64,000 nt of DNA from assembly GCA_947478725.1 (NCBI GenBank), contig CANJWZ010000007.1, positions 52,678-116,677 on the forward strand, in the 5' to 3' direction. Below are positions 1-64,000 of the stretch, piece after piece. The notes below the pieces were generated by a model, which ran no database searches, was not told where the DNA came from, and saw nothing but the letters and a program-made list of their open reading frames with translations. Made by a program: the position numbers and the translations under genes. Position 1 is the first letter of the stretch. Each line of letters begins with the position of its first letter. The stretch comes from Comamonadaceae bacterium. Its GTDB lineage: Bacteria > Pseudomonadota > Gammaproteobacteria > Burkholderiales > Burkholderiaceae_C.

Positions 1-870
1 CACCTGGCCAGCATGGCGATCGCCAGCGGCAACTACGACACGGTGCTGGTGGTGGGTGCAGAAAAAATGTTCGTCAATGACACCAATCGCACGCTGGCTG
101 CATTGGCCAACTCGGCCGACACCGAAGTCATGGGCAACATCGGCATGCAGTTCTCGGCTGTGGATGCGATCCGCGTGCGCGAGATGATGGAAGAAGAAGA
201 TGTGGGCGCCGAGGCCTTCGAGTGGATCACCATGAAAAACCACTCGCACGCCGTGAGCAACCCCATCGCACAATACCGCAAGCCGATCAGCATGGAGCAG
301 GTGCGCGCCTCGCGCATGATCGCCGACCCGATCCGTCTGCTGATGTGCAGCGCCATCTCCGACGGCGCGGCTGCTGTGGTGCTCTCGCGCAAGCCCGGGC
401 GCGGTGGTGTGCGCATCCGTGCCAGCGCCCTCACTTCGTCGCCCTGGCGTCTGGGCTCGGACGTTCCCGGCCCAACCATTGCCGCCAACAAGGCCTATGC
501 GCAGGCCGGCATCGAAGCAAAGGATCTGGACCTGGCGGAGGTGCACGACGCGGTCTCTCCCGCCGAGCTGATGCACTACCGCGAGCTGGGCCTGTGCGGC
601 CCTGGTGAAGTGGCTGCGTTCGTGGCCGACAAGGCCAGCGCCATCGGCGGGCGTATGCCGGTCAACACCAGCGGCGGACTCAATTCGCGCGGTCATCCGG
701 TGGGCGCAACCGGTGTGGCGCAACTCATCGAGCTGACGCTTCAACTGCGCGGTGACGCGGGCGAGCGGCAGGTGACTGGCGCGCGCCTGGCCATGGCGCA
801 CAACTCCGGCGGCTGGGTCGGCGAAGACCCGGCCGTAAGCGCTGTCCATATTCTTGAAAAGACGAGTTGA
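1..870 (+). CDS. Thiolase / SCP-2-type acetyl-CoA acetyltransferase, 5'-truncated by the window edge
   Basis: Motifs HDAVSPAEL and NTSGGLNSRGHPVGATG typical of the thiolase/lipid-transfer family; reading frame open to the window start. Confidence 0.85.
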   Translation, partial: HLASMAIASGNYDTVLVVGAEKMFVNDTNRTLAALANSADTEVMGNIGMQFSAVDAIRVREMMEEEDVGAEAFEWITMKNHSHAVSNPIAQYRKPISMEQVRASRMIADPIRLLMCSAISDGAAAVVLSRKPGRGGVRIRASALTSSPWRLGSDVPGPTIAANKAYAQAGIEAKDLDLAEVHDAVSPAELMHYRELGLCGPGEVAAFVADKASAIGGRMPVNTSGGLNSRGHPVGATGVAQLIELTLQLRGDAGERQVTGARLAMAHNSGGWVGEDPAVSAVHILEKTS

Positions 871-873
871 GCC

Positions 874-1269
874 ATGCAGAAAACCAATCCCACCCTTTTC
901 TTTCTCGATGGTGAAGCCGAAGGCGCGCCAGGCCTCAAAGGCTCGCGCTGCACAGCCTGTGGCGAGGTCGTGCTACTGAAGATCGCGGCCTGCCCGCGCT
1001 GCGGCAGCCGCACGCTCGACACGGTGTGCATCGGCCAGCACGCCACGCTGGGCCAGTCGGCCGAAGTCTTTCACTCTGCCGACGGCTTTGAGGCGCCCTA
1101 CTTCATCGGGCTCATCGAAACCGCGCAGGGGCCGCGCACTTTCGCTCCCATTGCAGCTGCGCCAGGAACAGCCTTGCACGCCGGCATGCCGCTGGTCTTC
1201 AAGCTGCTGCCCCGGCCCGACGGGCGGGTGGGCTTTGCCTACGCTGTGGCCGAAGGCGCGCCATCATGA
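874..1269 (+). CDS. DUF35 Zn-ribbon/OB-fold protein, partner of the thiolase
   Basis: CTACGEVVLLKIAACPRCG rubredoxin-like Zn ribbon followed by an OB-like C-terminus; directly downstream of the thiolase. Confidence 0.8.
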   Translation: MQKTNPTLFFLDGEAEGAPGLKGSRCTACGEVVLLKIAACPRCGSRTLDTVCIGQHATLGQSAEVFHSADGFEAPYFIGLIETAQGPRTFAPIAAAPGTALHAGMPLVFKLLPRPDGRVGFAYAVAEGAPS

Positions 1270-2843
1270 ACGTCGGCGACCAACTGCACAAGGCCGCACG
1301 GCTGTACGGCTCGCGCATCGCCGCACGCTGCGATGACGAGACCCTGACCTTCGCGGAACTTGAGGAGCGCAGCAACCGGCTGGCCCATGCGCTGCTGGCG
1401 CGCGGGCTCAAGCACGGCGAGCGTGTCGCCACCTGGCTGGAGAACTCGATCCGCTGCCTGGAGCTGGACTTCGCGCTGGCCAAGGCCGGGCTGATCCGCG
1501 TTTCGCTCAACCCGCGCCTGAGCGCGCGCGAAGCGCACTACATCTTTCAGGACAGCGATGCGCGCTGCCTGGTCTACGGCGCCTCGTTCGACGAACAGAT
1601 GGCGTCCGCCGGGCAGGACACGCCGCAGATGACGCTGCGCCTGCGCGTGCATGAAGGAACGCCTGTGGCTGCCAGTGGCAGCGAGGACTTCGAAGCCTTT
1701 CTTTTGCAAGGGCAGCCCGCGGCACCCGGATGTGCCGTGGACAGCGAAGACCTCTATTGCCTGTTCTACACCTCGGGAACCACGGGCCGGCCCAAGGGCG
1801 TCATGCTGTCGCACCGCGCGATGCTGCATGTCGCCTGGAACCTGCTGATGGAAGTCGGACCTATCGCCATCGGCGAGAAGGTGCTGCTGATGCAGCCGCT
1901 CAGCCACGGCGCCGGCTTTTTTGTACTGCCGCAGTACATGAAGGGCGGCTGCAGCGTCATCATGCGCAACTTTGATCCGGGCGAGGTGATGCGCCTGGCA
2001 GCCGAGCACGAGATCGAAGTGATCAAGCTCATCCCCACGATGCTCCAGCGCATCCTTCGCGTCCCCGGCCTTGAGCAGATGAAGCTGCCCAGGCTGCGCT
2101 ACCTGATCTACGGCGCCAGCCCGATGCCAGCCGAGCCGCTCAAGCGTGCCATTCAGGTGTTCGGGCCTGAAAAGCTGGTGCAGATTTACGGTCAGAGCGA
2201 AGCGCCGGTGACACTGTCCATCCTGCCGGCCGAAGAGCACCGGCTGGACCAGCCCTGGCCCAACCGGCTGCTGTCAGCGGGACGGCCCTGGAGCACGGTC
2301 GAAATGCGTGTGGTCGACGAAGAGCGCCAGGACGTCGAACCCGGCGGCATCGGTGAGGTAGCGCTGCGCGGGCCGCACATGATGTCTGGCTACTGGAAGC
2401 GCGAGGACCTGACCCGTGAGGCGGTGCAGGACGGCTGGCTGCTGACCAAGGACATGGGCCGCATCGACGAGCACGGCTACGTCTACCTGCTGGGCCGCAA
2501 GGACGAGATGATCATCAGCGGCGGATACAACATCGCGCCGCGCGAGGTGGAAGACGTGCTGTACCAGCATCCCGGAGTGCAGGAAGCCGCTGTCGTGGGC
2601 GAACCCGACACCGAATGGGGCCAGGCCGTAGTGGCCTATGTGGTGCTGCGTGAGGGCCATGCGGGTTGCGAAAACGAGCTACCTGGCTTTGGCCGCGAAC
2701 AACTGGGCTTCAAGCGGCCCAAGCGGGTGTACCTGATGGCCGAACTGCCCAAGAACGCCGCAGGCAAGATCCAGAAGAGCGCGCTCAAGCCGGCGCTGTC
2801 GCTGGCTTGCGTCGGCACGCCAGCCATTGCGGAGGCCGCATGA
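1266..2843 (+). CDS. AMP-dependent acyl-CoA synthetase/ligase
   Basis: YTSGTTGRPKGVMLSH, YGQSEAP and GRKDEMIISGGYNIAPREVE motifs; overlaps the preceding stop. Confidence 0.9.
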   Translation: MNVGDQLHKAARLYGSRIAARCDDETLTFAELEERSNRLAHALLARGLKHGERVATWLENSIRCLELDFALAKAGLIRVSLNPRLSAREAHYIFQDSDARCLVYGASFDEQMASAGQDTPQMTLRLRVHEGTPVAASGSEDFEAFLLQGQPAAPGCAVDSEDLYCLFYTSGTTGRPKGVMLSHRAMLHVAWNLLMEVGPIAIGEKVLLMQPLSHGAGFFVLPQYMKGGCSVIMRNFDPGEVMRLAAEHEIEVIKLIPTMLQRILRVPGLEQMKLPRLRYLIYGASPMPAEPLKRAIQVFGPEKLVQIYGQSEAPVTLSILPAEEHRLDQPWPNRLLSAGRPWSTVEMRVVDEERQDVEPGGIGEVALRGPHMMSGYWKREDLTREAVQDGWLLTKDMGRIDEHGYVYLLGRKDEMIISGGYNIAPREVEDVLYQHPGVQEAAVVGEPDTEWGQAVVAYVVLREGHAGCENELPGFGREQLGFKRPKRVYLMAELPKNAAGKIQKSALKPALSLACVGTPAIAEAA

Positions 2844-4168
2844 ACGGCCGGCTCGGGCAACAGCTGCACGCCATCGGCTGGAAGTCGCTGGGGCAAGAGG
2901 CGCAAAGCAAGTTGCTGCTGTGCCTGCTGGCCAACCTGTCGGTGGCCATCGCAGGCCGGCCCGCGCTGCGCCTGCCGCGGCCCCCCGCTGGCACGGGTCA
3001 CCTGCTGCTGGACGGCGGTCAGACTGGCAGCGCGCGCGAAGCGGCCTTTCACAACGCGGCGCTGATGCATGCGCGCACGCAGGACGACTTTCATCCGCTG
3101 GGCAACCTGCACATCGCAACTGTGGTGCTGCCGGCGCTGCTGGCCGAAGGCGAGCTGGGCAGCAGTCAGGGCGCGGTGAGAGGCGAGGCTTTTCTGGATG
3201 CACTGGCGACCGGCTATTCGGCTGCTACCGGCCTGTCGCGGCGCTTCTCGGCCCTCAACACGCCGCGCGGCCTGCGCTCGACCTGCATGTACAGCGGCAT
3301 GGGCGCCGCCGTGGCTGTGGCCCGCCTGCGCGGGCAGGACGCGCAAGGTGTCGGCAATACCCTGGGCCTGGCCTCACAGTCGGGCTTTGGTACTACCCAA
3401 TGCTGGCGCGACGGCAGCGACGAGTACCAGCTGCACGTCGCCAATGGCGCAAGCCAGGCGCTTTTGTGTGCCCAACTCACCGACGCCGGCGTGGTGGCCG
3501 GCGGGCACTCGTTGGACGGCCCCTCGGGCTTTTATCAGGCGCTGCTGGGAGTCACCCCGGTCTTCGACGAAATCATTGGCGACTTCGAGCCCAACGCGGC
3601 CATTGTCGAGACCGTGCTCAAGCGCTACCCGGTGAGCGGCATTTGCCAGCCGGTGGTGCGTCTGTCAGAACGCCTCGCGCCGGGGCTGGCCGGCAAGGCC
3701 ATCGCTTCGGTCCAGATTGAAATGAACGCCTTCGAGATGAACTACCCCGGCACACTCAATGCCGGACCGGTCTACAAGTCGTTTTCTGACCGCCTGATGA
3801 GCGTGCGCTTTTGCGCAGGTTCAGTGCTGGAGGCCGGGCGCTTTGACTTCGACGCCTTCCTTCGGGCACCGTCAGACGCTCTGAGCCGGATCATGGCGGC
3901 CACGGACGTTCGCCCAGCTGACGACCTGGGCACGCTGAGCTGCCGCATCGGCGTGACGACCACGGATGGTGAGACCGTGCGCGGCGAACTGCGCGACGGC
4001 GGGAGGGAACTGGCCATCGACTGGAACACCGTTGACGAATGGTGCTTGGAACTGTGGCAGGGTGCAGGACGAACAGCCGATGACTTTGCCCGCCTTCGAG
4101 CTGCCGTCCTGGCTTCGCCGTCTTCCACCTTCGGCGCGTTGCGCGAATCGCTGTTGCATAAAGGCTGA
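2840..4168 (+). CDS. MmgE/PrpD family protein
   Basis: ATGA overlap with the ligase stop; MmgE/PrpD-like SALNTPRGLRSTCMYSGMGAAVAVARL and EMNAFEMNYPGTLNAGP; start revised from the longer ORF. Confidence 0.75.
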   Translation: MNGRLGQQLHAIGWKSLGQEAQSKLLLCLLANLSVAIAGRPALRLPRPPAGTGHLLLDGGQTGSAREAAFHNAALMHARTQDDFHPLGNLHIATVVLPALLAEGELGSSQGAVRGEAFLDALATGYSAATGLSRRFSALNTPRGLRSTCMYSGMGAAVAVARLRGQDAQGVGNTLGLASQSGFGTTQCWRDGSDEYQLHVANGASQALLCAQLTDAGVVAGGHSLDGPSGFYQALLGVTPVFDEIIGDFEPNAAIVETVLKRYPVSGICQPVVRLSERLAPGLAGKAIASVQIEMNAFEMNYPGTLNAGPVYKSFSDRLMSVRFCAGSVLEAGRFDFDAFLRAPSDALSRIMAATDVRPADDLGTLSCRIGVTTTDGETVRGELRDGGRELAIDWNTVDEWCLELWQGAGRTADDFARLRAAVLASPSSTFGALRESLLHKG

Positions 4169-5022
4169 TGCAGATGAACCGACCCGATCCCGCGCAACTG
4201 AAGGCCCGCATGCATGCGGGGGAGATTGTGCTTGGGGCCTTCGTCTTCATGCCCAGCCCGGCTGTGGTCGAGATCCTCGCTGAGGCGGGTTTTGACTTCG
4301 TGATCATCGACCAGGAGCACAGCCCGCGCAATCCCGAGACGGTGGAAAACATGATCAGGGCCGCTGAGGCGCGCGGCATTGCTGCACTGGTGCGTGTGCA
4401 CAAGAACGACCCTATCGCAATCTTGCACGCACTGGAGGCCGGTGCAGGTGGCGTTGTGGTGCCCTTCATCCGCAATGGGGCTGATGTACGCAATGCTGTA
4501 GCTGCCCTTCACTACCCACCACGCGGCATTCGTGGCCTGTGCACCCAGACGCGGGTCGCGCACTATGGTGCGCTGCGCAAGGACTTCGTGGCACATGCAA
4601 CTGCACGGGCGAAAGAACTCGTCGTCATCGGACTGATCGAGGACCCTTCAGGCATTGCCCACATCGACGAGATCGTCGCCACCGAAGACGGACTTGACGC
4701 AATGCTCATCGGCCGGGGCGACCTTGCCGCCACGATGGGCAGGCTCGGCCAGACGGACGATCCGGAAGTGCGTGCGGCGGTCACAGGCGCAATCCAGGCG
4801 ACGGTAAATTGGAAGCATTACGAAATTGGTCACACGCCCTCGAAGCAACGCGTTTGTGCCGCCATGACGGTGTTCAGCTCAGCGGAATGCACCTCCTGGG
4901 CCGATCTGGGCTGCAATGTGTTTGTGGCGGCAAGTGAAGCCAGCCTTTTTCTCACGGCGGCAAGGCAGTGGACGACAGGCGCGCGCGATCTCACTGGACA
5001 TCCTCAGCCTGGATCTCTTTGA
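4168..5022 (+). CDS. HpcH/HpaI family aldolase
   Basis: AGFDFVIIDQEHSPRNPETVENMIRAAE, GAGGVVVPFI and LIGRGDLAATMG are class II aldolase/citrate lyase-type motifs. Confidence 0.8.
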   Translation: MQMNRPDPAQLKARMHAGEIVLGAFVFMPSPAVVEILAEAGFDFVIIDQEHSPRNPETVENMIRAAEARGIAALVRVHKNDPIAILHALEAGAGGVVVPFIRNGADVRNAVAALHYPPRGIRGLCTQTRVAHYGALRKDFVAHATARAKELVVIGLIEDPSGIAHIDEIVATEDGLDAMLIGRGDLAATMGRLGQTDDPEVRAAVTGAIQATVNWKHYEIGHTPSKQRVCAAMTVFSSAECTSWADLGCNVFVAASEASLFLTAARQWTTGARDLTGHPQPGSL

Positions 5023-5272
5023 CTTGGTCTATGAGCTCAATTATTGGTCGCAGTTTGTGCCGGTCGGTAACACATTCATCCGAAGATCCGCGCTGCAGCT
5101 CATTACCCATCCACAGCTGATGGAACTTTCTGCCGCTGATTGTCCTGACGTAATAGGCATCTGAGCGGCCCTCATAGGGACCAAGGCGCTGGATGACCTG
5201 AACTAACAGGCCAATGTTCTCTTTGCAACCAGCGACGATTACGCAGCGGGTGCCAGGTTTCAGGATCGACAT
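4991..5272 (-). CDS. Conserved-looking small hypothetical protein (93 aa), SH3/KOW-like N-terminus
   Basis: MSILKPGTRCVIVAGCKENIGLLVQVIQRLGPYEGRSDAYYVRTISG...; protein-like composition; overlaps the aldolase 3' end by 32 nt. Confidence 0.55.
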   Translation of the reverse strand: MSILKPGTRCVIVAGCKENIGLLVQVIQRLGPYEGRSDAYYVRTISGRKFHQLWMGNELQRGSSDECVTDRHKLRPIIELIDQVKEIQAEDVQ

Positions 5273-5682
5273 TTTTAATACTCCTTCCCCCTGCAGCGTT
5301 GTGAAAAACGCTGCCAGTAGCAAGAGGGGAGTACACCGGCGTGCGTTTTAGCCGTGTATTTTTAACGCCCCCGGGCAAGTAGCTTGAGTAAATCCGGGGT
5401 GGTTGGACTTTTAAAGCACCGCACTGAGATCTTAGGCGAAGGAAAAAATATTCGTTGGCCGGCCGCCATCGTCTGACAGACACTGACAGCATCGGCTGAT
5501 GGCACCTGGCGACAGCTCATGCGTCAATAAACGACTCCACTCCAAGAAAAACAGCGGATGAAAAAATTTGCAATGACGCCAGCAATAGTGACCTCGAATA
5601 GCTTTCGTCGGCGGTTGAGGTATTCGTTAACATGGTGCTGACCCGATTCAACACCATGCCTCAACACAACCAGAGCCGACCC

Positions 5683-6399
5683 ATGATTGACCTTTATTAC
5701 TGGCCCACGCCCAACGGGTGGAAGATTTCCATCATGCTGGAAGAGTGCGGCCTGCCGTACAACTTCATCCCCGTCAACATTGGCAAGGGCGAACAGTTTG
5801 CGCCTGATTTTTTAGCCATCAGCCCCAACAACCGCATGCCGGCAATTGTTGACCACGCACCGGCGGGCGGCGGTGCGCCCATAGCCGTGTTTGAAAGCGG
5901 CGCGATTTTGCAGTACCTGGCTGAAAAAACCGGACGCTTCATGCCCAACGACCTGCGCGGCCGCTACCAGGTGCTGCAATGGCTGATGTGGCAAATGGGC
6001 GGCTTGGGGCCAATGGCCGGGCAGAACGGACACTTTTTGTTGTACGCACCTGAAAAAATCGCCTACGCGATCGATCGTTATGGCAAGGAAGTAGACCGCC
6101 TGTACGGCGTGCTCGACACCCAGCTAGGCGCAAGTCAAGCCTATGTGGCGGGCGCTGACTATTCCATCGCAGACATGGCGATCTTCCCGTGGGTGCGCAC
6201 CCACAAGGCGCAGCAGGTGGACCTGGGCAAATTTGCGCATGTTGAGCGCTGGTACAACGCCCTGTTCGAAAGGCCCACCGTCAAGCGCGGCCTTGACCTG
6301 GGCAAAGAGCTGCGCGCCCCTGCCATGACCGACGACGCACGCAAGGCCCTGTTTGGCCAGACATCCGCCAGCGTTCAAGCCGGGGAGCATCAAAAATGA
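5683..6399 (+). CDS. Glutathione S-transferase family protein
   Basis: MIDLYYWPTPNGWKISIMLEECGLPYNFIPVNIGKGEQFAPDFLAISPNNRMPAIVD, GST N-domain. Confidence 0.88.
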   Translation: MIDLYYWPTPNGWKISIMLEECGLPYNFIPVNIGKGEQFAPDFLAISPNNRMPAIVDHAPAGGGAPIAVFESGAILQYLAEKTGRFMPNDLRGRYQVLQWLMWQMGGLGPMAGQNGHFLLYAPEKIAYAIDRYGKEVDRLYGVLDTQLGASQAYVAGADYSIADMAIFPWVRTHKAQQVDLGKFAHVERWYNALFERPTVKRGLDLGKELRAPAMTDDARKALFGQTSASVQAGEHQK

Positions 6400-7016
6400 T
6401 TGATTTTTACTTTGATGTGTCCAGCCCTTGGACGTATCTTGCGTTTCGCAACATTCAGCCCCTAGCAAAAGAGCTGAACGTGGCTATCCAATGGCGGCCG
6501 GTGCTGGTGGGCGGCATTTTCAACACCGTTAACCAGCGCATGTATGCCTCGCGTGAAGACAGCCAGTCACCGCGCAACCGCTATGTACTCAAAGACCTGC
6601 AAGACTGCGCACGGCAGACAGGTATCAAGATTGTTTTTCCGCCCAAGGTGTTTCCGGTCAACAGCGTCAAGGCCATGCGCGGCTGCATCTGGCTCGCCCG
6701 CAGCGATGCTTTCAAAGACTGTTTGCTGCCCTTCATTGAGGCCACCTTCGCCGCCTACTTCACCCGCCAGGAAGACGTCTCGCAAGACGAGGTACTGACC
6801 AGCCTTTGCAGACAAACAGGCATTGATGCACAAGCGTTCGCGGCGGGTATTGCGCAGGCCGACATCAAAGATGCGCTAAAAACCAACACCGATGAAGCCA
6901 TCGCGCGCGGCGCTTTTGGGGTGCCCACTTTTTTTGTCGGCGACGACATGTACTTTGGCAACGACAGGCTGGACCTGCTGCGCCTGGCCGTTTTAAAAGC
7001 CCAAGCTGCAAACTAA
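6396..7016 (+). CDS. 2-hydroxychromene-2-carboxylate isomerase-like / DsbA-family protein
   Basis: MIDFYFDVSSPWTYLAFRNIQPLAKE and GAFGVPTFFVGDDMYFGNDRLD motifs; ATGA overlap with the GST. Confidence 0.85.
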   Translation: MIDFYFDVSSPWTYLAFRNIQPLAKELNVAIQWRPVLVGGIFNTVNQRMYASREDSQSPRNRYVLKDLQDCARQTGIKIVFPPKVFPVNSVKAMRGCIWLARSDAFKDCLLPFIEATFAAYFTRQEDVSQDEVLTSLCRQTGIDAQAFAAGIAQADIKDALKTNTDEAIARGAFGVPTFFVGDDMYFGNDRLDLLRLAVLKAQAAN

Positions 7017-7109
7017 AGCTGGTTGAGCCTGGCAGGCTTACACCAGACCACGTACCCGTGGCTTCAACTTCAGGTTAAGCTGCCATTTTTATTCCATCAG
7101 GTGCCCACC

Positions 7110-8000
7110 ATGCCACTTCAAACTGCCCAGGACTTTGACCAGGAACTGCTGATTTTGTTTGACGCCTACGTGCACGGCACGATTGACCGGCGCGGCTTTT
7201 TGGACCGGGCGCAAAAGTTTGCTGTGGGCGGCATGACGGCAGCCGGTCTGCTCACCGCCCTGAGCCCGGACTTTGCGCGCGCGCAGGTGGTGCCCAAGGA
7301 CGATGCCCGCATCAAAACCGAGATGCTCGATTACGCGTCGCCCAACGGCAGCGGCACTGTCAAGGGTTATCTGGCCAAGCCCGCCAACATGACAGGCAAG
7401 CTGCCGGTGGTGCTGGTGGTGCACGAAAACCGGGGCCTGAACCCGCACATTGAAGACATCACCCGCCGCCTGGCGCTGGACAACTTCGTCGCCTTTGCAC
7501 CCGACGCACTGACCCCGCTGGGCGGCTACCCGGGCGACGAAGACAAGGCGCGCGAGCAGTTCGCCAAGCTGGACCCAAAGAAAACAGCGGAAGACTTTGT
7601 GGCAGCCAGCGCCTTTTTGAAAGCCCGGCCTGAATCAAACGGCAAGCTGGGCGCGGTGGGGTTTTGCTTTGGCGGCGGCGTGGTGCACATGCTGTCTACC
7701 CGCATCCCCGATTTGAATGCCAGCGTGCCGTTTTACGGCAACCACCCGGCAGCGGGTGATGCGGTCAAGGTCAAAGCGCCGCTGCTGATTCATTTTGCAG
7801 GCATTGACGATCGCATCAACGCTGCCTGGCCAGCTTATGAAGCGGCCCTGAAAGCCGCCAACGCCAACTACACAGCCCACATTTACGCAGGTACCCAGCA
7901 CGGCTTTAACAACGACACCACGCCCCGGTTTGATGCCGCGGCCGCCAAGCTGGCATGGGGCCGCACGTTGGAATTTTTCAACAAACATCTGCGGGCTTGA
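7110..8000 (+). CDS. Dienelactone hydrolase family protein with Tat-like signal
   Basis: RRGFLDRAQKFAVGGMTAAGL, VVLVVHENRGLNPHIEDITRRLA, GAVGFCFGGG and GTQHGFNND. Confidence 0.85.
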   Translation: MPLQTAQDFDQELLILFDAYVHGTIDRRGFLDRAQKFAVGGMTAAGLLTALSPDFARAQVVPKDDARIKTEMLDYASPNGSGTVKGYLAKPANMTGKLPVVLVVHENRGLNPHIEDITRRLALDNFVAFAPDALTPLGGYPGDEDKAREQFAKLDPKKTAEDFVAASAFLKARPESNGKLGAVGFCFGGGVVHMLSTRIPDLNASVPFYGNHPAAGDAVKVKAPLLIHFAGIDDRINAAWPAYEAALKAANANYTAHIYAGTQHGFNNDTTPRFDAAAAKLAWGRTLEFFNKHLRA

Positions 8001-8008
8001 TGGCTTGC

Positions 8009-8175
8009 CTAGGAGCCTGGGCGGCAGAAGACGTCGAAGCGAAAATTGGCCCCAGCGAGGGCAGTTTTTGACGGTTTCGCACCCCAATATCGAGATATTG
8101 GGTAAGAAAACGGCGAAAAATGAACCGCTGCGGCCAATTTGCAGCCGACGCTCCTTCTGCCGCCCAGGCTCCTAG
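8009..8175. mobile_element. 167-bp palindromic MITE-like element flanked by CTAG
   Basis: Perfect 22-nt inverted termini CTAGGAGCCTGGGCGGCAGAAG / CTTCTGCCGCCCAGGCTCCTAG, internal CCCAATATC-GA-GATATTGGG, and the two halves align imperfectly as inverted repeats. Confidence 0.7.
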
Positions 8176-8570
8176 CCACCCGCACGTTTGACCACATAGC
8201 TTTGCTTTTGCAGGGCCGCCATGACGGTTGCCACATGGTCGCCCTGCACCTCGACCACGCCATCTTTAACCGTACCGCCCGAGCCGCAAGCATTGCGCAG
8301 CTGCTTGGCCAGCGCGGCCAGCCCCTCGGCATCCAGCGGCAAACCCTTGACAAGCGTCACGCTTTTGCCGCCCCGGCCTTTGGTCTGCAAGCTGACCCGC
8401 ACCACGCCGTCTGTTTTGCTGAGGTGTTGTGCTTGTGCCTGCGCTTTGCAAATGCAGCTGGCCACCGGTTGGCGGCAGTCGGGGCACATGCGGCCCGCGT
8501 CGGTTGAATAAACCAGGCCGCCCAGATTTGCCAAACCGCTCAGGCCACCAGTTGTTTGCTTATTTTTCAT
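8172..8570 (-). CDS. Translation initiation factor SUI1/YciH-like
   Basis: VYSTDAGRMCPDCRQP and RVSLQTKGRGGKSVTLVKGL...GSGGTVKDGVVEVQGDH. Confidence 0.88.
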   Translation of the reverse strand: MKNKQTTGGLSGLANLGGLVYSTDAGRMCPDCRQPVASCICKAQAQAQHLSKTDGVVRVSLQTKGRGGKSVTLVKGLPLDAEGLAALAKQLRNACGSGGTVKDGVVEVQGDHVATVMAALQKQSYVVKRAGG

Positions 8571-8625
8571 CAGATTTCACCAGCCATTCGGGTTGTGTAT
8601 TCTGACTCAAGCAAAATCAGCGCAC

Positions 8626-9219
8626 ATGACTGAACACCTGCCCACCCCCGACAAAGAACAAATCAACCTGCTCGACGCCTTCGACCGCCTGGATTTGCCG
8701 CAAATACAGATGGTGACCACTGCCGAGCAGGCTCATGCGGCGCTACAAGCCTTGCAGGGCGAAACCGTGCTGGGTTTTGACACCGAATCCAAACCCACCT
8801 TTGCCAAAAACGAAGCCTCGACCGGCCCGCACATCGTGCAACTGTCCACATTGCACAAGGCCTGGATTTTTCAGCTTGAAGATGCGCAATGCCGCCGCGC
8901 TGTGGGCGAGTTGCTAGAGGCGCCCCACATCATCAAAGCCGGTTTTGGCCTGGGCGACGACAAAAAACGCATCACCTACAAGCTGGGGGTGGACCTGCAA
9001 GGCGTGCTGGACCTGAACGCCGTCTTCCGGGAAAAAGGCTACCGCAAAGACATGGGCGTGCGCGGCGCGGTGGCGGTGCTGTTCAACAAACGCTTCATCA
9101 AGTCCAAAAAAGCCAGCACGTCCAACTGGGCCAACACCCACCTGACAGAAGCACAAATCATCTACGCCGCCAACGATGCGTATGCTGCGATGCGGGTGTA
9201 TGCGGCGCTGGGCATGTGA
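8626..9219 (+). CDS. 3'-5' exonuclease, RNase D/DnaQ-like
   Basis: LGFDTESKPTF (DxE) and YAANDAYAAMRVY motifs. Confidence 0.82.
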   Translation: MTEHLPTPDKEQINLLDAFDRLDLPQIQMVTTAEQAHAALQALQGETVLGFDTESKPTFAKNEASTGPHIVQLSTLHKAWIFQLEDAQCRRAVGELLEAPHIIKAGFGLGDDKKRITYKLGVDLQGVLDLNAVFREKGYRKDMGVRGAVAVLFNKRFIKSKKASTSNWANTHLTEAQIIYAANDAYAAMRVYAALGM

Positions 9220-9270
9220 TTTTTGGGGTTTTTAGCTGTTCGGGCCTATTTTTGACCATTTTTAGGTATG

Positions 9271-9323
9271 TTTTAGGGCTCTAGCCCAATGGATATAAGC
9301 GCTAGCAGCTATTTTTTAAATAG
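9271..9323. repeat. Dispersed AT-rich intergenic repeat, copy 1
   Basis: Reverse complement CTATTTAAAAAATAGCTGCTAGCGCTTATATCCATTGGGCTAGAGCCC fits the family consensus. Confidence 0.65.
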
Positions 9324-9460
9324 CATTCTGACATCAGCAAAAGACAATCGCTAGCAAGGCCGGGTCGTCCATCCCATTGAGCAGCGCATGCGAGCTGATG
9401 CGGTAGGCGGTAAAAGTTACCCAATCGATCAACACCGCAGACGTCATATCCAAAGCACCC

Positions 9461-10102
9461 TTAAGGCTTTGCAGTGGCTGCCTTGCGGTCAGCCAGCACC
9501 TTTTGCGCGCTTGGCCGTTCGCCAATCATCTTGATGTAGGCCTTGTAGTCAACGCCGCCGGCCAGCAGCAAGTCTTCGCCATAAACCGCCTTGCACGCCA
9601 TGCCCACCAGCGGCAGGCTGGCAAACGCGGCGCAGTCGGCCTGGGTGAAGCTGTCACCTGCCGCATAGGGTGCAAACTTGATGAGAGACTTGAGCGCAGC
9701 GATGTTTTTTTCAAGCTGCTTGCGTACTAGCTGCTGCGTGCTCTCGCTCACCGTGCCGCCAAAAAACGCCTGGGGGTAGAGCTGGCGTGCGACCAGTTCC
9801 ACGTGCAGGTCAATATAGGTTGTCAGCTCACGCACCTTGGCGGCGGCAAACGGGTCTGCGGGCAGCAGCGCTGGCGTGGGGTGGGCGGCTTCGAGGTAGT
9901 CAACAATCGCCTGGCTCTCGCACAGCGTGCCCTGCGGTGTGGTGATGAAAGGGATTTTGCCCAGCGGTGAAGCCGCCATGCCTGACGCGTCCACACTTTT
10001 GGGATGCACGTACGCTTCGGCGAACGACAGGTTTTTTTCGAGCAGGGCCAGTTTGACCTTGTTGTAGTAATTTGAAACCGGAAAGCCGTGCAGTGTGATC
10101 AT
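9461..10102 (-). CDS. Glutathione S-transferase family protein
   Basis: MITLHGFPVSNYYNKVKLALLEKNLSFAE...SPLGKIPFITTPQGTLCESQAIVDYL. Confidence 0.88.
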   Translation of the reverse strand: MITLHGFPVSNYYNKVKLALLEKNLSFAEAYVHPKSVDASGMAASPLGKIPFITTPQGTLCESQAIVDYLEAAHPTPALLPADPFAAAKVRELTTYIDLHVELVARQLYPQAFFGGTVSESTQQLVRKQLEKNIAALKSLIKFAPYAAGDSFTQADCAAFASLPLVGMACKAVYGEDLLLAGGVDYKAYIKMIGERPSAQKVLADRKAATAKP

Positions 10103-10354
10103 GAAAGAGGATCCGCAAGTGATGAATGAGCCGAGTTTATGCGCCCTGGTTACAGCCAGCCTGCCGCCCCTGTGACAGCGGGCACGCCCTTGTCAGATAG
10201 CAGACAAGACGAAGTTTGCCCAGCAGTTCAAACACCCGTACTGAATTGTTTGCCATCACGCTCATGGCGGTAGCCACCACCAAAAGATCGGCTGGAAGAT
10301 CATCAAAATCACCAGCACCATGACTTTGTCCATGCACATCAATCAAACGAACTT

Positions 10355-10376
10355 TGTAATACAATTTTGTTTTACA
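10355..10376. promoter_or_regulatory. Candidate operator of the TA operon
   Basis: Inverted repeat TGTAATACAA-TT-TTGTTTTACA (9/10 arm match) 17 bp before the antitoxin ATG. Confidence 0.45.
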
Positions 10377-10393
10377 TCAATGAGTGACACATC

Positions 10394-10624
10394 ATGAGTG
10401 CATCCACGCTTTCTTTCAGGGCATCGCCCGAGTTTGCAGCGCAAACCAAGTCGCTGGCCAGCTTGTTCAACATGCCCAGCTCTGAATACCTGCGCGAAGC
10501 GGTGCGTGAAAAAAACGAACGCGTGTTGAAAGACCGCATGACGTATCTGTCAAAGCAACTGTCTGGCAAGCACCTGCTTGAAAACGAAGCCATGGACGCG
10601 ACAACGGGTGACGGCCTTGACTAA
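10394..10624 (+). CDS. Type II antitoxin, MazE/RHH-like
   Basis: 76-aa protein MSASTLSFRASPEFAAQTKSLASLFNMPSSEYLREAVREKNERV overlapping a MazF-like gene. Confidence 0.7.
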   Translation: MSASTLSFRASPEFAAQTKSLASLFNMPSSEYLREAVREKNERVLKDRMTYLSKQLSGKHLLENEAMDATTGDGLD

Positions 10625-10994
10625 AGCCACTCGTGTTCAGCGCGGCGAGCTTTGGGAAGTTGATTTCGAGCCGCAAACCCACCAAGAAGAACCCGGCAAG
10701 CGCGGCCGCCCTGCACTGGTCATTCAAACCAATATCCTCAACGCAGCAGGCCACGCCACCACCATCGTCATACCCGGCACCACACAGGTCTACCGCGACG
10801 CACAAGGCGATGGCTACCCGCTGCGCATATCGCTGGGCAAAGTGGGCACGCTGAAAGAAGAAACAGATTTGTTGATCGACCAAATCCGCACCATCTCAAA
10901 CCGGCAACTGATGGGCGACAAACCGTTGGCAGAACTTGGCCGCACGCACATGAAGCGGGTTGAGGATGCGCTGCGGATATTGGTGGGGGAGTAG
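10608..10994 (+). CDS. PemK/MazF-family toxin
   Basis: QRGELWEVDFEPQTHQEEPGKRGRPALVIQTN...LIDQIRTISNRQL; GTG start overlapping the antitoxin end is proposed. Confidence 0.85.
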   Translation: MTALTKATRVQRGELWEVDFEPQTHQEEPGKRGRPALVIQTNILNAAGHATTIVIPGTTQVYRDAQGDGYPLRISLGKVGTLKEETDLLIDQIRTISNRQLMGDKPLAELGRTHMKRVEDALRILVGE

Positions 10995-11046
10995 TTGGCC
11001 TGAAGTTGGCTTGAAACTGGATTTTTCAAGCCAAAACACAGGCCAA
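10995..11046. terminator. Bidirectional terminator-like nested hairpin between convergent genes
   Basis: TTGGCCTG..TTGGCTTGAA-loop-TTCAAGCCAA..CAGGCCAA nested perfect inverted repeats. Confidence 0.65.
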
Positions 11047-11070
11047 ACATGCGAGGCCTACAAAACGCCT

Positions 11071-12264
11071 TTACAACGCCTTCCCCAAGCGCCCCACCCC
11101 TTCCAGAATCTTGTCAACGCCAGCAGTCGCAAAACTGAGCCTGAAAGTGGCCACATCTGGATGGGCCGCATAAAACGGTGCGCCGGGTACAAAGGCGACG
11201 CCTTGTTCAATCGCACGTTTGGCAAACTCGCCTGCGTCTTTCAACTTGCCGCCCTTGCCTGTCAGGCGTGCCCAAAAGAACAAGCCGCCTTGCGGCTGAG
11301 TGAACTCCACCGCGTCACCCAGCTCACGCGTGAGGGCTTCGCCCATGGCTTTGGCGCGTTCGGCGTAAGTTTTGCGCACATTGGCCAGGGTGGCGGGCAT
11401 ACGGCCAGCTTTCAAGTATTGCGCGGCTGTGGCCTGGGCAAAGGTGCTGGTATGGGCGTCGCTGAACTGCTTGCACATGGTGGCTTTGGCCAGCAGCTCG
11501 GGCTGGGCCGCCATCCAGCCAACGCGCAAGCCGGGGGACAGCACTTTTGACAATGAGCCGCAGTAGGCGATCAAGTCGCGGCTGCCGGGCACGCCGCTGC
11601 TCAGCGCAAGCAAAGACGGCGGTGGTGGCTCGTTGAAGTACAGGTCGCCGTAAGGGTCGTCCTCAACGATCAGCGTGTTGTGTTTGACGGCCATTTCCAG
11701 CACCTTTTTGCGGCGCTCCAGACTCAGCAGTGCGCCGCTGGGGTTGCCGAAGGTGGGGATCAGATACACAAATTTGGGCTTGTGCTCGGCGATCAGTTTT
11801 TCAAGCTCGTCGGTTTTGACGCCGTGGCCGTCGCACGGCGCGCTGATGAGTTCAGCACCGTACAAGCGAAAGCACTGGATGGTGGCTAAAAACGTCGGGC
11901 CTTCCACAATGACTTTGTCACCCGGCGAAATCATGGTTTTGCCCAACAAGTCGAGTGCCTGCTGGCTGCCGGTGGTGACGATCAGTTCATTGGCCGTCAA
12001 TGTCACGTTCTTGGTGCCCATGAAGCTCGCCAGCTGGTCGCGCAGCGGCCCAAAGCCTTCGGTGGCGCCGTACTGCAGCGCAGCGCCCGGGTCTTCAGCC
12101 AGAGCTTTTCCCGATGCCTCTTGGATGCCCTCCACATCGAACATGGCGGGGTCAGGAAAGCCGCCCGCAAAGCTGATGATACCGGGCTTGCCCAGCAACT
12201 TGAACAGCTCGCGGATGGCGGAGGTTTCGACGTTGTTCAGACGCGTGGCGAATTGAAGAGACAT
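11071..12264 (-). CDS. PLP-dependent aminotransferase, class I/II (2-aminoadipate/LysN-like)
   Basis: GIISFAGGFPDPAMFD, YGATEGFGPLRDQLA, SLSKVLSPGLRVGW. Confidence 0.88.
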   Translation of the reverse strand: MSLQFATRLNNVETSAIRELFKLLGKPGIISFAGGFPDPAMFDVEGIQEASGKALAEDPGAALQYGATEGFGPLRDQLASFMGTKNVTLTANELIVTTGSQQALDLLGKTMISPGDKVIVEGPTFLATIQCFRLYGAELISAPCDGHGVKTDELEKLIAEHKPKFVYLIPTFGNPSGALLSLERRKKVLEMAVKHNTLIVEDDPYGDLYFNEPPPPSLLALSSGVPGSRDLIAYCGSLSKVLSPGLRVGWMAAQPELLAKATMCKQFSDAHTSTFAQATAAQYLKAGRMPATLANVRKTYAERAKAMGEALTRELGDAVEFTQPQGGLFFWARLTGKGGKLKDAGEFAKRAIEQGVAFVPGAPFYAAHPDVATFRLSFATAGVDKILEGVGRLGKAL

Positions 12265-12278
12265 GTAAAAATGGCTTT

Positions 12279-12917
12279 ATGAAAAAAGAAAATGTTGCGC
12301 CGTTTTTTGCGACCTTGAAGGCAGCCAATCCACAGCCTGTGACTGAACTTGAATATACCAGCGTGTTTGAATTACTGACCGCTGTGCTGTTGTCGGCGCA
12401 GGCCACAGACGTCAGCGTGAACAAGGCCACCCGCAGGCTGTTTGCGGTAGCCAACACACCGCAGGCCATATTGGACTTGGGACTGGCGCAGCTTGAAGCG
12501 CACATCAAGACGATTGGCCTTTTTCACAGCAAGGCCAAACACCTGCTGCAAACTTGCCAGATGCTGGTCGAGCAGCATGGCGGCGTGGTGCCAAGATCGC
12601 GTGAGGCGCTGGAGGCGCTGCCGGGCGTGGGCCGCAAAACCGCCAATGTGGTGCTGAACTCTGCCTTTGGCGAGGCCACCATGGCGGTCGATACACACAT
12701 CTTTCGCATGGGCAATCGCACCGGGCTGGCACCGGGCAAGACGCCGCTTGAAGTCGAGCTGAAACTGCTCAAACGCATACCGCCTGAATACCTGGTGGAT
12801 GCGCATCACTGGCTGATCTTGCATGGCCGCTATGTGTGTGTGGCGCGCACGCCTCGCTGCTGGGAATGTGCGGTCAGCAGCTGCTGCAGCTTCAAACCGA
12901 AAACTGAGGCGCCCTGA
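12279..12917 (+). CDS. nth: Endonuclease III
   Basis: LLSAQATDVSVNKAT, LPGVGRKTANVVLNSAFG and C-terminal CVARTPRCWECAVSSCC Fe-S-like cysteines. Confidence 0.93.
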   Translation: MKKENVAPFFATLKAANPQPVTELEYTSVFELLTAVLLSAQATDVSVNKATRRLFAVANTPQAILDLGLAQLEAHIKTIGLFHSKAKHLLQTCQMLVEQHGGVVPRSREALEALPGVGRKTANVVLNSAFGEATMAVDTHIFRMGNRTGLAPGKTPLEVELKLLKRIPPEYLVDAHHWLILHGRYVCVARTPRCWECAVSSCCSFKPKTEAP

Positions 12918-12922
12918 AAACG

Positions 12923-12970
12923 CTCCTTTTTCAGGAGCTTGTGGCCTAGGTATTCATTGGCCTGGAAGCA
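12923..12970. repeat. Dispersed intergenic repeat, diverged copy 2
   Basis: GGAGCTTGTGGCCTAGGTATTCATTGGCCTGGAAGC. Confidence 0.4.
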
Positions 12971-13013
12971 CTTTTGATACGCCAAAAGCGCGACATACAG
13001 GCCTCAAGGCAGC

Positions 13014-14699
13014 TCAAGGTGCCTGAAGGGGCAAAACCGCAGCCGCAGCCGCTGGCGGCCGGGCCACACCCAGCAACCGGGCCAGCGTGGGTGCCATACT
13101 GGCCATGTCAACCGGCGTCTCCACTGAGCCCGGCTTGTACCAACTAGGTGCGTAGACCAACAGCGGCACCTGGGTGTCGTAGGCATAAGGTGAGCCGTGT
13201 GTGGCGACCGATGAGGTTGATGCAAACATCCAGTTCGGCTTGAGCGCGTACTGCACATCGCCCGACACATCGGGGTGCCAGGCCTTGCGCAGGGCGCTGA
13301 ACAGCAGGGCACTGGGGGGGGAATCTGCCAGCAACTCTGCCCGCGTGTAAGCAGCGGCTATTGCGGGCTCGGCCAGCAGCAGCGATTTGGCTTCTTGCGC
13401 CACCAGCATCGGGTCAAGCTTGGCCTGGGCCATCTGTTTTTTGTCCAGCAACAAAGACGAACCTGAAAAACCCATCGCCCATTTGCCACCCTGAAGGGGG
13501 CCGAAGCGTTTTTCAAGCCCCGCATTGAGACGCCCCAGCAGTTGGCCAGCATTCAAGCGGCCTGAGGGCAAGCCCTGCGCCGCCAATACCTCTGGTGCAG
13601 GCATGAAGCCGTGGTCTGCCGTCAGCACAACAGCATAGTTACCTTGACCAATCGTTTTGTCCAGGTCGGCAAAAAACCGTTCGAGCTGCCTGTCGAGCTG
13701 CAACAGGTGGTCGTGCGACAGGCGGGATTCAGCGCTGAAGGCATGGTTGATGTAGTCGTGGCTGGACAGGCTGACGGACAAAATATCGGGCACGCCGCGC
13801 TGGCCGAGTTGCTCACCAGCAATAGCGGCACGCGCAAAGCCAAGGGTCAGGGCGTCCCCAAACGGGCTGCGCATGACAGCGTTGTAAAACATGGGGCCTG
13901 GCATGTCGTCAGCTGCCACGCCCATCATCATGGGCAGTTTGCCACCCGCTGGCCCAAACCAGGGCTGGCTGTCGGGCAGCGACCGGGCATAGGCGGCTTC
14001 AGGCAACAGCGCCTGCCATTCGGTCTTGAAATAGCGGTCAGCCGGCTTGGCTGCGTTGTAAGCCGTGACCCAGGAAGGGTGCTGCGCCATGTAGTGGGTG
14101 CTGGACGCAAAGCCGCCACTCTCGGCCATGTACATGTAGGCCGTGCCGCTTTTTCCCGCCGGCAAAATCGCGCCCCGGTCTTTGCCAGAAATGGCAATCA
14201 CTTTTGACGCTGGGCTGGCAGCACGCAGCATGTCGCCGACGGTTTGCACGCGCAGATTTTTGGGGCTGGTGCCATCAAACGCATTGGTTTTGTGGCCAAT
14301 ATAGGTGGCGCTTGGGTCTTCGGTGTTGTAGACCGGCGCGCCTGTTTCAGGGTTGCGCCATTCATTGCCGATGATGCCGGTACGGTCAGGGTACGCACCT
14401 GTCAGCATCACAGCATGGCCGGCAGCCGTGACGGTGAAGGCATGCGCATAGTTGGCATTGGCAAACCAGGTACCACGGTCTAAAAAGCGTGCAAAACCAT
14501 CGGGTGCGAGCTGGTCCCGGTAAGCCGTGATTTGCCGTTGCGGTAAACCATCGACCACCATGAAAACCAGCAACTTGGGGGGCGCCCTTGACGTGATCGG
14601 TGTCATTGGCGTGACCGGTGTGATGGGTGTCACGCAACTGACCAGCAACAAAGTGGCTGAAGCGACAAGGCAGGTACGTAGCAGCGTGATTATTTTCAT
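13014..14699 (-). CDS. Alkaline phosphatase/nucleotide pyrophosphatase family lipoprotein-like protein
   Basis: LLVSC lipobox-like N-terminus, VVDGLPQRQITAYRDQLAPDGFARFL, HAFTVTAAGHAVMLTGAYPDRTGIIGNEW, VLTADHGF. Confidence 0.85.
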   Translation of the reverse strand: MKIITLLRTCLVASATLLLVSCVTPITPVTPMTPITSRAPPKLLVFMVVDGLPQRQITAYRDQLAPDGFARFLDRGTWFANANYAHAFTVTAAGHAVMLTGAYPDRTGIIGNEWRNPETGAPVYNTEDPSATYIGHKTNAFDGTSPKNLRVQTVGDMLRAASPASKVIAISGKDRGAILPAGKSGTAYMYMAESGGFASSTHYMAQHPSWVTAYNAAKPADRYFKTEWQALLPEAAYARSLPDSQPWFGPAGGKLPMMMGVAADDMPGPMFYNAVMRSPFGDALTLGFARAAIAGEQLGQRGVPDILSVSLSSHDYINHAFSAESRLSHDHLLQLDRQLERFFADLDKTIGQGNYAVVLTADHGFMPAPEVLAAQGLPSGRLNAGQLLGRLNAGLEKRFGPLQGGKWAMGFSGSSLLLDKKQMAQAKLDPMLVAQEAKSLLLAEPAIAAAYTRAELLADSPPSALLFSALRKAWHPDVSGDVQYALKPNWMFASTSSVATHGSPYAYDTQVPLLVYAPSWYKPGSVETPVDMASMAPTLARLLGVARPPAAAAAVLPLQAP

Positions 14700-14726
14700 T
14701 AATGGGGATTTTTAATGCTGTTCATT

Positions 14727-14785
14727 CAAAAGCTGCTTAACCCCGAATCGATTGGCCTACAGCATGATTCGGCACCTGGAAACCT
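14727..14785. repeat. Dispersed intergenic repeat, copy 3
   Basis: AGCTGCTTAACCCCGAATCGATTGGCCTACAGCATGATTCGGCACCTG; shares its 3' half with the copy at 32.9 kb. Confidence 0.5.
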
Positions 14786-14797
14786 TCAATTGACGAC

Positions 14798-15787
14798 TCA
14801 ATCAGCGAAAACACCGGCCTTTTTAATCACCGGACCCCATTTGAGAATTTCAGCCTCAAGATGGGTTTTCAAGCCCGCAGCGGAGATTTTATCGAGCGCA
14901 GGAACATCAGAACTCAAGTCCGTCAGGCGCTGCTTGACCTGCGGGTCTTGCATGGCAACGCGCAGTGCGGCGTTCAGCTTTTCCAGGACGGGTGCGGGCG
15001 TGCCCTTGGGCGCATACATGCCGTGCCAGACCTTCACTTCAAAACCTTTTAAACCTTGCTCATTGAGCGTCGGGACATTGGGCAGCGCGGCCAGGCGGTT
15101 CAAGGTCGTCACGCCGTAAACTTTGACGCGGCCATCTTTGATGAGCGGCACGGTTTGCGTGGTCTGGTCGCACAGCATATCGACCTGCCCGCCCAGCAGC
15201 GCGTTCATGGCGGGGCCGGTGCCTGAGTATGGAATGGTGTTCAGCTCCACCCCCACCTGGCTCATAAACAGCAAGCCGCACAGATGCGACACCGCGCCCA
15301 GCCCGGCGTTGGCCAGCGACACCTTGTTGCCGTTGGCTTTGAGGTAGGTTTGCAGCTCCGCAAAACTGGTGGGCGGGAAGTCTTTGCGGGCCAGCAGTGT
15401 CATCGGCACATCCACCACCTGGCCAACGTATTCAAAGTCGTTGAGCGGGTCAAAACTGAGTTTTTTGTAAAGCGCAGGCGCAGTAGACATGCCCATGTGG
15501 TGGATAAAGATGGTGTAGCCATTCGGCGCCGAACGTGCAACCTTGACAGATGCGATGGTGCCGCCAGCGCCCACCGCGTTTTCGACCAGCACCGTCTGCC
15601 CCAGCGCCTTGCCCATGGGGATGGCGATCATGCGGGCGACCACATCGGTCGGGCCACCAGCCGCAAAAGGCACGACCAGAGAAATCGATTTGTTCGGAAA
15701 AGCGTCCTGACTCCATGCCAGCGAACTGGCGGCCAGGCAGGCCATTGCCGCACCTGTCTGCAAAAGGGCGATGAGTTTGAATTTCAT
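14798..15787 (-). CDS. Bug/TctC-family tripartite tricarboxylate transporter substrate-binding protein
   Basis: MKFKLIALLQTGAAMACL signal; FPNKSISLVVPFAAGGPTDVVARMIA. Confidence 0.92.
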   Translation of the reverse strand: MKFKLIALLQTGAAMACLAASSLAWSQDAFPNKSISLVVPFAAGGPTDVVARMIAIPMGKALGQTVLVENAVGAGGTIASVKVARSAPNGYTIFIHHMGMSTAPALYKKLSFDPLNDFEYVGQVVDVPMTLLARKDFPPTSFAELQTYLKANGNKVSLANAGLGAVSHLCGLLFMSQVGVELNTIPYSGTGPAMNALLGGQVDMLCDQTTQTVPLIKDGRVKVYGVTTLNRLAALPNVPTLNEQGLKGFEVKVWHGMYAPKGTPAPVLEKLNAALRVAMQDPQVKQRLTDLSSDVPALDKISAAGLKTHLEAEILKWGPVIKKAGVFAD

Positions 15788-15922
15788 GTTGTGTGTCTCC
15801 GTTTGATTATTAAAACCGTTCTGCCAAAAAATCCTGAACCTATCTTGCGCCATCCATCCCCCACCGTACAGAGTAGAAACACCACTCTCGCGGTCTTTTA
15901 GTGCCGATTCAATGCCTGCCGT

Positions 15923-17287
15923 TCAAGCCGCTGCACCCAGCAGGTGGCCAACTTTCTTGCACTGGGCAATACCCCACAGTGCATCAATGGCGCGTGTCAT
16001 TTCAGGCGGCGTCGCGCCGTGGCTGAAAGCGGCCAGCCGCTGTGCCTTGGCGGTGATCTCTTCGCGGCTCAGGGTATTGCCAGGATCGCCCTTGGGCTCG
16101 TCCACCCGGCCCTGCAACACGCGGCCATCAGTGGTCGTCACGGTGACCTTGCCAATCCAGCGGCGCGGGTAGGCGGCATCAACCTCGGCATCCAGAACCA
16201 TCTCGACACGCGCACACAAAGCCGTGGTGACCTCGGCGTTGAAGTGCTGGTCAAACTCGACCAGCCCGGCATGGCCAAAGCGCGCCACCAGACCCAGCAC
16301 TGTTCCCATTGAAAATTTACTTTGGTGCGCGGTAGCAGGGTTCACCACCGGCCCCAGCACATCAATCGCGGCCTGATGCACATGAGTGACCACGCGCGCC
16401 AGGTCTTGCGCCTGCAAGTGGTGCGCCTGCATGACCTGTAGCAAGGCGTCTGCCGCTGGATGGGTGTGGCGGCATGAAGCATGAAACTTGAACGAGGTTT
16501 CAATGGTGGCCCAGCGCGTGCCCAACCCATCGGTCAGCCTCGACGGGTCGGCATCACTGGACATGCCAGCGGCCATGCCTTGCGGGCCTTCAAGTATTTG
16601 CGCCGCACCGGTAAAGCCATCACGCGCCAGACAGGCCGACATCAAACCCGCAGCCACCGCGTGCGCAGCATGCAGCTGCTTTGAATCTGCAGCCGTGCGC
16701 AAGAACTCCCACAGCCCCGCCGACTGCGTGCCAGCCGAGCCCAGCGCGTGCTGCATTTGCGCCGCGTTCAGCCCCAGCAAGCTGCCCACGGCGGCGGCGG
16801 CTGCCAGCGTACCCGCCGTACCAGTGGTGTGAAACACCTTGTAATGCGACCGACCCAAAAACTCCCCTACCCGAATGCCCACCTCATAGCCCGCCACCGC
16901 CGCCGTCAGCAGTTGCTGGCCGCTGCTGCCCCGCGTTTGCGCCATCGCCAGCGCCGCCGGAAACACCGCCGTGGCTGGGTGAAATACTGAGCCGTTGTGC
17001 ACGTCATCCTGCTCTGCGACATGCGAAGCGGCGGCATTGGCCATGGCGGCAAAGTAGGCACTGCTGCTGCTGCGGTTGATGAGCACTTCACACGCGCCGA
17101 CCGACGGCCCCATGCTGGCGACAAAGCGGGCGATGCTTTCAACCGGTCGTGCACCCTTGCCCGCCAGCGCAGAGCCAAACCAGTCGACCAGCAGGTCTTC
17201 GGTTCTGCGGATGACCGGTGTCGGGATGGCATCGAAGCGCAGGGCTGCGGCAAAGGCAGCGAGTTGTGCGGTAGGACTGGTTTGCAT
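15923..17287 (-). CDS. MmgE/PrpD family protein
   Basis: VDWFGSALAGKG, FHTTGTAGTLAAAAAVGSLLGL, FKFHASCRHTHPAADAL. Confidence 0.9.
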   Translation of the reverse strand: MQTSPTAQLAAFAAALRFDAIPTPVIRRTEDLLVDWFGSALAGKGARPVESIARFVASMGPSVGACEVLINRSSSSAYFAAMANAAASHVAEQDDVHNGSVFHPATAVFPAALAMAQTRGSSGQQLLTAAVAGYEVGIRVGEFLGRSHYKVFHTTGTAGTLAAAAAVGSLLGLNAAQMQHALGSAGTQSAGLWEFLRTAADSKQLHAAHAVAAGLMSACLARDGFTGAAQILEGPQGMAAGMSSDADPSRLTDGLGTRWATIETSFKFHASCRHTHPAADALLQVMQAHHLQAQDLARVVTHVHQAAIDVLGPVVNPATAHQSKFSMGTVLGLVARFGHAGLVEFDQHFNAEVTTALCARVEMVLDAEVDAAYPRRWIGKVTVTTTDGRVLQGRVDEPKGDPGNTLSREEITAKAQRLAAFSHGATPPEMTRAIDALWGIAQCKKVGHLLGAAA

Positions 17288-17317
17288 GGTGGACAGTGGA
17301 TGTTTGATGGATAAATA

Positions 17318-18520
17318 TTAAATGGCGCCGGCCTGCTGCAACGCGGCAATGTCAGCCTCGCCCTGCCCCAGCTCACGCAAGATGGCCTGAGTGTGCTGGC
17401 CGACAGCAGGTACCGCGTCCATGCGGTAGTCAAAGCTGCTGATCCGACCCGGCGGCAGCAGCGCCGGGATGTTGCCTGCGGGCGTTGCCACCGCGCGCCA
17501 GCGCTCACGCGCCTGAAGTTGCGGATGCGCCCAGACGCCGGCCATCGTGTTCATGCGCGCGTTGGCAATTTGCGCTTGATCAAGCTTGGCCAACACCTGC
17601 GCTGTGCTCAGGCTGGCAAAGGTGTTCAAAATGATGGCCTCCAGAGCATCGCGGTTGGCATTTCGCCGCGCATTGCTGTCAAAGCGCAGGTCTTTGGCCA
17701 GCGCAGGTTGCGCCAACACAACGCCGCAAAACAGCTGCCACTCGCGTTCATTTTGCAGGCCCAACATCACGGTGCCACCATCACCTGCGGCAAACGGGCC
17801 ATAGGGGTAAATGGTGGCATGAGCCGCTGCACTGCGCGGCGGCGGCGCAGCGCCTTCATAGGCGTAGTACAGGGGGAAACCCATCCACTCGGTCAAGGCT
17901 TCAAGCATGGAGATGTCAATGTGCGAGCCCTTGCCGGTACCGCCGCGTTTGTCACGCTGCATCAGCGCCGCCAAAATGCTGCTGTAGGCATACATGCCGG
18001 CGGCAATGTCAGCAATCGAGTTGCCAGCCTTGCTAGGGTCTGCATCGGTGCCAGTCACCGACAAAAACCCGGCTTCGCTTTGGATCAACAGGTCATAGGC
18101 TTTTTTATCGCGGTAAGGACCGTTATCACCGTAGCCAGAAATATCGCAAACAATCAGTTCCGGATGCGCGGTATTCAGGTCGGCAAAACCCAAGCCCATG
18201 CGCGCAGCTGCGCCAGGCGCCAGGTTTTGCACCAGCACATCAGCGCCGCGTATCAACTGCTTGAGCACAGCCAGAGCGGCGGGCTGCTTCAGGTCCAGCG
18301 TCAGGCTTTCTTTGGATCGGTTGACCCAGACAAAGTGTGATGCCATGCCGTCCACCCGCGTGTCGTAAGCGCGTGCAAAGTCGCCAACGCCCGGGCGCTC
18401 GATCTTGATGACGCGCGCGCCCAGGTCAGCCAGTTGGCGGGTACAAAAAGGCGCAGCAATCGCGTGTTCCAAAGAGACGACGGTGATGCCGTCCAGCGGT
18501 CTTGTTTGTTGGCTCATCAA
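17318..18520 (-). CDS. CaiB/BaiF-family CoA-transferase
   Basis: PLDGITVVSLEHAIAAPFCTRQLADLGARVIKIERPGVGDFARAYD and VNRSKESLTLDLK. Confidence 0.93.
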   Translation of the reverse strand: MMSQQTRPLDGITVVSLEHAIAAPFCTRQLADLGARVIKIERPGVGDFARAYDTRVDGMASHFVWVNRSKESLTLDLKQPAALAVLKQLIRGADVLVQNLAPGAAARMGLGFADLNTAHPELIVCDISGYGDNGPYRDKKAYDLLIQSEAGFLSVTGTDADPSKAGNSIADIAAGMYAYSSILAALMQRDKRGGTGKGSHIDISMLEALTEWMGFPLYYAYEGAAPPPRSAAAHATIYPYGPFAAGDGGTVMLGLQNEREWQLFCGVVLAQPALAKDLRFDSNARRNANRDALEAIILNTFASLSTAQVLAKLDQAQIANARMNTMAGVWAHPQLQARERWRAVATPAGNIPALLPPGRISSFDYRMDAVPAVGQHTQAILRELGQGEADIAALQQAGAI

Positions 18521-18557
18521 AATGACCTCGGCAGCCCAAGCAAATGCTCGGCCACAT

Positions 18558-18567
18558 GGGGGGGGGG
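18558..18567. repeat. G10 homopolymer
   Basis: catGGGGGGGGGGaaatc read directly. Confidence 0.95.
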
Positions 18568-18570
18568 AAA

Positions 18571-18640
18571 TCAGGGTGTTGTAGACCAGCGCATCGGCTT
18601 GAAGGTTGCGCCATTCATTGCCGATGACAGCGGGATGGCG
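18571..18640 (-). pseudogene. Fragment homologous to the phosphodiesterase/phosphatase gene at 13.0-14.7 kb
   Basis: 59-nt segment 18575-18633 vs 14322-14380, about 49/59 identical by hand; VIGNEWRNLQADALVYNT vs IIGNEWRNPETGAPVYNT. Confidence 0.75.
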
Positions 18641-18655
18641 CCGGAAATACTATTT

Positions 18656-19633
18656 TCAGGCATCCGCCTTGACCTTGGCCTGCTGGGCCACCAGCGCCCA
18701 CTTTTGCTGCTCGGTCTTGATGAATGCGGCAAACTTTTCCGTGCTGCCGCCGCCGTCTTCTGCGCCATATTGCTCCATTTTTTCCTGGACATCAGGCATG
18801 GCCAGCACCTTGTTGATGTCTTCGTTCATGCGCTGCACCATGGCCGGCGGCATTTTGGACGGGCCCATCAGGCCGTACCAGACGGTGGCTTCAAAGCCCG
18901 GAAAGCCTGACTCGTCCATGGTGGGCACCGTGGGGTGGCCTTTGGCGCGCTTCAGGCGGGTTTGGGCCATGGCGATCGCTTTGCCGCTTTTAACGTGGGG
19001 AGTAGCCGATGTCATGGTTTCAAAGCAGTAATTGACCTGGCCGCCAATCAAGTCCACCAGCGCCGGGCCAGAACCACGGTATGGGATGTGCAGCGCAAAA
19101 ATCTTGGCCTGGAGTTTGAACATTTCCAGCGCAAAATGCTGGGCCGAACCGCCACCGGCTGACGCAAAACTGATTTGACCCGGCTTGGCATTGCACAGCG
19201 CTACCAGGTCTTTGACGGTTTTAGCGGGCTGGTCCACGTTGCAGATCAGCATGTTGGGCGTGATGCCCACCATGCTGATAGGCGCAAAGTCTCGCTCGGC
19301 GTTGTAGCCCAGCTTGATGCCCAATGCGGGGGCCAAGGCATGGCTGTTGATGTGCGCCATCAGCAGCGTGTTCCCGTCACCCGGCTGCTTGGCCACGAAG
19401 TCAGCCGCAATCACGCCGGCTGCACCGGCTTTGTTTTCAATGATGACCGAGGTGTTCCACAACACGGACAGTTTTTGACCGACCACACGGGCCAGCGCGT
19501 CCGTGCCACCCCCCGGCGGGAAACCCACAATGATGCGCACCGGGCCAGCAGGCAGGGTTTGCGCCCTGAGCATGGGTGAGGCCACGGTGGCTGCTGTGGC
19601 GATCAGGCCCGTCACGAGTGTTCTGCGTTGCAT
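18656..19633 (-). CDS. Bug/TctC-family substrate-binding protein
   Basis: PVRIIVGFPPGGGTDALARVVGQKLS, GGQVNYCFETMTSATPHVKSG. Confidence 0.92.
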   Translation of the reverse strand: MQRRTLVTGLIATAATVASPMLRAQTLPAGPVRIIVGFPPGGGTDALARVVGQKLSVLWNTSVIIENKAGAAGVIAADFVAKQPGDGNTLLMAHINSHALAPALGIKLGYNAERDFAPISMVGITPNMLICNVDQPAKTVKDLVALCNAKPGQISFASAGGGSAQHFALEMFKLQAKIFALHIPYRGSGPALVDLIGGQVNYCFETMTSATPHVKSGKAIAMAQTRLKRAKGHPTVPTMDESGFPGFEATVWYGLMGPSKMPPAMVQRMNEDINKVLAMPDVQEKMEQYGAEDGGGSTEKFAAFIKTEQQKWALVAQQAKVKADA

Positions 19634-19659
19634 GTTTTGTCTCCGGTATGTTTAAGTGT

Positions 19660-20880
19660 TCAGGCGGCTTTGCGTTCAAGCACCGTGGCTGCATGACTCG
19701 AAAAGTAATCCATCGCCGCCTGCACGCCCGAGCCAGCCAGCTTGACACCTGCCAGCTTCAAACCCATTTCGCAACCCGCCAAGGCAGCCATCAACGTCAG
19801 GTCGTTGCAGTCACCCAAATGGCCAATGCGAAACATCTTGCCCTTGACCTTGCCCAAGCCCGTGCCCAATGAACAATCAAAGCGCTCATAAATAATTTTG
19901 CGCACGGCATCAGCGTCCAACCCTTCAGGCATCATCACCCCCGTCAGTACGGGTGAATACACCGCCGGATCAGCACACTGGATGTGCAGGCCCCAGGCTT
20001 TGACGGCGGAGCGCACGCCTTCAGCCCAGCGATGGTGGCGGGCAAACACGGCGTCAAGCCCGTGTTCCAGCAGCATGTCGCAGGCCTCGCTCAAGGCATA
20101 CAGCAAATTGGTGTTGGGGGTGGACGGCCAATAGCCGGTCTTGTTCATCTCGATGATCTCGTCCCAGGCCCAGAAAGATTTGGGCAGCGTGGCTTTCTTG
20201 CTGGCTTCAACGGCTTTGGCAGACACCGCATTAAAGCTGATGCCGGGCGGCAGCATCAGCCCTTTTTGCGAGCCACTGATGCTCACGTCAACGCCCCAGG
20301 CGTCGTGGCAATAGTCGGCCGACGCCAAACCTGAAATCGTGTCAACCAGCAGCAGCGCGGGGTGTTTGGCTGCATCTATCGCCTTGCGTACTGCGGCGAT
20401 GTTGCTGGTCACGCCGGTGGATGTCTCGTTGTGCACCACGCACACGGCGCGAATGGCATGGGCCGTGTCAGCCTTCAAGCGCTCTTCAATCAAATGGGCC
20501 TGTACGCCATGGCGCCACACCTCGCTGCCTGGATAGCTCATCACTTCAGCCTTCAGGCCCAGACGGGTGGCTAGCTTTTGCCACAGCCAGGCAAAGTGGC
20601 CGGTCTCGTACATCAGCACATGGTCGCCAGCACTCAGCGTGTTGACGAGTGCCGCCTCCCACGCGCCCGTGCCGGATGCCGGGTAAATGATGACGGGCTG
20701 GGTGGTTTTGAAGATTTTTTTAACGTCCGCCAACACCTTCAAACCCAGGGCCGCAAACTCGGGGCCCCGGTGGTCGATGGTGGGGTAACTCAGGGCCCGC
20801 AAAACGCGGTCTGGCACCGGCGATGGACCGGGGATTTGCAAAAAATGGCGGCCTGTGGGGTGAAAGTCAAGCGTCAACAT
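19660..20880 (-). CDS. Class V aminotransferase (serine/alanine-glyoxylate aminotransferase family)
   Basis: HFLQIPGPSPVPDRVLRALSYPTIDHRGPEF, VVHNETSTGVTSNI, SGSQKGLMLPPG. Confidence 0.9.
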   Translation of the reverse strand: MLTLDFHPTGRHFLQIPGPSPVPDRVLRALSYPTIDHRGPEFAALGLKVLADVKKIFKTTQPVIIYPASGTGAWEAALVNTLSAGDHVLMYETGHFAWLWQKLATRLGLKAEVMSYPGSEVWRHGVQAHLIEERLKADTAHAIRAVCVVHNETSTGVTSNIAAVRKAIDAAKHPALLLVDTISGLASADYCHDAWGVDVSISGSQKGLMLPPGISFNAVSAKAVEASKKATLPKSFWAWDEIIEMNKTGYWPSTPNTNLLYALSEACDMLLEHGLDAVFARHHRWAEGVRSAVKAWGLHIQCADPAVYSPVLTGVMMPEGLDADAVRKIIYERFDCSLGTGLGKVKGKMFRIGHLGDCNDLTLMAALAGCEMGLKLAGVKLAGSGVQAAMDYFSSHAATVLERKAA

Positions 20881-20912
20881 AAAACCCTTCTCCATGAAAT
20901 TATGGCTATTTT

Positions 20913-20925
20913 TTGCATACAAAAG
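20913..20925. promoter_or_regulatory. Candidate GntR operator half-site 1
   Basis: TTTGCATACAAAA, near-palindromic TTTG(N4)CAAA, identical to the copy at 20986. Confidence 0.5.
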
Positions 20926-20985
20926 TTATTTGTCAATACCTTTAAGGTTTTTTCTCGCAATAAAAGTCATTTGACAGTCATTTAA

Positions 20986-20998
20986 TTTGCATACAAAA
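20986..20998. promoter_or_regulatory. Candidate GntR operator half-site 2
   Basis: TTTGCATACAAAA repeated just before the GntR start. Confidence 0.5.
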
Positions 20999-21005
20999 TT
21001 AGTTG

Positions 21006-21719
21006 ATGACCGCCGACATCATCGCCATCCCCAGAGCCGCCCTGCATGAACAAGTCGCCCACCGCCTGCGCCAGATGCTGGTGGAAAACCGCATCCCGCC
21101 CGGTGCCAAGCTGAACGAGCGGGAGTTGAGCGGCGTGCTGAATGTGTCGCGCACCCCCCTGCGCGAAGCCATCAAAATGCTGGCGGCGGAAGGCCTCGTT
21201 GAGCTGCTGCCCAACCGGGGCGCCATTGCCGTGCAACTGACAGAGCTGGATGTGCGCAATACCTTTGAGGTGATGGCCGGACTGGAGGCGCAGTCGGGTG
21301 AACTGGCAGCCCAGCGCATCACAGACGGCGAGCTGGCCGAGATCAAAGCCATGCACTACGAAATGCTGGCGGCCTACACGCGGCAGGACTTGCCGGCTTA
21401 TTACCGCTTGAACGCCGCCATTCACAACGCCATCAACATGGCAGCCAAAAACCCGGTGCTCACGCTGACATACAGCCAAGTCAATGCACGCTTGCAGGCG
21501 CTGCGCTTCAGATCAAACCAGGACGGTGAGAAGTGGAAGGCAGCCGTCAAAGAGCACGAGCAAATGATCAGCGCGCTGACCGCCAGAGATGCGGTCGCGA
21601 TGCGCGCCGTGCTGATGAGCCACTTGATCAACAAGCGTGACGTCGTGATTGACCAGTTGCGCGCCATAACAACGACAGCTACGACAGCCACGACAGCTAC
21701 CGCAAGCCTAAAAGCATGA
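21006..21719 (+). CDS. GntR-family regulator, FCD-type
   Basis: LHEQVAHRLRQMLVENRIPPGAKLNERELSGVLNVSRTPLREAIKMLAAEGLVELLPNRGA. Confidence 0.92.
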   Translation: MTADIIAIPRAALHEQVAHRLRQMLVENRIPPGAKLNERELSGVLNVSRTPLREAIKMLAAEGLVELLPNRGAIAVQLTELDVRNTFEVMAGLEAQSGELAAQRITDGELAEIKAMHYEMLAAYTRQDLPAYYRLNAAIHNAINMAAKNPVLTLTYSQVNARLQALRFRSNQDGEKWKAAVKEHEQMISALTARDAVAMRAVLMSHLINKRDVVIDQLRAITTTATTATTATASLKA

Positions 21720-24700
21720 ACGCCCCCCTGCCCTTGAACGTCATTCGCGACAGTGCCAACGCCTACGACGATGTCGCGCGAACCAGCAACGAGGTCGCCG
21801 GCCAACTGGCCAAACACCTGGCGTCGCAAACGCAAGGCCAAGTCCTGTTCTCAAGCGCAGACAAAGGCCGCTACGCCACCGATGCGTCGATCTACCAGGT
21901 CATGCCCGTTGGCGTGTTTGTACCGCGCACGACTGAAGACGTTAAAACCGCCCTGGACATTTGCCGTGACCTGAACGTGCCTATCGTTGCGCGTGGCGGC
22001 GGTACCAGCCAGTGCGGGCAAACTGTGGGTGCGGGCCTGGTCATCGACCACAGCCAGCACTTGCGCAATATGTTGAACCTGGATGTTGACGAGCGCACAG
22101 CCGTCGTCGAACCCGGCATCGTGCTGGACCACCTGAACGCAGCGCTGAAAAAACACGGCCTGTGGTACCCGGTGGATGTGTCCACCGGCGCGCAGGCCAC
22201 GCTGGGCGGCATGGCGGGCAACAACTCTTGCGGCAGCCGCAGCATTGCCTACGGCAACATGGTGCACAACGTGCTGGGGGCCAGCGTGTGGCGTTCTGAC
22301 GGCGAACTGCTGGATCTGGGGCGCTATGAAAATGCGAGCGGACCGGCTCGCGCTCTGGGCGACTACGTCAAAACACTGTCTGATGAACTGAGACCAGAAC
22401 TGCAAGCGCATTGGCCCAAAGTGTTGCGCCGCGTGGCCGGCTACAACCTGGACATCTTCAACAACCAGAACGAAAAGCCGTACACACAAGACGGTTCAGT
22501 GAACCTGGCGCACCTGCTGGTCGGCAGCGAAGGCACGCTGGGTTTGACGAAATCACTCACCTTGAAATTGAGCGAGCTGCCGCGCACCAAGGTGCTGGGC
22601 GTGGTGAACTTCCCGACCTTTCACAAGGCGATGGATTCGGCGCAACACATCGTGAAGCTAGGAAACGCGAACGGACACAGCGATGTGTCCGGGGCCATGC
22701 TCACAGCTGTTGAGCTGGTCGACCGAACCATGATCGAGCTGTCCCTGCAAAACCCGGCTTTTGCGACAACGGTGCGCACCGCGCTGATTGGCAAACCTGA
22801 CGCGATTTTGCTGGTCGAATTTTCAGGTTCATCCAAGGCTGGTTTGATGCCAAAAATCAAACAGCTGGTGGAACTGATGGGCGACCTTGGCTTGCCCGGT
22901 TCGGTGGTAGAAATGATTGACGACGCGCCGCAAAAAAACCTGTGGGAAGTGCGCAAGGCCGGTCTGAACATCATGATGAGCCTCAAAGGTGACGGCAAAC
23001 CGGTCAGCTTTATTGAAGACTGCGCGGTGCCGCTGGAGCACCTGGCCGACTACACCGACGGACTGACCGAGGTGTTCAAAAAATACGGCAGCAAAGGCAC
23101 TTGGTATGCGCACGCCTCGGTAGGTACGCTGCATGTTCGTCCCATTTTGGACATGCGCCAGGGCGGGGTCAATGGGGGCGCAGCCAAGATGCGGGCGATT
23201 GCTGAAGAAGCATCAGCGTTGGTACGCAAATACAAGGGCGCTTACAGCGGCGAGCATGGCGACGGCCTGTGCCGGGGTGAATGGATCAAATGGCAGTTTG
23301 GCCCAAAGATCAACGAGGCCTTTGGCAAGATCAAAAACCACTTGGACCCGATCAACCTGCTCAGCCCACAGCGCATCATCAATCCACCACGCATGGACGA
23401 CACGCGCCTGATGCGCTTTGCGCCCAGCTACAAAGTCATCCCGATCACGACTGCGCTCGACTGGAGCGCGTGGAACGTGCAAAACGACCCAGTGACAGAA
23501 CAAACCAGTGCGCCTGGCACAGGCGGCGACGCGGCGCAGGGCTTTGCCAAAGCGGTGGAGATGTGCAACAACAACGGCCACTGCCGCAAGTTTGACGCGG
23601 GCACCATGTGCCCCAGCTACCGGGTGACGCGGGATGAAAAAGACTCGACACGCGGACGAGCCAATACGCTGCGGCTGGCGTTGTCTGGGCAATTGGAGGG
23701 TGACGTTGACGAAGCTGTCATTGAAGCGCTAGACCTGTGCGTCGGCTGCAAAGGTTGCAAGCGCGACTGCCCCACCGGCGTGGACATGGCCAAAATGAAG
23801 GTCGAGTTTTTGGATCATTACAAAGCAAAGCATGGCCACACATTCAAAGACAAGCTGGTGGCCTACCTGCCCGACTACGCGCCATTGGCCAGCCGCTTTG
23901 CACCGCTGCTGAATTTGCGCGACAAAATTCCAGGCCTGGCCGCTTTGAGCGAAAAATGGCTGGGTTTGTCCAGCAAACGCACCTTGCCGCAATGGCAAAC
24001 CAAGACGTTTTTCAACTCGGGTGTCAAAACCGCCAGCCGCGAGCAAGTACTTGCTGCCGCCAAACCGGTGGTGCTGTTCGTCGATACCTTCAACGGTTAT
24101 TTTGAATCTGACAATGCCCTTTCGGCCATCAACGTGCTGCAAGCCGCTGGCTACACCGTCCATGTCGCCAGTAAATCAGCCCCTGATGGCAAGGCACTTT
24201 GCTGCGGCCGTACCTACCTGGCCAGCGGCATGGTGGACCAAGCCAAGGTCAAGGCTGGCGAGCTGGTCAACGCCCTGCTGCCCTTCGCAGCCAAGGGCAT
24301 CGCCATCGTCGGCCTGGAGCCTTCGTGCCTGCTGACCCTGCGCGACGAAACGCTGGTGATGGGTTTGGGTGTAGCCGCACAAACAGTCAGCCAGCATGCG
24401 CTCTTGCTGGAAGAGTTTTTGGCACGAGAGGCGGCGGCCGGCAAGCTGGAAGCACTCAAGGCAAAACTCAAACCGGCAACGCAGCCCATCCTGCTGCACG
24501 GCCACTGCCACCAAAAAGCCTTCGCTGCGGTCAGCCCCATCATCGATGTGCTCAGGCTCATCCCCGGCGCACAACCCGAGTTGATTGAATCGAGCTGCTG
24601 CGGCATGGCAGGCAGCTTTGGCTACGAGGCAGCGCACTACGAGGTGTCTATGCAAATGGCTGAACTGAGCTTGCTGCCGGCAGTGCGCCAGCAGCCCCAT

Positions 24701-24805
24701 GCCATCGTGGTGGCAGACGGCACCAGTTGCCGCCATCAAATCAGGGACGGCGCGCAGCGCGAGGCCGTCCATGTGGCTGTTTTACTGGCCAAGCAGCTGA
24801 CGTGA
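21716..24805 (+). CDS. FAD-binding and Fe-S D-2-hydroxyacid dehydrogenase-like fusion protein (1029 aa)
   Basis: PIVARGGGTSQCGQTVGAGLVID FAD domain; CVGCKGCKRDCPTGVDMAKMK ferredoxin-like; HGHCHQKAF...SCCGMAGSFGYE CCG domain. Confidence 0.9.
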   Translation: MNAPLPLNVIRDSANAYDDVARTSNEVAGQLAKHLASQTQGQVLFSSADKGRYATDASIYQVMPVGVFVPRTTEDVKTALDICRDLNVPIVARGGGTSQCGQTVGAGLVIDHSQHLRNMLNLDVDERTAVVEPGIVLDHLNAALKKHGLWYPVDVSTGAQATLGGMAGNNSCGSRSIAYGNMVHNVLGASVWRSDGELLDLGRYENASGPARALGDYVKTLSDELRPELQAHWPKVLRRVAGYNLDIFNNQNEKPYTQDGSVNLAHLLVGSEGTLGLTKSLTLKLSELPRTKVLGVVNFPTFHKAMDSAQHIVKLGNANGHSDVSGAMLTAVELVDRTMIELSLQNPAFATTVRTALIGKPDAILLVEFSGSSKAGLMPKIKQLVELMGDLGLPGSVVEMIDDAPQKNLWEVRKAGLNIMMSLKGDGKPVSFIEDCAVPLEHLADYTDGLTEVFKKYGSKGTWYAHASVGTLHVRPILDMRQGGVNGGAAKMRAIAEEASALVRKYKGAYSGEHGDGLCRGEWIKWQFGPKINEAFGKIKNHLDPINLLSPQRIINPPRMDDTRLMRFAPSYKVIPITTALDWSAWNVQNDPVTEQTSAPGTGGDAAQGFAKAVEMCNNNGHCRKFDAGTMCPSYRVTRDEKDSTRGRANTLRLALSGQLEGDVDEAVIEALDLCVGCKGCKRDCPTGVDMAKMKVEFLDHYKAKHGHTFKDKLVAYLPDYAPLASRFAPLLNLRDKIPGLAALSEKWLGLSSKRTLPQWQTKTFFNSGVKTASREQVLAAAKPVVLFVDTFNGYFESDNALSAINVLQAAGYTVHVASKSAPDGKALCCGRTYLASGMVDQAKVKAGELVNALLPFAAKGIAIVGLEPSCLLTLRDETLVMGLGVAAQTVSQHALLLEEFLAREAAAGKLEALKAKLKPATQPILLHGHCHQKAFAAVSPIIDVLRLIPGAQPELIESSCCGMAGSFGYEAAHYEVSMQMAELSLLPAVRQQPHAIVVADGTSCRHQIRDGAQREAVHVAVLLAKQLT

Positions 24806-24822
24806 GTCTGCTTTAGACGCTG

Positions 24823-24870
24823 CTATTTTTATAGCTGTTAGCGCGCGTATTCATTGACTTGGGGCCTAAG
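24823..24870. repeat. Dispersed intergenic repeat, copy 4
   Basis: CTATTTTTATAGCTGTTAGCGCGCGTATTCATTGACTTGGGGCCTAA. Confidence 0.6.
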
Positions 24871-24891
24871 AGCCGCCTGAAACCAGCCTTT

Positions 24892-25704
24892 TCAGTTGGC
24901 TTTTTGCTGCTTTGAAGCCCACATCCACAGCGCGATGCCGCCAACCATCATGGGCACGCACAGCCACTGGCCCATGCTCATGCCGAGCTCCAAAATACCC
25001 AGATGCGCATCGGGCTCGCGGAAAAATTCTGCGATGAACCTGAGCACGCCATAACCCAACAAAAACGCGCCTGAGACCTGACCCATTTTTCGCGGCTTTC
25101 TCGCGTACAGCCACAGCAGCAAAAACAGCAGCAGGCCCTCCAGCAAAAACTGGTAAATCTGTGACGGATGGCGCGGCAACGGGCCGCCGTCCCTGAACAG
25201 CATGGCCCACGGCAGCGCTGGGTCAGCCACCCTGCCCCACAGTTCGCCATTGATGAAGTTGCCGGCCCGGCCAGCCGCCAGCCCGGTCGGCACACACGGC
25301 GCAATAAAGTCCATCACCTGCAGCCAGGGCCGCTGGCGGCTGCGCGCAAACCACCACTGCGACACCAAAACGCCCATCAAGCCACCATGAAAGCTCATGC
25401 CGCCTTGCCAGACATAAAAGATCTCCAGCGGGTGACTGGCGTAATAAGCGGGTTTGTAAAACAGGCAATAGCCAACCCGCCCGCCCACCACCACGCCCAT
25501 CACACCCAGAAACAGAACGTCTTCAATATCGCGCCGGCTCCAGGCGCCCGGCCCTGTGATGGATGCGTAGGGCTGATGCTTCAGGCGCAGCGTGGCCAGA
25601 AAAAAGAACAGCCCAAAGGCTGCCAGATAGGTCAAACCGTACCAGTGAATGGCCAAAGGGCCGAGTTGCAGGGCGACGGGATGGATTTCAGGATGAATGA
25701 GCAT
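24892..25704 (-). CDS. lgt: Prolipoprotein diacylglyceryl transferase
   Basis: [30 protein letters not shown] and [14 protein letters not shown]; start revised. Confidence 0.95.
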
Positions 25705-25729
25705 GCAGGTATTTTGCACGCTCAGCGTG

Positions 25730-25747
25730 ACCTGACCCAGGTCAGGT
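25730..25747. promoter_or_regulatory. Inverted repeat in the lgt-ilvD divergent promoter region
   Basis: ACCTGAC-CCAG-GTCAGGT. Confidence 0.35.
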
Positions 25748-25804
25748 AAATCGAGCAAATACAATGAAGTTTGCAACAAACAACGACTACCCACGAGGCA
25801 CCCC

Positions 25805-27499
25805 ATGGACATCAAAACCATCACCCTGAACCCCCGCAGCAAAAACATCACCGAAGGCAAATCCCGTGCACCGAACCGATCGATGTACTACGCCATGGGG
25901 TACGAGACCGCTGACTTTAAAAAACCCATGATCGGTGTGGCCAACGGGCACAGCACGATTACCCCGTGCAACAGCGGTTTGCAAAAGCTGGCCGATGCTG
26001 CCATTGCAGCCATTGAAGCAGCAGGCGGCAATGCGCAGGTGTTTGGCACACCCACCATTTCTGACGGCATGGCCATGGGCACCGAGGGCATGAAGTATTC
26101 GCTGGTCAGCCGCGAAGTCATCAGCGACTGCATTGAAACCTGCGTGCAAGGCCAGTGGATGGACGGTGTTCTGGTGGTCGGTGGCTGCGACAAAAACATG
26201 CCCGGCGGTTTGATGGGCATGTTGCGTGCCAACGTGCCCGCCATCTACGTTTACGGCGGTACGATTTTGCCCGGCCACTACAAGGGCAAAGACCTGAACA
26301 TCGTCAGCGTGTTTGAAGCGGTGGGTGAAAACTCAGCCGGCCGCATGAGCGATGAAGACCTGGAGCAAATTGAGCGCCGCGCCGTGCCCGGCACCGGCAG
26401 CTGCGGCGGCATGTACACGGCCAACACCATGTCCAGCGCTTTTGAAGCACTTGGCATCTCGCTGCCCTATTCCAGCACCATGGCCAATCCGCATGACGAA
26501 AAAATGAACTCGGCCGCTGAGTCAGCCCGTGTGCTGATTGAAGCCGTGAAAAAAGACATCAAACCACGCGACATCGTGACGAAAAAAGCGATTGAAAACG
26601 CCGTTGCCGTGATCATGGCCACGGGCGGTTCAACCAACGCGGTGCTGCACTTTCTGGCGATTGCCCACACGGCAGGCGTGGACTGGACGATTGATGACTT
26701 TGAGCGCATCCGCGTTAAAACGCCGGTGTTGTGTGACCTGAAGCCATCGGGCCAGTACTTGGCGGTTGACCTGCACAAGGCAGGCGGGATTCCGCAAGTC
26801 ATGAAAACGCTGCTGGCCGCTGGCTTGCTGCACGGCGACTGTTTGACGATCAGTGGGCAGACGATTGCTGAAGTCCTCAAAGACATCCCCGATGTGCCAC
26901 GTGCCGACCAGGACGTGATTCGCCCGATTGACAGGCCGATGTACAAACAAGGCCACCTGGCGATTCTCAAAGGCAATTTGTCGCCCGAAGGCGCAGTGGC
27001 CAAGATCACCGGCCTGAAAAACCCGGTGATGACCGGCCCGGCCCGGGTGTTTGACGACGAGCAATCGGGCCTGGCTGCGATTCTGGCGGGCAAGATCAAA
27101 GCGGGCGACGTGATGGTGCTGCGTTACCTGGGCCCCAAAGGCGGCCCTGGTATGCCGGAAATGCTGGCACCGACCGGCGCATTGATTGGCGCGGGCTTGG
27201 GCGAGTCGGTTGGCCTGATCACCGATGGCCGCTTTTCAGGCGGCACCTGGGGCATGGTGGTTGGCCATGTTGCACCCGAGGCAGCAGCAGGCGGCAACAT
27301 CGCATTTATTCAGGAAGGTGACTCGGTCACGATTGATGCCAAGCAACTGCTGCTGCAATTGAACATCAGCGATGAGGAACTGGCCGAACGCAAAGTCGGT
27401 TGGGTCGCACCGAAGCCGCGCTACACACGTGGCGTACAGGCCAAATTTGCATTCAACGCATCAAGCGCCAGCAAGGGTGCTGTGCTGGACGATTATTGA
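25805..27499 (+). CDS. ilvD: Dihydroxy-acid dehydratase
   Basis: [66 protein letters not shown]. Confidence 0.96.
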
Positions 27500-27500
27500 C

Positions 27501-27624
27501 TCACTTCTTGCCCTTGGACGACGGCATTCCCATCGCTTCACGCTGTTTGTCCAAGCGGTCCTGCTTGCGCTTTTCCATCTTGTCCATTTGCTTGCGCTTG
27601 GTGTAGGCCGAATTGTCAGCCCAT
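27501..27624 (-). pseudogene. Possible frameshifted 40-aa Lys-rich small protein
   Basis: Removing one G from ATGGGCTGAC gives MADNSAYTKRKQMDKMEKRKQDRLDKQREAMGMPSSKGKK*. Confidence 0.5.
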
Positions 27625-27779
27625 CAAAAACACATGCGTGGCTCCCGCGTTCAAGCAATCTGTGGTGGAAATGCCGCATTGCCCTTTGACTGAACGGCAA
27701 CTGTGCCGTCAACCCAAGTCACTACAATGGCGTTAAATCACTGTAACGAAAACTGAAAAGAGACCCACGAGGACAATCC

Positions 27780-28097
27780 ATGAAACGAATTCTTGCCGCC
27801 TTCGCTGCTGTAGCCACTCTCCTCGCCGTGTCAACACCTGCCATGGCTGATATGGCTCTGGCAAACTCCAAAAACTGCATGGCCTGCCACGCGATTGAGA
27901 AAAAACTCGTCGGCCCGTCTTACAAAGACATCGCCACCAAATACGCAGGTCAGGCCGATGCGGTCGACAAGCTGTCAGGAAAAGTCATCAAAGGTGGTGC
28001 AGGTGCCTGGGGCCCGGTACCCATGCCAGCCAACCCACAGGTCAGTGATGCCGATGCCAAAAAACTGGTCGCCTGGATCCTTGCAGGCTCCAAATAA
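27780..28097 (+). CDS. Class I cytochrome c (c551/c552-like), periplasmic
   Basis: Signal peptide; CMACH haem motif; distal Met in GPVPMPAN. Confidence 0.93.
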   Translation: MKRILAAFAAVATLLAVSTPAMADMALANSKNCMACHAIEKKLVGPSYKDIATKYAGQADAVDKLSGKVIKGGAGAWGPVPMPANPQVSDADAKKLVAWILAGSK

Positions 28098-28116
28098 TTT
28101 TTGCCACGCCGCATGT

Positions 28117-28144
28117 AAAAAGCCCGCTGTCAGCGGGCTTTTTT
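28117..28144 (+). terminator. Rho-independent terminator
   Basis: AAAAAGCCCGCTGTCAGCGGGCTTTTTT. Confidence 0.9.
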
Positions 28145-28166
28145 GTGTCTGCATCAACCTGATCTT

Positions 28167-30164
28167 TTACAGATTTTCAGCCAACTGATCAAGGATGGCA
28201 GGGTTTTCAAGGGTCGACGTGTCCTGCGTGATCGCCTCGCCCTTGGCAATGCCCCTTAACAGGCGGCGCATGATTTTGCCGCTACGGGTTTTAGGCAGGT
28301 TGTCGCCAAAGCGGATGTCTTTCGGCTTGGCAATCGGGCCAATTTGCTTGCCGACCCACTCGCGCAACTCTTTGGCAATCGCTTTGGCCTCGTCGCCGGT
28401 GGGACGAGAGCGCTTGAGCACCACGAAAGCCACAATCGCCTCGCCCGTCAGGTCGTCTGGCCTGCCGACCACGGCGGCCTCCGCCACCAGCGTGCTGTGC
28501 GCCACCAGGGCGGACTCGATTTCCATCGTACCCATGCGGTGACCCGACACGTTCAGCACGTCGTCAATGCGGCCCGTGATGCGGAAGTAACCGTTGTCTT
28601 TGTTACGCACCGCGCCGTCACCTGCCAGGTAAATCGCGCCACCCATTTCTGGGGGGAAGTAACTTTTCTTGAAACGCTCGGGGTCGTTCCAGATGGTACG
28701 AATCATCGACGGCCAGGGGCGCTTGACGACCAGCAAGCCGCCTGCGCCGTTGGGCAAATCATGACCTGTCTCGTCAACAATCGCAGCCATGATGCCAGGC
28801 AGCGGCAGCGTGCAACTGCCTGGCACCAGCGGCGTGGCACCGGGTAGCGGTGTGATCATGTGGCCGCCAGTTTCAGTCTGCCAGAAGGTGTCCACCACCG
28901 GGCAGCGCTCGCCACCCACGTTTTTGTAGTACCACATCCAGGCCTCAGGGTTGATCGGCTCACCGACCGAACCCAGAATGCGCAAGCTGCTTAAATCTGA
29001 CCGGTCAGGATGAACTTTTTCATCGGCTTCAGCAGCCTTGATCAGGGAGCGAATGGCTGTTGGCGCAGTGTAGAAAATCGATACCTTGTGGCGCTCAATC
29101 ATTTGCCAGAAGCGACCCGCATTCGGGAAAGTAGGAATGCCTTCAAAAATGACCTGCGTGGCACCAGCGGCCAGGGGGCCATAGGCCACATAGGTGTGCC
29201 CGGTAATCCAGCCGATGTCTGCGGTGCACCAGAACACATCGGTCGGCTGCAAATCAAAGGTCCAGTCCATCGTCAGCTTGGCCCACAGCAAATAGCCACC
29301 TGTGCTGTGCTGAACCCCTTTGGGTTTGCCGGTGGAGCCTGACGTGTAAAGAATGAACAGCGGATGCTCCGCACCCACAAATTCAGGCACACATTCGGGT
29401 GCAGCTTTGGCGGTGACTTCATGCATCAGGCTGTCGCGCCCGGCGATCATGTTGCAAGCGGTGGCCGTGCGCTGGTACACGATGACGTTCTTGATCGACT
29501 CGCAGCCGCCCATGGCCAGGCCTTCATCCACAATCGCTTTGAGTGGCAGCTCTTTGCCGCCGCGCAGCTGGTAATTGGCGGTGATCACGGCCACCGCACC
29601 GGCGTCCTGAATGCGCTCTTGTAAACTTTTTGCGGAAAAGCCGCCAAACACCACCGAATGCGTGGCGCCAATGCGGGCACAGGCTTGCATGGCCACCACG
29701 CCTTCGACGGTCATCGGCATATAGATGACCACGCGGTCACCTTTTTGAACGCCCATGGCCTTCAGCGCGCTGGCAAACTGGCTGACTTTGGCGTGCAGCT
29801 CCTTGTAGGTGACATTGACGATGGAGCCGTCATCGCCTTCAAAAATGATGGCTTTTTTGTTTTCGGTGGGCGTGCCCAAGTGGCGGTCCAGGCAGTTGTA
29901 GGACGCATTGAGATGACCGTCCGCAAACCAGGTGTAAAAGGGGGCGTTGGACTCGTTCAGCACTTCGGTGAAGGGCTTTTTCCAGCTCAGGTTGTCACGC
30001 GCCAGCTTGGCCCAGAAGCCCTCAAAATCCTTGTCGGCCTCGGCGCACATGGCGTTGTAAGCAGGCATGCCCGAAATACGGGCCGCCTTGACGGCGGCAG
30101 GGCCAGGCGGGAAAACCCGGTTTTCAACCAGCGTAGACTCGATGTTCGAATTGTTCGTGCTCAT
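28167..30164 (-). CDS. acs: Acetyl-CoA synthetase
   Basis: [43 protein letters not shown] and C-terminal [15 protein letters not shown]. Confidence 0.95.
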
Positions 30165-30311
30165 TGTTTGTCTCCTGTTTGTCACAAGTCTGTCTTGAGA
30201 ACCGTGTTACTGTCCCGCATCGCTCTTACGGGTTACTGACTGGCTTGAATCTTACAAAACTTTCCTTTGCTCTCCTCGGCAATCTTTATTTCAGCCTCTA
30301 CAATTTCTCTC

Positions 30312-30914
30312 ATGTCCGAAGAAACACCAAAAAAACACTCTCCCCTGCGGCCTTTGCCAAATTTTATTTTTGCCAGCCGCTGGCTCCAGTTGCCGCTGTA
30401 TCTGGGCCTGATTGCAGCGCAGGCCGTGTATGTGGTTCACTTCTTGGTGGAGCTCAAACACCTGATTGCCGCGGCCTTCGGCAGCCTGCCCGACTTGCAG
30501 GCACTGATCACCAGCATCGGCTACAAAACCCCGGTAGAGATCGTCACATTAAACGAAACTGTCATCATGCTGGTGGTCCTGGCGCTGATTGACGTGGTGA
30601 TGATTTCCAACCTGCTGATCATGGTGATTGTGGGCGGTTACGAAACCTTTGTCAGCCGCATGAACCTGGAAGGCCACCGCGACCAGCCTGAGTGGCTCAG
30701 CCATGTGAACGCCAGCGTGCTCAAGGTCAAGCTCGCCACCGCCATCATCGGTATCAGTTCGATTCATTTGTTGAAGACTTTTATCAACGCCGACAATTAC
30801 ACCGACCGTGTGCTGATTGCGCAAACCGTGATTCACATCGTGTTTTTATTGTCGGCGGTGGCCATCGCCTACACCGATAAAATCATGTCTGGCATTTCAG
30901 CTGAAAAGCATTGA
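30312..30914 (+). CDS. YqhA/UPF0114 family membrane protein
   Basis: NFIFASRWLQLPLYLGLIAAQAVYV, MISNLLIMVIVGGYETFVSR. Confidence 0.88.
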   Translation: MSEETPKKHSPLRPLPNFIFASRWLQLPLYLGLIAAQAVYVVHFLVELKHLIAAAFGSLPDLQALITSIGYKTPVEIVTLNETVIMLVVLALIDVVMISNLLIMVIVGGYETFVSRMNLEGHRDQPEWLSHVNASVLKVKLATAIIGISSIHLLKTFINADNYTDRVLIAQTVIHIVFLLSAVAIAYTDKIMSGISAEKH

Positions 30915-30931
30915 TCGGGCAAATGCATTTT

Positions 30932-31118
30932 CAAGGGGCCCTCTCAAGCGTGTGTCGTTTTTGCAGGCACCACCCAGGCATCAAACTGCTCACCCGTTAC
31001 ATGGCCTGATCCGATCGCCGCAGCGCTCAAGCTGCTGCCTTCTTTGTGCGCCCCACAGTCCGCTGGCGGACACACTGATCGGGCCAAAGGTATCGTGTTC
31101 AGTACGGGTTGGGGTCAT
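30932..31118 (-). pseudogene. fumC: Class II fumarase relic with the gene interior deleted
   Basis: Minus strand encodes MTPTRTEHDTFGPISVSASGLWGAQ (FumC N-terminus) joined out of frame to AHKEGSSLSAAAIGSGHVTGEQFDAWVVPAK (FumC C-terminus). Confidence 0.82.
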
Positions 31119-31190
31119 GGTGCTTACCTGTCAAAATAGCAGGGTTGAATTTTCCTTGCCTAAAGCCCCTCATCCCACGAATCACGCCCC

Positions 31191-32753
31191 ATGACAATCA
31201 CCACCACAACCATTCGTCAAGCCGACCTCATCGAATCCATCGCTGCTGCCCTGCAATACATCAGCTACTACCACCCAGCCGATTACATTGCCCATCTGGC
31301 ACGCGCTTATGAAGCAGAGCAAAGCCCCGCCGCCAAAGACGCGATTGCGCAGATTTTGACCAACAGCAAAATGAGCGCCACTGGCCAGCGGCCCATTTGC
31401 CAGGACACCGGCATCGTCAATGTGTTTTTAAAAATCGGCATGGACGTGCGTTGGGAAGGTTTTACTGGCAGCGTTGACGATGCGGTGAATGAAGGCGTTC
31501 GCCGTGGTTACAACCACCCCGACAACACCCTGCGCGCCTCGGTCGTGGCAGACCCGCAATTCGACCGCAAGAACACCAAAGACAACACGCCCGCCGTGAT
31601 CAACACCGAACTGGTCACAGGCAACACGATTGAAGTCACCGTCGCCGCCAAAGGCGGTGGTAGCGAGAACAAAAGCAAGCTGGCCATGCTGAACCCCGGC
31701 GACAGCATTGTCGATTGGGTGCTGAAAACCGTGCCCACCATGGGCGCAGGCTGGTGCCCACCCGGCATGCTGGGCATCGGTATTGGCGGCACGGCTGAAA
31801 AAGCCATGCTGCTGGCCAAGGAAAGCCTGATGGAAGACCTGGACATGTACCAGCTGCAAGCCAAAGCCAAATCAGGCGCGGCATTGACCAAGGTAGAGGC
31901 CCTGCGCATCGAGCTGTTTGAAAAAGTCAACGCGCTGGGCATAGGCGCGCAAGGCCTGGGCGGGCTGACCACGGTGCTGGACGTCAAAATCAATATGTAC
32001 CCGACCCACGCTGCGGGTAAACCGGTAGCGATGATCCCCAACTGTGCCGCCACCCGCCATGCGCATTTTGTACTTAGCGGCAGCGGCCCGGTGTACCTGA
32101 CGCCGCCGCCGCTGGATACCTGGCCCAACGTGAACTGGACACCCGACTACGTGAAAAGCAAGGCCGTGAACCTGAACACGCTGACCAAGGCCGAGGTGGC
32201 GAGCTGGAAACCCGGCGACACGCTGCTGCTTAGCGGCAAAATGCTGACCGGCCGCGACGCGGCGCACAAACGCATTCAAACCATGCTGGCAGCCGGTGAG
32301 GCACTCCCCGTTGACTTCACCAACCGGGTGATCTACTACGTCGGCCCAGTGGACCCAGTCCGTGACGAAGCCGTTGGCCCGGCAGGCCCGACAACGGCCA
32401 CCCGCATGGACGGTTTTACCGAGATGATGCTGGCCAAAACCGGGTTGATCAGCATGATCGGCAAAGCCGAGCGTGGCCCGGTGGCGATTGAAGCGATCAA
32501 AAAACACCAAAGCGCCTATCTGATGGCCGTTGGCGGCGCGGCCTACCTGGTGTCCAAAGCGATCAAAAACGCCAGAGTCGTCGGTTTTGCCGACCTGGGC
32601 ATGGAAGCTATTTACGAGTTTGACGTGGTCGACATGCCGGTGACGGTGGCAGTTGATTCAGGCGGTACCAGCGCGCACACCACCGGGCCAGCTGAATGGC
32701 AAAAGCGGATTGCCACGGGCGAATTCAAGGGGATTGCAGTCGCAGCGGCTTGA
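31191..32753 (+). CDS. Class I (Fe-S) fumarate hydratase
   Basis: RPICQDTGIVNVFLKIGMDVRW, GIGGTAEKAMLLAKESL, AVDSGGTSAHTTGP. Confidence 0.93.
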   Translation: MTITTTTIRQADLIESIAAALQYISYYHPADYIAHLARAYEAEQSPAAKDAIAQILTNSKMSATGQRPICQDTGIVNVFLKIGMDVRWEGFTGSVDDAVNEGVRRGYNHPDNTLRASVVADPQFDRKNTKDNTPAVINTELVTGNTIEVTVAAKGGGSENKSKLAMLNPGDSIVDWVLKTVPTMGAGWCPPGMLGIGIGGTAEKAMLLAKESLMEDLDMYQLQAKAKSGAALTKVEALRIELFEKVNALGIGAQGLGGLTTVLDVKINMYPTHAAGKPVAMIPNCAATRHAHFVLSGSGPVYLTPPPLDTWPNVNWTPDYVKSKAVNLNTLTKAEVASWKPGDTLLLSGKMLTGRDAAHKRIQTMLAAGEALPVDFTNRVIYYVGPVDPVRDEAVGPAGPTTATRMDGFTEMMLAKTGLISMIGKAERGPVAIEAIKKHQSAYLMAVGGAAYLVSKAIKNARVVGFADLGMEAIYEFDVVDMPVTVAVDSGGTSAHTTGPAEWQKRIATGEFKGIAVAAA

Positions 32754-32848
32754 GCTTTTTGACGCCGCTACGAACTCGGCGGCGGTTGAAACTCAGAACA
32801 CCAAGTGCTTGAATACCGGCTAGCCAGACGCTCTGGAGGCCGCAGCGA

Positions 32849-32877
32849 AGGCTTGGCTGAGATTGAAAGCCAAGCCT
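32849..32877. terminator. Hairpin between convergent fumarase and aroC
   Basis: AGGCTTGGCT-9 nt-AGCCAAGCCT, 10-bp perfect stem. Confidence 0.5.
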
Positions 32878-32886
32878 CAATCGCTA

Positions 32887-32934
32887 CATATTTAATAGCT
32901 GCCGGCCCATGTTTTTGTTGGCCTACAGGCTGAT
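32887..32934. repeat. Dispersed intergenic repeat, copy 5
   Basis: ATATTTAATAGCTGCCGGCCCATGTTTTTGTTGGCCTACAGGCTGATT. Confidence 0.55.
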
Positions 32935-32985
32935 TTGGCACCTGAAACAGTCGTTCAGACCCTTTAAACCCATCGACGGCAAAGA

Positions 32986-34089
32986 TCAGCTTTTCGGGCT
33001 GGCACGCATGATGTCGGGCGTGCTGACCACCACATCCGCATTTTGCGCACGCTGACGCAGGGCATGTTCCATCACCACCAGCGCCAGCATGGCTTCGGCA
33101 ATCGGCGTGGCGCGTATGCCCACGCAGGGGTCGTGGCGGCCTTTGGTCACCACCTCGGCTGGGTTGCCTGCTGTGTCAATCGACTGGCGCGGCGTGATGA
33201 TGGAGCTGGTCGGTTTGATGGCAATCGACACATCCAGGTCTTGCCCGGTGCTGATGCCGCCCAGCACGCCACCGGCGTTGTTGGACATGAAGCCATCTGG
33301 CGACAAGCCATCGCCGTGGGTGGTGCCGCGCTGTGTGACGCTGGCAAAACCCGCGCCAATTTCTACGCCTTTGACCGCGTTGATGCCCATCATGGCAAAG
33401 GCAATGTCGGCATCGAGCTTGTCGTACAGCGGCTCGCCAAGGCCCACGGGCACTTTTGAGGCGGTGACGCGAATCCGGGCACCGCAGGAGTCGCCGGACT
33501 TGCGCAGCGCGTCCATGTAGGCCTCCAGGCTTGAAACATCGGCGCTGGGGGCAAAAAACGGGTTGTGTGCCACATGCGCCCACGACTCAAACGGGATCAC
33601 CACATCGCCAATTTGCGTCATGCAGCCCTGAAAGGTGGTGCCGTACTTTTCAAACAACCACTTTTTGGCCACCGCACCGGCAGCCACGGCAGGCGCTGTC
33701 ATGCGGGCCGACGACCGGCCGCCGCCGCGCGGGTCACGCAGGCCGTACTTGTGCAGGTAGGTATAGTCAGCGTGCCCAGGGCGAAAGGTCTCCAGAATGT
33801 TGCCGTAGTCCTTGCTGCGCTGGTCGGTATTGCGTATCAGCAGCGCAATCGGCGTACCGGTGGTTTTGCCCTGGTAGACGCCAGACAAAATCTCGACCGC
33901 ATCGGGCTCGTTGCGCTGGGTGACGTGGCGACTGGTGCCGGGTCGGCGGCGGTCCAGGTCAATTTGAATGTCGGCCTCACAAAGCGACATGCCCGGCGGG
34001 CAACCGTCGATCACGCAGCCAATGGCCGGGCCGTGGGATTCACCGAAGTTGGTGACTGCGAAAAGATTTCCAAAGGTATTGCCGCTCAT
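32986..34089 (-). CDS. aroC: Chorismate synthase
   Basis: [61 protein letters not shown]; start revised. Confidence 0.96.
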
Positions 34090-34372
34090 GGCGGGGATTA
34101 TCCCTGACAGCTTCGTCCAACGCAGCACGAGCGCCAGAAAGACGGCAGCTGACGCCATCCATGGGCACGACCCGGCATGGCCCAGCAAGGCAGATCGGCT
34201 GCATCGCAGCGCAAGCGAACGGTTACGCAGCCATGCTGATAAGCGCATCTAGCGGGGGGCTGCTACCGGTTCATTGGCCGATACGCCGAACGAGTTAAGC
34301 AGGATGTCGTTTGACATTGCTCAGGGCAAGCCGCACTTGCAGTGCTGACTGACTTGTGTCAGAGTGTTTGGT

Positions 34373-35422
34373 ATGAGGCTTTCTGACCTTCGATTTTTAA
34401 TGGCTTGGCTGCTACCGATGCTTAGCATCTATAGCCTGACCGTTTTACCTACCCACTCGGCGGCCTGGACGCTGGCCATTTGGTGGGGCATAGCACTGAT
34501 TGATATTGCCATGCCTGGCGGCAAACGCTCGCCTGATGCTTTGCCAGCCGGGACGCGCATGACCTATTTCAGCACTGTATTGCGGCTGTATGTGTTGCTG
34601 CAATTGGTTCTGATCGCAGTGGGTATGCATGCAGCTCTGCGGGCCGACTGGCCAACAGCGCTGGGCTTGGCTTTCAGTGTGGGGTTTATCACGGGCTCGC
34701 AGGGCATCACCTTCGCGCACGAGCTGGGTCACAGCAAATCCAAAATTGACCGAGTTTGCGGCTGGGTGCTGATGAGCAGCGTTTGCTATGGGCACTTTAT
34801 GGTTGAGCATTACCGCGGCCACCATCCGCGTGCGGCTACCCAGGTCGACCCGGCGACGTCGCGCCTGGGTGAGAGCCTGTACCAGTTCTTGCCGCGCACG
34901 CTGTGGGGCAGCCTTCAAAGCGGCTGGCAGCTGGAAGGCCAGCGCATCTCGCAAATGAAAACCAGCTGGCTGCGCAGCCCGCTGGCCTGGTCTACAGCTG
35001 CTTCTTTGACGGTTATTGTGGCGATAGCTCTCGTATTTACTGGGCAAGCAGCTATTAAAGTCATAGCGTTTTTCGTGCTGCAATCGATTGTTGCCTTCGT
35101 GCTGCTTGAGATCGTGAACTACATCGAGCATTACGGCCTGCAGCGCAAAACGTCCAACGGCAAGCGCGAAGCCTTTGGCATGATGCACGCCTGGAACGCT
35201 GACCACGTAGCCACCAACTCCATGTTGGCCAACTTGCAGCGCCATTCAGATCACCACATGCACGCCTGGAAGCCTTATGCGACCTTAGAACCTCTGCCTG
35301 GCCCGCAGTTGCCTACCGGTTATGCGGGTTGCCTCATACTGGCCATGATCCCGCCGCTGTGGTTTGCGCTGATGCATCCCCGGCTCGAGAAGTTGGTATC
35401 AAATCAGCCTTTAGCCCAATAA
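34373..35422 (+). CDS. AlkB-like membrane di-iron alkane 1-monooxygenase
   Basis: His boxes HELGHSK, EHYRGHHPRAATQVDPATSR, NYIEHYGLQR, LQRHSDHHMHAW. Confidence 0.9.
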   Translation: MRLSDLRFLMAWLLPMLSIYSLTVLPTHSAAWTLAIWWGIALIDIAMPGGKRSPDALPAGTRMTYFSTVLRLYVLLQLVLIAVGMHAALRADWPTALGLAFSVGFITGSQGITFAHELGHSKSKIDRVCGWVLMSSVCYGHFMVEHYRGHHPRAATQVDPATSRLGESLYQFLPRTLWGSLQSGWQLEGQRISQMKTSWLRSPLAWSTAASLTVIVAIALVFTGQAAIKVIAFFVLQSIVAFVLLEIVNYIEHYGLQRKTSNGKREAFGMMHAWNADHVATNSMLANLQRHSDHHMHAWKPYATLEPLPGPQLPTGYAGCLILAMIPPLWFALMHPRLEKLVSNQPLAQ

Positions 35423-35456
35423 TTCGTCGCCCTCCCGACCGACGAGAGGTAAAAAA

Positions 35457-35765
35457 ATGTCGAAAATATCCAGTCAGCGGGTCATCTTGATGCCATCGGT
35501 CAAGGACAACGCGAGAATTGTCGCTGCGGCTAAGGCCGATCCAGATGCCAAGCCCATGACGAAGGTGCAGCTAGATGAGCTTGTGCCGATCAGCGTTGCT
35601 CGCGGCAGGCCAAAGTCCGAGAATAAAAAGCTGCTGCTTTCTGTGCGCTACAGCGTCGAGGTGGTTGAGCATTTTCGCTCGACGGGTGACGGCTGGCAGG
35701 CGCGCATGGACAGTGTGCTCCGTCAATATGTGAGCAAGCATGTGCCCCGCAAGAATGCGACATAA
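35457..35765 (+). CDS. BrnA-like antitoxin, no BrnT partner adjacent
   Basis: RGRPKSENKKLLLSVRYSVEVVEHFRSTGDGWQARMDSVLRQYV. Confidence 0.65.
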   Translation: MSKISSQRVILMPSVKDNARIVAAAKADPDAKPMTKVQLDELVPISVARGRPKSENKKLLLSVRYSVEVVEHFRSTGDGWQARMDSVLRQYVSKHVPRKNAT

Positions 35766-35818
35766 CTGGTTGCGCGTCGCGGGCGCACAGTTTAATGCGC
35801 AAATCGCCAAGCGACTGA

Positions 35819-36277
35819 TTAACCGTCCTTGCCCTCTTCCTTCTCGGCCGGCCAGTCGCGGATATAGGCCTTGAGCATCTTGTTTTCAAAATTCTGGCTG
35901 TCCACCACGGCTTTGGCAACGTCGTACAGACTGATCACGCCCATCAGCATTTTCTGGTTCATCACGGGCATGTAGCGAGCATGGCGGTCCAGCATCATGC
36001 GGCGCACTTCGTCCAGCTCTGTCTCGCTGGTGCAGGTCAGCGGGTGGTCGTCCATGGCTTTTCGCACCAGCATGCTGCCCACTTCACCACCATTGCCGAC
36101 GATGCTGACAATCACTTCCCTGAAAGTCAGCATGCCGACCAGATCGCCGTGCTCCATCACGACCAGTGAACCGATGTCTTTTTCGGCCATGATTTGCGCG
36201 GCTTTGGCCAGCGGCTCATCGGGCTGAACGGTATACAGCGTGCTGCCCTTGACGCGCAAAATGTCAGCTACTTTCAT
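35819..36277 (-). CDS. CBS-domain protein
   Basis: Two CBS-like repeats: VQPDEPLAKAAQIMAEKDIGSLVVMEHGDLVGMLTFRE and RRMMLDRHARYMPVMNQKMLMGVISLYDV. Confidence 0.9.
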   Translation of the reverse strand: MKVADILRVKGSTLYTVQPDEPLAKAAQIMAEKDIGSLVVMEHGDLVGMLTFREVIVSIVGNGGEVGSMLVRKAMDDHPLTCTSETELDEVRRMMLDRHARYMPVMNQKMLMGVISLYDVAKAVVDSQNFENKMLKAYIRDWPAEKEEGKDG

Positions 36278-36417
36278 GGCGGTCTCCCCAGGTTGATCAG
36301 GCTATTTTCCCACTCGCGACAGCGTTTCGGGAAGTTGTTTGGCAATATAGCCCACAATAAGCTGGGGCGTGCCCAAGTGGGCGGCCGATTTGCATTCTTT
36401 CATCAGGAGACAACCCC

Positions 36418-37731
36418 ATGCCCGGCTACGCTGACCCCGGCTTTGACACGCTATCACTGCACGCTGGTGCATCGCCTGACCCCACAACTGGCGCACGGGC
36501 GGTACCGATTCACCTGACCACCTCCTTTGTTTTTGAATCAAGCGATCACGCGGCATCGCTTTTCAATCTGGAGCGTGCAGGCCATGTGTATTCACGCATC
36601 AGCAACCCAACCAACGCGGTACTGGAGCAGCGAGTGGCTGCGCTTGAAGGCGGCATAGGCGCCATTGCCACCGCCAGTGGCCAGGCGGCGCTGCACCTGA
36701 GCATTGCCACGCTGATGGGCACGGGCTCGCATATCGTCGCATCGACGGCTTTGTACGGCGGCTCGCAAAACCTGCTGCACTACACCATGCGCCGCTTTGG
36801 CATTGACACCACGTTTGTCAAACCCGGTGACCTCGACGGCTGGCGCGCAGCGGTGCGGCCCACGACCCGCCTGTTTTTTGGCGAGACAGTGGGTAACCCC
36901 GGCCTGGACGTGCTGGACATTGAAGCTGTTGCCGCTATCGCGCACGAGGCCGGTGCGCCGCTGCTGGTGGACTCCACCCTCACCTCACCCTGGCTGATCA
37001 AGCCGTTTGACCACGGCGCTGATCTGGTCTACCACTCAGCGACCAAATTTTTAAGCGGTCACGGCACGGTGATTGGCGGCATAGTGGTCGACGGTGGATC
37101 ATTTGACTGGGAACGTTCAGGCAAGTTCAAGGAACTCACCGAAGGCTACGACGGCTTTCACAACATGGTGTTCAGTGAAGAAAGCACCGTCGGCGCATTT
37201 TTACTGCGCGCGCGGCGTGAAGGCTTGAGAGACTTTGGCGCCTGCATGAGCCCGCACACGGCCTGGCTGATTTTGCAGGGCATCGAGACCCTGAGCCTGC
37301 GCATGGAACGCCACATGCGCAACACCGAAAAGGTCGTGAATTTTTTGGCCAGTCACCCGTTTGTAGGACGCGTCGGCCACCCGCTGCTTGACACACACAC
37401 CAGCCACGCGCTGGCTAAAAAATTATTGCCACGCGGCGCAGGCTCAGTCTTCAGCTTCGACTTGAAAGGCTCGCGCAACCAGGGCAAGGCTTTTGTTGAA
37501 AGCCTCAAAGTCTTCAGCCACCTGGCCAATGTGGGCGACTGCAGAAGTTTGGTGATTCATCCGGCCAGCACCACGCACTTTCGCATGACGGACGAAGCCC
37601 TGAGCGGCGCAGGCATCACGCAAGGCACGATTCGTTTGTCGATTGGGCTGGAAGATGCCGATGATTTGATAGACGACTTGAAACGGGCTTTGAAAGTCGC
37701 CGAGAAGGCTGCTGAAAAAGCGGGAGCCTAA
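36418..37731 (+). CDS. O-acetylhomoserine (thiol)-lyase family, Cys/Met PLP enzyme
   Basis: DTLSLHAGASPDPTTGARAVPIHLTTSFVFES, YSRISNPTNAVLEQRVAALEGG, DLVYHSATKFLSGHG. Confidence 0.9.
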   Translation: MPGYADPGFDTLSLHAGASPDPTTGARAVPIHLTTSFVFESSDHAASLFNLERAGHVYSRISNPTNAVLEQRVAALEGGIGAIATASGQAALHLSIATLMGTGSHIVASTALYGGSQNLLHYTMRRFGIDTTFVKPGDLDGWRAAVRPTTRLFFGETVGNPGLDVLDIEAVAAIAHEAGAPLLVDSTLTSPWLIKPFDHGADLVYHSATKFLSGHGTVIGGIVVDGGSFDWERSGKFKELTEGYDGFHNMVFSEESTVGAFLLRARREGLRDFGACMSPHTAWLILQGIETLSLRMERHMRNTEKVVNFLASHPFVGRVGHPLLDTHTSHALAKKLLPRGAGSVFSFDLKGSRNQGKAFVESLKVFSHLANVGDCRSLVIHPASTTHFRMTDEALSGAGITQGTIRLSIGLEDADDLIDDLKRALKVAEKAAEKAGA

Positions 37732-37734
37732 GCC

Positions 37735-38550
37735 ATGTACCTGCAAGTCAACAACCACAAAACCTATTGCTACACAGCAGGCAAAGCAATCGACCCGACC
37801 CAGCCGACAGTCGTGTTTATTCATGGCGTGCTGGGTGACCACAGCGTGTGGATTTTGCAGAGCCGGTACATGGCCAACCACGGCTGGAACGTGTTGGCCA
37901 TAGACCTGCCGGGGCATTGCAAAAGCGAAGGCAACGCCCCCGCCAGTGTTGAAGAAGCCGCTACGTTTATTGAATCACTGCTGGACGCAGCAGGGATTGA
38001 AAAGGCAGCGCTGGTGGGCCACAGCTGGGGCTCGCTGATTGGGTTAGAAGCTGCTTCAAAGCTGAAAGATCGCATCAATCGCTTGGTGCTGGTGGGCACG
38101 GCTTTCCCCATGAAGGTGTCTCCAGCGCTGCTCGATATGTCGCTCAATAACCCGATGGCGGCGCTCAAAATGATCAATGTGCTTTCACGCAGCACGCTGG
38201 CCGCCCCACCCTCGGCACTCGGCCCCGGCACCTGGGTGTACGGCAGCAACATGGCGCTGGGCCGGCGCGTGCTGGCCAGCAACACCCAAGTCAACGTGTT
38301 TCACCGCGGCTTCAAGGCTTGTGATGACTATGCCAACGGTGAGGCGGCGATGAGCCAGATCACCTGCCCGGTGCTGTTTTTGCTCGGCGCACAAGACCAG
38401 ATGACGCTGGCCAAATCAGCGCAACTGTTGATCGACACCGCTGAAAAAACGGGCAAGGACTTTTCTGTGGTCAGCTTGGCTGTGGGCCACCACCAGATGA
38501 CTGAAGCGCCTGAAGAAACACTGATGGCCATCAAAGATTTTTTGAAATGA
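37735..38550 (+). CDS. Alpha/beta hydrolase
   Basis: VVFIHGVLGDHSVW, ALVGHSWGSLIGLEAA. Confidence 0.9.
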   Translation: MYLQVNNHKTYCYTAGKAIDPTQPTVVFIHGVLGDHSVWILQSRYMANHGWNVLAIDLPGHCKSEGNAPASVEEAATFIESLLDAAGIEKAALVGHSWGSLIGLEAASKLKDRINRLVLVGTAFPMKVSPALLDMSLNNPMAALKMINVLSRSTLAAPPSALGPGTWVYGSNMALGRRVLASNTQVNVFHRGFKACDDYANGEAAMSQITCPVLFLLGAQDQMTLAKSAQLLIDTAEKTGKDFSVVSLAVGHHQMTEAPEETLMAIKDFLK

Positions 38551-38552
38551 TT

Positions 38553-38696
38553 CGCGCCATACAAGAAGGTCGAGTTTGAACCTTGGTACGGCACGCCATC
38601 AGCCCTGTTTGAACACCACTCCAGCAGCGCGAAGGTGATTTGATCGAAAATTTTGCGTCCACCATTCCGATTGAGGTGATTGGCAACTTACTGACG
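38553..38696 (+). pseudogene. Cytochrome P450 relic with internal deletion and frameshift
   Basis: Fragments APYKKVEFEPWYGTPSALFEHHSSS and DLIENFASTIPIEVIGNLL resemble P450 N-proximal and helix regions; no intact ORF. Confidence 0.55.
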
Positions 38697-38736
38697 CTTT
38701 GCAGTGGCCTAAACTTCAGGCAATCGCAAGGACGAC

Positions 38737-39060
38737 ATGGAGACAAGCATGCAAGACCCCAAAGCCTTCCAAAGCTTTTCAGAGTTTTACCCGTTTTATT
38801 TAACCGAGCACAGCAACACAACCTGCCGCCGCCTGCATTTCGTGGGTTCCAGCCTGAGCCTGGTCTGCCTGGCCATGTTGATCGCCACCGGAAAACCGCA
38901 GTACCTGCTCTACGGCTTGCTCTGCGGTTATGGCTTTGCTTGGGTCGGCCACTTTGGCTTTGAGAAAAACAAGCCCGCCAGCTTCAAGCGCCCGCTGTAC
39001 AGCTTCATGGGCGACTGGGCCATGTACAAAGACATCTGGCGGGGCAAAGTCAAGATGTGA
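38737..39060 (+). CDS. DUF962/Mpo1-like membrane protein
   Basis: FSEFYPFYLTEHSNTTCRRLHFVGSSLSLVCL...FAWVGHFGFEKNKPASFKRPLYSFMGDW. Confidence 0.88.
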   Translation: METSMQDPKAFQSFSEFYPFYLTEHSNTTCRRLHFVGSSLSLVCLAMLIATGKPQYLLYGLLCGYGFAWVGHFGFEKNKPASFKRPLYSFMGDWAMYKDIWRGKVKM

Positions 39061-39130
39061 GTCACGACAAGCGTTTGAAATCTTCGAAGTTCTTTTTCAA
39101 GAACCAAAACACCTGCCTTCATACGTCTTT

Positions 39131-39180
39131 TAGGCCTCCCGACCAATAGATACTTGGGCGAGCAGCTATTAAAAAATATC
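39131..39180. repeat. Dispersed intergenic repeat, copy 6
   Basis: TAGGCCTCCCGACCAATAGATACTTGGGCGAGCAGCTATTAAAAAATATC. Confidence 0.6.
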
Positions 39181-39196
39181 TTTTACCGGGCCGTAA

Positions 39197-40438
39197 TTAC
39201 AGTGCCTGACTCAGCTTGAGTTGGGACCATTGGCCGGCCGCCCACAGCGGCAGGGTCGAATCGGTTTTGTCCAGCAGCAGCCGCTGCATCAAAGGCTCCA
39301 GCATGGTCTGCTCGGGGTCGGCCAGCAGAATGTAGTTTGACTCTTCGTCGGCCCCAGCATCCAGGTTGGGCACGAGCTGACCCACCCAATCGAGTTCCGT
39401 CAGGGTTTCCAGAATCGGCTCGAGTTGCAACACGTCAATCCGCATGGTCTGCGCCAGACTCGATGCGCTGCAGCCTCTTCGGTTACTGCTCTTGACGCCA
39501 TTCAAGTGCTGCAGCACTTCAATCGCCAATTGAAACTGCCAGCCTCTGGCCGCGCCCACGCCGTTGTCACCACCGCGCCTGGCCACGCCTGCAAGCAGGC
39601 TGGGCAGGTAAGCGGCGACCACGGCGCCCAACAGCACAATGATCCAGGCCACATAAATCCAGACCAGCAAAATCGGCAGGGTGGCGAAGGCGCCGTAAAT
39701 CATGGAATAAGTGGGCACTTTGCTCAGATACAGGACCAGCGCTTTTTTTGCTAGCTCCATGCCAACCGCTGCAAAAATGCCGCCCGCCCAAGCGTGCGAG
39801 CGTTTGACGTAGGTGTTGGGCACGTAGCGGTACAAGACGGCCAGCCCTGCGGCAACCATTAAAAACTGTAAGCTGCTAAACAAAAACCGCAGACTGAAGG
39901 GCAATGCGCCGACCAACCCGCTGGTAGCCACCACCACCCACGAGGTGAGCGCCAGGCTGGCTCCCAGCAACACCGGCCCCAGCGTGATGGCCGACCAGTA
40001 CATCAGCACGCGCTGGGTCAAAGGGCGCGCTTTTTTGACGCGCCAGATCCCGTTGAGGGTGCGGTCAATCGTCAAAATCAGGGTAATGGCTGTGAGCAGC
40101 AAAATACCCAGGCCCGCGACACCGAGTTTGTTGGCTTGCCGGCTGAACTGTGTCAGATAGCCCAGCACCTGACGGGCGATGTTGTCGGGAATCAGGCTTT
40201 CGACCAGCCAGCTTTGCAAGGCGCCCTGCATGGTTGAAAACATCGGGAAAGCCGAGAAAACCGCCAAGACCACAGTAAAAAATGGCACCAGCGCAATCGT
40301 GGTGGTGAACGTCAGACTGCTGGCTGTCAGGCCCATGTGGTCTTCACGGAAACGGTCACGAAGCGTGAGCAGCGTGTCGCGCCAGGGGAAATGCAACAGG
40401 TCTGCCCAAAAGACTTGTAATCGTTGTTGAAAATTCAT
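39197..40438 (-). CDS. YihY/BrkB family inner-membrane protein
   Basis: RDRFREDHMGLTASSLTFTTTIALVPFFTVVLAVFSAFPMF...YRYVPNTYVKRSHAWAGG. Confidence 0.92.
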   Translation of the reverse strand: MNFQQRLQVFWADLLHFPWRDTLLTLRDRFREDHMGLTASSLTFTTTIALVPFFTVVLAVFSAFPMFSTMQGALQSWLVESLIPDNIARQVLGYLTQFSRQANKLGVAGLGILLLTAITLILTIDRTLNGIWRVKKARPLTQRVLMYWSAITLGPVLLGASLALTSWVVVATSGLVGALPFSLRFLFSSLQFLMVAAGLAVLYRYVPNTYVKRSHAWAGGIFAAVGMELAKKALVLYLSKVPTYSMIYGAFATLPILLVWIYVAWIIVLLGAVVAAYLPSLLAGVARRGGDNGVGAARGWQFQLAIEVLQHLNGVKSSNRRGCSASSLAQTMRIDVLQLEPILETLTELDWVGQLVPNLDAGADEESNYILLADPEQTMLEPLMQRLLLDKTDSTLPLWAAGQWSQLKLSQAL

Positions 40439-40484
40439 CCCCGGTATCATGCCTCAAGCGACCGCCCTCCCTTCCTAAGCTGAT

Positions 40485-40859
40485 ATGAACAAAGAAAATC
40501 AAATTGACGTCATCCGCTGGACCGCAGCGACCAGCCTGTTTGGCCTGATTGTGCTGGGCGTGTTGTGGGAAATGGTGCTGGCTCCCATCCGCCCGGGCGG
40601 CTCCTTGCTGGCTTTAAAAGTGTTGCCGCTGATCTTGCCGCTGGCCGGCGTGATGAAAAATCGCATGTACACCTACCGCTGGCTCAGCCTGCTGGTGTGG
40701 CTGTACTTCACCGAAGGGGTGGTGCGCGCCTGGAGCGACAAGGCACCCGGCAACTATTTGGCCATGGCAGAAGTGTGTTTGTGCCTGGTGCTGTTTGCCG
40801 CCTGCTCACTGCATGTGAAGGTGCGGTTCAAGGGCATTCCCAAGCAGGCCAAAGCATGA
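40485..40859 (+). CDS. DUF2069-like membrane protein
   Basis: Small multi-TM protein: KVLPLILPLAGVMKNRMYTYRWLSLLVWLYFTEGVVRAW. Confidence 0.8.
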   Translation: MNKENQIDVIRWTAATSLFGLIVLGVLWEMVLAPIRPGGSLLALKVLPLILPLAGVMKNRMYTYRWLSLLVWLYFTEGVVRAWSDKAPGNYLAMAEVCLCLVLFAACSLHVKVRFKGIPKQAKA

Positions 40860-42271
40860 GCCATGTTCTGCTTGACAGCTTGAGGTCTATCGCCGGGGCG
40901 ATGAACGTTTTGGTCGATGGCGATCTTTCGGCCTACGAGCTGGACTGGCGCAAACGCTCGCGCGGCAAGGCACTGGCTGTGGTGCGGCCTGCCAGCACAA
41001 GCGAAGTCGCGGCGGTGGTCAAAGCTTGTGCGGCCGCCGGTATCAGCATCGTCACTCAGGGCGGCAACACGGGTTTGGTCTGCGGCTCGGTTCCTGACGA
41101 CTCAGGGCAGCAGGTCGTGCTGAGCCTGCAACGCATGAACACGGTACGCAGCATGGATGCGGCCAATCTGACCATGACGGTTGATGCAGGCTGCATTTTG
41201 CAAAACCTGCAAGACACCGCTGAGAAGGCTGGTTTTTTGTTCCCGCTCAGTCTGGCCGCCGAAGGCAGTTGCACGATTGGCGGGAATTTGGCGACCAACG
41301 CGGGCGGCACGCAAGTTGTGCGCTATGGCAATGCACGCGACTTGTGCCTGGGTCTGGAGGTCGTCACAGCGCAGGGCGAGATTTGGCACGGCCTGAGTGG
41401 CCTGCGCAAAGACAACACCGGTTACGACCTGCGCGATTTGTTTGTAGGCAGTGAAGGCACGCTGGGCATCATCACCGCCGCCACCTTGAAGCTTTACCCG
41501 ATGCCCGCTGCAAGGCTGACAGCCTGGGCCGCTGTGCCGTCGATGGAACACGCCGTCACCCTGCTGGGCCTGGTGCACAAACACTTGGGTGCCGGGCTGA
41601 CGGGTTTTGAAGTGATGGGCCAGTTTGCGCTGAGCCTGGTGGCCAAGCACTACCCCCATCAGCGCGTGCCTTTGTGGCAAGACGCGCCTTATTGTGTTTT
41701 GCTTGAAAACTCGGATCACGAGAGTGAAAGCCATGCACGGGCGCAGTTTGAATCCTTGCTTGAAACTGCTTTTGCCAACGGCTGCGTGCTGGACGCCGTC
41801 GTCGCTGAAAACTTAAGTCAAGCCAGCCAGCTATGGCATGTCCGCGAGAGCATTCCTTTAGCACAGGCTGAAGAAGGCTTGAACATCAAGCACGACGTCT
41901 CCATTGCCGTGTCACGCATTCCAGAATTTGTGGCCACCACTGACGCGCTGCTGCAGGCGGCGATACCGGGCGTGCGGTTGGTCAATTTTGGTCACCTGGG
42001 CGATGGCAACTTGCATTACAACGTGCAAGCCCCGGCTGACGGGGATTCAAAAGCCTTTTTGCGTGAGCGTGAAGCCGATGTCAACACGCTTGTTTATGAC
42101 TCGGTGGCGCGTTTTGAGGGCTCCATTTCTGCCGAGCATGGCGTGGGCAGCCTGAAGGTGGACAAACTCGAACACCACAAGTCCCCCGTCGCGCTGGGCA
42201 TGATGCGCGCCATCAAACAGGCGCTGGACCCCCAAGGCCTGATGAATCCGGGGCGGGTAGTACGGGTTTAA
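40856..42271 (+). CDS. FAD-binding oxidase, D-2-hydroxyacid dehydrogenase-like
   Basis: VTQGGNTGLVCGSVPDDSG, HLGDGNLHYNV, SAEHGVGSLK; ATGA overlap with DUF2069. Confidence 0.92.
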   Translation: MSHVLLDSLRSIAGAMNVLVDGDLSAYELDWRKRSRGKALAVVRPASTSEVAAVVKACAAAGISIVTQGGNTGLVCGSVPDDSGQQVVLSLQRMNTVRSMDAANLTMTVDAGCILQNLQDTAEKAGFLFPLSLAAEGSCTIGGNLATNAGGTQVVRYGNARDLCLGLEVVTAQGEIWHGLSGLRKDNTGYDLRDLFVGSEGTLGIITAATLKLYPMPAARLTAWAAVPSMEHAVTLLGLVHKHLGAGLTGFEVMGQFALSLVAKHYPHQRVPLWQDAPYCVLLENSDHESESHARAQFESLLETAFANGCVLDAVVAENLSQASQLWHVRESIPLAQAEEGLNIKHDVSIAVSRIPEFVATTDALLQAAIPGVRLVNFGHLGDGNLHYNVQAPADGDSKAFLREREADVNTLVYDSVARFEGSISAEHGVGSLKVDKLEHHKSPVALGMMRAIKQALDPQGLMNPGRVVRV

Positions 42272-42283
42272 TGCCTTGAAATT

Positions 42284-42303
42284 TGCGCATGATAATATGC
42301 GCA
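42284..42303. promoter_or_regulatory. Candidate ccdAB operator palindrome
   Basis: TGCGCAT-GATAAT-ATGCGCA, 20 bp before ccdA. Confidence 0.5.
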
Positions 42304-42322
42304 TACTTTATGGAGTTAAATC

Positions 42323-42562
42323 ATGCTGCGATTTGAACACGCCCCAAAAAAAGCGACCAATCTGTCCCTCAATTCCAAAGTGCTGGAGGCAGCGCGCGAA
42401 ATGGGCATGAACCTGTCGCAAACTGTCGATGCTTTGCTGGCCGACGAAGTCAAGCGCCGCTATTGGGAGCAGTGGAACGAGCGCAACAAGGATGCTGTCG
42501 ATGAATACAACGCCCGTATTGCAAAATATGGTTTGCCGCTTGAGAAATACCGTACTTTTTAA
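42323..42562 (+). CDS. ccdA: CcdA antitoxin
   Basis: KKATNLSLNSKVLEAAREMGMNLSQTVDALL...YWEQWNERNKDAVDEYNARIAKYGLPL. Confidence 0.92.
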   Translation: MLRFEHAPKKATNLSLNSKVLEAAREMGMNLSQTVDALLADEVKRRYWEQWNERNKDAVDEYNARIAKYGLPLEKYRTF

Positions 42563-42576
42563 GTTGTTCGACCATC

Positions 42577-42891
42577 ATGGCCCGATTTGATGTTTATGCG
42601 CACCCCGATGCCGAGCTTCGCAAACAAACTCCCTATTTGGTGGATGTTCAAAACGGCTTCCTTGATAGCCTGGAGACGCGAATTGTCATTCCGCTGCGCA
42701 GCAGCAAGTACATTTCAAACCCTCTCAGGGACTTGAACCCGATTTTTGAAATAGCGGGCGGCAATGTCGTTCTGGACACGGCTGCCATGGCAGCTTTTCC
42801 AACCGCTCTTTTGAAACGCCCTGCAACCGACCTCGCCAGGCACGCTGCTGTTGTGACAGGTGCCATCGACACACTTTTGGGATCACATTAA
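42577..42891 (+). CDS. ccdB: CcdB toxin
   Basis: [10 protein letters not shown]...[21 protein letters not shown]...[16 protein letters not shown]. Confidence 0.92.
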
Positions 42892-42892
42892 A

Positions 42893-43717
42893 GTGCAACA
42901 CTCCTCACAATACGAAGATTTCATGCGCCACGTTGACACGCACGGCGTGTTCAAGGCCGACCGTACCGGCACGGGTACCAAAAGCGTGTTTGGCTACCAG
43001 ATGCGGTTTGATCTGAAACAGGGCTTTCCGCTGGTCACGACCAAGAAGGTGCACCTCAAATCCATCGTGCATGAGCTGCTGTGGTTTCTGCAAGGGTCCA
43101 GCGACAACAACTGGCTCAAAGAGCGCGGCGTGACGATCTGGGACGAATGGGCGCGCGCCGATGGCGACCTGGGCCCCGTGTATGGCGTGCAGTGGCGCAG
43201 CTGGCCCACACCTGACGGCGGTCACATTGACCAGATCACGGATGTGATCAAGACCCTGAAGACCAACCCGGACTCACGCCGGATCATCGTCAGCGCCTGG
43301 AACGTGGCGGACCTGAGCAAGATGGCGCTGATGCCTTGCCATGCCTTCTTTCAGTTTTACGTGGCCCCAGCAACAACACCAGGCGGCAAGGGGCAGTTGA
43401 GCTGCCAGCTGTACCAGCGCAGTGCTGACATTTTTCTGGGCGTGCCTTTCAACATTGCCAGCTACGCGTTGCTGACCCACATGGTGGCGCAGCAATGCGA
43501 CCTGGACGTGGGGGACTTTGTCTGGACCGGCGGAGACTGCCACATTTACAGCAACCATCACGAGCAGGTGGCACTGCAATTAAGCCGTGAGCCACTGCCC
43601 TACCCCACACTCCACATCAAACGCAAACCTGAATCCATTTTTGATTATGGGTTTGATGATTTTGAATTCGTGAATTACCAGCACCACCCGGCCATCAAGG
43701 CGCCGGTGGCGGTGTAG
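42893..43717 (+). CDS. thyA: Thymidylate synthase
   Basis: [51 protein letters not shown] start one nt after the ccdB stop. Confidence 0.94.
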
Positions 43718-43733
43718 GGCAAGGCAGCAGCGC

Positions 43734-44228
43734 ATGAAGATCAACATGATTTTTGCCAGGTCGGCCAACGGCGTGATTGGCAACAACAACGCGATGCCCT
43801 GGCACTTGCCTGAAGACCTGGCACATTTCAAAAAGCTCACGCTCGGCAGTCCTGTGATCATGGGCCGCAAAACCTGGGATTCATTGCCGCCAAAATTTCG
43901 CCCGCTGCCTGGCCGTACCAATCTGGTCATCACCCGCCAGACCCACTGGCAGGCGCAAGGCGCGACCACCGCTGGCAGCCTACAGGAGGCTTTGGCGCTG
44001 TGCCAATCTTCAAGCGAAGTCTGGATCATTGGCGGAGCACAAATCTACGCGCAAGCCGAGCCCTTGGCCAGCCGGATTGAGGTGACGCAGATCGACCAAG
44101 ACTTCGAAGGCGATGCCTTTGCGCCCACCCTTGGCGCCCAATGGATTCCCGGACACAGTCAGGCACAGCTGTCTTCCAGCGGACTGGGTTTCAGGTTTAT
44201 CACTTATACACAACCACGAGGAGAATGA
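43734..44228 (+). CDS. folA: Dihydrofolate reductase
   Basis: INMIFARSANGVIGNNNAMPWHLPEDLAHFKKLTLGSPVIMGRKTWDSLP. Confidence 0.95.
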   Translation: MKINMIFARSANGVIGNNNAMPWHLPEDLAHFKKLTLGSPVIMGRKTWDSLPPKFRPLPGRTNLVITRQTHWQAQGATTAGSLQEALALCQSSSEVWIIGGAQIYAQAEPLASRIEVTQIDQDFEGDAFAPTLGAQWIPGHSQAQLSSSGLGFRFITYTQPRGE

Positions 44229-44229
44229 G

Positions 44230-44826
44230 ATGTCAGGAAGCGGATTTCACGTACACGGGCCCCACGACCACGAGCTGGAGCATGCGGCGCAAGGCGGGCA
44301 TGGCGAGCATGACGAAAAAGACAAGGGTTTGACCGCGCAAATTGCCGTGATCACCGCCATCATTGCCACTGTCGGCGCCATTTTTGCCTACATGGGCGGG
44401 GCCACACAGGCTAACGCAGGCCTGTACAAAAACAACGCGGCCATCAAGAAAACAGAAGCGTCCAACCAGTGGAATTACTTTCAGGCCAAAAGCACCAAAC
44501 AGTCGCTAGCCGAGGTCTCGCGCGACCTGTCGGCCGAAAGCGCGAAAGACAAGTACCAGGCCAAGATTGACCGGTACGAAAAAGAAAAGAACGACATCAA
44601 AGAGACGGCTGAAAAGCTTGAAAAAGAATCCAACGACTGGGATAAAAAGTCAGACGAACAAATGCACCAACACCACCGCTGGGCCCAAGCCACCACGGTG
44701 TTGCAAATATCAATTGCCATGGCAGCCATTGCCCTTTTGACGCGCAAGCGCTGGGTTGAATATGTCATGTTTGCAGCGGCCGCAGGTGGTCTGGCTGTTG
44801 GCGTATTGGCCCTGCTTCATATCTAG
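44230..44826 (+). CDS. DUF4337-like membrane protein
   Basis: Three predicted TM segments flanking a charged coiled region; HNTQ-rich N-terminus. Confidence 0.75.
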   Translation: MSGSGFHVHGPHDHELEHAAQGGHGEHDEKDKGLTAQIAVITAIIATVGAIFAYMGGATQANAGLYKNNAAIKKTEASNQWNYFQAKSTKQSLAEVSRDLSAESAKDKYQAKIDRYEKEKNDIKETAEKLEKESNDWDKKSDEQMHQHHRWAQATTVLQISIAMAAIALLTRKRWVEYVMFAAAAGGLAVGVLALLHI

Positions 44827-44837
44827 CATCAGCCTTA

Positions 44838-44893
44838 AAGCTATATATTCAATAGCACATAGCGTCCGTATTTATTGGGTAAAAGCCCTATTT
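44838..44893. repeat. Dispersed intergenic repeat, copy 7
   Basis: AGCTATATATTCAATAGCACATAGCGTCCGTATTTATTGGGTAAAAGCCC. Confidence 0.6.
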
Positions 44894-44904
44894 AACCCTT
44901 AAAA

Positions 44905-45684
44905 ATGACCCAAATTGCCACTTGGAACGTCAATTCCCTGTCCGTGCGCTTACCGCAGGTCATTGACTGGCTGGCCACCCATCCGGTCGATGCACTGTGT
45001 CTTCAGGAACTCAAACTGACGGACGACAAGTTTCCATTCCAGGCGCTTGAGGAGGTGGGCTACCACGGTGCCGTTTTCGGTCAAAAAACCTACAACGGCG
45101 TGGCGATTCTCAGTCGCACCGTGCTCAACGATGTTTCCAAAAACATCACCGGCTTTGCGGACGAGCAGTCGCGCGTGATCGCCGCCACCATGGCCACCGA
45201 GCACGGCGACGTGCGAATTGTCAATGGCTACTTCGTCAATGGCCAGGAGCCGGGCAGCGAAAAATTTGCCTACAAGTTGAAATGGCTGGCTGGTTTGATC
45301 GCCATGCTGCGAAGCGAACTTCAGGAGCATGCCAAACTGGTACTGCTCGGCGACTTCAATATCACGGCCGATGACCGCGACAGCTACGACCCGGAAGGTT
45401 TGCGTGAAACCATTCACCACACCACCGCCGAGCGTGACCATTTCAAGGCGCTGATGGCGCTGGGCTTGACAGACGCCTTCAGAATGTTTGAACAACCCGA
45501 GAAAAGCTTCAGCTGGTGGGACTATCGGGAATTTGGTTTCAGACGCAACCGGGGACTGCGGATTGACCATATTCTGGTCAGCCAAGCGCTTAAACCCAGG
45601 GTGACCGGCTGCGTGATCGACAAAACACCGCGCAAAAATGAACGGCCAAGTGACCACGCACCGGTGATCGTTGACATCGCCTGA
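44905..45684 (+). CDS. xth: Exodeoxyribonuclease III
   Basis: TQIATWNVNSLSVRLPQVIDWLATHPVDALCLQELKLTD, GDFNITADD, SDHAPV. Confidence 0.94.
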   Translation: MTQIATWNVNSLSVRLPQVIDWLATHPVDALCLQELKLTDDKFPFQALEEVGYHGAVFGQKTYNGVAILSRTVLNDVSKNITGFADEQSRVIAATMATEHGDVRIVNGYFVNGQEPGSEKFAYKLKWLAGLIAMLRSELQEHAKLVLLGDFNITADDRDSYDPEGLRETIHHTTAERDHFKALMALGLTDAFRMFEQPEKSFSWWDYREFGFRRNRGLRIDHILVSQALKPRVTGCVIDKTPRKNERPSDHAPVIVDIA

Positions 45685-45736
45685 GTCATGAACCGACTCC
45701 TGAGCTAAGCCCCGAACTGAACCAGGACTCAAACGA

Positions 45737-46255
45737 CTACTGAAGGGTTTCCTTCAAGGCCGCCGGCATGGGCAGTGCCATCACGTCAATGCCCTCCTCT
45801 ATCAGCTCACTGGCTTCGCGCGGCGTGGCCTGACCGCGGATACTGCGCGGCTCGGCGTCGCCATAATGCATGGCGCGCGCCTGATCTGCAAAGCGCTCGC
45901 CAACATCTTCGGTGTGGGCAATCACATGACGCAAGGCCTTTAAAAACGCCGCTTGCTGTTCCAGGCTTGGGCTGGCCATTTCTGCTGCCTCGGCCACCGG
46001 CGTCAAACTGGAACCTACCTGCGCCTCTGCCGGGCGAGGTGGAGTCGCATCGTCAGGCAACTGAGCTTGGCCGGCGGGCCCTCGATGCGCCCCAAAATTG
46101 AGCCGCGGCGCACTCGGCATCTTCAGGATGGTTTTGTCTGCACACACCGGGCACTCAACGATGCCGCGCGCCAATTGCGATTGAAAGTCCTCCTCAGAAC
46201 CAAACCAGCCTTCAAAAGAATGCTGCTGTCCGCATTGAAGGTTAAGAACTTTCAC
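45737..46255 (-). CDS. DUF1178 family protein
   Basis: KVLNLQCGQQHSFEGWFGSEEDFQSQLARGIVECPVC; GTG start proposed. Confidence 0.88.
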   Translation of the reverse strand: MKVLNLQCGQQHSFEGWFGSEEDFQSQLARGIVECPVCADKTILKMPSAPRLNFGAHRGPAGQAQLPDDATPPRPAEAQVGSSLTPVAEAAEMASPSLEQQAAFLKALRHVIAHTEDVGERFADQARAMHYGDAEPRSIRGQATPREASELIEEGIDVMALPMPAALKETLQ

Positions 46256-46294
46256 AATACAGCTTTCATGGCACAAGCAGGGCCAGGCAAAGCC

Positions 46295-47794
46295 TTAGCT
46301 GCCAAGGGTCTTGACGATGCTGCTGATGGACTGGGCGCACAGTGTCATCAAGCCGCCCGGCAAGATGCCCAACAGCAAAATAAGCGCACCATTGATGCTG
46401 AGTACAAACCGCGCGTCAACTGGCGCGGTGATGGCATGCACCGGGCTTTGAGCGGCATCAAAGTACATGACCTTGATGATGCGCAGATAGTAAAACGCAC
46501 CGACCAGCGACATCATCACCGCAAAAACAGCAAGCACAAGATAGCTGGTTTGCTGTGACGAAATCAGCGCTTGCAGCACCGACAGCTTGGCATAAAACCC
46601 GACCAGCGGTGGCAAGCCTGCCAATGACAGCATGACGATGGCCATCACACCTGCATAGAGCGGGCTGCGCTGGTTAAGGCCAGCCAGGTCGCTGATTTCT
46701 TCGGATTCATGCCCGGCACGTGCCAGCAGCATGATGATGCCGAACGCCGCAAGTGTCGTGAGGACATAGGTGATGGCATAAAACATGGCTGCGCTGTAGG
46801 CTGATTCAGTGTTGAGCTGGTTGCCATTGACCACACCCGACAGCATGCCGAGCAGCAAAAAGCCCATTTGCGAGATGGTAGAAAAAGCCAGCATGCGCTT
46901 GAGGTTGCTTTGTGCAATGGCCGCCAGATTGCCAACCAGCAACGAACCAATCGCCATCACAGCCAGCATTTGCTGCCAGTCGAAAGCAAGCGGAAGCAAG
47001 CCCTCCACCAGCAGGCGCAGGCAAATCGCAAAAGCAGCCAGCTGAGGTGCGCCGCCAATCAGCAAGGTAACGGCGGTAGGCGCGCCCTGATACACATCGG
47101 GTAACCACATGTGAAAAGGCACGGCACCGAGTTTGAAGGCCAGGCCAGCAACAATGAACACCAGGCCGAACACCAACACCTGGTGCTTGACCTGCCTGCT
47201 GGCAATCGCGTTGAAGACTTCATTCAAATCAAGCGAGCCTGTCGCGCCGTAAAGCATGGACAAGCCATAAAGCAAAAAGCCAGAAGCCAAAGCGCCCAGC
47301 ACAAAGTATTTCATGGCAGCTTCGGTGGCCGTGGCGTTATCACGCCGCAGCGCGACCAGCGCGTAGCTGCTGAGGGTGAGCAACTCCAGGCCCATGTAAA
47401 TGACCAGAAAATTATGACCCGAAATCATCACGAACATGCCCAGCAGGGCAAACAGACTCAGCGTGAAAAACTCGCCACCGCGCAACATGTCACGGTCAAA
47501 GGCATAGGGCCTGCCGTAAACCAATGACACCATCAGCGCAATGCATGAAAAGCACTTCAGCCAGCTGCCCATCGGGTCAACCACCACCATCTTGCCAAAG
47601 CCATAGAAGGTTTGACCGCCTGTGGCATAGGCCGCCTCGAGCGCAGCAACCACGGCCAGCGTGATGAGCGCCAACACATAAGTGACGGTTCGCATGGGCG
47701 ACTTGACACCCAGGTCAACCAGCAAGATCACACAGGCCATCACGGCCAAAATGATCTCGGGGTAAACCGCTATCCAGGAGAGTTTGTCAATCAT
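46295..47794 (-). CDS. nuoN: NADH-quinone oxidoreductase subunit N
   Basis: Multi-TM antiporter-like; last gene in nuo order. Confidence 0.95.
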   Translation of the reverse strand: MIDKLSWIAVYPEIILAVMACVILLVDLGVKSPMRTVTYVLALITLAVVAALEAAYATGGQTFYGFGKMVVVDPMGSWLKCFSCIALMVSLVYGRPYAFDRDMLRGGEFFTLSLFALLGMFVMISGHNFLVIYMGLELLTLSSYALVALRRDNATATEAAMKYFVLGALASGFLLYGLSMLYGATGSLDLNEVFNAIASRQVKHQVLVFGLVFIVAGLAFKLGAVPFHMWLPDVYQGAPTAVTLLIGGAPQLAAFAICLRLLVEGLLPLAFDWQQMLAVMAIGSLLVGNLAAIAQSNLKRMLAFSTISQMGFLLLGMLSGVVNGNQLNTESAYSAAMFYAITYVLTTLAAFGIIMLLARAGHESEEISDLAGLNQRSPLYAGVMAIVMLSLAGLPPLVGFYAKLSVLQALISSQQTSYLVLAVFAVMMSLVGAFYYLRIIKVMYFDAAQSPVHAITAPVDARFVLSINGALILLLGILPGGLMTLCAQSISSIVKTLGS

Positions 47795-47812
47795 TGCTGA
47801 ATTCTTTTGCGG

Positions 47813-49288
47813 TTAGTTCAGTTTGGATTTGGCAACATGCGCCAGCAAATCAACGACGGTGCTGTTCATCACATCGGTAAATGGCTTCGGGTACAGGCCC
47901 ATGTAAAGCGTGGCAATGGCGAGCATGGCCAGCATCAAAAACTCTCGGGCATTGATGTCCTTCAGATTCTTGACGTCATCATTGACCACCGGACCGAGGT
48001 ACACACGCTTGTACATCCACAGGGTGTAGGCTGCACCAAAAATCAGCGCGGTAGCAGAGACAAAACCAATCCAAAAGTTGAATTTGACGGCACCCAAAAT
48101 CACCATCCACTCCCCCACAAAACCAGCCGTGGCAGGCAAGCCGCAGTTGGCCATGGCAAAGAACAGGGCAAACGCGGCAAACTTGGGCATGGTGCTGACC
48201 ACACCGCCGTAGCTGGCAATCTCGCGCGAATGCACGCGGTCATACAGCACGCCAATGCACAAAAACATCGCACCTGACACAAAGCCATGGGCAATCATCT
48301 GCACGATGCCGCCCGACACGCCGAGGTCATTGAAAATAAAAAAGCCAAGCGTGACAAAACCCATGTGCGCCACCGATGAGTACGCCACCAGCTTTTTCAT
48401 GTCCTGCTGCACCAGCGCCACCAGGCCAACATAAACCACTGCGGTAAGGGACAAGGCAATCATCAGCCAGGCCCATTCACGCGACGCATCAGGCGTAATC
48501 GGCATGGAAAAACGCAGGAAACCATAAGCACCCAGCTTGAGCATGATGGCGGCCAGCACGGCAGAGCCGCCAGTGGGAGCCTCAACGTGCACATCGGGCA
48601 ACCAGGTGTGTACTGGCCACATGGGCACCTTGACAGCAAAGGCTGCAAAAAAAGCAAAGAACAACAGCGTTTGTATCGCGCTGCCCAGTGGCAGCTTGTG
48701 CCAGGTCAAAATGTCAAAGCTGCCGCCAGATTTGTTGTACAAGTAAATGAGGGCGACCAGCATCAGGAGTGAGCCGAGCAAGGTATACAAAAAGAATTTG
48801 AAGGCTGCGTAAATCTTGTTCGGCCCGCCCCAGATGCCGATGATGAGATACATCGGGATCAGCGTGGCTTCAAAAAAGACATAAAACAGCAGGCCGTCCA
48901 GCGCAGCGAACACGCCAATCATCAGACCACTCAAAATCAGGAACGAAGCCATGTACTGGTTGACGCGGGTGGTGATGGCTTCCCAGCTGGCGATGATGAC
49001 AACGACATTGATAAAGGCAGTCAGGATCACAAACCACAGCGAGATACCGTCCACGCCGAGGTGGTAATTGACATTGAAGCGGGCTATCCAGCTGCCCTTT
49101 TCAACAAACTGCATCGCAGAAGTGCCGAGCTTGAAGCCGTCATACAGTGGCAGGGTGACCAAAAAGCTGACAACAGCACCGATCAATGCAACCCAGCGCA
49201 CGCTGCGAGCCTGGTCATCACGGCCAATGGCCAACAGAATGACACCAAAAATGATTGGCGTCCAAATCGCAAGGCTGAGCAATCCCAT
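47813..49288 (-). CDS. nuoM: NADH-quinone oxidoreductase subunit M
   Basis: FAVKVPMWPVHTWLPDVHVEAPTGGSAVLAAIMLKLGAYG. Confidence 0.95.
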   Translation of the reverse strand: MGLLSLAIWTPIIFGVILLAIGRDDQARSVRWVALIGAVVSFLVTLPLYDGFKLGTSAMQFVEKGSWIARFNVNYHLGVDGISLWFVILTAFINVVVIIASWEAITTRVNQYMASFLILSGLMIGVFAALDGLLFYVFFEATLIPMYLIIGIWGGPNKIYAAFKFFLYTLLGSLLMLVALIYLYNKSGGSFDILTWHKLPLGSAIQTLLFFAFFAAFAVKVPMWPVHTWLPDVHVEAPTGGSAVLAAIMLKLGAYGFLRFSMPITPDASREWAWLMIALSLTAVVYVGLVALVQQDMKKLVAYSSVAHMGFVTLGFFIFNDLGVSGGIVQMIAHGFVSGAMFLCIGVLYDRVHSREIASYGGVVSTMPKFAAFALFFAMANCGLPATAGFVGEWMVILGAVKFNFWIGFVSATALIFGAAYTLWMYKRVYLGPVVNDDVKNLKDINAREFLMLAMLAIATLYMGLYPKPFTDVMNSTVVDLLAHVAKSKLN

Positions 49289-49324
49289 TCTTATTTTTCC
49301 TGCTTGTTCTTATTTGCGTCGTGC

Positions 49325-51361
49325 TTACTTGTTCAGCCAGACAAAGTACGTCATGAGCACAAACACGCCGATGATCATGCCAAAGGCATAGTGATAGATG
49401 TAACCCGACTGCAAGCGCCGCACGAGGCTGGACACCCAGCCCACCATCTTCCACGAGCCATTGACCAACGTGCCATCAATCACTTTTTGGTCGCCGATTT
49501 TCCACAAGCCCATCCCGAGTGCGCGAGTACCTCGCGCAAGTACGTTTTCATTGAACCAGTCGAGGTAGTACTTGTTTTCAAGCAGTACATAAAGCGGATG
49601 GAAAAGGCGCCTGATAGTCGCCGGCAAAGCCGGATTGACCCTATACAAATACCAGGCCAGCACGGCGCCTGACAGGGCTAGCCAGAAAGGCGCGGTCATC
49701 AAGCCGTGCAGTGCCATTTGTACCGGTCCGTGAAACGCTTTGGCCAGCTCTTGCATGGCGGGGTGCTTTTGAAGATTGACAAAAATTGCGTCTTTGAAAA
49801 AATCGCCAAACAGCATGGGCTGGATGGTCATGAAGCCAATCACCACCGAAGGAATGGCCAGCAGGACGAGCGGCACGGTCACCACCCAGGGTGATTCACG
49901 CGATTCGTGGTGTGGTGCATGGTGGTCATGCGCGTCGTGCGCGTGGTGATGCGAATGGTGGTGCGCATCAGGATTCTGGTCGTGACGCTCCTTGCCGTGG
50001 AACACCAGGAAGTAAAGACGGAAAGAATAAAAAGCGGTGATAAAAACCCCCGCCAGCACAGCAAAGTGCGCAAAACCGGCACCCGCCAGATGGCTCTCGT
50101 GCACGGCTTCAATGATGCTGTCTTTTGAGTAAAAACCTGCGAACAATGGCGTGCCAATCAACGCCAGTGTGCCGAGCAGAAAAGTGATCCAGGTGATCGG
50201 CATGGTCTTGCGCACGCCGCCCATCCAGCGAATGTCCTGGTTGTGGTGCATGCCCAAAATGACGGAGCCTGCCGCCAGGAACAGCAGCGCCTTGAAGAAC
50301 GCATGCGTCATTAAATGGAATACAGCCACCGAGTAAGCCGACGCACCGAGCGCGACCGTCATGTAACCCAGCTGCGACAAGGTTGAATAGGCCACGACGC
50401 GCTTGATGTCGTTTTGAATGATGCCCATAAAGCCCATGAACAGCGCAGTGATGCCGCCAATCACCATGATGAAGCTCAGCGCGGTATCACTGAGCTCAAA
50501 CAGCGGCGACATGCGGGCCACCATGAAAATGCCAGCCGTGACCATCGTGGCCGCGTGGATCAATGCCGAGATAGGCGTCGGGCCTTCCATCGAGTCGGGC
50601 AGCCAAACGTGCAGCGGGAACTGGGCCGACTTGCCCATCGCACCAATGAAAAGGCAGATGCAGACGACGGTGACCAACATCCAGCTGGTGCCAGGAAGCG
50701 TGAGTTTTGCAAGCTCGCCGCCCTTGGCAAAGGCTTCGCTGTAGTTCAACGTGCCCGCGAAGGCGGCAATCAGGCCAATGCCCAGAATGAAACCGAAGTC
50801 ACCGACCCGGTTGACCAAAAACGCCTTCATATTGGCATGGGTCGCACTCGGTTTGTTGTAATAAAAACCAATCAGCAAATACGAAACCAGGCCCACAGCC
50901 TCCCAGCCAAAGAAAAGCTGGAGCATGTTGTTGCTCATCACCAGCATCAGCATGGCGAAAGTAAACAGCGAGATATAACCAAAAAAGCGGTTGTAGCCCT
51001 CTTCTTCATCCATGTAGCCGATGGTGTAAATGTGCACCATGAGCGACACAAAGGTCACCACGCACATCATCATGGCACTCAGGCCGTCGACCAGAAAACC
51101 AACTTCCATCTTCAAGCCACCAACGACCATCCAGGTATAGATCGTTTCATTGAATCGCGCGCCGTCCATGGCCACGCTTTTGAGCGTCATGGCAGACAAG
51201 ATAAACGCCAGCAAAACACCCAGAATCGTCAAGGTGTGCGACAGTCGGCGACCCAACCAATTGCCACCGAAAGCGGTGCCAAAGACCCCCGCCAAAACGG
51301 CTCCAGCCAAAGGCAGCAAGGGGACAGCGAGTAGCGCAGAGACAGAAAGGGTTTGACTCAT
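49325..51361 (-). CDS. nuoL: NADH-quinone oxidoreductase subunit L
   Basis: GKSAQFPLHVWLPDSMEGPTPISALIHAATMVTAG. Confidence 0.95.
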   Translation of the reverse strand: MSQTLSVSALLAVPLLPLAGAVLAGVFGTAFGGNWLGRRLSHTLTILGVLLAFILSAMTLKSVAMDGARFNETIYTWMVVGGLKMEVGFLVDGLSAMMMCVVTFVSLMVHIYTIGYMDEEEGYNRFFGYISLFTFAMLMLVMSNNMLQLFFGWEAVGLVSYLLIGFYYNKPSATHANMKAFLVNRVGDFGFILGIGLIAAFAGTLNYSEAFAKGGELAKLTLPGTSWMLVTVVCICLFIGAMGKSAQFPLHVWLPDSMEGPTPISALIHAATMVTAGIFMVARMSPLFELSDTALSFIMVIGGITALFMGFMGIIQNDIKRVVAYSTLSQLGYMTVALGASAYSVAVFHLMTHAFFKALLFLAAGSVILGMHHNQDIRWMGGVRKTMPITWITFLLGTLALIGTPLFAGFYSKDSIIEAVHESHLAGAGFAHFAVLAGVFITAFYSFRLYFLVFHGKERHDQNPDAHHHSHHHAHDAHDHHAPHHESRESPWVVTVPLVLLAIPSVVIGFMTIQPMLFGDFFKDAIFVNLQKHPAMQELAKAFHGPVQMALHGLMTAPFWLALSGAVLAWYLYRVNPALPATIRRLFHPLYVLLENKYYLDWFNENVLARGTRALGMGLWKIGDQKVIDGTLVNGSWKMVGWVSSLVRRLQSGYIYHYAFGMIIGVFVLMTYFVWLNK

Positions 51362-51368
51362 TTTCTAG

Positions 51369-51677
51369 TTAACCCTTGAGCGTATTGAGTTCGTCAACGT
51401 TGATGCTGGATTTATTGCGGAACAGCAAAACGAGAATGGCCAAACCAATGGCGGACTCAGCCGCTGCGACCGTCAGAATAAAGAACACAAAAATCTGGCC
51501 CGCCATGTCGTTCAGGTAATACGAGAACGCCACAAAGTTCATGTTGACGGCAAGCAGCATGAGCTCGATGGCCATCAACAAAACAATCAGGTTTTTGCGG
51601 TTCAGAAAAATGCCGATGACCGACAAGGCGAACAGCATCGCGCCGAGTGACAGGAAATGTCCGAGCGTGAGCGTCAT
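51369..51677 (-). CDS. nuoK: NADH-quinone oxidoreductase subunit K
   Basis: [38 protein letters not shown]. Confidence 0.95.
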
Positions 51678-52324
51678 GCCTTTTTCTCCTCAATGACCGG
51701 GGCAGCTGGCATGGTGGCCTCCGGCATGACCGACTTCATCTTCACAAGTGTCACCCGGTCGGCGCGCTTGACCCGAACCTGCTCGGACGGATTTTGTGAC
51801 TTGGAGTCTTTGCGGGCACGCAATGTCAGGGCGATAGCCGCAATGATGGCAACCAGCAAAATAATGGCTGCAATTTCCAGCGGATAAACGTACTCTGAAT
51901 ACAACACCTTGCCAAGTTCTTTGGTGTTAGAAACCTGACTGCCCGTTTGTGCGGCCGCGTTGGCTGCCTTGGGTGGCTCCCTGAAGCCGCCCATCAGCAC
52001 ATAAGACATTTCTAGCGCGATCAGCGCGCCGACAGAGCCTGCCAGCGGGAAGTGCTTCCAGAAACCCTGCCGAACACCATCAAGATTGATGTCGAGCATC
52101 ATCACCACAAACAAAAACAGCACCATCACGGCACCCACATACACCAACACCAGCGTGATCGCCAGAAACTCAGCTTTGAGCAAAATCCAGATGGCGGCAG
52201 CCTGAAAAAAGGCCAGCACAAGGTACAAGGCCGCATGCACTGGGTTGCGCGCCGTGATGACACGGAATGCAGCAAACAGCATCAGCGCAGCAAACACATA
52301 AAAAAGACCTGTTTTAGCGTCCAT
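51674..52324 (-). CDS. nuoJ: NADH-quinone oxidoreductase subunit J
   Basis: [52 protein letters not shown]. Confidence 0.94.
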
Positions 52325-52369
52325 GTTGCTTTCGAATTCTTTTTAGGATGGGGCGATGTTGAGCCAGGA

Positions 52370-52867
52370 CTAACGAAACTTGGCATCCGCAGCGCGGCTG
52401 GCAGCAATTTCAGTTTCATAACGGTCGCCTACTGCCAGCAGCATTTCTTTGGTGAAGTACAAATCGCCCCGCTTTTCACCGTGGTATTCAAAAATATGCG
52501 TTTCAACAATCGAATCGACCGGGCAGCTTTCTTCACAAAATCCACAAAAAATGCATTTGGTCAGGTCTATGTCGTAGCGCGATGTGCGGCGGCTACCGTC
52601 TTCGCGCACATCAGACTCAATCGTGATGGCCATCGCCGGGCAAACGGCTTCACAGAGCTTGCAGGCAATGCAGCGTTCTTCTCCGTTTTCGTATCGGCGA
52701 AGTGCGTGCAGGCCCCGAAAACGCGGGCTCTGCGGTGTCTTTTCTTCAGGAAACTGAACCGTGATCTTGCGCTTGAACATGTACTTGCCGGTCAAGGCCA
52801 TGCCTTTGAACAGCTCGGTGAGCATGAAGCTCGAAGCGAAATCTTTGAGGGAGGCAACGGTGCTCAT
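52370..52867 (-). CDS. nuoI: NADH-quinone oxidoreductase subunit I
   Basis: [16 protein letters not shown] and [16 protein letters not shown]. Confidence 0.96.
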
Positions 52868-52868
52868 G

Positions 52869-53948
52869 TCATTTCCAAATTGAATACGATGTCTGCATCC
52901 AGCCGCCAACAACAACCAGCCAGACGAGCGTCACAGGGATGAAAATTTTCCAGCCCAAACGCATGATTTGGTCATAGCGAAAGCGCGGGAATGTGGCACG
53001 TACCCAGAGAAACATGGTAACGATCACAAAAGTCTTGGCGCCCAGCCAGATCCAGCCAGGAATCCAGTTGAAAAACGCGCTGTCGATGGGTGGCAACCAG
53101 CCACCCAGGAAAAGAAGTACTGCGAGGATCGCGACCAGCCACATGTTGGCGTATTCAGCCAGGAAGAACATGGCAAAGGACATGCCGGAATATTCGACCA
53201 TATGCCCCGCCACGATCTCTGATTCGCCTTCGACCACATCAAACGGGTGGCGGTTGGTCTCTGCGAGACTGGAGATGAAATAAACCACAAAAATAGGCAG
53301 CAACGGCAGCCAGTTCCAGGACAAAAAAGTCAACCCACGGTCTGCCGCCATGCCTTTGCCCTGCCCCATCACGATATCGGTCATGTTCAGGCTGCCCGAC
53401 ACCATCAGCACCACGACCAGGCAAAAACCCATCGCAATCTCATAACTCACCATTTGAGCCGAGGCACGCATGGCCCCCAAAAAGGCGTACTTGGAATTGG
53501 ATGCCCAGCCGGCAATGATCACCCCATACACCTCCAGCGAGGTGATCGCCATCAGAAACAGCAAGCCCGCGTTGATATTGGCCAGCGCCACCTCAGGCCC
53601 AAACGGAATGACGGCCCATGCGGCGAGCGCCGGCATGATGGTCATGATGGGGCCCAGAACAAACAAGCCCTTGCTGGCAGCCGTAGGAATAATGATTTCT
53701 TTGGTCAACAGCTTGAGCGCGTCGGCTATCGGCTGCAGCAAACCGAAAGGGCCCACCCGGTTGGGGCCGAGGCGAATTTGTGTGAAACCAATCGCCTTTC
53801 TCTCCCACAAGGTGAGGTAGGCAACGCAAGCCATCAATGGCAGCAAGACGCAAACAATTTTGATCAGCGTCCAGAGCACAGGCCAGACCACGGTGGGCCA
53901 GATACCGCCACCCAAACCCTGACCGAAAGCGTAAATCGCGTCAATCAT
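52869..53948 (-). CDS. nuoH: NADH-quinone oxidoreductase subunit H
   Basis: [37 protein letters not shown]. Confidence 0.96.
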
Positions 53949-56101
53949 GCTGCCACTTCCTCAGTTGTGCCATCAACAACGGCCACACCACGCGCATCCG
54001 CGGTCAGTTGCAGCGATGTTGCCCGCCTGACCAAGCCGTCAAGCTGATAAATGCCGGCCACGGCAGGCGCCACCTGACTCACGGTGGTCAACTGAATGCT
54101 CGCATCTGAAGCATTGCTCAAGTTGGCGGCTACGACATGACCGTTGTCGATGCCTGCGATTTGCTGAAGGACATCTTGCGACGACTCGTATTCAAAGCCC
54201 GGTAGGCCCAACAAATTGGCCAGCACACGCAACACCTTCCACGCTGGACGTGTATCGCCCAAAGGCTTGACGACCGAATGAAAGCTTTGCACGCGGCCTT
54301 CCGCGTTGACGAACGTGCCCGGCGTTTCAGTAAACGGCGCGATGGGCAACAGCACATCGCTAAAGCTCATGTTGGCCTTGAACGGGCTGAGCGTGACCAC
54401 CATTTGCGCGGCGTTGAGCGCGGCTTTGGCTTTTGCGCCAGAAGCAGAATCAAACTCGGGTTCGTTGTTCAGCAAGACCACCGCTTTGAGTTGGCCGTCC
54501 AGCATCTGACCAGCGTTCAACCCCTTGCCTTGCGGCATGGCACCTGCAAGCTGCGCTCCCACGGTGTTTGCTGCTTCCGTCAGGTAACCCACACTCGCAC
54601 CGGTTTGCTGGCCAATCCAGCTGGCAAGTGCCAGCAGGCTTGACGCGCCAGCGTGGTGCGCCGCTGCATTGCCCAGCAAAATCGCTTTCCGCTCACCGCC
54701 CAGCAACGATTTGGCCATCGCTTTGGCAGCATCGCTCACGTCACCCGCCGCAGGCGCGGCCACGCCTTTTTCAAGTGCAATGGCTGAGGCGATATTTGCC
54801 AGCAACTGCGCCCATGACGCATGTCCTGCCGTCATGGCGTTGGCGATTGGCAGCGCCCAGGCGTCCGGCGTCTTGAGTTCTACCGTCGAATTGACGCTGT
54901 TGACGGCGCAACCCTTGCGAGCCGCCTGCCGGATACGTTGGGCAAAAAGGGGATGGTCCTTGCGCAGATTCGAACCAACGACCAAAACGCGTTGCAATTC
55001 AGACAATGAAGCGATCGACGTTCCCAGCCAGCGCACACCTGAACTGGTTGCAAACTCTGCGTGGCGCAGGCGGTAGTCGATGTTGTCGCTGCCCATACCG
55101 CGCATGAGTGATGCCGCCAGATAAAGCTCTTCCAGAGTACTGTGCGGACTTACCAGCATGCCAATGCTGGTCGCGCCATGGTCGGCCTTGATCTGTTTCA
55201 AACCATTGGCAACGTATTCAAGTGCTGTTTGCCAATCGACTGCTTTCCACTCACCGCCCTGCTTGATCATGGGGCTGGTCAATCGTTCATCGCTGTTCAG
55301 CGATTCATAGGAAAAGCGGTCGCGGTCGGCAAGCCAGCATTCGTTGACCTGTTCATTTTCCAGGGGCAACACACGCATCACCCGGTTGGCCTTGACCTGA
55401 ACAATCAGGTTGCTACCGGTTGAATCGTGCGGGCTGACAGACTTGCGGCGCGACAACTCCCAAGTGCGGGCGCTGTAGCGAAAAGGCTTGCTGGTCAACG
55501 CGCCAACTGGGCAAATGTCGATCATGTTGCCGGACAGTTCGGAGTCCACCGACATGCCGACAAACGTCTCAATCTCGGCATGCTCGCCGCGGTGCGACAT
55601 GCCCAACTCCATCACGCCTGCGACCTCCTGCCCAAAGCGGACGCATCGGGTGCAATGAATGCAGCGGCTCATCTCTTGCATCGACACCAGCGGGCCAATG
55701 TCTTTGTACGCAACGACACGTTTTTCTTCTTCGTAGCGCGAGCCACTTCCGCCATAACCCACAGCCAAATCCTGCAACTGGCACTCACCGCCCTGGTCGC
55801 AAATCGGGCAGTCCAACGGGTGGTTGATGAGCAAAAACTCCATCACGCCTTTTTGCGCCCTGATGGCCTTGTCGTTCTTGGTGTGAACAACCATGCCCTG
55901 TGTCACAGGCGTAGCGCATGCCGGCATGGGTTTGGGGGCCTTTTCAACATCGACCAGGCACATGCGGCAGTTGGCCGCAATCGACAGCTTCTTGTGATAA
56001 CAAAAGTGCGGAATGTAGGTACCGGCTTTTTCGGCCGCATGCATGATCGTGCTGCCTTCGAGCACGTCAACTTTTTGGCCGTCTAGTTGGATTTCAATCA
56101 T
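53945..56101 (-). CDS. nuoG: NADH-quinone oxidoreductase subunit G
   Basis: N-terminal 2Fe-2S and [11 protein letters not shown] / [16 protein letters not shown] motifs. Confidence 0.95.
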
Positions 56102-57531
56102 GTTGTTAAGCGCTCCGCGCTTTGAGCAGTCGCTTTAGGAATCATGGCTTCGAACTCATGGCGGAAATGTTTGATCATGGCGCGTACTGGCATGGCCGCA
56201 GCATCACCGAGCGCGCAAATCGTACGACCCTGAATGTTGTCCGCAACAGAGTTCAGCAAGTCCAAATCAGTGGCCTTGCCTTTACCAGTGTGAATACGAT
56301 CGACCATGCGCCAGAGCCAACCCGTGCCTTCGCGGCAAGGTGTGCATTGGCCACAAGACTCGTGCATATAAAAGTAAGACAAACGCTTGAGTGATTCGAC
56401 CATGCAGCGGGTGTCGTCCATGACAATGACGGCGCCTGATCCAAGCATCGATCCAGCCTTCGCAATCGAGTCATAGTCCATGGTGCATTCCATCATGATG
56501 GCTGCGGGCAACACGGGCGCTGACGAGCCGCCTGGGATGATGGCTTTTAAAGTTCGGCCTTGAGCAGCGCCACGTACACCACCTGCCAGCTCCAGCAGCT
56601 TGGCAAACGGTGTGCCTAACGGAACCTCGTAATTACCGGGCCATTCCACATCACCTGACACCGAGTAAATCTTGGTGCCCCCGTTGTTAGGTTTGCCGCA
56701 TTCCAGATAAGCCTGGCCACCGTTGCGAATCAGCCATGGCACGGCCGCAAAGGTTTCAGTGTTGTTGATGGTTGTCGGCTTGCCGTACAAACCGAAACTG
56801 GCCGGGAACGGCGGCTTGAAGCGTGGCTGGCCTTTCTTGCCTTCGAGTGACTCGAGCAAGGCGGTTTCTTCACCACAAATGTAGGCACCGAAACCATGGG
56901 ATGCATGCAACTCAAAACTGAAGTTGCTGCCCAAAATTTTGTCGCCCATTTCCTTGCTGATGTAGCCTGCGGCACGCGCTTCTTCCAAAGCTTCTTCAAA
57001 GCGCTGGTAGGTTGCGAAAATTTCACCATGAATATAGTTGTAACCCACCGTGATGCCCATGGCGTAACCGGCGATTGCCATGCCTTCAATCACGCTGTGC
57101 GGGTTGAAATGCATGATGTCTCTGTCTTTGCAGGTGCCCGGCTCGCCTTCATCTGAATTGCAGACCAAATACTTTTGACCTGGAAACTGGCGCGGCATGA
57201 AGCTCCACTTCAAACCCGTTGGAAAGCCTGCACCGCCCCGGCCGCGCAAACCGCCTAGTTTGACCTCGGCAATCACTTGGTCAGGGGTCATGCCCGCGAC
57301 TTGCAAGTCGTTTGGTGATTTTGCGTCACCCTGAGCCAGTATTTTGCGCAGCGCCTGGTAGCCACCACGAGCTTCGTAGTCTTTCAAGCGCCAATTGCTG
57401 CCATTCAAGTCCGCCATGATTTGCGGGTTGATATGACGGCCATGGAAGCTGCTTTGAACACCCGTCGCCGCGAATTGCGACAACACGTTTTTGGCCTCTG
57501 GGCTGATGACGGAATTCACAGGAGCTGTCAT
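56098..57531 (-). CDS. nuoF: NADH-quinone oxidoreductase subunit F
   Basis: [52 protein letters not shown]. Confidence 0.96.
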
Positions 57532-58022
57532 TGCGTTTTTGCCTCAGCAGATTGCAGACCGGCAATCAATTGGTCGAGTTTTTCATTGCTCATAAAGCTA
57601 CACATGGTCACGTCATTGACCAGCATCACGGGGGAGTCAGCACAAGCACCCAGGCATTCAGATTGCTGCAAGGTAAACAAGCCGTCGGCCGTCGTCTCCC
57701 CCATCGAAATACCCAGCTTGTGCTCCAGGTGTTTGAGCGCCACAACCCCATCACGCAACTGACACGGCAGATTGGTGCAGACGTTCAACTTGTACTTGCC
57801 CACTGGCTGCTGGTTGTACATGTTGTAGAAAGTCGTGATTTCATGCACAGCCATCGGCGCCATACCCAAGTAGTCGGCCACCAACTTTTCACTGTCAGCG
57901 CTGACATAGCCCTGCTCACCTTGCACAATCGTCAGGCAAGCCATCACGGCAGACTGCTTTTGGTCCGCCGGGTATTTGGCCACTTCGCGTGCGAATTTTG
58001 ATTTGGCTTGTTCAGAAATCAT
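57528..58022 (-). CDS. nuoE: NADH-quinone oxidoreductase subunit E
   Basis: [12 protein letters not shown]...[16 protein letters not shown] 2Fe-2S site. Confidence 0.95.
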
Positions 58023-58039
58023 GTTTACAAAACCCTGGA

Positions 58040-59293
58040 TTAGCGGTCAATCTCGCCAAAAACAATGTCCATCGTGCCGATCACGGCCACCGCATCAGCA
58101 ATCATGTGGCCGCGCGACATTTCGTCCATCGCGGCCAGATGTGAAAAGCCCGGCGGACGAATTTTCAAACGGTAAGGCTTGTTGGCACCATCGCTGACGA
58201 TGTAAATACCAAACTCGCCCTTGGGGTGCTCAACCGCTGCGTAGGCTTCGCCTTCAGGCACGTGAAAACCTTCGGTAAAGAGCTTGAAATGGTGAATCAG
58301 CTCTTCCATGTTGGACTTCATCGATTCGCGATCAGGTGCCGCCACCTTGTGATTGCTGGTAATCACCGGGCCGGGGTTGACACGCAGCCAGTCGATGCAC
58401 TGCGCAATGATGCGGTTTGACTGACGCATTTCTTCAACGCGTACCAGGTAGCGGTCGTAGCAGTCACCGGTTTTGCCGACGGGAATATCAAAATCCATTT
58501 TGCTGTACACGTCGTAAGGCTGCTGCTTGCGCAAGTCCCATGCAAAGCCCGAACCGCGCAACATGGGGCCGGTAAAGCCGAGTGCCAAGGCGCGCTCTGG
58601 CGACACCACACCGACGCCGACTGTGCGCTGCTTCCAGATACGGTTGTCCGTCAGCAGTGTTTCGTACTCGTCAACATAGCCTGGGAATTTTTTGCAAAAG
58701 TCCTCGATGAAATCGAGCAAGGAACCCTGGCGGTTTTCGTTCAGCGCCTCAATCGCCTTGGCGTTTTTCACCTTGCTGACCTTGTACTGCGGCATGCGGT
58801 CTGGCAAGTCACGGTAAACACCGCCCGGCCTGAAATACGCTGCATGCATGCGCGCACCGGACACCGCCTCGTACATGTCAAACAAACTCTCTCGCTCACG
58901 GAAGCAGTAAATCAAAATATTCATTGCGCCGCAGTCAAAACCATGCGCTCCCAGCCACAACAAGTGGTTCAGCAGGCGCGTGATTTCAGCGTACATCACG
59001 CGGATGTACTGAGCGCGTTCCGGCACATCCACGCCCAGCAGCTTTTCAATCGCCAGGCAATAAGCCTGTTCGTTGGACATCATCGACACATAGTCGAGTC
59101 TGTCCATGTAGGGCAAGGACTGAATGTAGGTTTTGCTTTCTGCCAGCTTTTCAGTGGCGCGATGCAGCAGGCCAATATGCGGGTCAGCGCGCTGAATCAC
59201 TTCACCGTCAAGTTCAAGCACCAGCCGCAAAACGCCGTGCGCTGCAGGATGCTGCGGTCCAAAGTTCAGCGTGTAGTTTTTAATTTCAGCCAT
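58040..59293 (-). CDS. nuoD: NADH-quinone oxidoreductase subunit D
   Basis: [42 protein letters not shown]. Confidence 0.96.
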
Positions 59294-59912
59294 GCTTGAC
59301 TCCACCGTAATTCTCTTCGCGGATCACGCGTGGCGTGATTTCACGCATCTCGATGGTGACGGGCTGATAGATCACGCGCTTTTGCTCGGGGTCATAACGC
59401 ATTTCAACGTTGCCCGTTGTCGGGAAGTCCTTGCGGAACGGGTGACCAATGAAGCCGTAGTCGGTCAGGATACGGCGCAGGTCGTTGTGCCCTTCGAAAA
59501 TGATGCCAAACAAATCGAAGGCTTCACGCTCAAACCAGTTGGCGGCGTTCCAGATGTCATTGACTGAATCGACCACCGGGAAATCGTCGTCAGCACAAAA
59601 CACTTTCAGACGCAGACGCTGGTTCAAACTGACAGACAGCAGATGGGACGACACGCAGTAGCGCAAGCCATCGTATTGCCCGTCTTTATATTCTGAATAA
59701 TCAATGCCGCACAGATCAATCAGCTGCTCAAATTTGCAGCCTGCAGAATCACGCAAAAGCATGGCACAGGCAAGGTAATCAGCAGCCCCGACAGTCACGG
59801 TCACTTCACCCAAAACCATCTTGATGCTTTTGAGCTTATCGCCCAGCACGCTGGCTACGGTGGCGCCGATTTGCTCAGCCGTTGCGGGTGTGTGGTGTGT
59901 CGAGACGGTCAT
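59286..59912 (-). CDS. nuoC: NADH-quinone oxidoreductase subunit C
   Basis: [42 protein letters not shown]. Confidence 0.95.
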
Positions 59913-60391
59913 CACGCTCTCGCAATCGTGTTGGTGCGGCGAATTTTCTGCTGCAACTGGATGATGCCGTACATCAGGGCTTCAGCCGTCGGCGGACAGC
60001 CGGGCACGTAAACATCGACTGGCACAATGCGGTCGCAACCACGCACCACCGAGTAACTGTAGTGGTAATAGCCGCCACCGTTGGCACACGAGCCCATGGA
60101 CAGGACCCAGCGCGGCTCGGACATTTGGTCATAAACCTTGCGCAGTGCCGGACCCATTTTGTTGCACAGCGTGCCGGCCACAATCATCAGGTCAGACTGG
60201 CGCGGGCTGGGTCTGAACAACATGCCAAAACGGTCCAGGTCATAGCGTGCAGCACCTGCGTGCATCATTTCAACAGCACAGCATGCCAAACCAAACGTCA
60301 TTGGCCAGAGTGAGCCTGTCTTAGCCCAGTTGACCACCGAGTCGTAGCTCGTGGTCATGAAACCTTCGTTGAAAACACCTTCAAGCGACAT
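59912..60391 (-). CDS. nuoB: NADH-quinone oxidoreductase subunit B
   Basis: [42 protein letters not shown]. Confidence 0.96.
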
Positions 60392-60431
60392 ACAAAATAC
60401 CTTAATGGCGAACGTCAAAACACGTCAATTG

Positions 60432-60791
60432 TCATTCCCAATCGAGAGCGCCTTTTTTCCATTCATAGATAAACCCCACGACCAGAATTCCCAAAAAAAC
60501 CATCACTGACCAAAATCCAACCGCGCCAATTTCCTTCAGCGCAACAGCCCACGGAAACAGAAAAGCGATTTCAAGGTCAAAAAGAATGAACAAGATAGCG
60601 ACCAGGTAGTAGCGCACATCAAACTTCATGCGGGCGTCTTCAAAAGCTTCAAAGCCGCACTCGTAGGGGGAATTTTTTTCGGCATCAGGGCGCACGGGCC
60701 CGAGCAACCTGCCCAGAACCTGGGGAACCACACCAACGCCTACGCCTACCAAAATGAACAGAAGAACGGGGAGGTACTGGTCGAGGTTCAT
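60432..60791 (-). CDS. nuoA: NADH-quinone oxidoreductase subunit A
   Basis: [42 protein letters not shown]; start revised. Confidence 0.95.
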
Positions 60792-60885
60792 GGCGAGGTC
60801 AATGAATAAAGGCCAGTTTGGATCGGTTCGGATCGATTTGCTACGATGTTTTGCCATGCGGCCTGTAGGTCGCATGGCATTGATC

Positions 60886-60970
60886 TGGTGCGGACGGCGA
60901 GACTCGAACTCGCACACCTTTCGGCACTACCCCCTCAAGATAGCGTGTCTACCAATTTCACCACGTCCGC
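60886..60970 (-). tRNA. tRNA-Leu (anticodon GAG), CCA encoded
   Basis: GCGGACGTGGTGAAATTGGTAGACACGCTATCTTGAGGGGGTAG...GAGTTCGAGTCTCGCCGTCCGCACCA folds as a class II tRNA. Confidence 0.93.
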
Positions 60971-61083
60971 GGTTTTTAATGTCTGAATCGCATGAGGAAA
61001 AACGCTAGCTTTTGGCTTTCCAGACAACCTCAGAGTTTACCCTGAATTCACCGTCCCCCGGTGGAGAAAGACGGGCAAACGCA

Positions 61084-61506
61084 TTATTTCTTCGGGATTT
61101 GACCCACCCCGGAAGCTGCTGGCGACGGCGCTGCCGGCACCGCTGCGGTGTTGCCAGCCGGCGCAGCCGTTCCTGGGATTTGCGCTGCGCCCGTGGCCGC
61201 TGAAGCAGCAGGGGCAGGCGCCACGATAGACGCTTTCTCCAGCACGCTGCCGCCGGAGCTGCGCGGTTGTGCGTTGCCAAAATAGGCCAAAGCCAGCGTG
61301 CAGGCAAAAAACAAAGCCGCCAGAACCCCAGTCGAGCGGGACAAAAAGTTGGCGCTTCCGCTGGCACCAAACAGGCTGCCAGAGCCGCCACTGCCAAAGG
61401 CTGCACCCATATCGGCACCTTTGCCGTGCTGCACAAGGACCAGGCCAATCATGCCAATGGCTGACAGCATTTGCACGGCAAGGACAATGGTTAATATCGC
61501 GTTCAT
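61084..61506 (-). CDS. secG: Preprotein translocase subunit SecG
   Basis: IGLVLVQHGKGADMGAAFGSGGSGSLFGASGSANFLSRSTGVLAALFF. Confidence 0.94.
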   Translation of the reverse strand: MNAILTIVLAVQMLSAIGMIGLVLVQHGKGADMGAAFGSGGSGSLFGASGSANFLSRSTGVLAALFFACTLALAYFGNAQPRSSGGSVLEKASIVAPAPAASAATGAAQIPGTAAPAGNTAAVPAAPSPAASGVGQIPKK

Positions 61507-61520
61507 GTTTATTTACTCCT

Positions 61521-61560
61521 GATTTAGTAGCTGCTTGCCCAAATATTTATTGGGCTGCAG
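61521..61560. repeat. Dispersed intergenic repeat, copy 8, overlapping the tpiA 3' end
   Basis: TAGTAGCTGCTTGCCCAAATATTTATTGGGCTGCAG. Confidence 0.6.
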
Positions 61561-62287
61561 CGATAATTGATAAGAAATCGGCGGCTTTTAGCGAGGCCCC
61601 GCCTATCAGGCCACCGTCAATATCGGCTTGTGCCAACAGGCTTGACGCATTGGCAGCGTTCATGCTGCCGCCATACAAGATTTTCACGCGTGCAGACATG
61701 TCAGTTGCTGCCTTGAGCTGGGCCCGCAGCACCGCATGAACCGCTTGCGCTTCCTCAGGGGATGCAGTTTTTCCCGTACCGATGGCCCAGACAGGCTCAT
61801 AAGCCAGCACAATTTCACTGATGCAATGACCGTTGGTATGAATGACTGCAGCCAGTTGGCGCTTGACCACTTCTTCGGTTTGCCCTGCTTGGCGCTCGGC
61901 GAGGGTTTCACCCACACAAACGATGGGCGTGATGCCTTCAGCAAGCGCCGCCTTGGCCTTGTCAGCCACCAGCGCATCTGACTCTGCATGGTACTGGCGG
62001 CGCTCCGAGTGGCCGACGATGGCGTAACGCACACCAAAATCTTTCAGCATGGCGGCGCAGACCTCGCCTGTGTACGCGCCAAAGGCATGGGCCGACACGT
62101 CTTGCGAACCCACATCCATCGACGCGGCCTTCAAGGACTGAACCTGCGCCAGGTAAGGTGCAGGCACGCACACAGCCACATCACAGGCCGGCTTGACACG
62201 CAAGCCTTCAGCCAGCGCAGCCAGCAAAGCATGATTGGCAGACAGGTTGCCATTCATCTTCCAGTTGCCGGCAATCAGCTTCTTCAT
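61547..62287 (-). CDS. tpiA: Triosephosphate isomerase
   Basis: [40 protein letters not shown]. Confidence 0.96.
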
Positions 62288-63291
62288 ACGGCATTCCACG
62301 TCAAAACGATTTTGCCGATATGCTGGTTCGACTCCATCAGCGCGTGCGCTTTGGCTGCATCGCCAGCCGCAAACGTGCTGTGAATGACGGGCTTGACAGC
62401 ACCGCTTTCGAGCAGCGGCCAGACTTTTTGTCTCAAGGCTTTGGCGATCGCTGTCTTGAATTCAAGCGAACGCGGACGCAGCGTCGAGCCGGTGATGGTC
62501 AGGCGCTTGCGCAGCACCAGACCCGCATTGACTTCCGCCTTGATGCCGCCCTGCACCGCAATGATGACCAGGCGGCCATCTTCTGCCAGGCATTCGACTT
62601 CACGCGCAACATAACTGCCCGCCACCATGTCCAAAATGACATTCACGCCCTTGCTGACCCCATTGAAAGTGGTCAGTTTTTTGACCGCCTCTAGAAAGTC
62701 GGCAGTTTTGTAATTGATGGCGTCGTCTGCACCCAAAGCCACACAAGCGGCGCATTTGTCATCACTGCCTGCGGTGACGATCACGGTCGCACCAAAGGCT
62801 TTGGCGATTTGAATCGCTGTCACGCCGATGCCGCTGGAGCCGCCCTGAATCAACAGGGTTTCGCCTTTGGCCAAATAAGCGCGCTCAAACACGTTGCTCC
62901 AGACGGTGAAGAAGGTTTCGGGCAGCGAAGCCGCTTCAATGTCACTGAACCCTTTGGGCACTGGCAGGCACTGCCCCACCGGCGCAACGCACAACTCGGC
63001 ATAACCGCCGCCAGCGACCAGTGCACAAACACGGTCACCGACTTGAAAGCCAGCAGCAGCCATGGCCGCTTGGTCACCTGAAACGATCACGCCAGCGACC
63101 TCAAGCCCCGGGATGTCCGACGCACCTGGCGGCACGGGATAGTTACCCGTCCTCTGCAACACATCGGGCCGGTTGATGCCCGAGGCGCTGACGCGGATCA
63201 GCAGTTCGCCCGCGCCCGGCACGGGCTGGGGGCGTTCGGCCAATCGCAGCACATCGGGCGCACCAAAAGCGCTAATTTCAACAGTTTTCAT
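62284..63291 (-). CDS. NAD(P)H:quinone oxidoreductase, zinc-type MDR family
   Basis: [69 protein letters not shown]. Confidence 0.92.
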
Positions 63292-63309
63292 GCTTTTTCG
63301 GGTAGTTTT

Positions 63310-63355
63310 AAGCCGCTAGCCCAATAAATACATGTGCAAGCAGCTATAAAAACAA
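63310..63355. repeat. Dispersed intergenic repeat, copy 9
   Basis: AAGCCGCTAGCCCAATAAATACATGTGCAAGCAGCTATAAAAAC. Confidence 0.65.
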
Positions 63356-63378
63356 GAGCAAATAGTCAGGCTTCGAAA

Positions 63379-64000
63379 TTAACCGCGATCCTGGTCCTGG
63401 GCCGGACGATCCAGCAGCACCTTCATGGAGAGCTTGACCCGGCCTTTTTCGTCGGTTTCCATGACCTTGACTTTGACGATCTGGCCTTCTTTGAGGTAGT
63501 CCTGCACGCGCTCAACACGCTCGTGTGCGATCTGGCTGATGTGCAGCAGACCATCTTTGCCTGGCAGCAGGTTGATCAGCGCGCCGAAGTCCAGAATCTT
63601 GGTGACCGGGCCTTCGTAGACCTTGCCAATTTCGACTTCAGCGGTGATCTCGGCAATGCGGCGCTTGGCCTCGTCTGCCTTGGCGCTGTCGTTCGACGCG
63701 ATGGTGATGGTGCCATCTTCCTCGATATTGATCTGCGTGCCGGTTTCTTCGGTCAGCGCGCGAATCACCGCGCCGCCCTTGCCAATCACGTCGCGGATTT
63801 TTTCCGGGTTGATCTTCATCACGTACAGGCGTGGTGCGAAGTCAGACACTTCGGTTTTGGCAGCGCCCATGGCTTCTTGCATTTTGCCAAGGATGTGCAT
63901 ACGGGCTTCTTTGGCCTGGGCCAGTGCCACCTGCATGATTTCTTTGGTGATGCCCTGGATTTTGATGTCCATTTGCAACGCAGTAATACCGTTGGTCGTA
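63379..64000 (-). CDS. pnp: Polyribonucleotide nucleotidyltransferase, 3' part only
   Basis: KH domain [36 protein letters not shown] and S1 domain; open to the window end. Confidence 0.93.

What the first reader, a model, noticed from the sequence alone, without database searches (positions are those of the whole stretch)
30932..31118. fumC relic formed by deletion of almost the whole gene, beside a class I fumarase
The minus strand between yqhA and the class I fumarase starts MTPTRTEHDTFGPISVSASGLWGAQ, which matches the start of class II fumarases. It then continues, one frame off, as AHKEGSSLSAAAIGSGHVTGEQFDAWVVPAK, which matches their C-terminus. The two parts meet at GGCGCACAA, consistent with deletion of over 1 kb through a short homology. 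This looks like a fossil of one fumarase type being lost beside a retained, non-homologous isofunctional enzyme.
Basis: partly seen in the sequence, partly recalled or inferred. Interest (0 to 1): 0.72.

Follow-up and report, generated by a model that had tools for sequence, protein, structure and literature searches.

The report
Deletion scar of a fumarase gene
This short stretch is the two stuck-together ends of a deleted fumarase gene (fumC), one of about seven separate losses of that gene in the genus Polaromonas, while the unrelated neighbouring fumarase gene that does the same job is kept.

Summary
On the minus strand, window 31118-31044 encodes the first 25 residues of a class II fumarase (FumC) and 31051-30944 its last 35 residues, one frame off. 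The pieces share an 8-9 bp overlap (GCGCACAA). The closest intact relative (G103) has a complete 462-codon fumC at exactly this place, between the same yqhA and class I fumarase genes. The window lacks 1214 bp of it. A second assembly (G015) has the same junction, and all six substitutions between the two relics are amino-acid replacements, so nothing is being conserved. The host genome (99% complete, genus Polaromonas by contig matching) has no other fumC; its class I fumarase is intact. On an rpoB tree of the genus fumC loss needs 7 changes, with at least four different deletion scars. In the family, class I is in 201 of 201 near-complete genomes, and about a quarter (49) have no fumC. So the relic is an ordinary deletion pseudogene, but a clean fossil of a repeated, one-way loss of the oxygen-stable fumarase. 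Why class I is the one kept is inferred, not shown.

The parts
31044..31118 (-). fumC relic, N-terminal piece: start codon to Gln25 (MTPTRTEHDTFGPISVSASGLWGAQ)
   Evidence: NCBIfam fumC_II profile 2-22; tblastn to G103 FumC residues 1-32; aligned base by base to G103 and G083 fumC starts
30944..31051 (-). fumC relic, C-terminal piece (AHKEGSSLSAAAIGSGHVTGEQFDAWVVPAKTTHA and stop), in another frame than the N piece
   Evidence: PF10415 FumaraseC_C E 4.6e-6; tblastn to G103 FumC 428-461
31043..31051 (.). deletion junction: 9 bp that align to both ends of the missing 1214 bp segment (GCGCACAAA on the minus strand)
   Evidence: blastn overlap against G103 2810/4016; site alignments
31191..32750 (+). 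retained class I (4Fe-4S) fumarase, 520 aa, intact, with the motifs PICQDTG, GAGWCPPG and PNCAATRHAHF
   Evidence: PF05681 E 1.3e-98 and PF05683 E 8.5e-83; translation
30324..30911 (+). yqhA-family gene (UPF0114 / TIGR00645), the flank on the other side of the lost fumC in relatives too
   Evidence: PF03350 E 5.5e-34, TIGR00645; same neighbour in intact loci
31119..31190 (.). divergent spacer that once held the fumC leader and still holds the conserved CCTGTCAAAATA box (31127-31138)
   Evidence: spacer listing across loci, motif count

Best explanation
The stretch is a dead remnant of a class II fumarase gene. Shown: the ancestor had a divergent pair fumC(-)/fum1(+) between yqhA and the class I gene; a deletion of about 1.2 kb, whose ends share a short direct repeat, joined codon 25 to codon 428 and shifted the frame; the genome kept no other fumC and an intact class I fumarase. 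Inferred: the join arose by slippage or annealing at the short repeat without long homology; the loss was tolerated because the class I enzyme catalyses the same fumarate/malate step; the remnant now drifts neutrally. Also inferred: class I is kept in this family because it can do what FumC cannot (mesaconate hydration) and may be fairly oxygen-tolerant, which makes FumC the expendable partner.
For: Both ends of FumC, right order and strand. Intact 462-codon orthologue at the same place in G103, same flanks acs-yqhA-fumC-fum1-aroC, 94% DNA identity on both sides and 1214 bp missing. Same junction in the separate assembly G015. No fumC elsewhere in G000. No constraint on the remnant: 6 replacement, 0 silent codon differences G000-G015; against G103 11 replacement and 6 silent, while intact G103-G083 over nearly the same codons has 8 and 16. 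Near-invariant residues are lost in the relic (Pro of VPA to Ser; Arg of SLR to Ser). Local divergence of the relic (6/176) is like that of fourfold sites of adjacent yqhA (3/96). Recurrence: fumC absent or broken in separate branches of the rpoB tree, 7 changes; the AU test rejects one clade for G000, G015, G012 and G011 (p 9e-6) and for G000, G015 and G012 (p 0.005); different scars in G011, G003, G098 and clean joins of 21-68 bp in others. Class I in all 49 good genus genomes and in 201/201 family genomes; no fumC-like hit better than 1e-20 in 49 of those 201 (my count). Literature: both classes are functionally interchangeable in a methanotroph whose class I is about 70% identical to the Paraburkholderia enzyme and oxygen-insensitive (PMC10602362); Paraburkholderia class I also hydrates mesaconate, E. 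coli FumC does not (PMC4682846).
Against: The repeat at the junction is short and imperfect in living relatives (GCGC exact, 7 of 9 matching in G103), so the repeat-mediated step is inferred. Between about 30000 and 31300 G103 is unusually far from both relic genomes, so the intact G103 copy may have been brought in by recombination; the loss may then be older than the G103 split. The reason for keeping class I was not tested. Most genomes are metagenome bins.
Confidence: 0.95

Rival explanations
1. The relic is real but the deletion is older than the split from G103, and G103 regained an intact fumC by homologous recombination with a related Polaromonas.
For: G103 differs from G000 and G015 by 16-26 of about 190-200 bases in the windows just before yqhA and by 17-19 of 138 over the relic and spacer, against about 3-4% in most flanking windows, while G000 and G015 are close there.
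Against: G000 and G015 are sisters on rpoB with support 94, so a single loss after the G103 split needs no regain; the high-divergence windows include non-coding and freely drifting DNA.
Confidence: 0.2
2. The remnant has been reused as a small protein (42 or 47 codons) or as a regulatory RNA or leader for the class I gene.
For: Both frames are still open in G000 and G015; the spacer box CCTGTCAAAATA next to it is kept.
Against: All six differences between the two relics are replacements, none silent, in the original frames; it is shared by only two genomes of the genus relatives searched.
Confidence: 0.03
3. Assembly artefact: an intact fumC collapsed at a short repeat.
For: The genome is a draft in 79 contigs.
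Against: The same junction is present in a second, 97%-similar assembly with its own substitutions; assemblers do not normally join at 8-9 bp; the remnant carries replacements at near-invariant positions that an intact gene would hardly tolerate.
Confidence: 0.01

Closest known systems
Class II fumarase FumC (TIGR00979; PF00206/PF10415)
   Same: The two ends match the first and last residues of the family and the gene sits where relatives carry an intact fumC.
   Different: About 400 of 462 codons are gone, including the whole catalytic core and its GSSxMPxKxNP signature; the frame is shifted. It is not a working member.
Bacterial pseudogenes made by deletions between short direct repeats
   Same: One internal deletion, short repeat at the join, drifting remnant, intact orthologue in a sister.
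   Different: Nothing mechanistic; what is unusual is that sister lineages lost the same gene with different scars beside a retained unrelated isozyme.
Class I/class II fumarase redundancy (Methylotuvimicrobium alcaliphilum 20Z, Paraburkholderia xenovorans, Burkholderia cenocepacia)
   Same: Two unrelated fumarases in one genome; class I and II interchangeable in M. alcaliphilum (PMC10602362); in B. cenocepacia fumA falls and fumC rises on iron depletion (PMC7377471).
   Different: There both genes are present; here FumC has been lost and only class I is left.

Membership tests
Class II fumarase (functional FumC) | N-terminal sequence of FumC | tested here: met
   fumC_II profile 2-22, E 0.01; tblastn E 1.6e-7
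Class II fumarase (functional FumC) | C-terminal domain PF10415 | tested here: met
   E 4.6e-6, 33 of 54 positions, 27.4 bits against the family's cut-off of 32.5
Class II fumarase (functional FumC) | Lyase core with the GSSxMPxKxNP signature, one open frame | tested here: not met
   1214 bp including the core missing and frame shifted
Deletion pseudogene | Intact orthologue at the same place in close relatives | tested here: met
   G103, G083 and most of the genus
Deletion pseudogene | No selective constraint on what is left | tested here: met
   6 replacement, 0 silent codon differences between the two relics; near-invariant residues changed; small numbers
Deletion pseudogene | No transcript or product with a function | not testable with these tools
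   No expression data held
Class I fumarase (window 31191-32750) | Fumerase and Fumerase_C domains, three cluster cysteines | tested here: met
   PF05681 and PF05683; motifs PICQDTG, GAGWCPPG, PNCAATRHAHF in the translation; that these cysteines are the cluster ligands is from knowledge of the family

The most novel reading that the evidence does not exclude
In this family the class I fumarase has become the indispensable one and class II is being lost over and over, each time leaving class I as sole fumarase in bacteria presumed aerobic. This would be the opposite of the textbook expectation that the oxygen-labile iron-sulphur enzyme is the dispensable partner, and would be explained by an oxygen-tolerant class I enzyme that also hydrates mesaconate.
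Probability: 0.4. Interest if true: 0.55.

Novelty: new member of a known kind. Interest (0 to 1): 0.42.

Why it matters
Gene loss is usually seen only as absence. Here the sister lineage still has the gene, the scar is readable to the base, and neighbouring lineages show other stages of the same loss (small frameshifting deletions, larger remnants, clean joins, replacement by other genes). That makes the choice between two unrelated enzymes for one TCA-cycle step a natural repeated experiment. The one-way result, class I kept in every good genome and class II lost about seven times in one genus, asks directly whether this class I enzyme is oxygen-tolerant enough to make FumC dispensable.

Tried and rejected
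The two remaining fumC_II hits in G000 were checked and rejected as fumarases: by sequence they are argininosuccinate lyase and adenylosuccinate lyase. A slow-evolving remnant looked possible at first (6/176 against silent-site distances of 0.13-0.18 in most flanking genes), but adjacent yqhA and spacers are equally low, and all changes are replacements, so constraint was rejected. The CCTGTCAAAATA box was tried as a fossil marker of lost fumC: present upstream of class I in 60 of 71 loci with fumC (or the G015 relic) close by and in 9 of 79 without; but apart from the known G011 relic, the box-bearing loci without fumC showed no FumC remnant by eye, so the box is not specific. G078, G010 and others with fumC fragments at contig ends were treated as undecided, not as losses. 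A first tblastn with an acs query taken in a wrong frame was replaced; it did not touch the fumarase results. Literature searches for repeated fumC loss in this group found nothing; the library holds open-access papers only.

Full report
WHAT IS THERE. The minus strand from 31118 reads MTPTRTEHDTFGPISVSASGLWGAQ and then, one frame off, AHKEGSSLSAAAIGSGHVTGEQFDAWVVPAKTTHA followed by a stop at 30944. The second piece matches Pfam FumaraseC_C at E 4.6e-6; NCBIfam fumC_II matches piece one at profile positions 2-22 and piece two at 425-455 of 458. Each match is modest because the pieces are 25 and 35 residues long, but they are the two extreme ends of one family in the right order, on one strand, directly joined.

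THE ANCESTRAL STATE. G103, among the nearest of the 87 genus genomes, has an intact 462-codon fumC between yqhA and the class I fumarase. DNA on both sides aligns to the window at 94-95%, and at this place the alignment breaks once: window 31051 pairs with G103 2810 and window 31043 with G103 4016, so 1214 bp are missing and nine bases align to both edges. 1214 is not a multiple of three, hence the frame change. In G103 the two edges read GGCGCGCAAACACAG and AAAGCGCACCAAGAAGG; the relic reads GGCGCACAAAGAAGG. Exact identity of the living edges is GCGC, with 7 of 9 matching. Most relatives have a lysine codon (AAG or AAA) where G103 has CAA, and a few have GCA for the alanine, so a perfect 8-9 bp repeat in the ancestor is plausible but not shown.

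A SECOND COPY OF THE SCAR. G015, a separate genome about 97% identical here, has the same junction to the base. Six bases differ inside the relic; all six change an amino acid in the original frames and none is silent. Against G103 the relic shows 11 replacement and 6 silent codon differences, while the intact pair G103-G083 shows 8 and 16 over nearly the same codons. The proline of VPA and the arginine of SLR, near-invariant in the intact homologues, are changed. The remnant is therefore drifting. Its divergence between G000 and G015 (6/176) is like that at fourfold sites of adjacent yqhA (3/96), although most other flanking genes have silent distances of 0.13-0.18.

NOTHING ELSE REPLACES IT BUT CLASS I. 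fumC_II finds only two weak hits in the host genome, and their sequences read as argininosuccinate lyase and adenylosuccinate lyase. The class I fumarase next door is complete with both domains.

THE LOSS IS REPEATED. In the genus, class I is found in 86 of 87 genomes and in all 49 that are at least 90% complete and at most 5% contaminated. fumC over the family cut-off is in 69 of 87. At the syntenic place I found: intact fumC in most; a second remnant in G011 (start codon plus about ten N-terminal residues, then the WLA..SGxGELSIP segment, L111 about 1500-1640); a 91 bp frameshifting deletion in G003; an internal deletion of about 250 bp with a stop codon in G098; joins of only 21-68 bp between yqhA and class I in G077, G034, G031, G030, G012, G085 and G007 (the last has a fumC on another contig); and two other genes, by reading a TctC-like binding protein and an FAH-like enzyme, in the place of fumC in G013 and G022. 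On an rpoB tree of 59 genomes the absent state needs 5 changes, and 7 if G003 and G098 are counted as losses. G000/G015, G012 and G011 are separated by the fumC-bearing G103, G083 and G082, and the AU test rejects grouping them (p 9e-6 for all four, p 0.005 for G000, G015, G012). In a family-wide sample of 201 genomes of at least 95% completeness, class I is present in all 201. fumC_II is over its cut-off in 114, and 49 genomes have no hit better than 1e-20 (my count from the table); the rest have lower-scoring fumC-like genes. Named Comamonadaceae records show the same picture: fumC beside or near class I in Variovorax, Acidovorax, Hydrogenophaga and others, and none at that place in several Rhodoferax, Hylemonella and Limnohabitans loci.

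WHY CLASS I STAYS (INFERRED). Class I fumarases of the E. coli type are oxygen-labile, so in aerobes one might expect FumC to be kept. But the class I enzyme of a methanotroph, about 70% identical to the Paraburkholderia xenovorans enzyme, is oxygen-insensitive, interchangeable with FumC in vivo and also active on mesaconate (PMC10602362), and P. xenovorans uses class I for mesaconate, which E. coli FumC cannot hydrate (PMC4682846). Burkholderia cenocepacia raises fumC and lowers fumA on iron depletion (PMC7377471), so FumC may be a spare for iron-poor conditions. If the Polaromonas class I is of the same kind, FumC would be lost wherever iron stress is weak. Not tested here.

CAVEATS. Between about 30000 and 31300 G103 is unusually distant from both relic genomes while those two are close to each other; its intact fumC could have come by recombination, so the date of the loss is uncertain. 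Most genomes are metagenome bins; absences in bins under 90% complete were not relied on without a readable syntenic join, except that G108 (66% complete) is scored absent inside an all-absent clade of the rpoB tree, where it adds no change. The rpoB tree was a quick maximum-likelihood search on one gene.

VERDICT. As a thing it is an ordinary deletion pseudogene. Its interest is as a base-resolved example of a repeated one-way loss between unrelated enzymes for the same reaction.

Noticed in passing
L111 (G011:C123) 2-1435: In G011 the class I fumarase also has an in-frame gap of about 36 residues that removes PNCAATRHAHF, the segment with one of the cluster cysteines, while its fumC is a remnant: this 79%-complete bin may have no working fumarase, or the assembly is wrong.
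   Followed up: partly
window 31127-31138; spacers of L017-L171: A 12 bp box CCTGTCAAAATA is conserved in the fumC/class I divergent spacer across Comamonadaceae (core CTGTCAAAA in 60 of 71 loci with fumC close by, 9 of 79 without); possible operator, promoter part or leader element, identity unknown.
   Followed up: partly
L100 5160-7445 (G013) and L108 1600-3880 (G022): Between yqhA and class I fumarase two genes, by reading a TctC-like periplasmic binding protein and a fumarylacetoacetate-hydrolase-like enzyme, stand where fumC is in relatives.
   Followed up: no
window 30000-31300 against L097 and L095: G000 and G015 are unusually alike and G103 unusually distant over this stretch, which suggests a recombined tract around the fumC place.
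   Followed up: partly
window 27500-27779: The spacer between ilvD and the cytochrome c gene differs at 62 of 280 positions between G000 and G015, far more than neighbouring stretches.
   Followed up: no
L117 and L144: yqhA next to fumC is reduced to short fragments in G071 and G028, so this neighbour also decays in some lineages.
   Followed up: no
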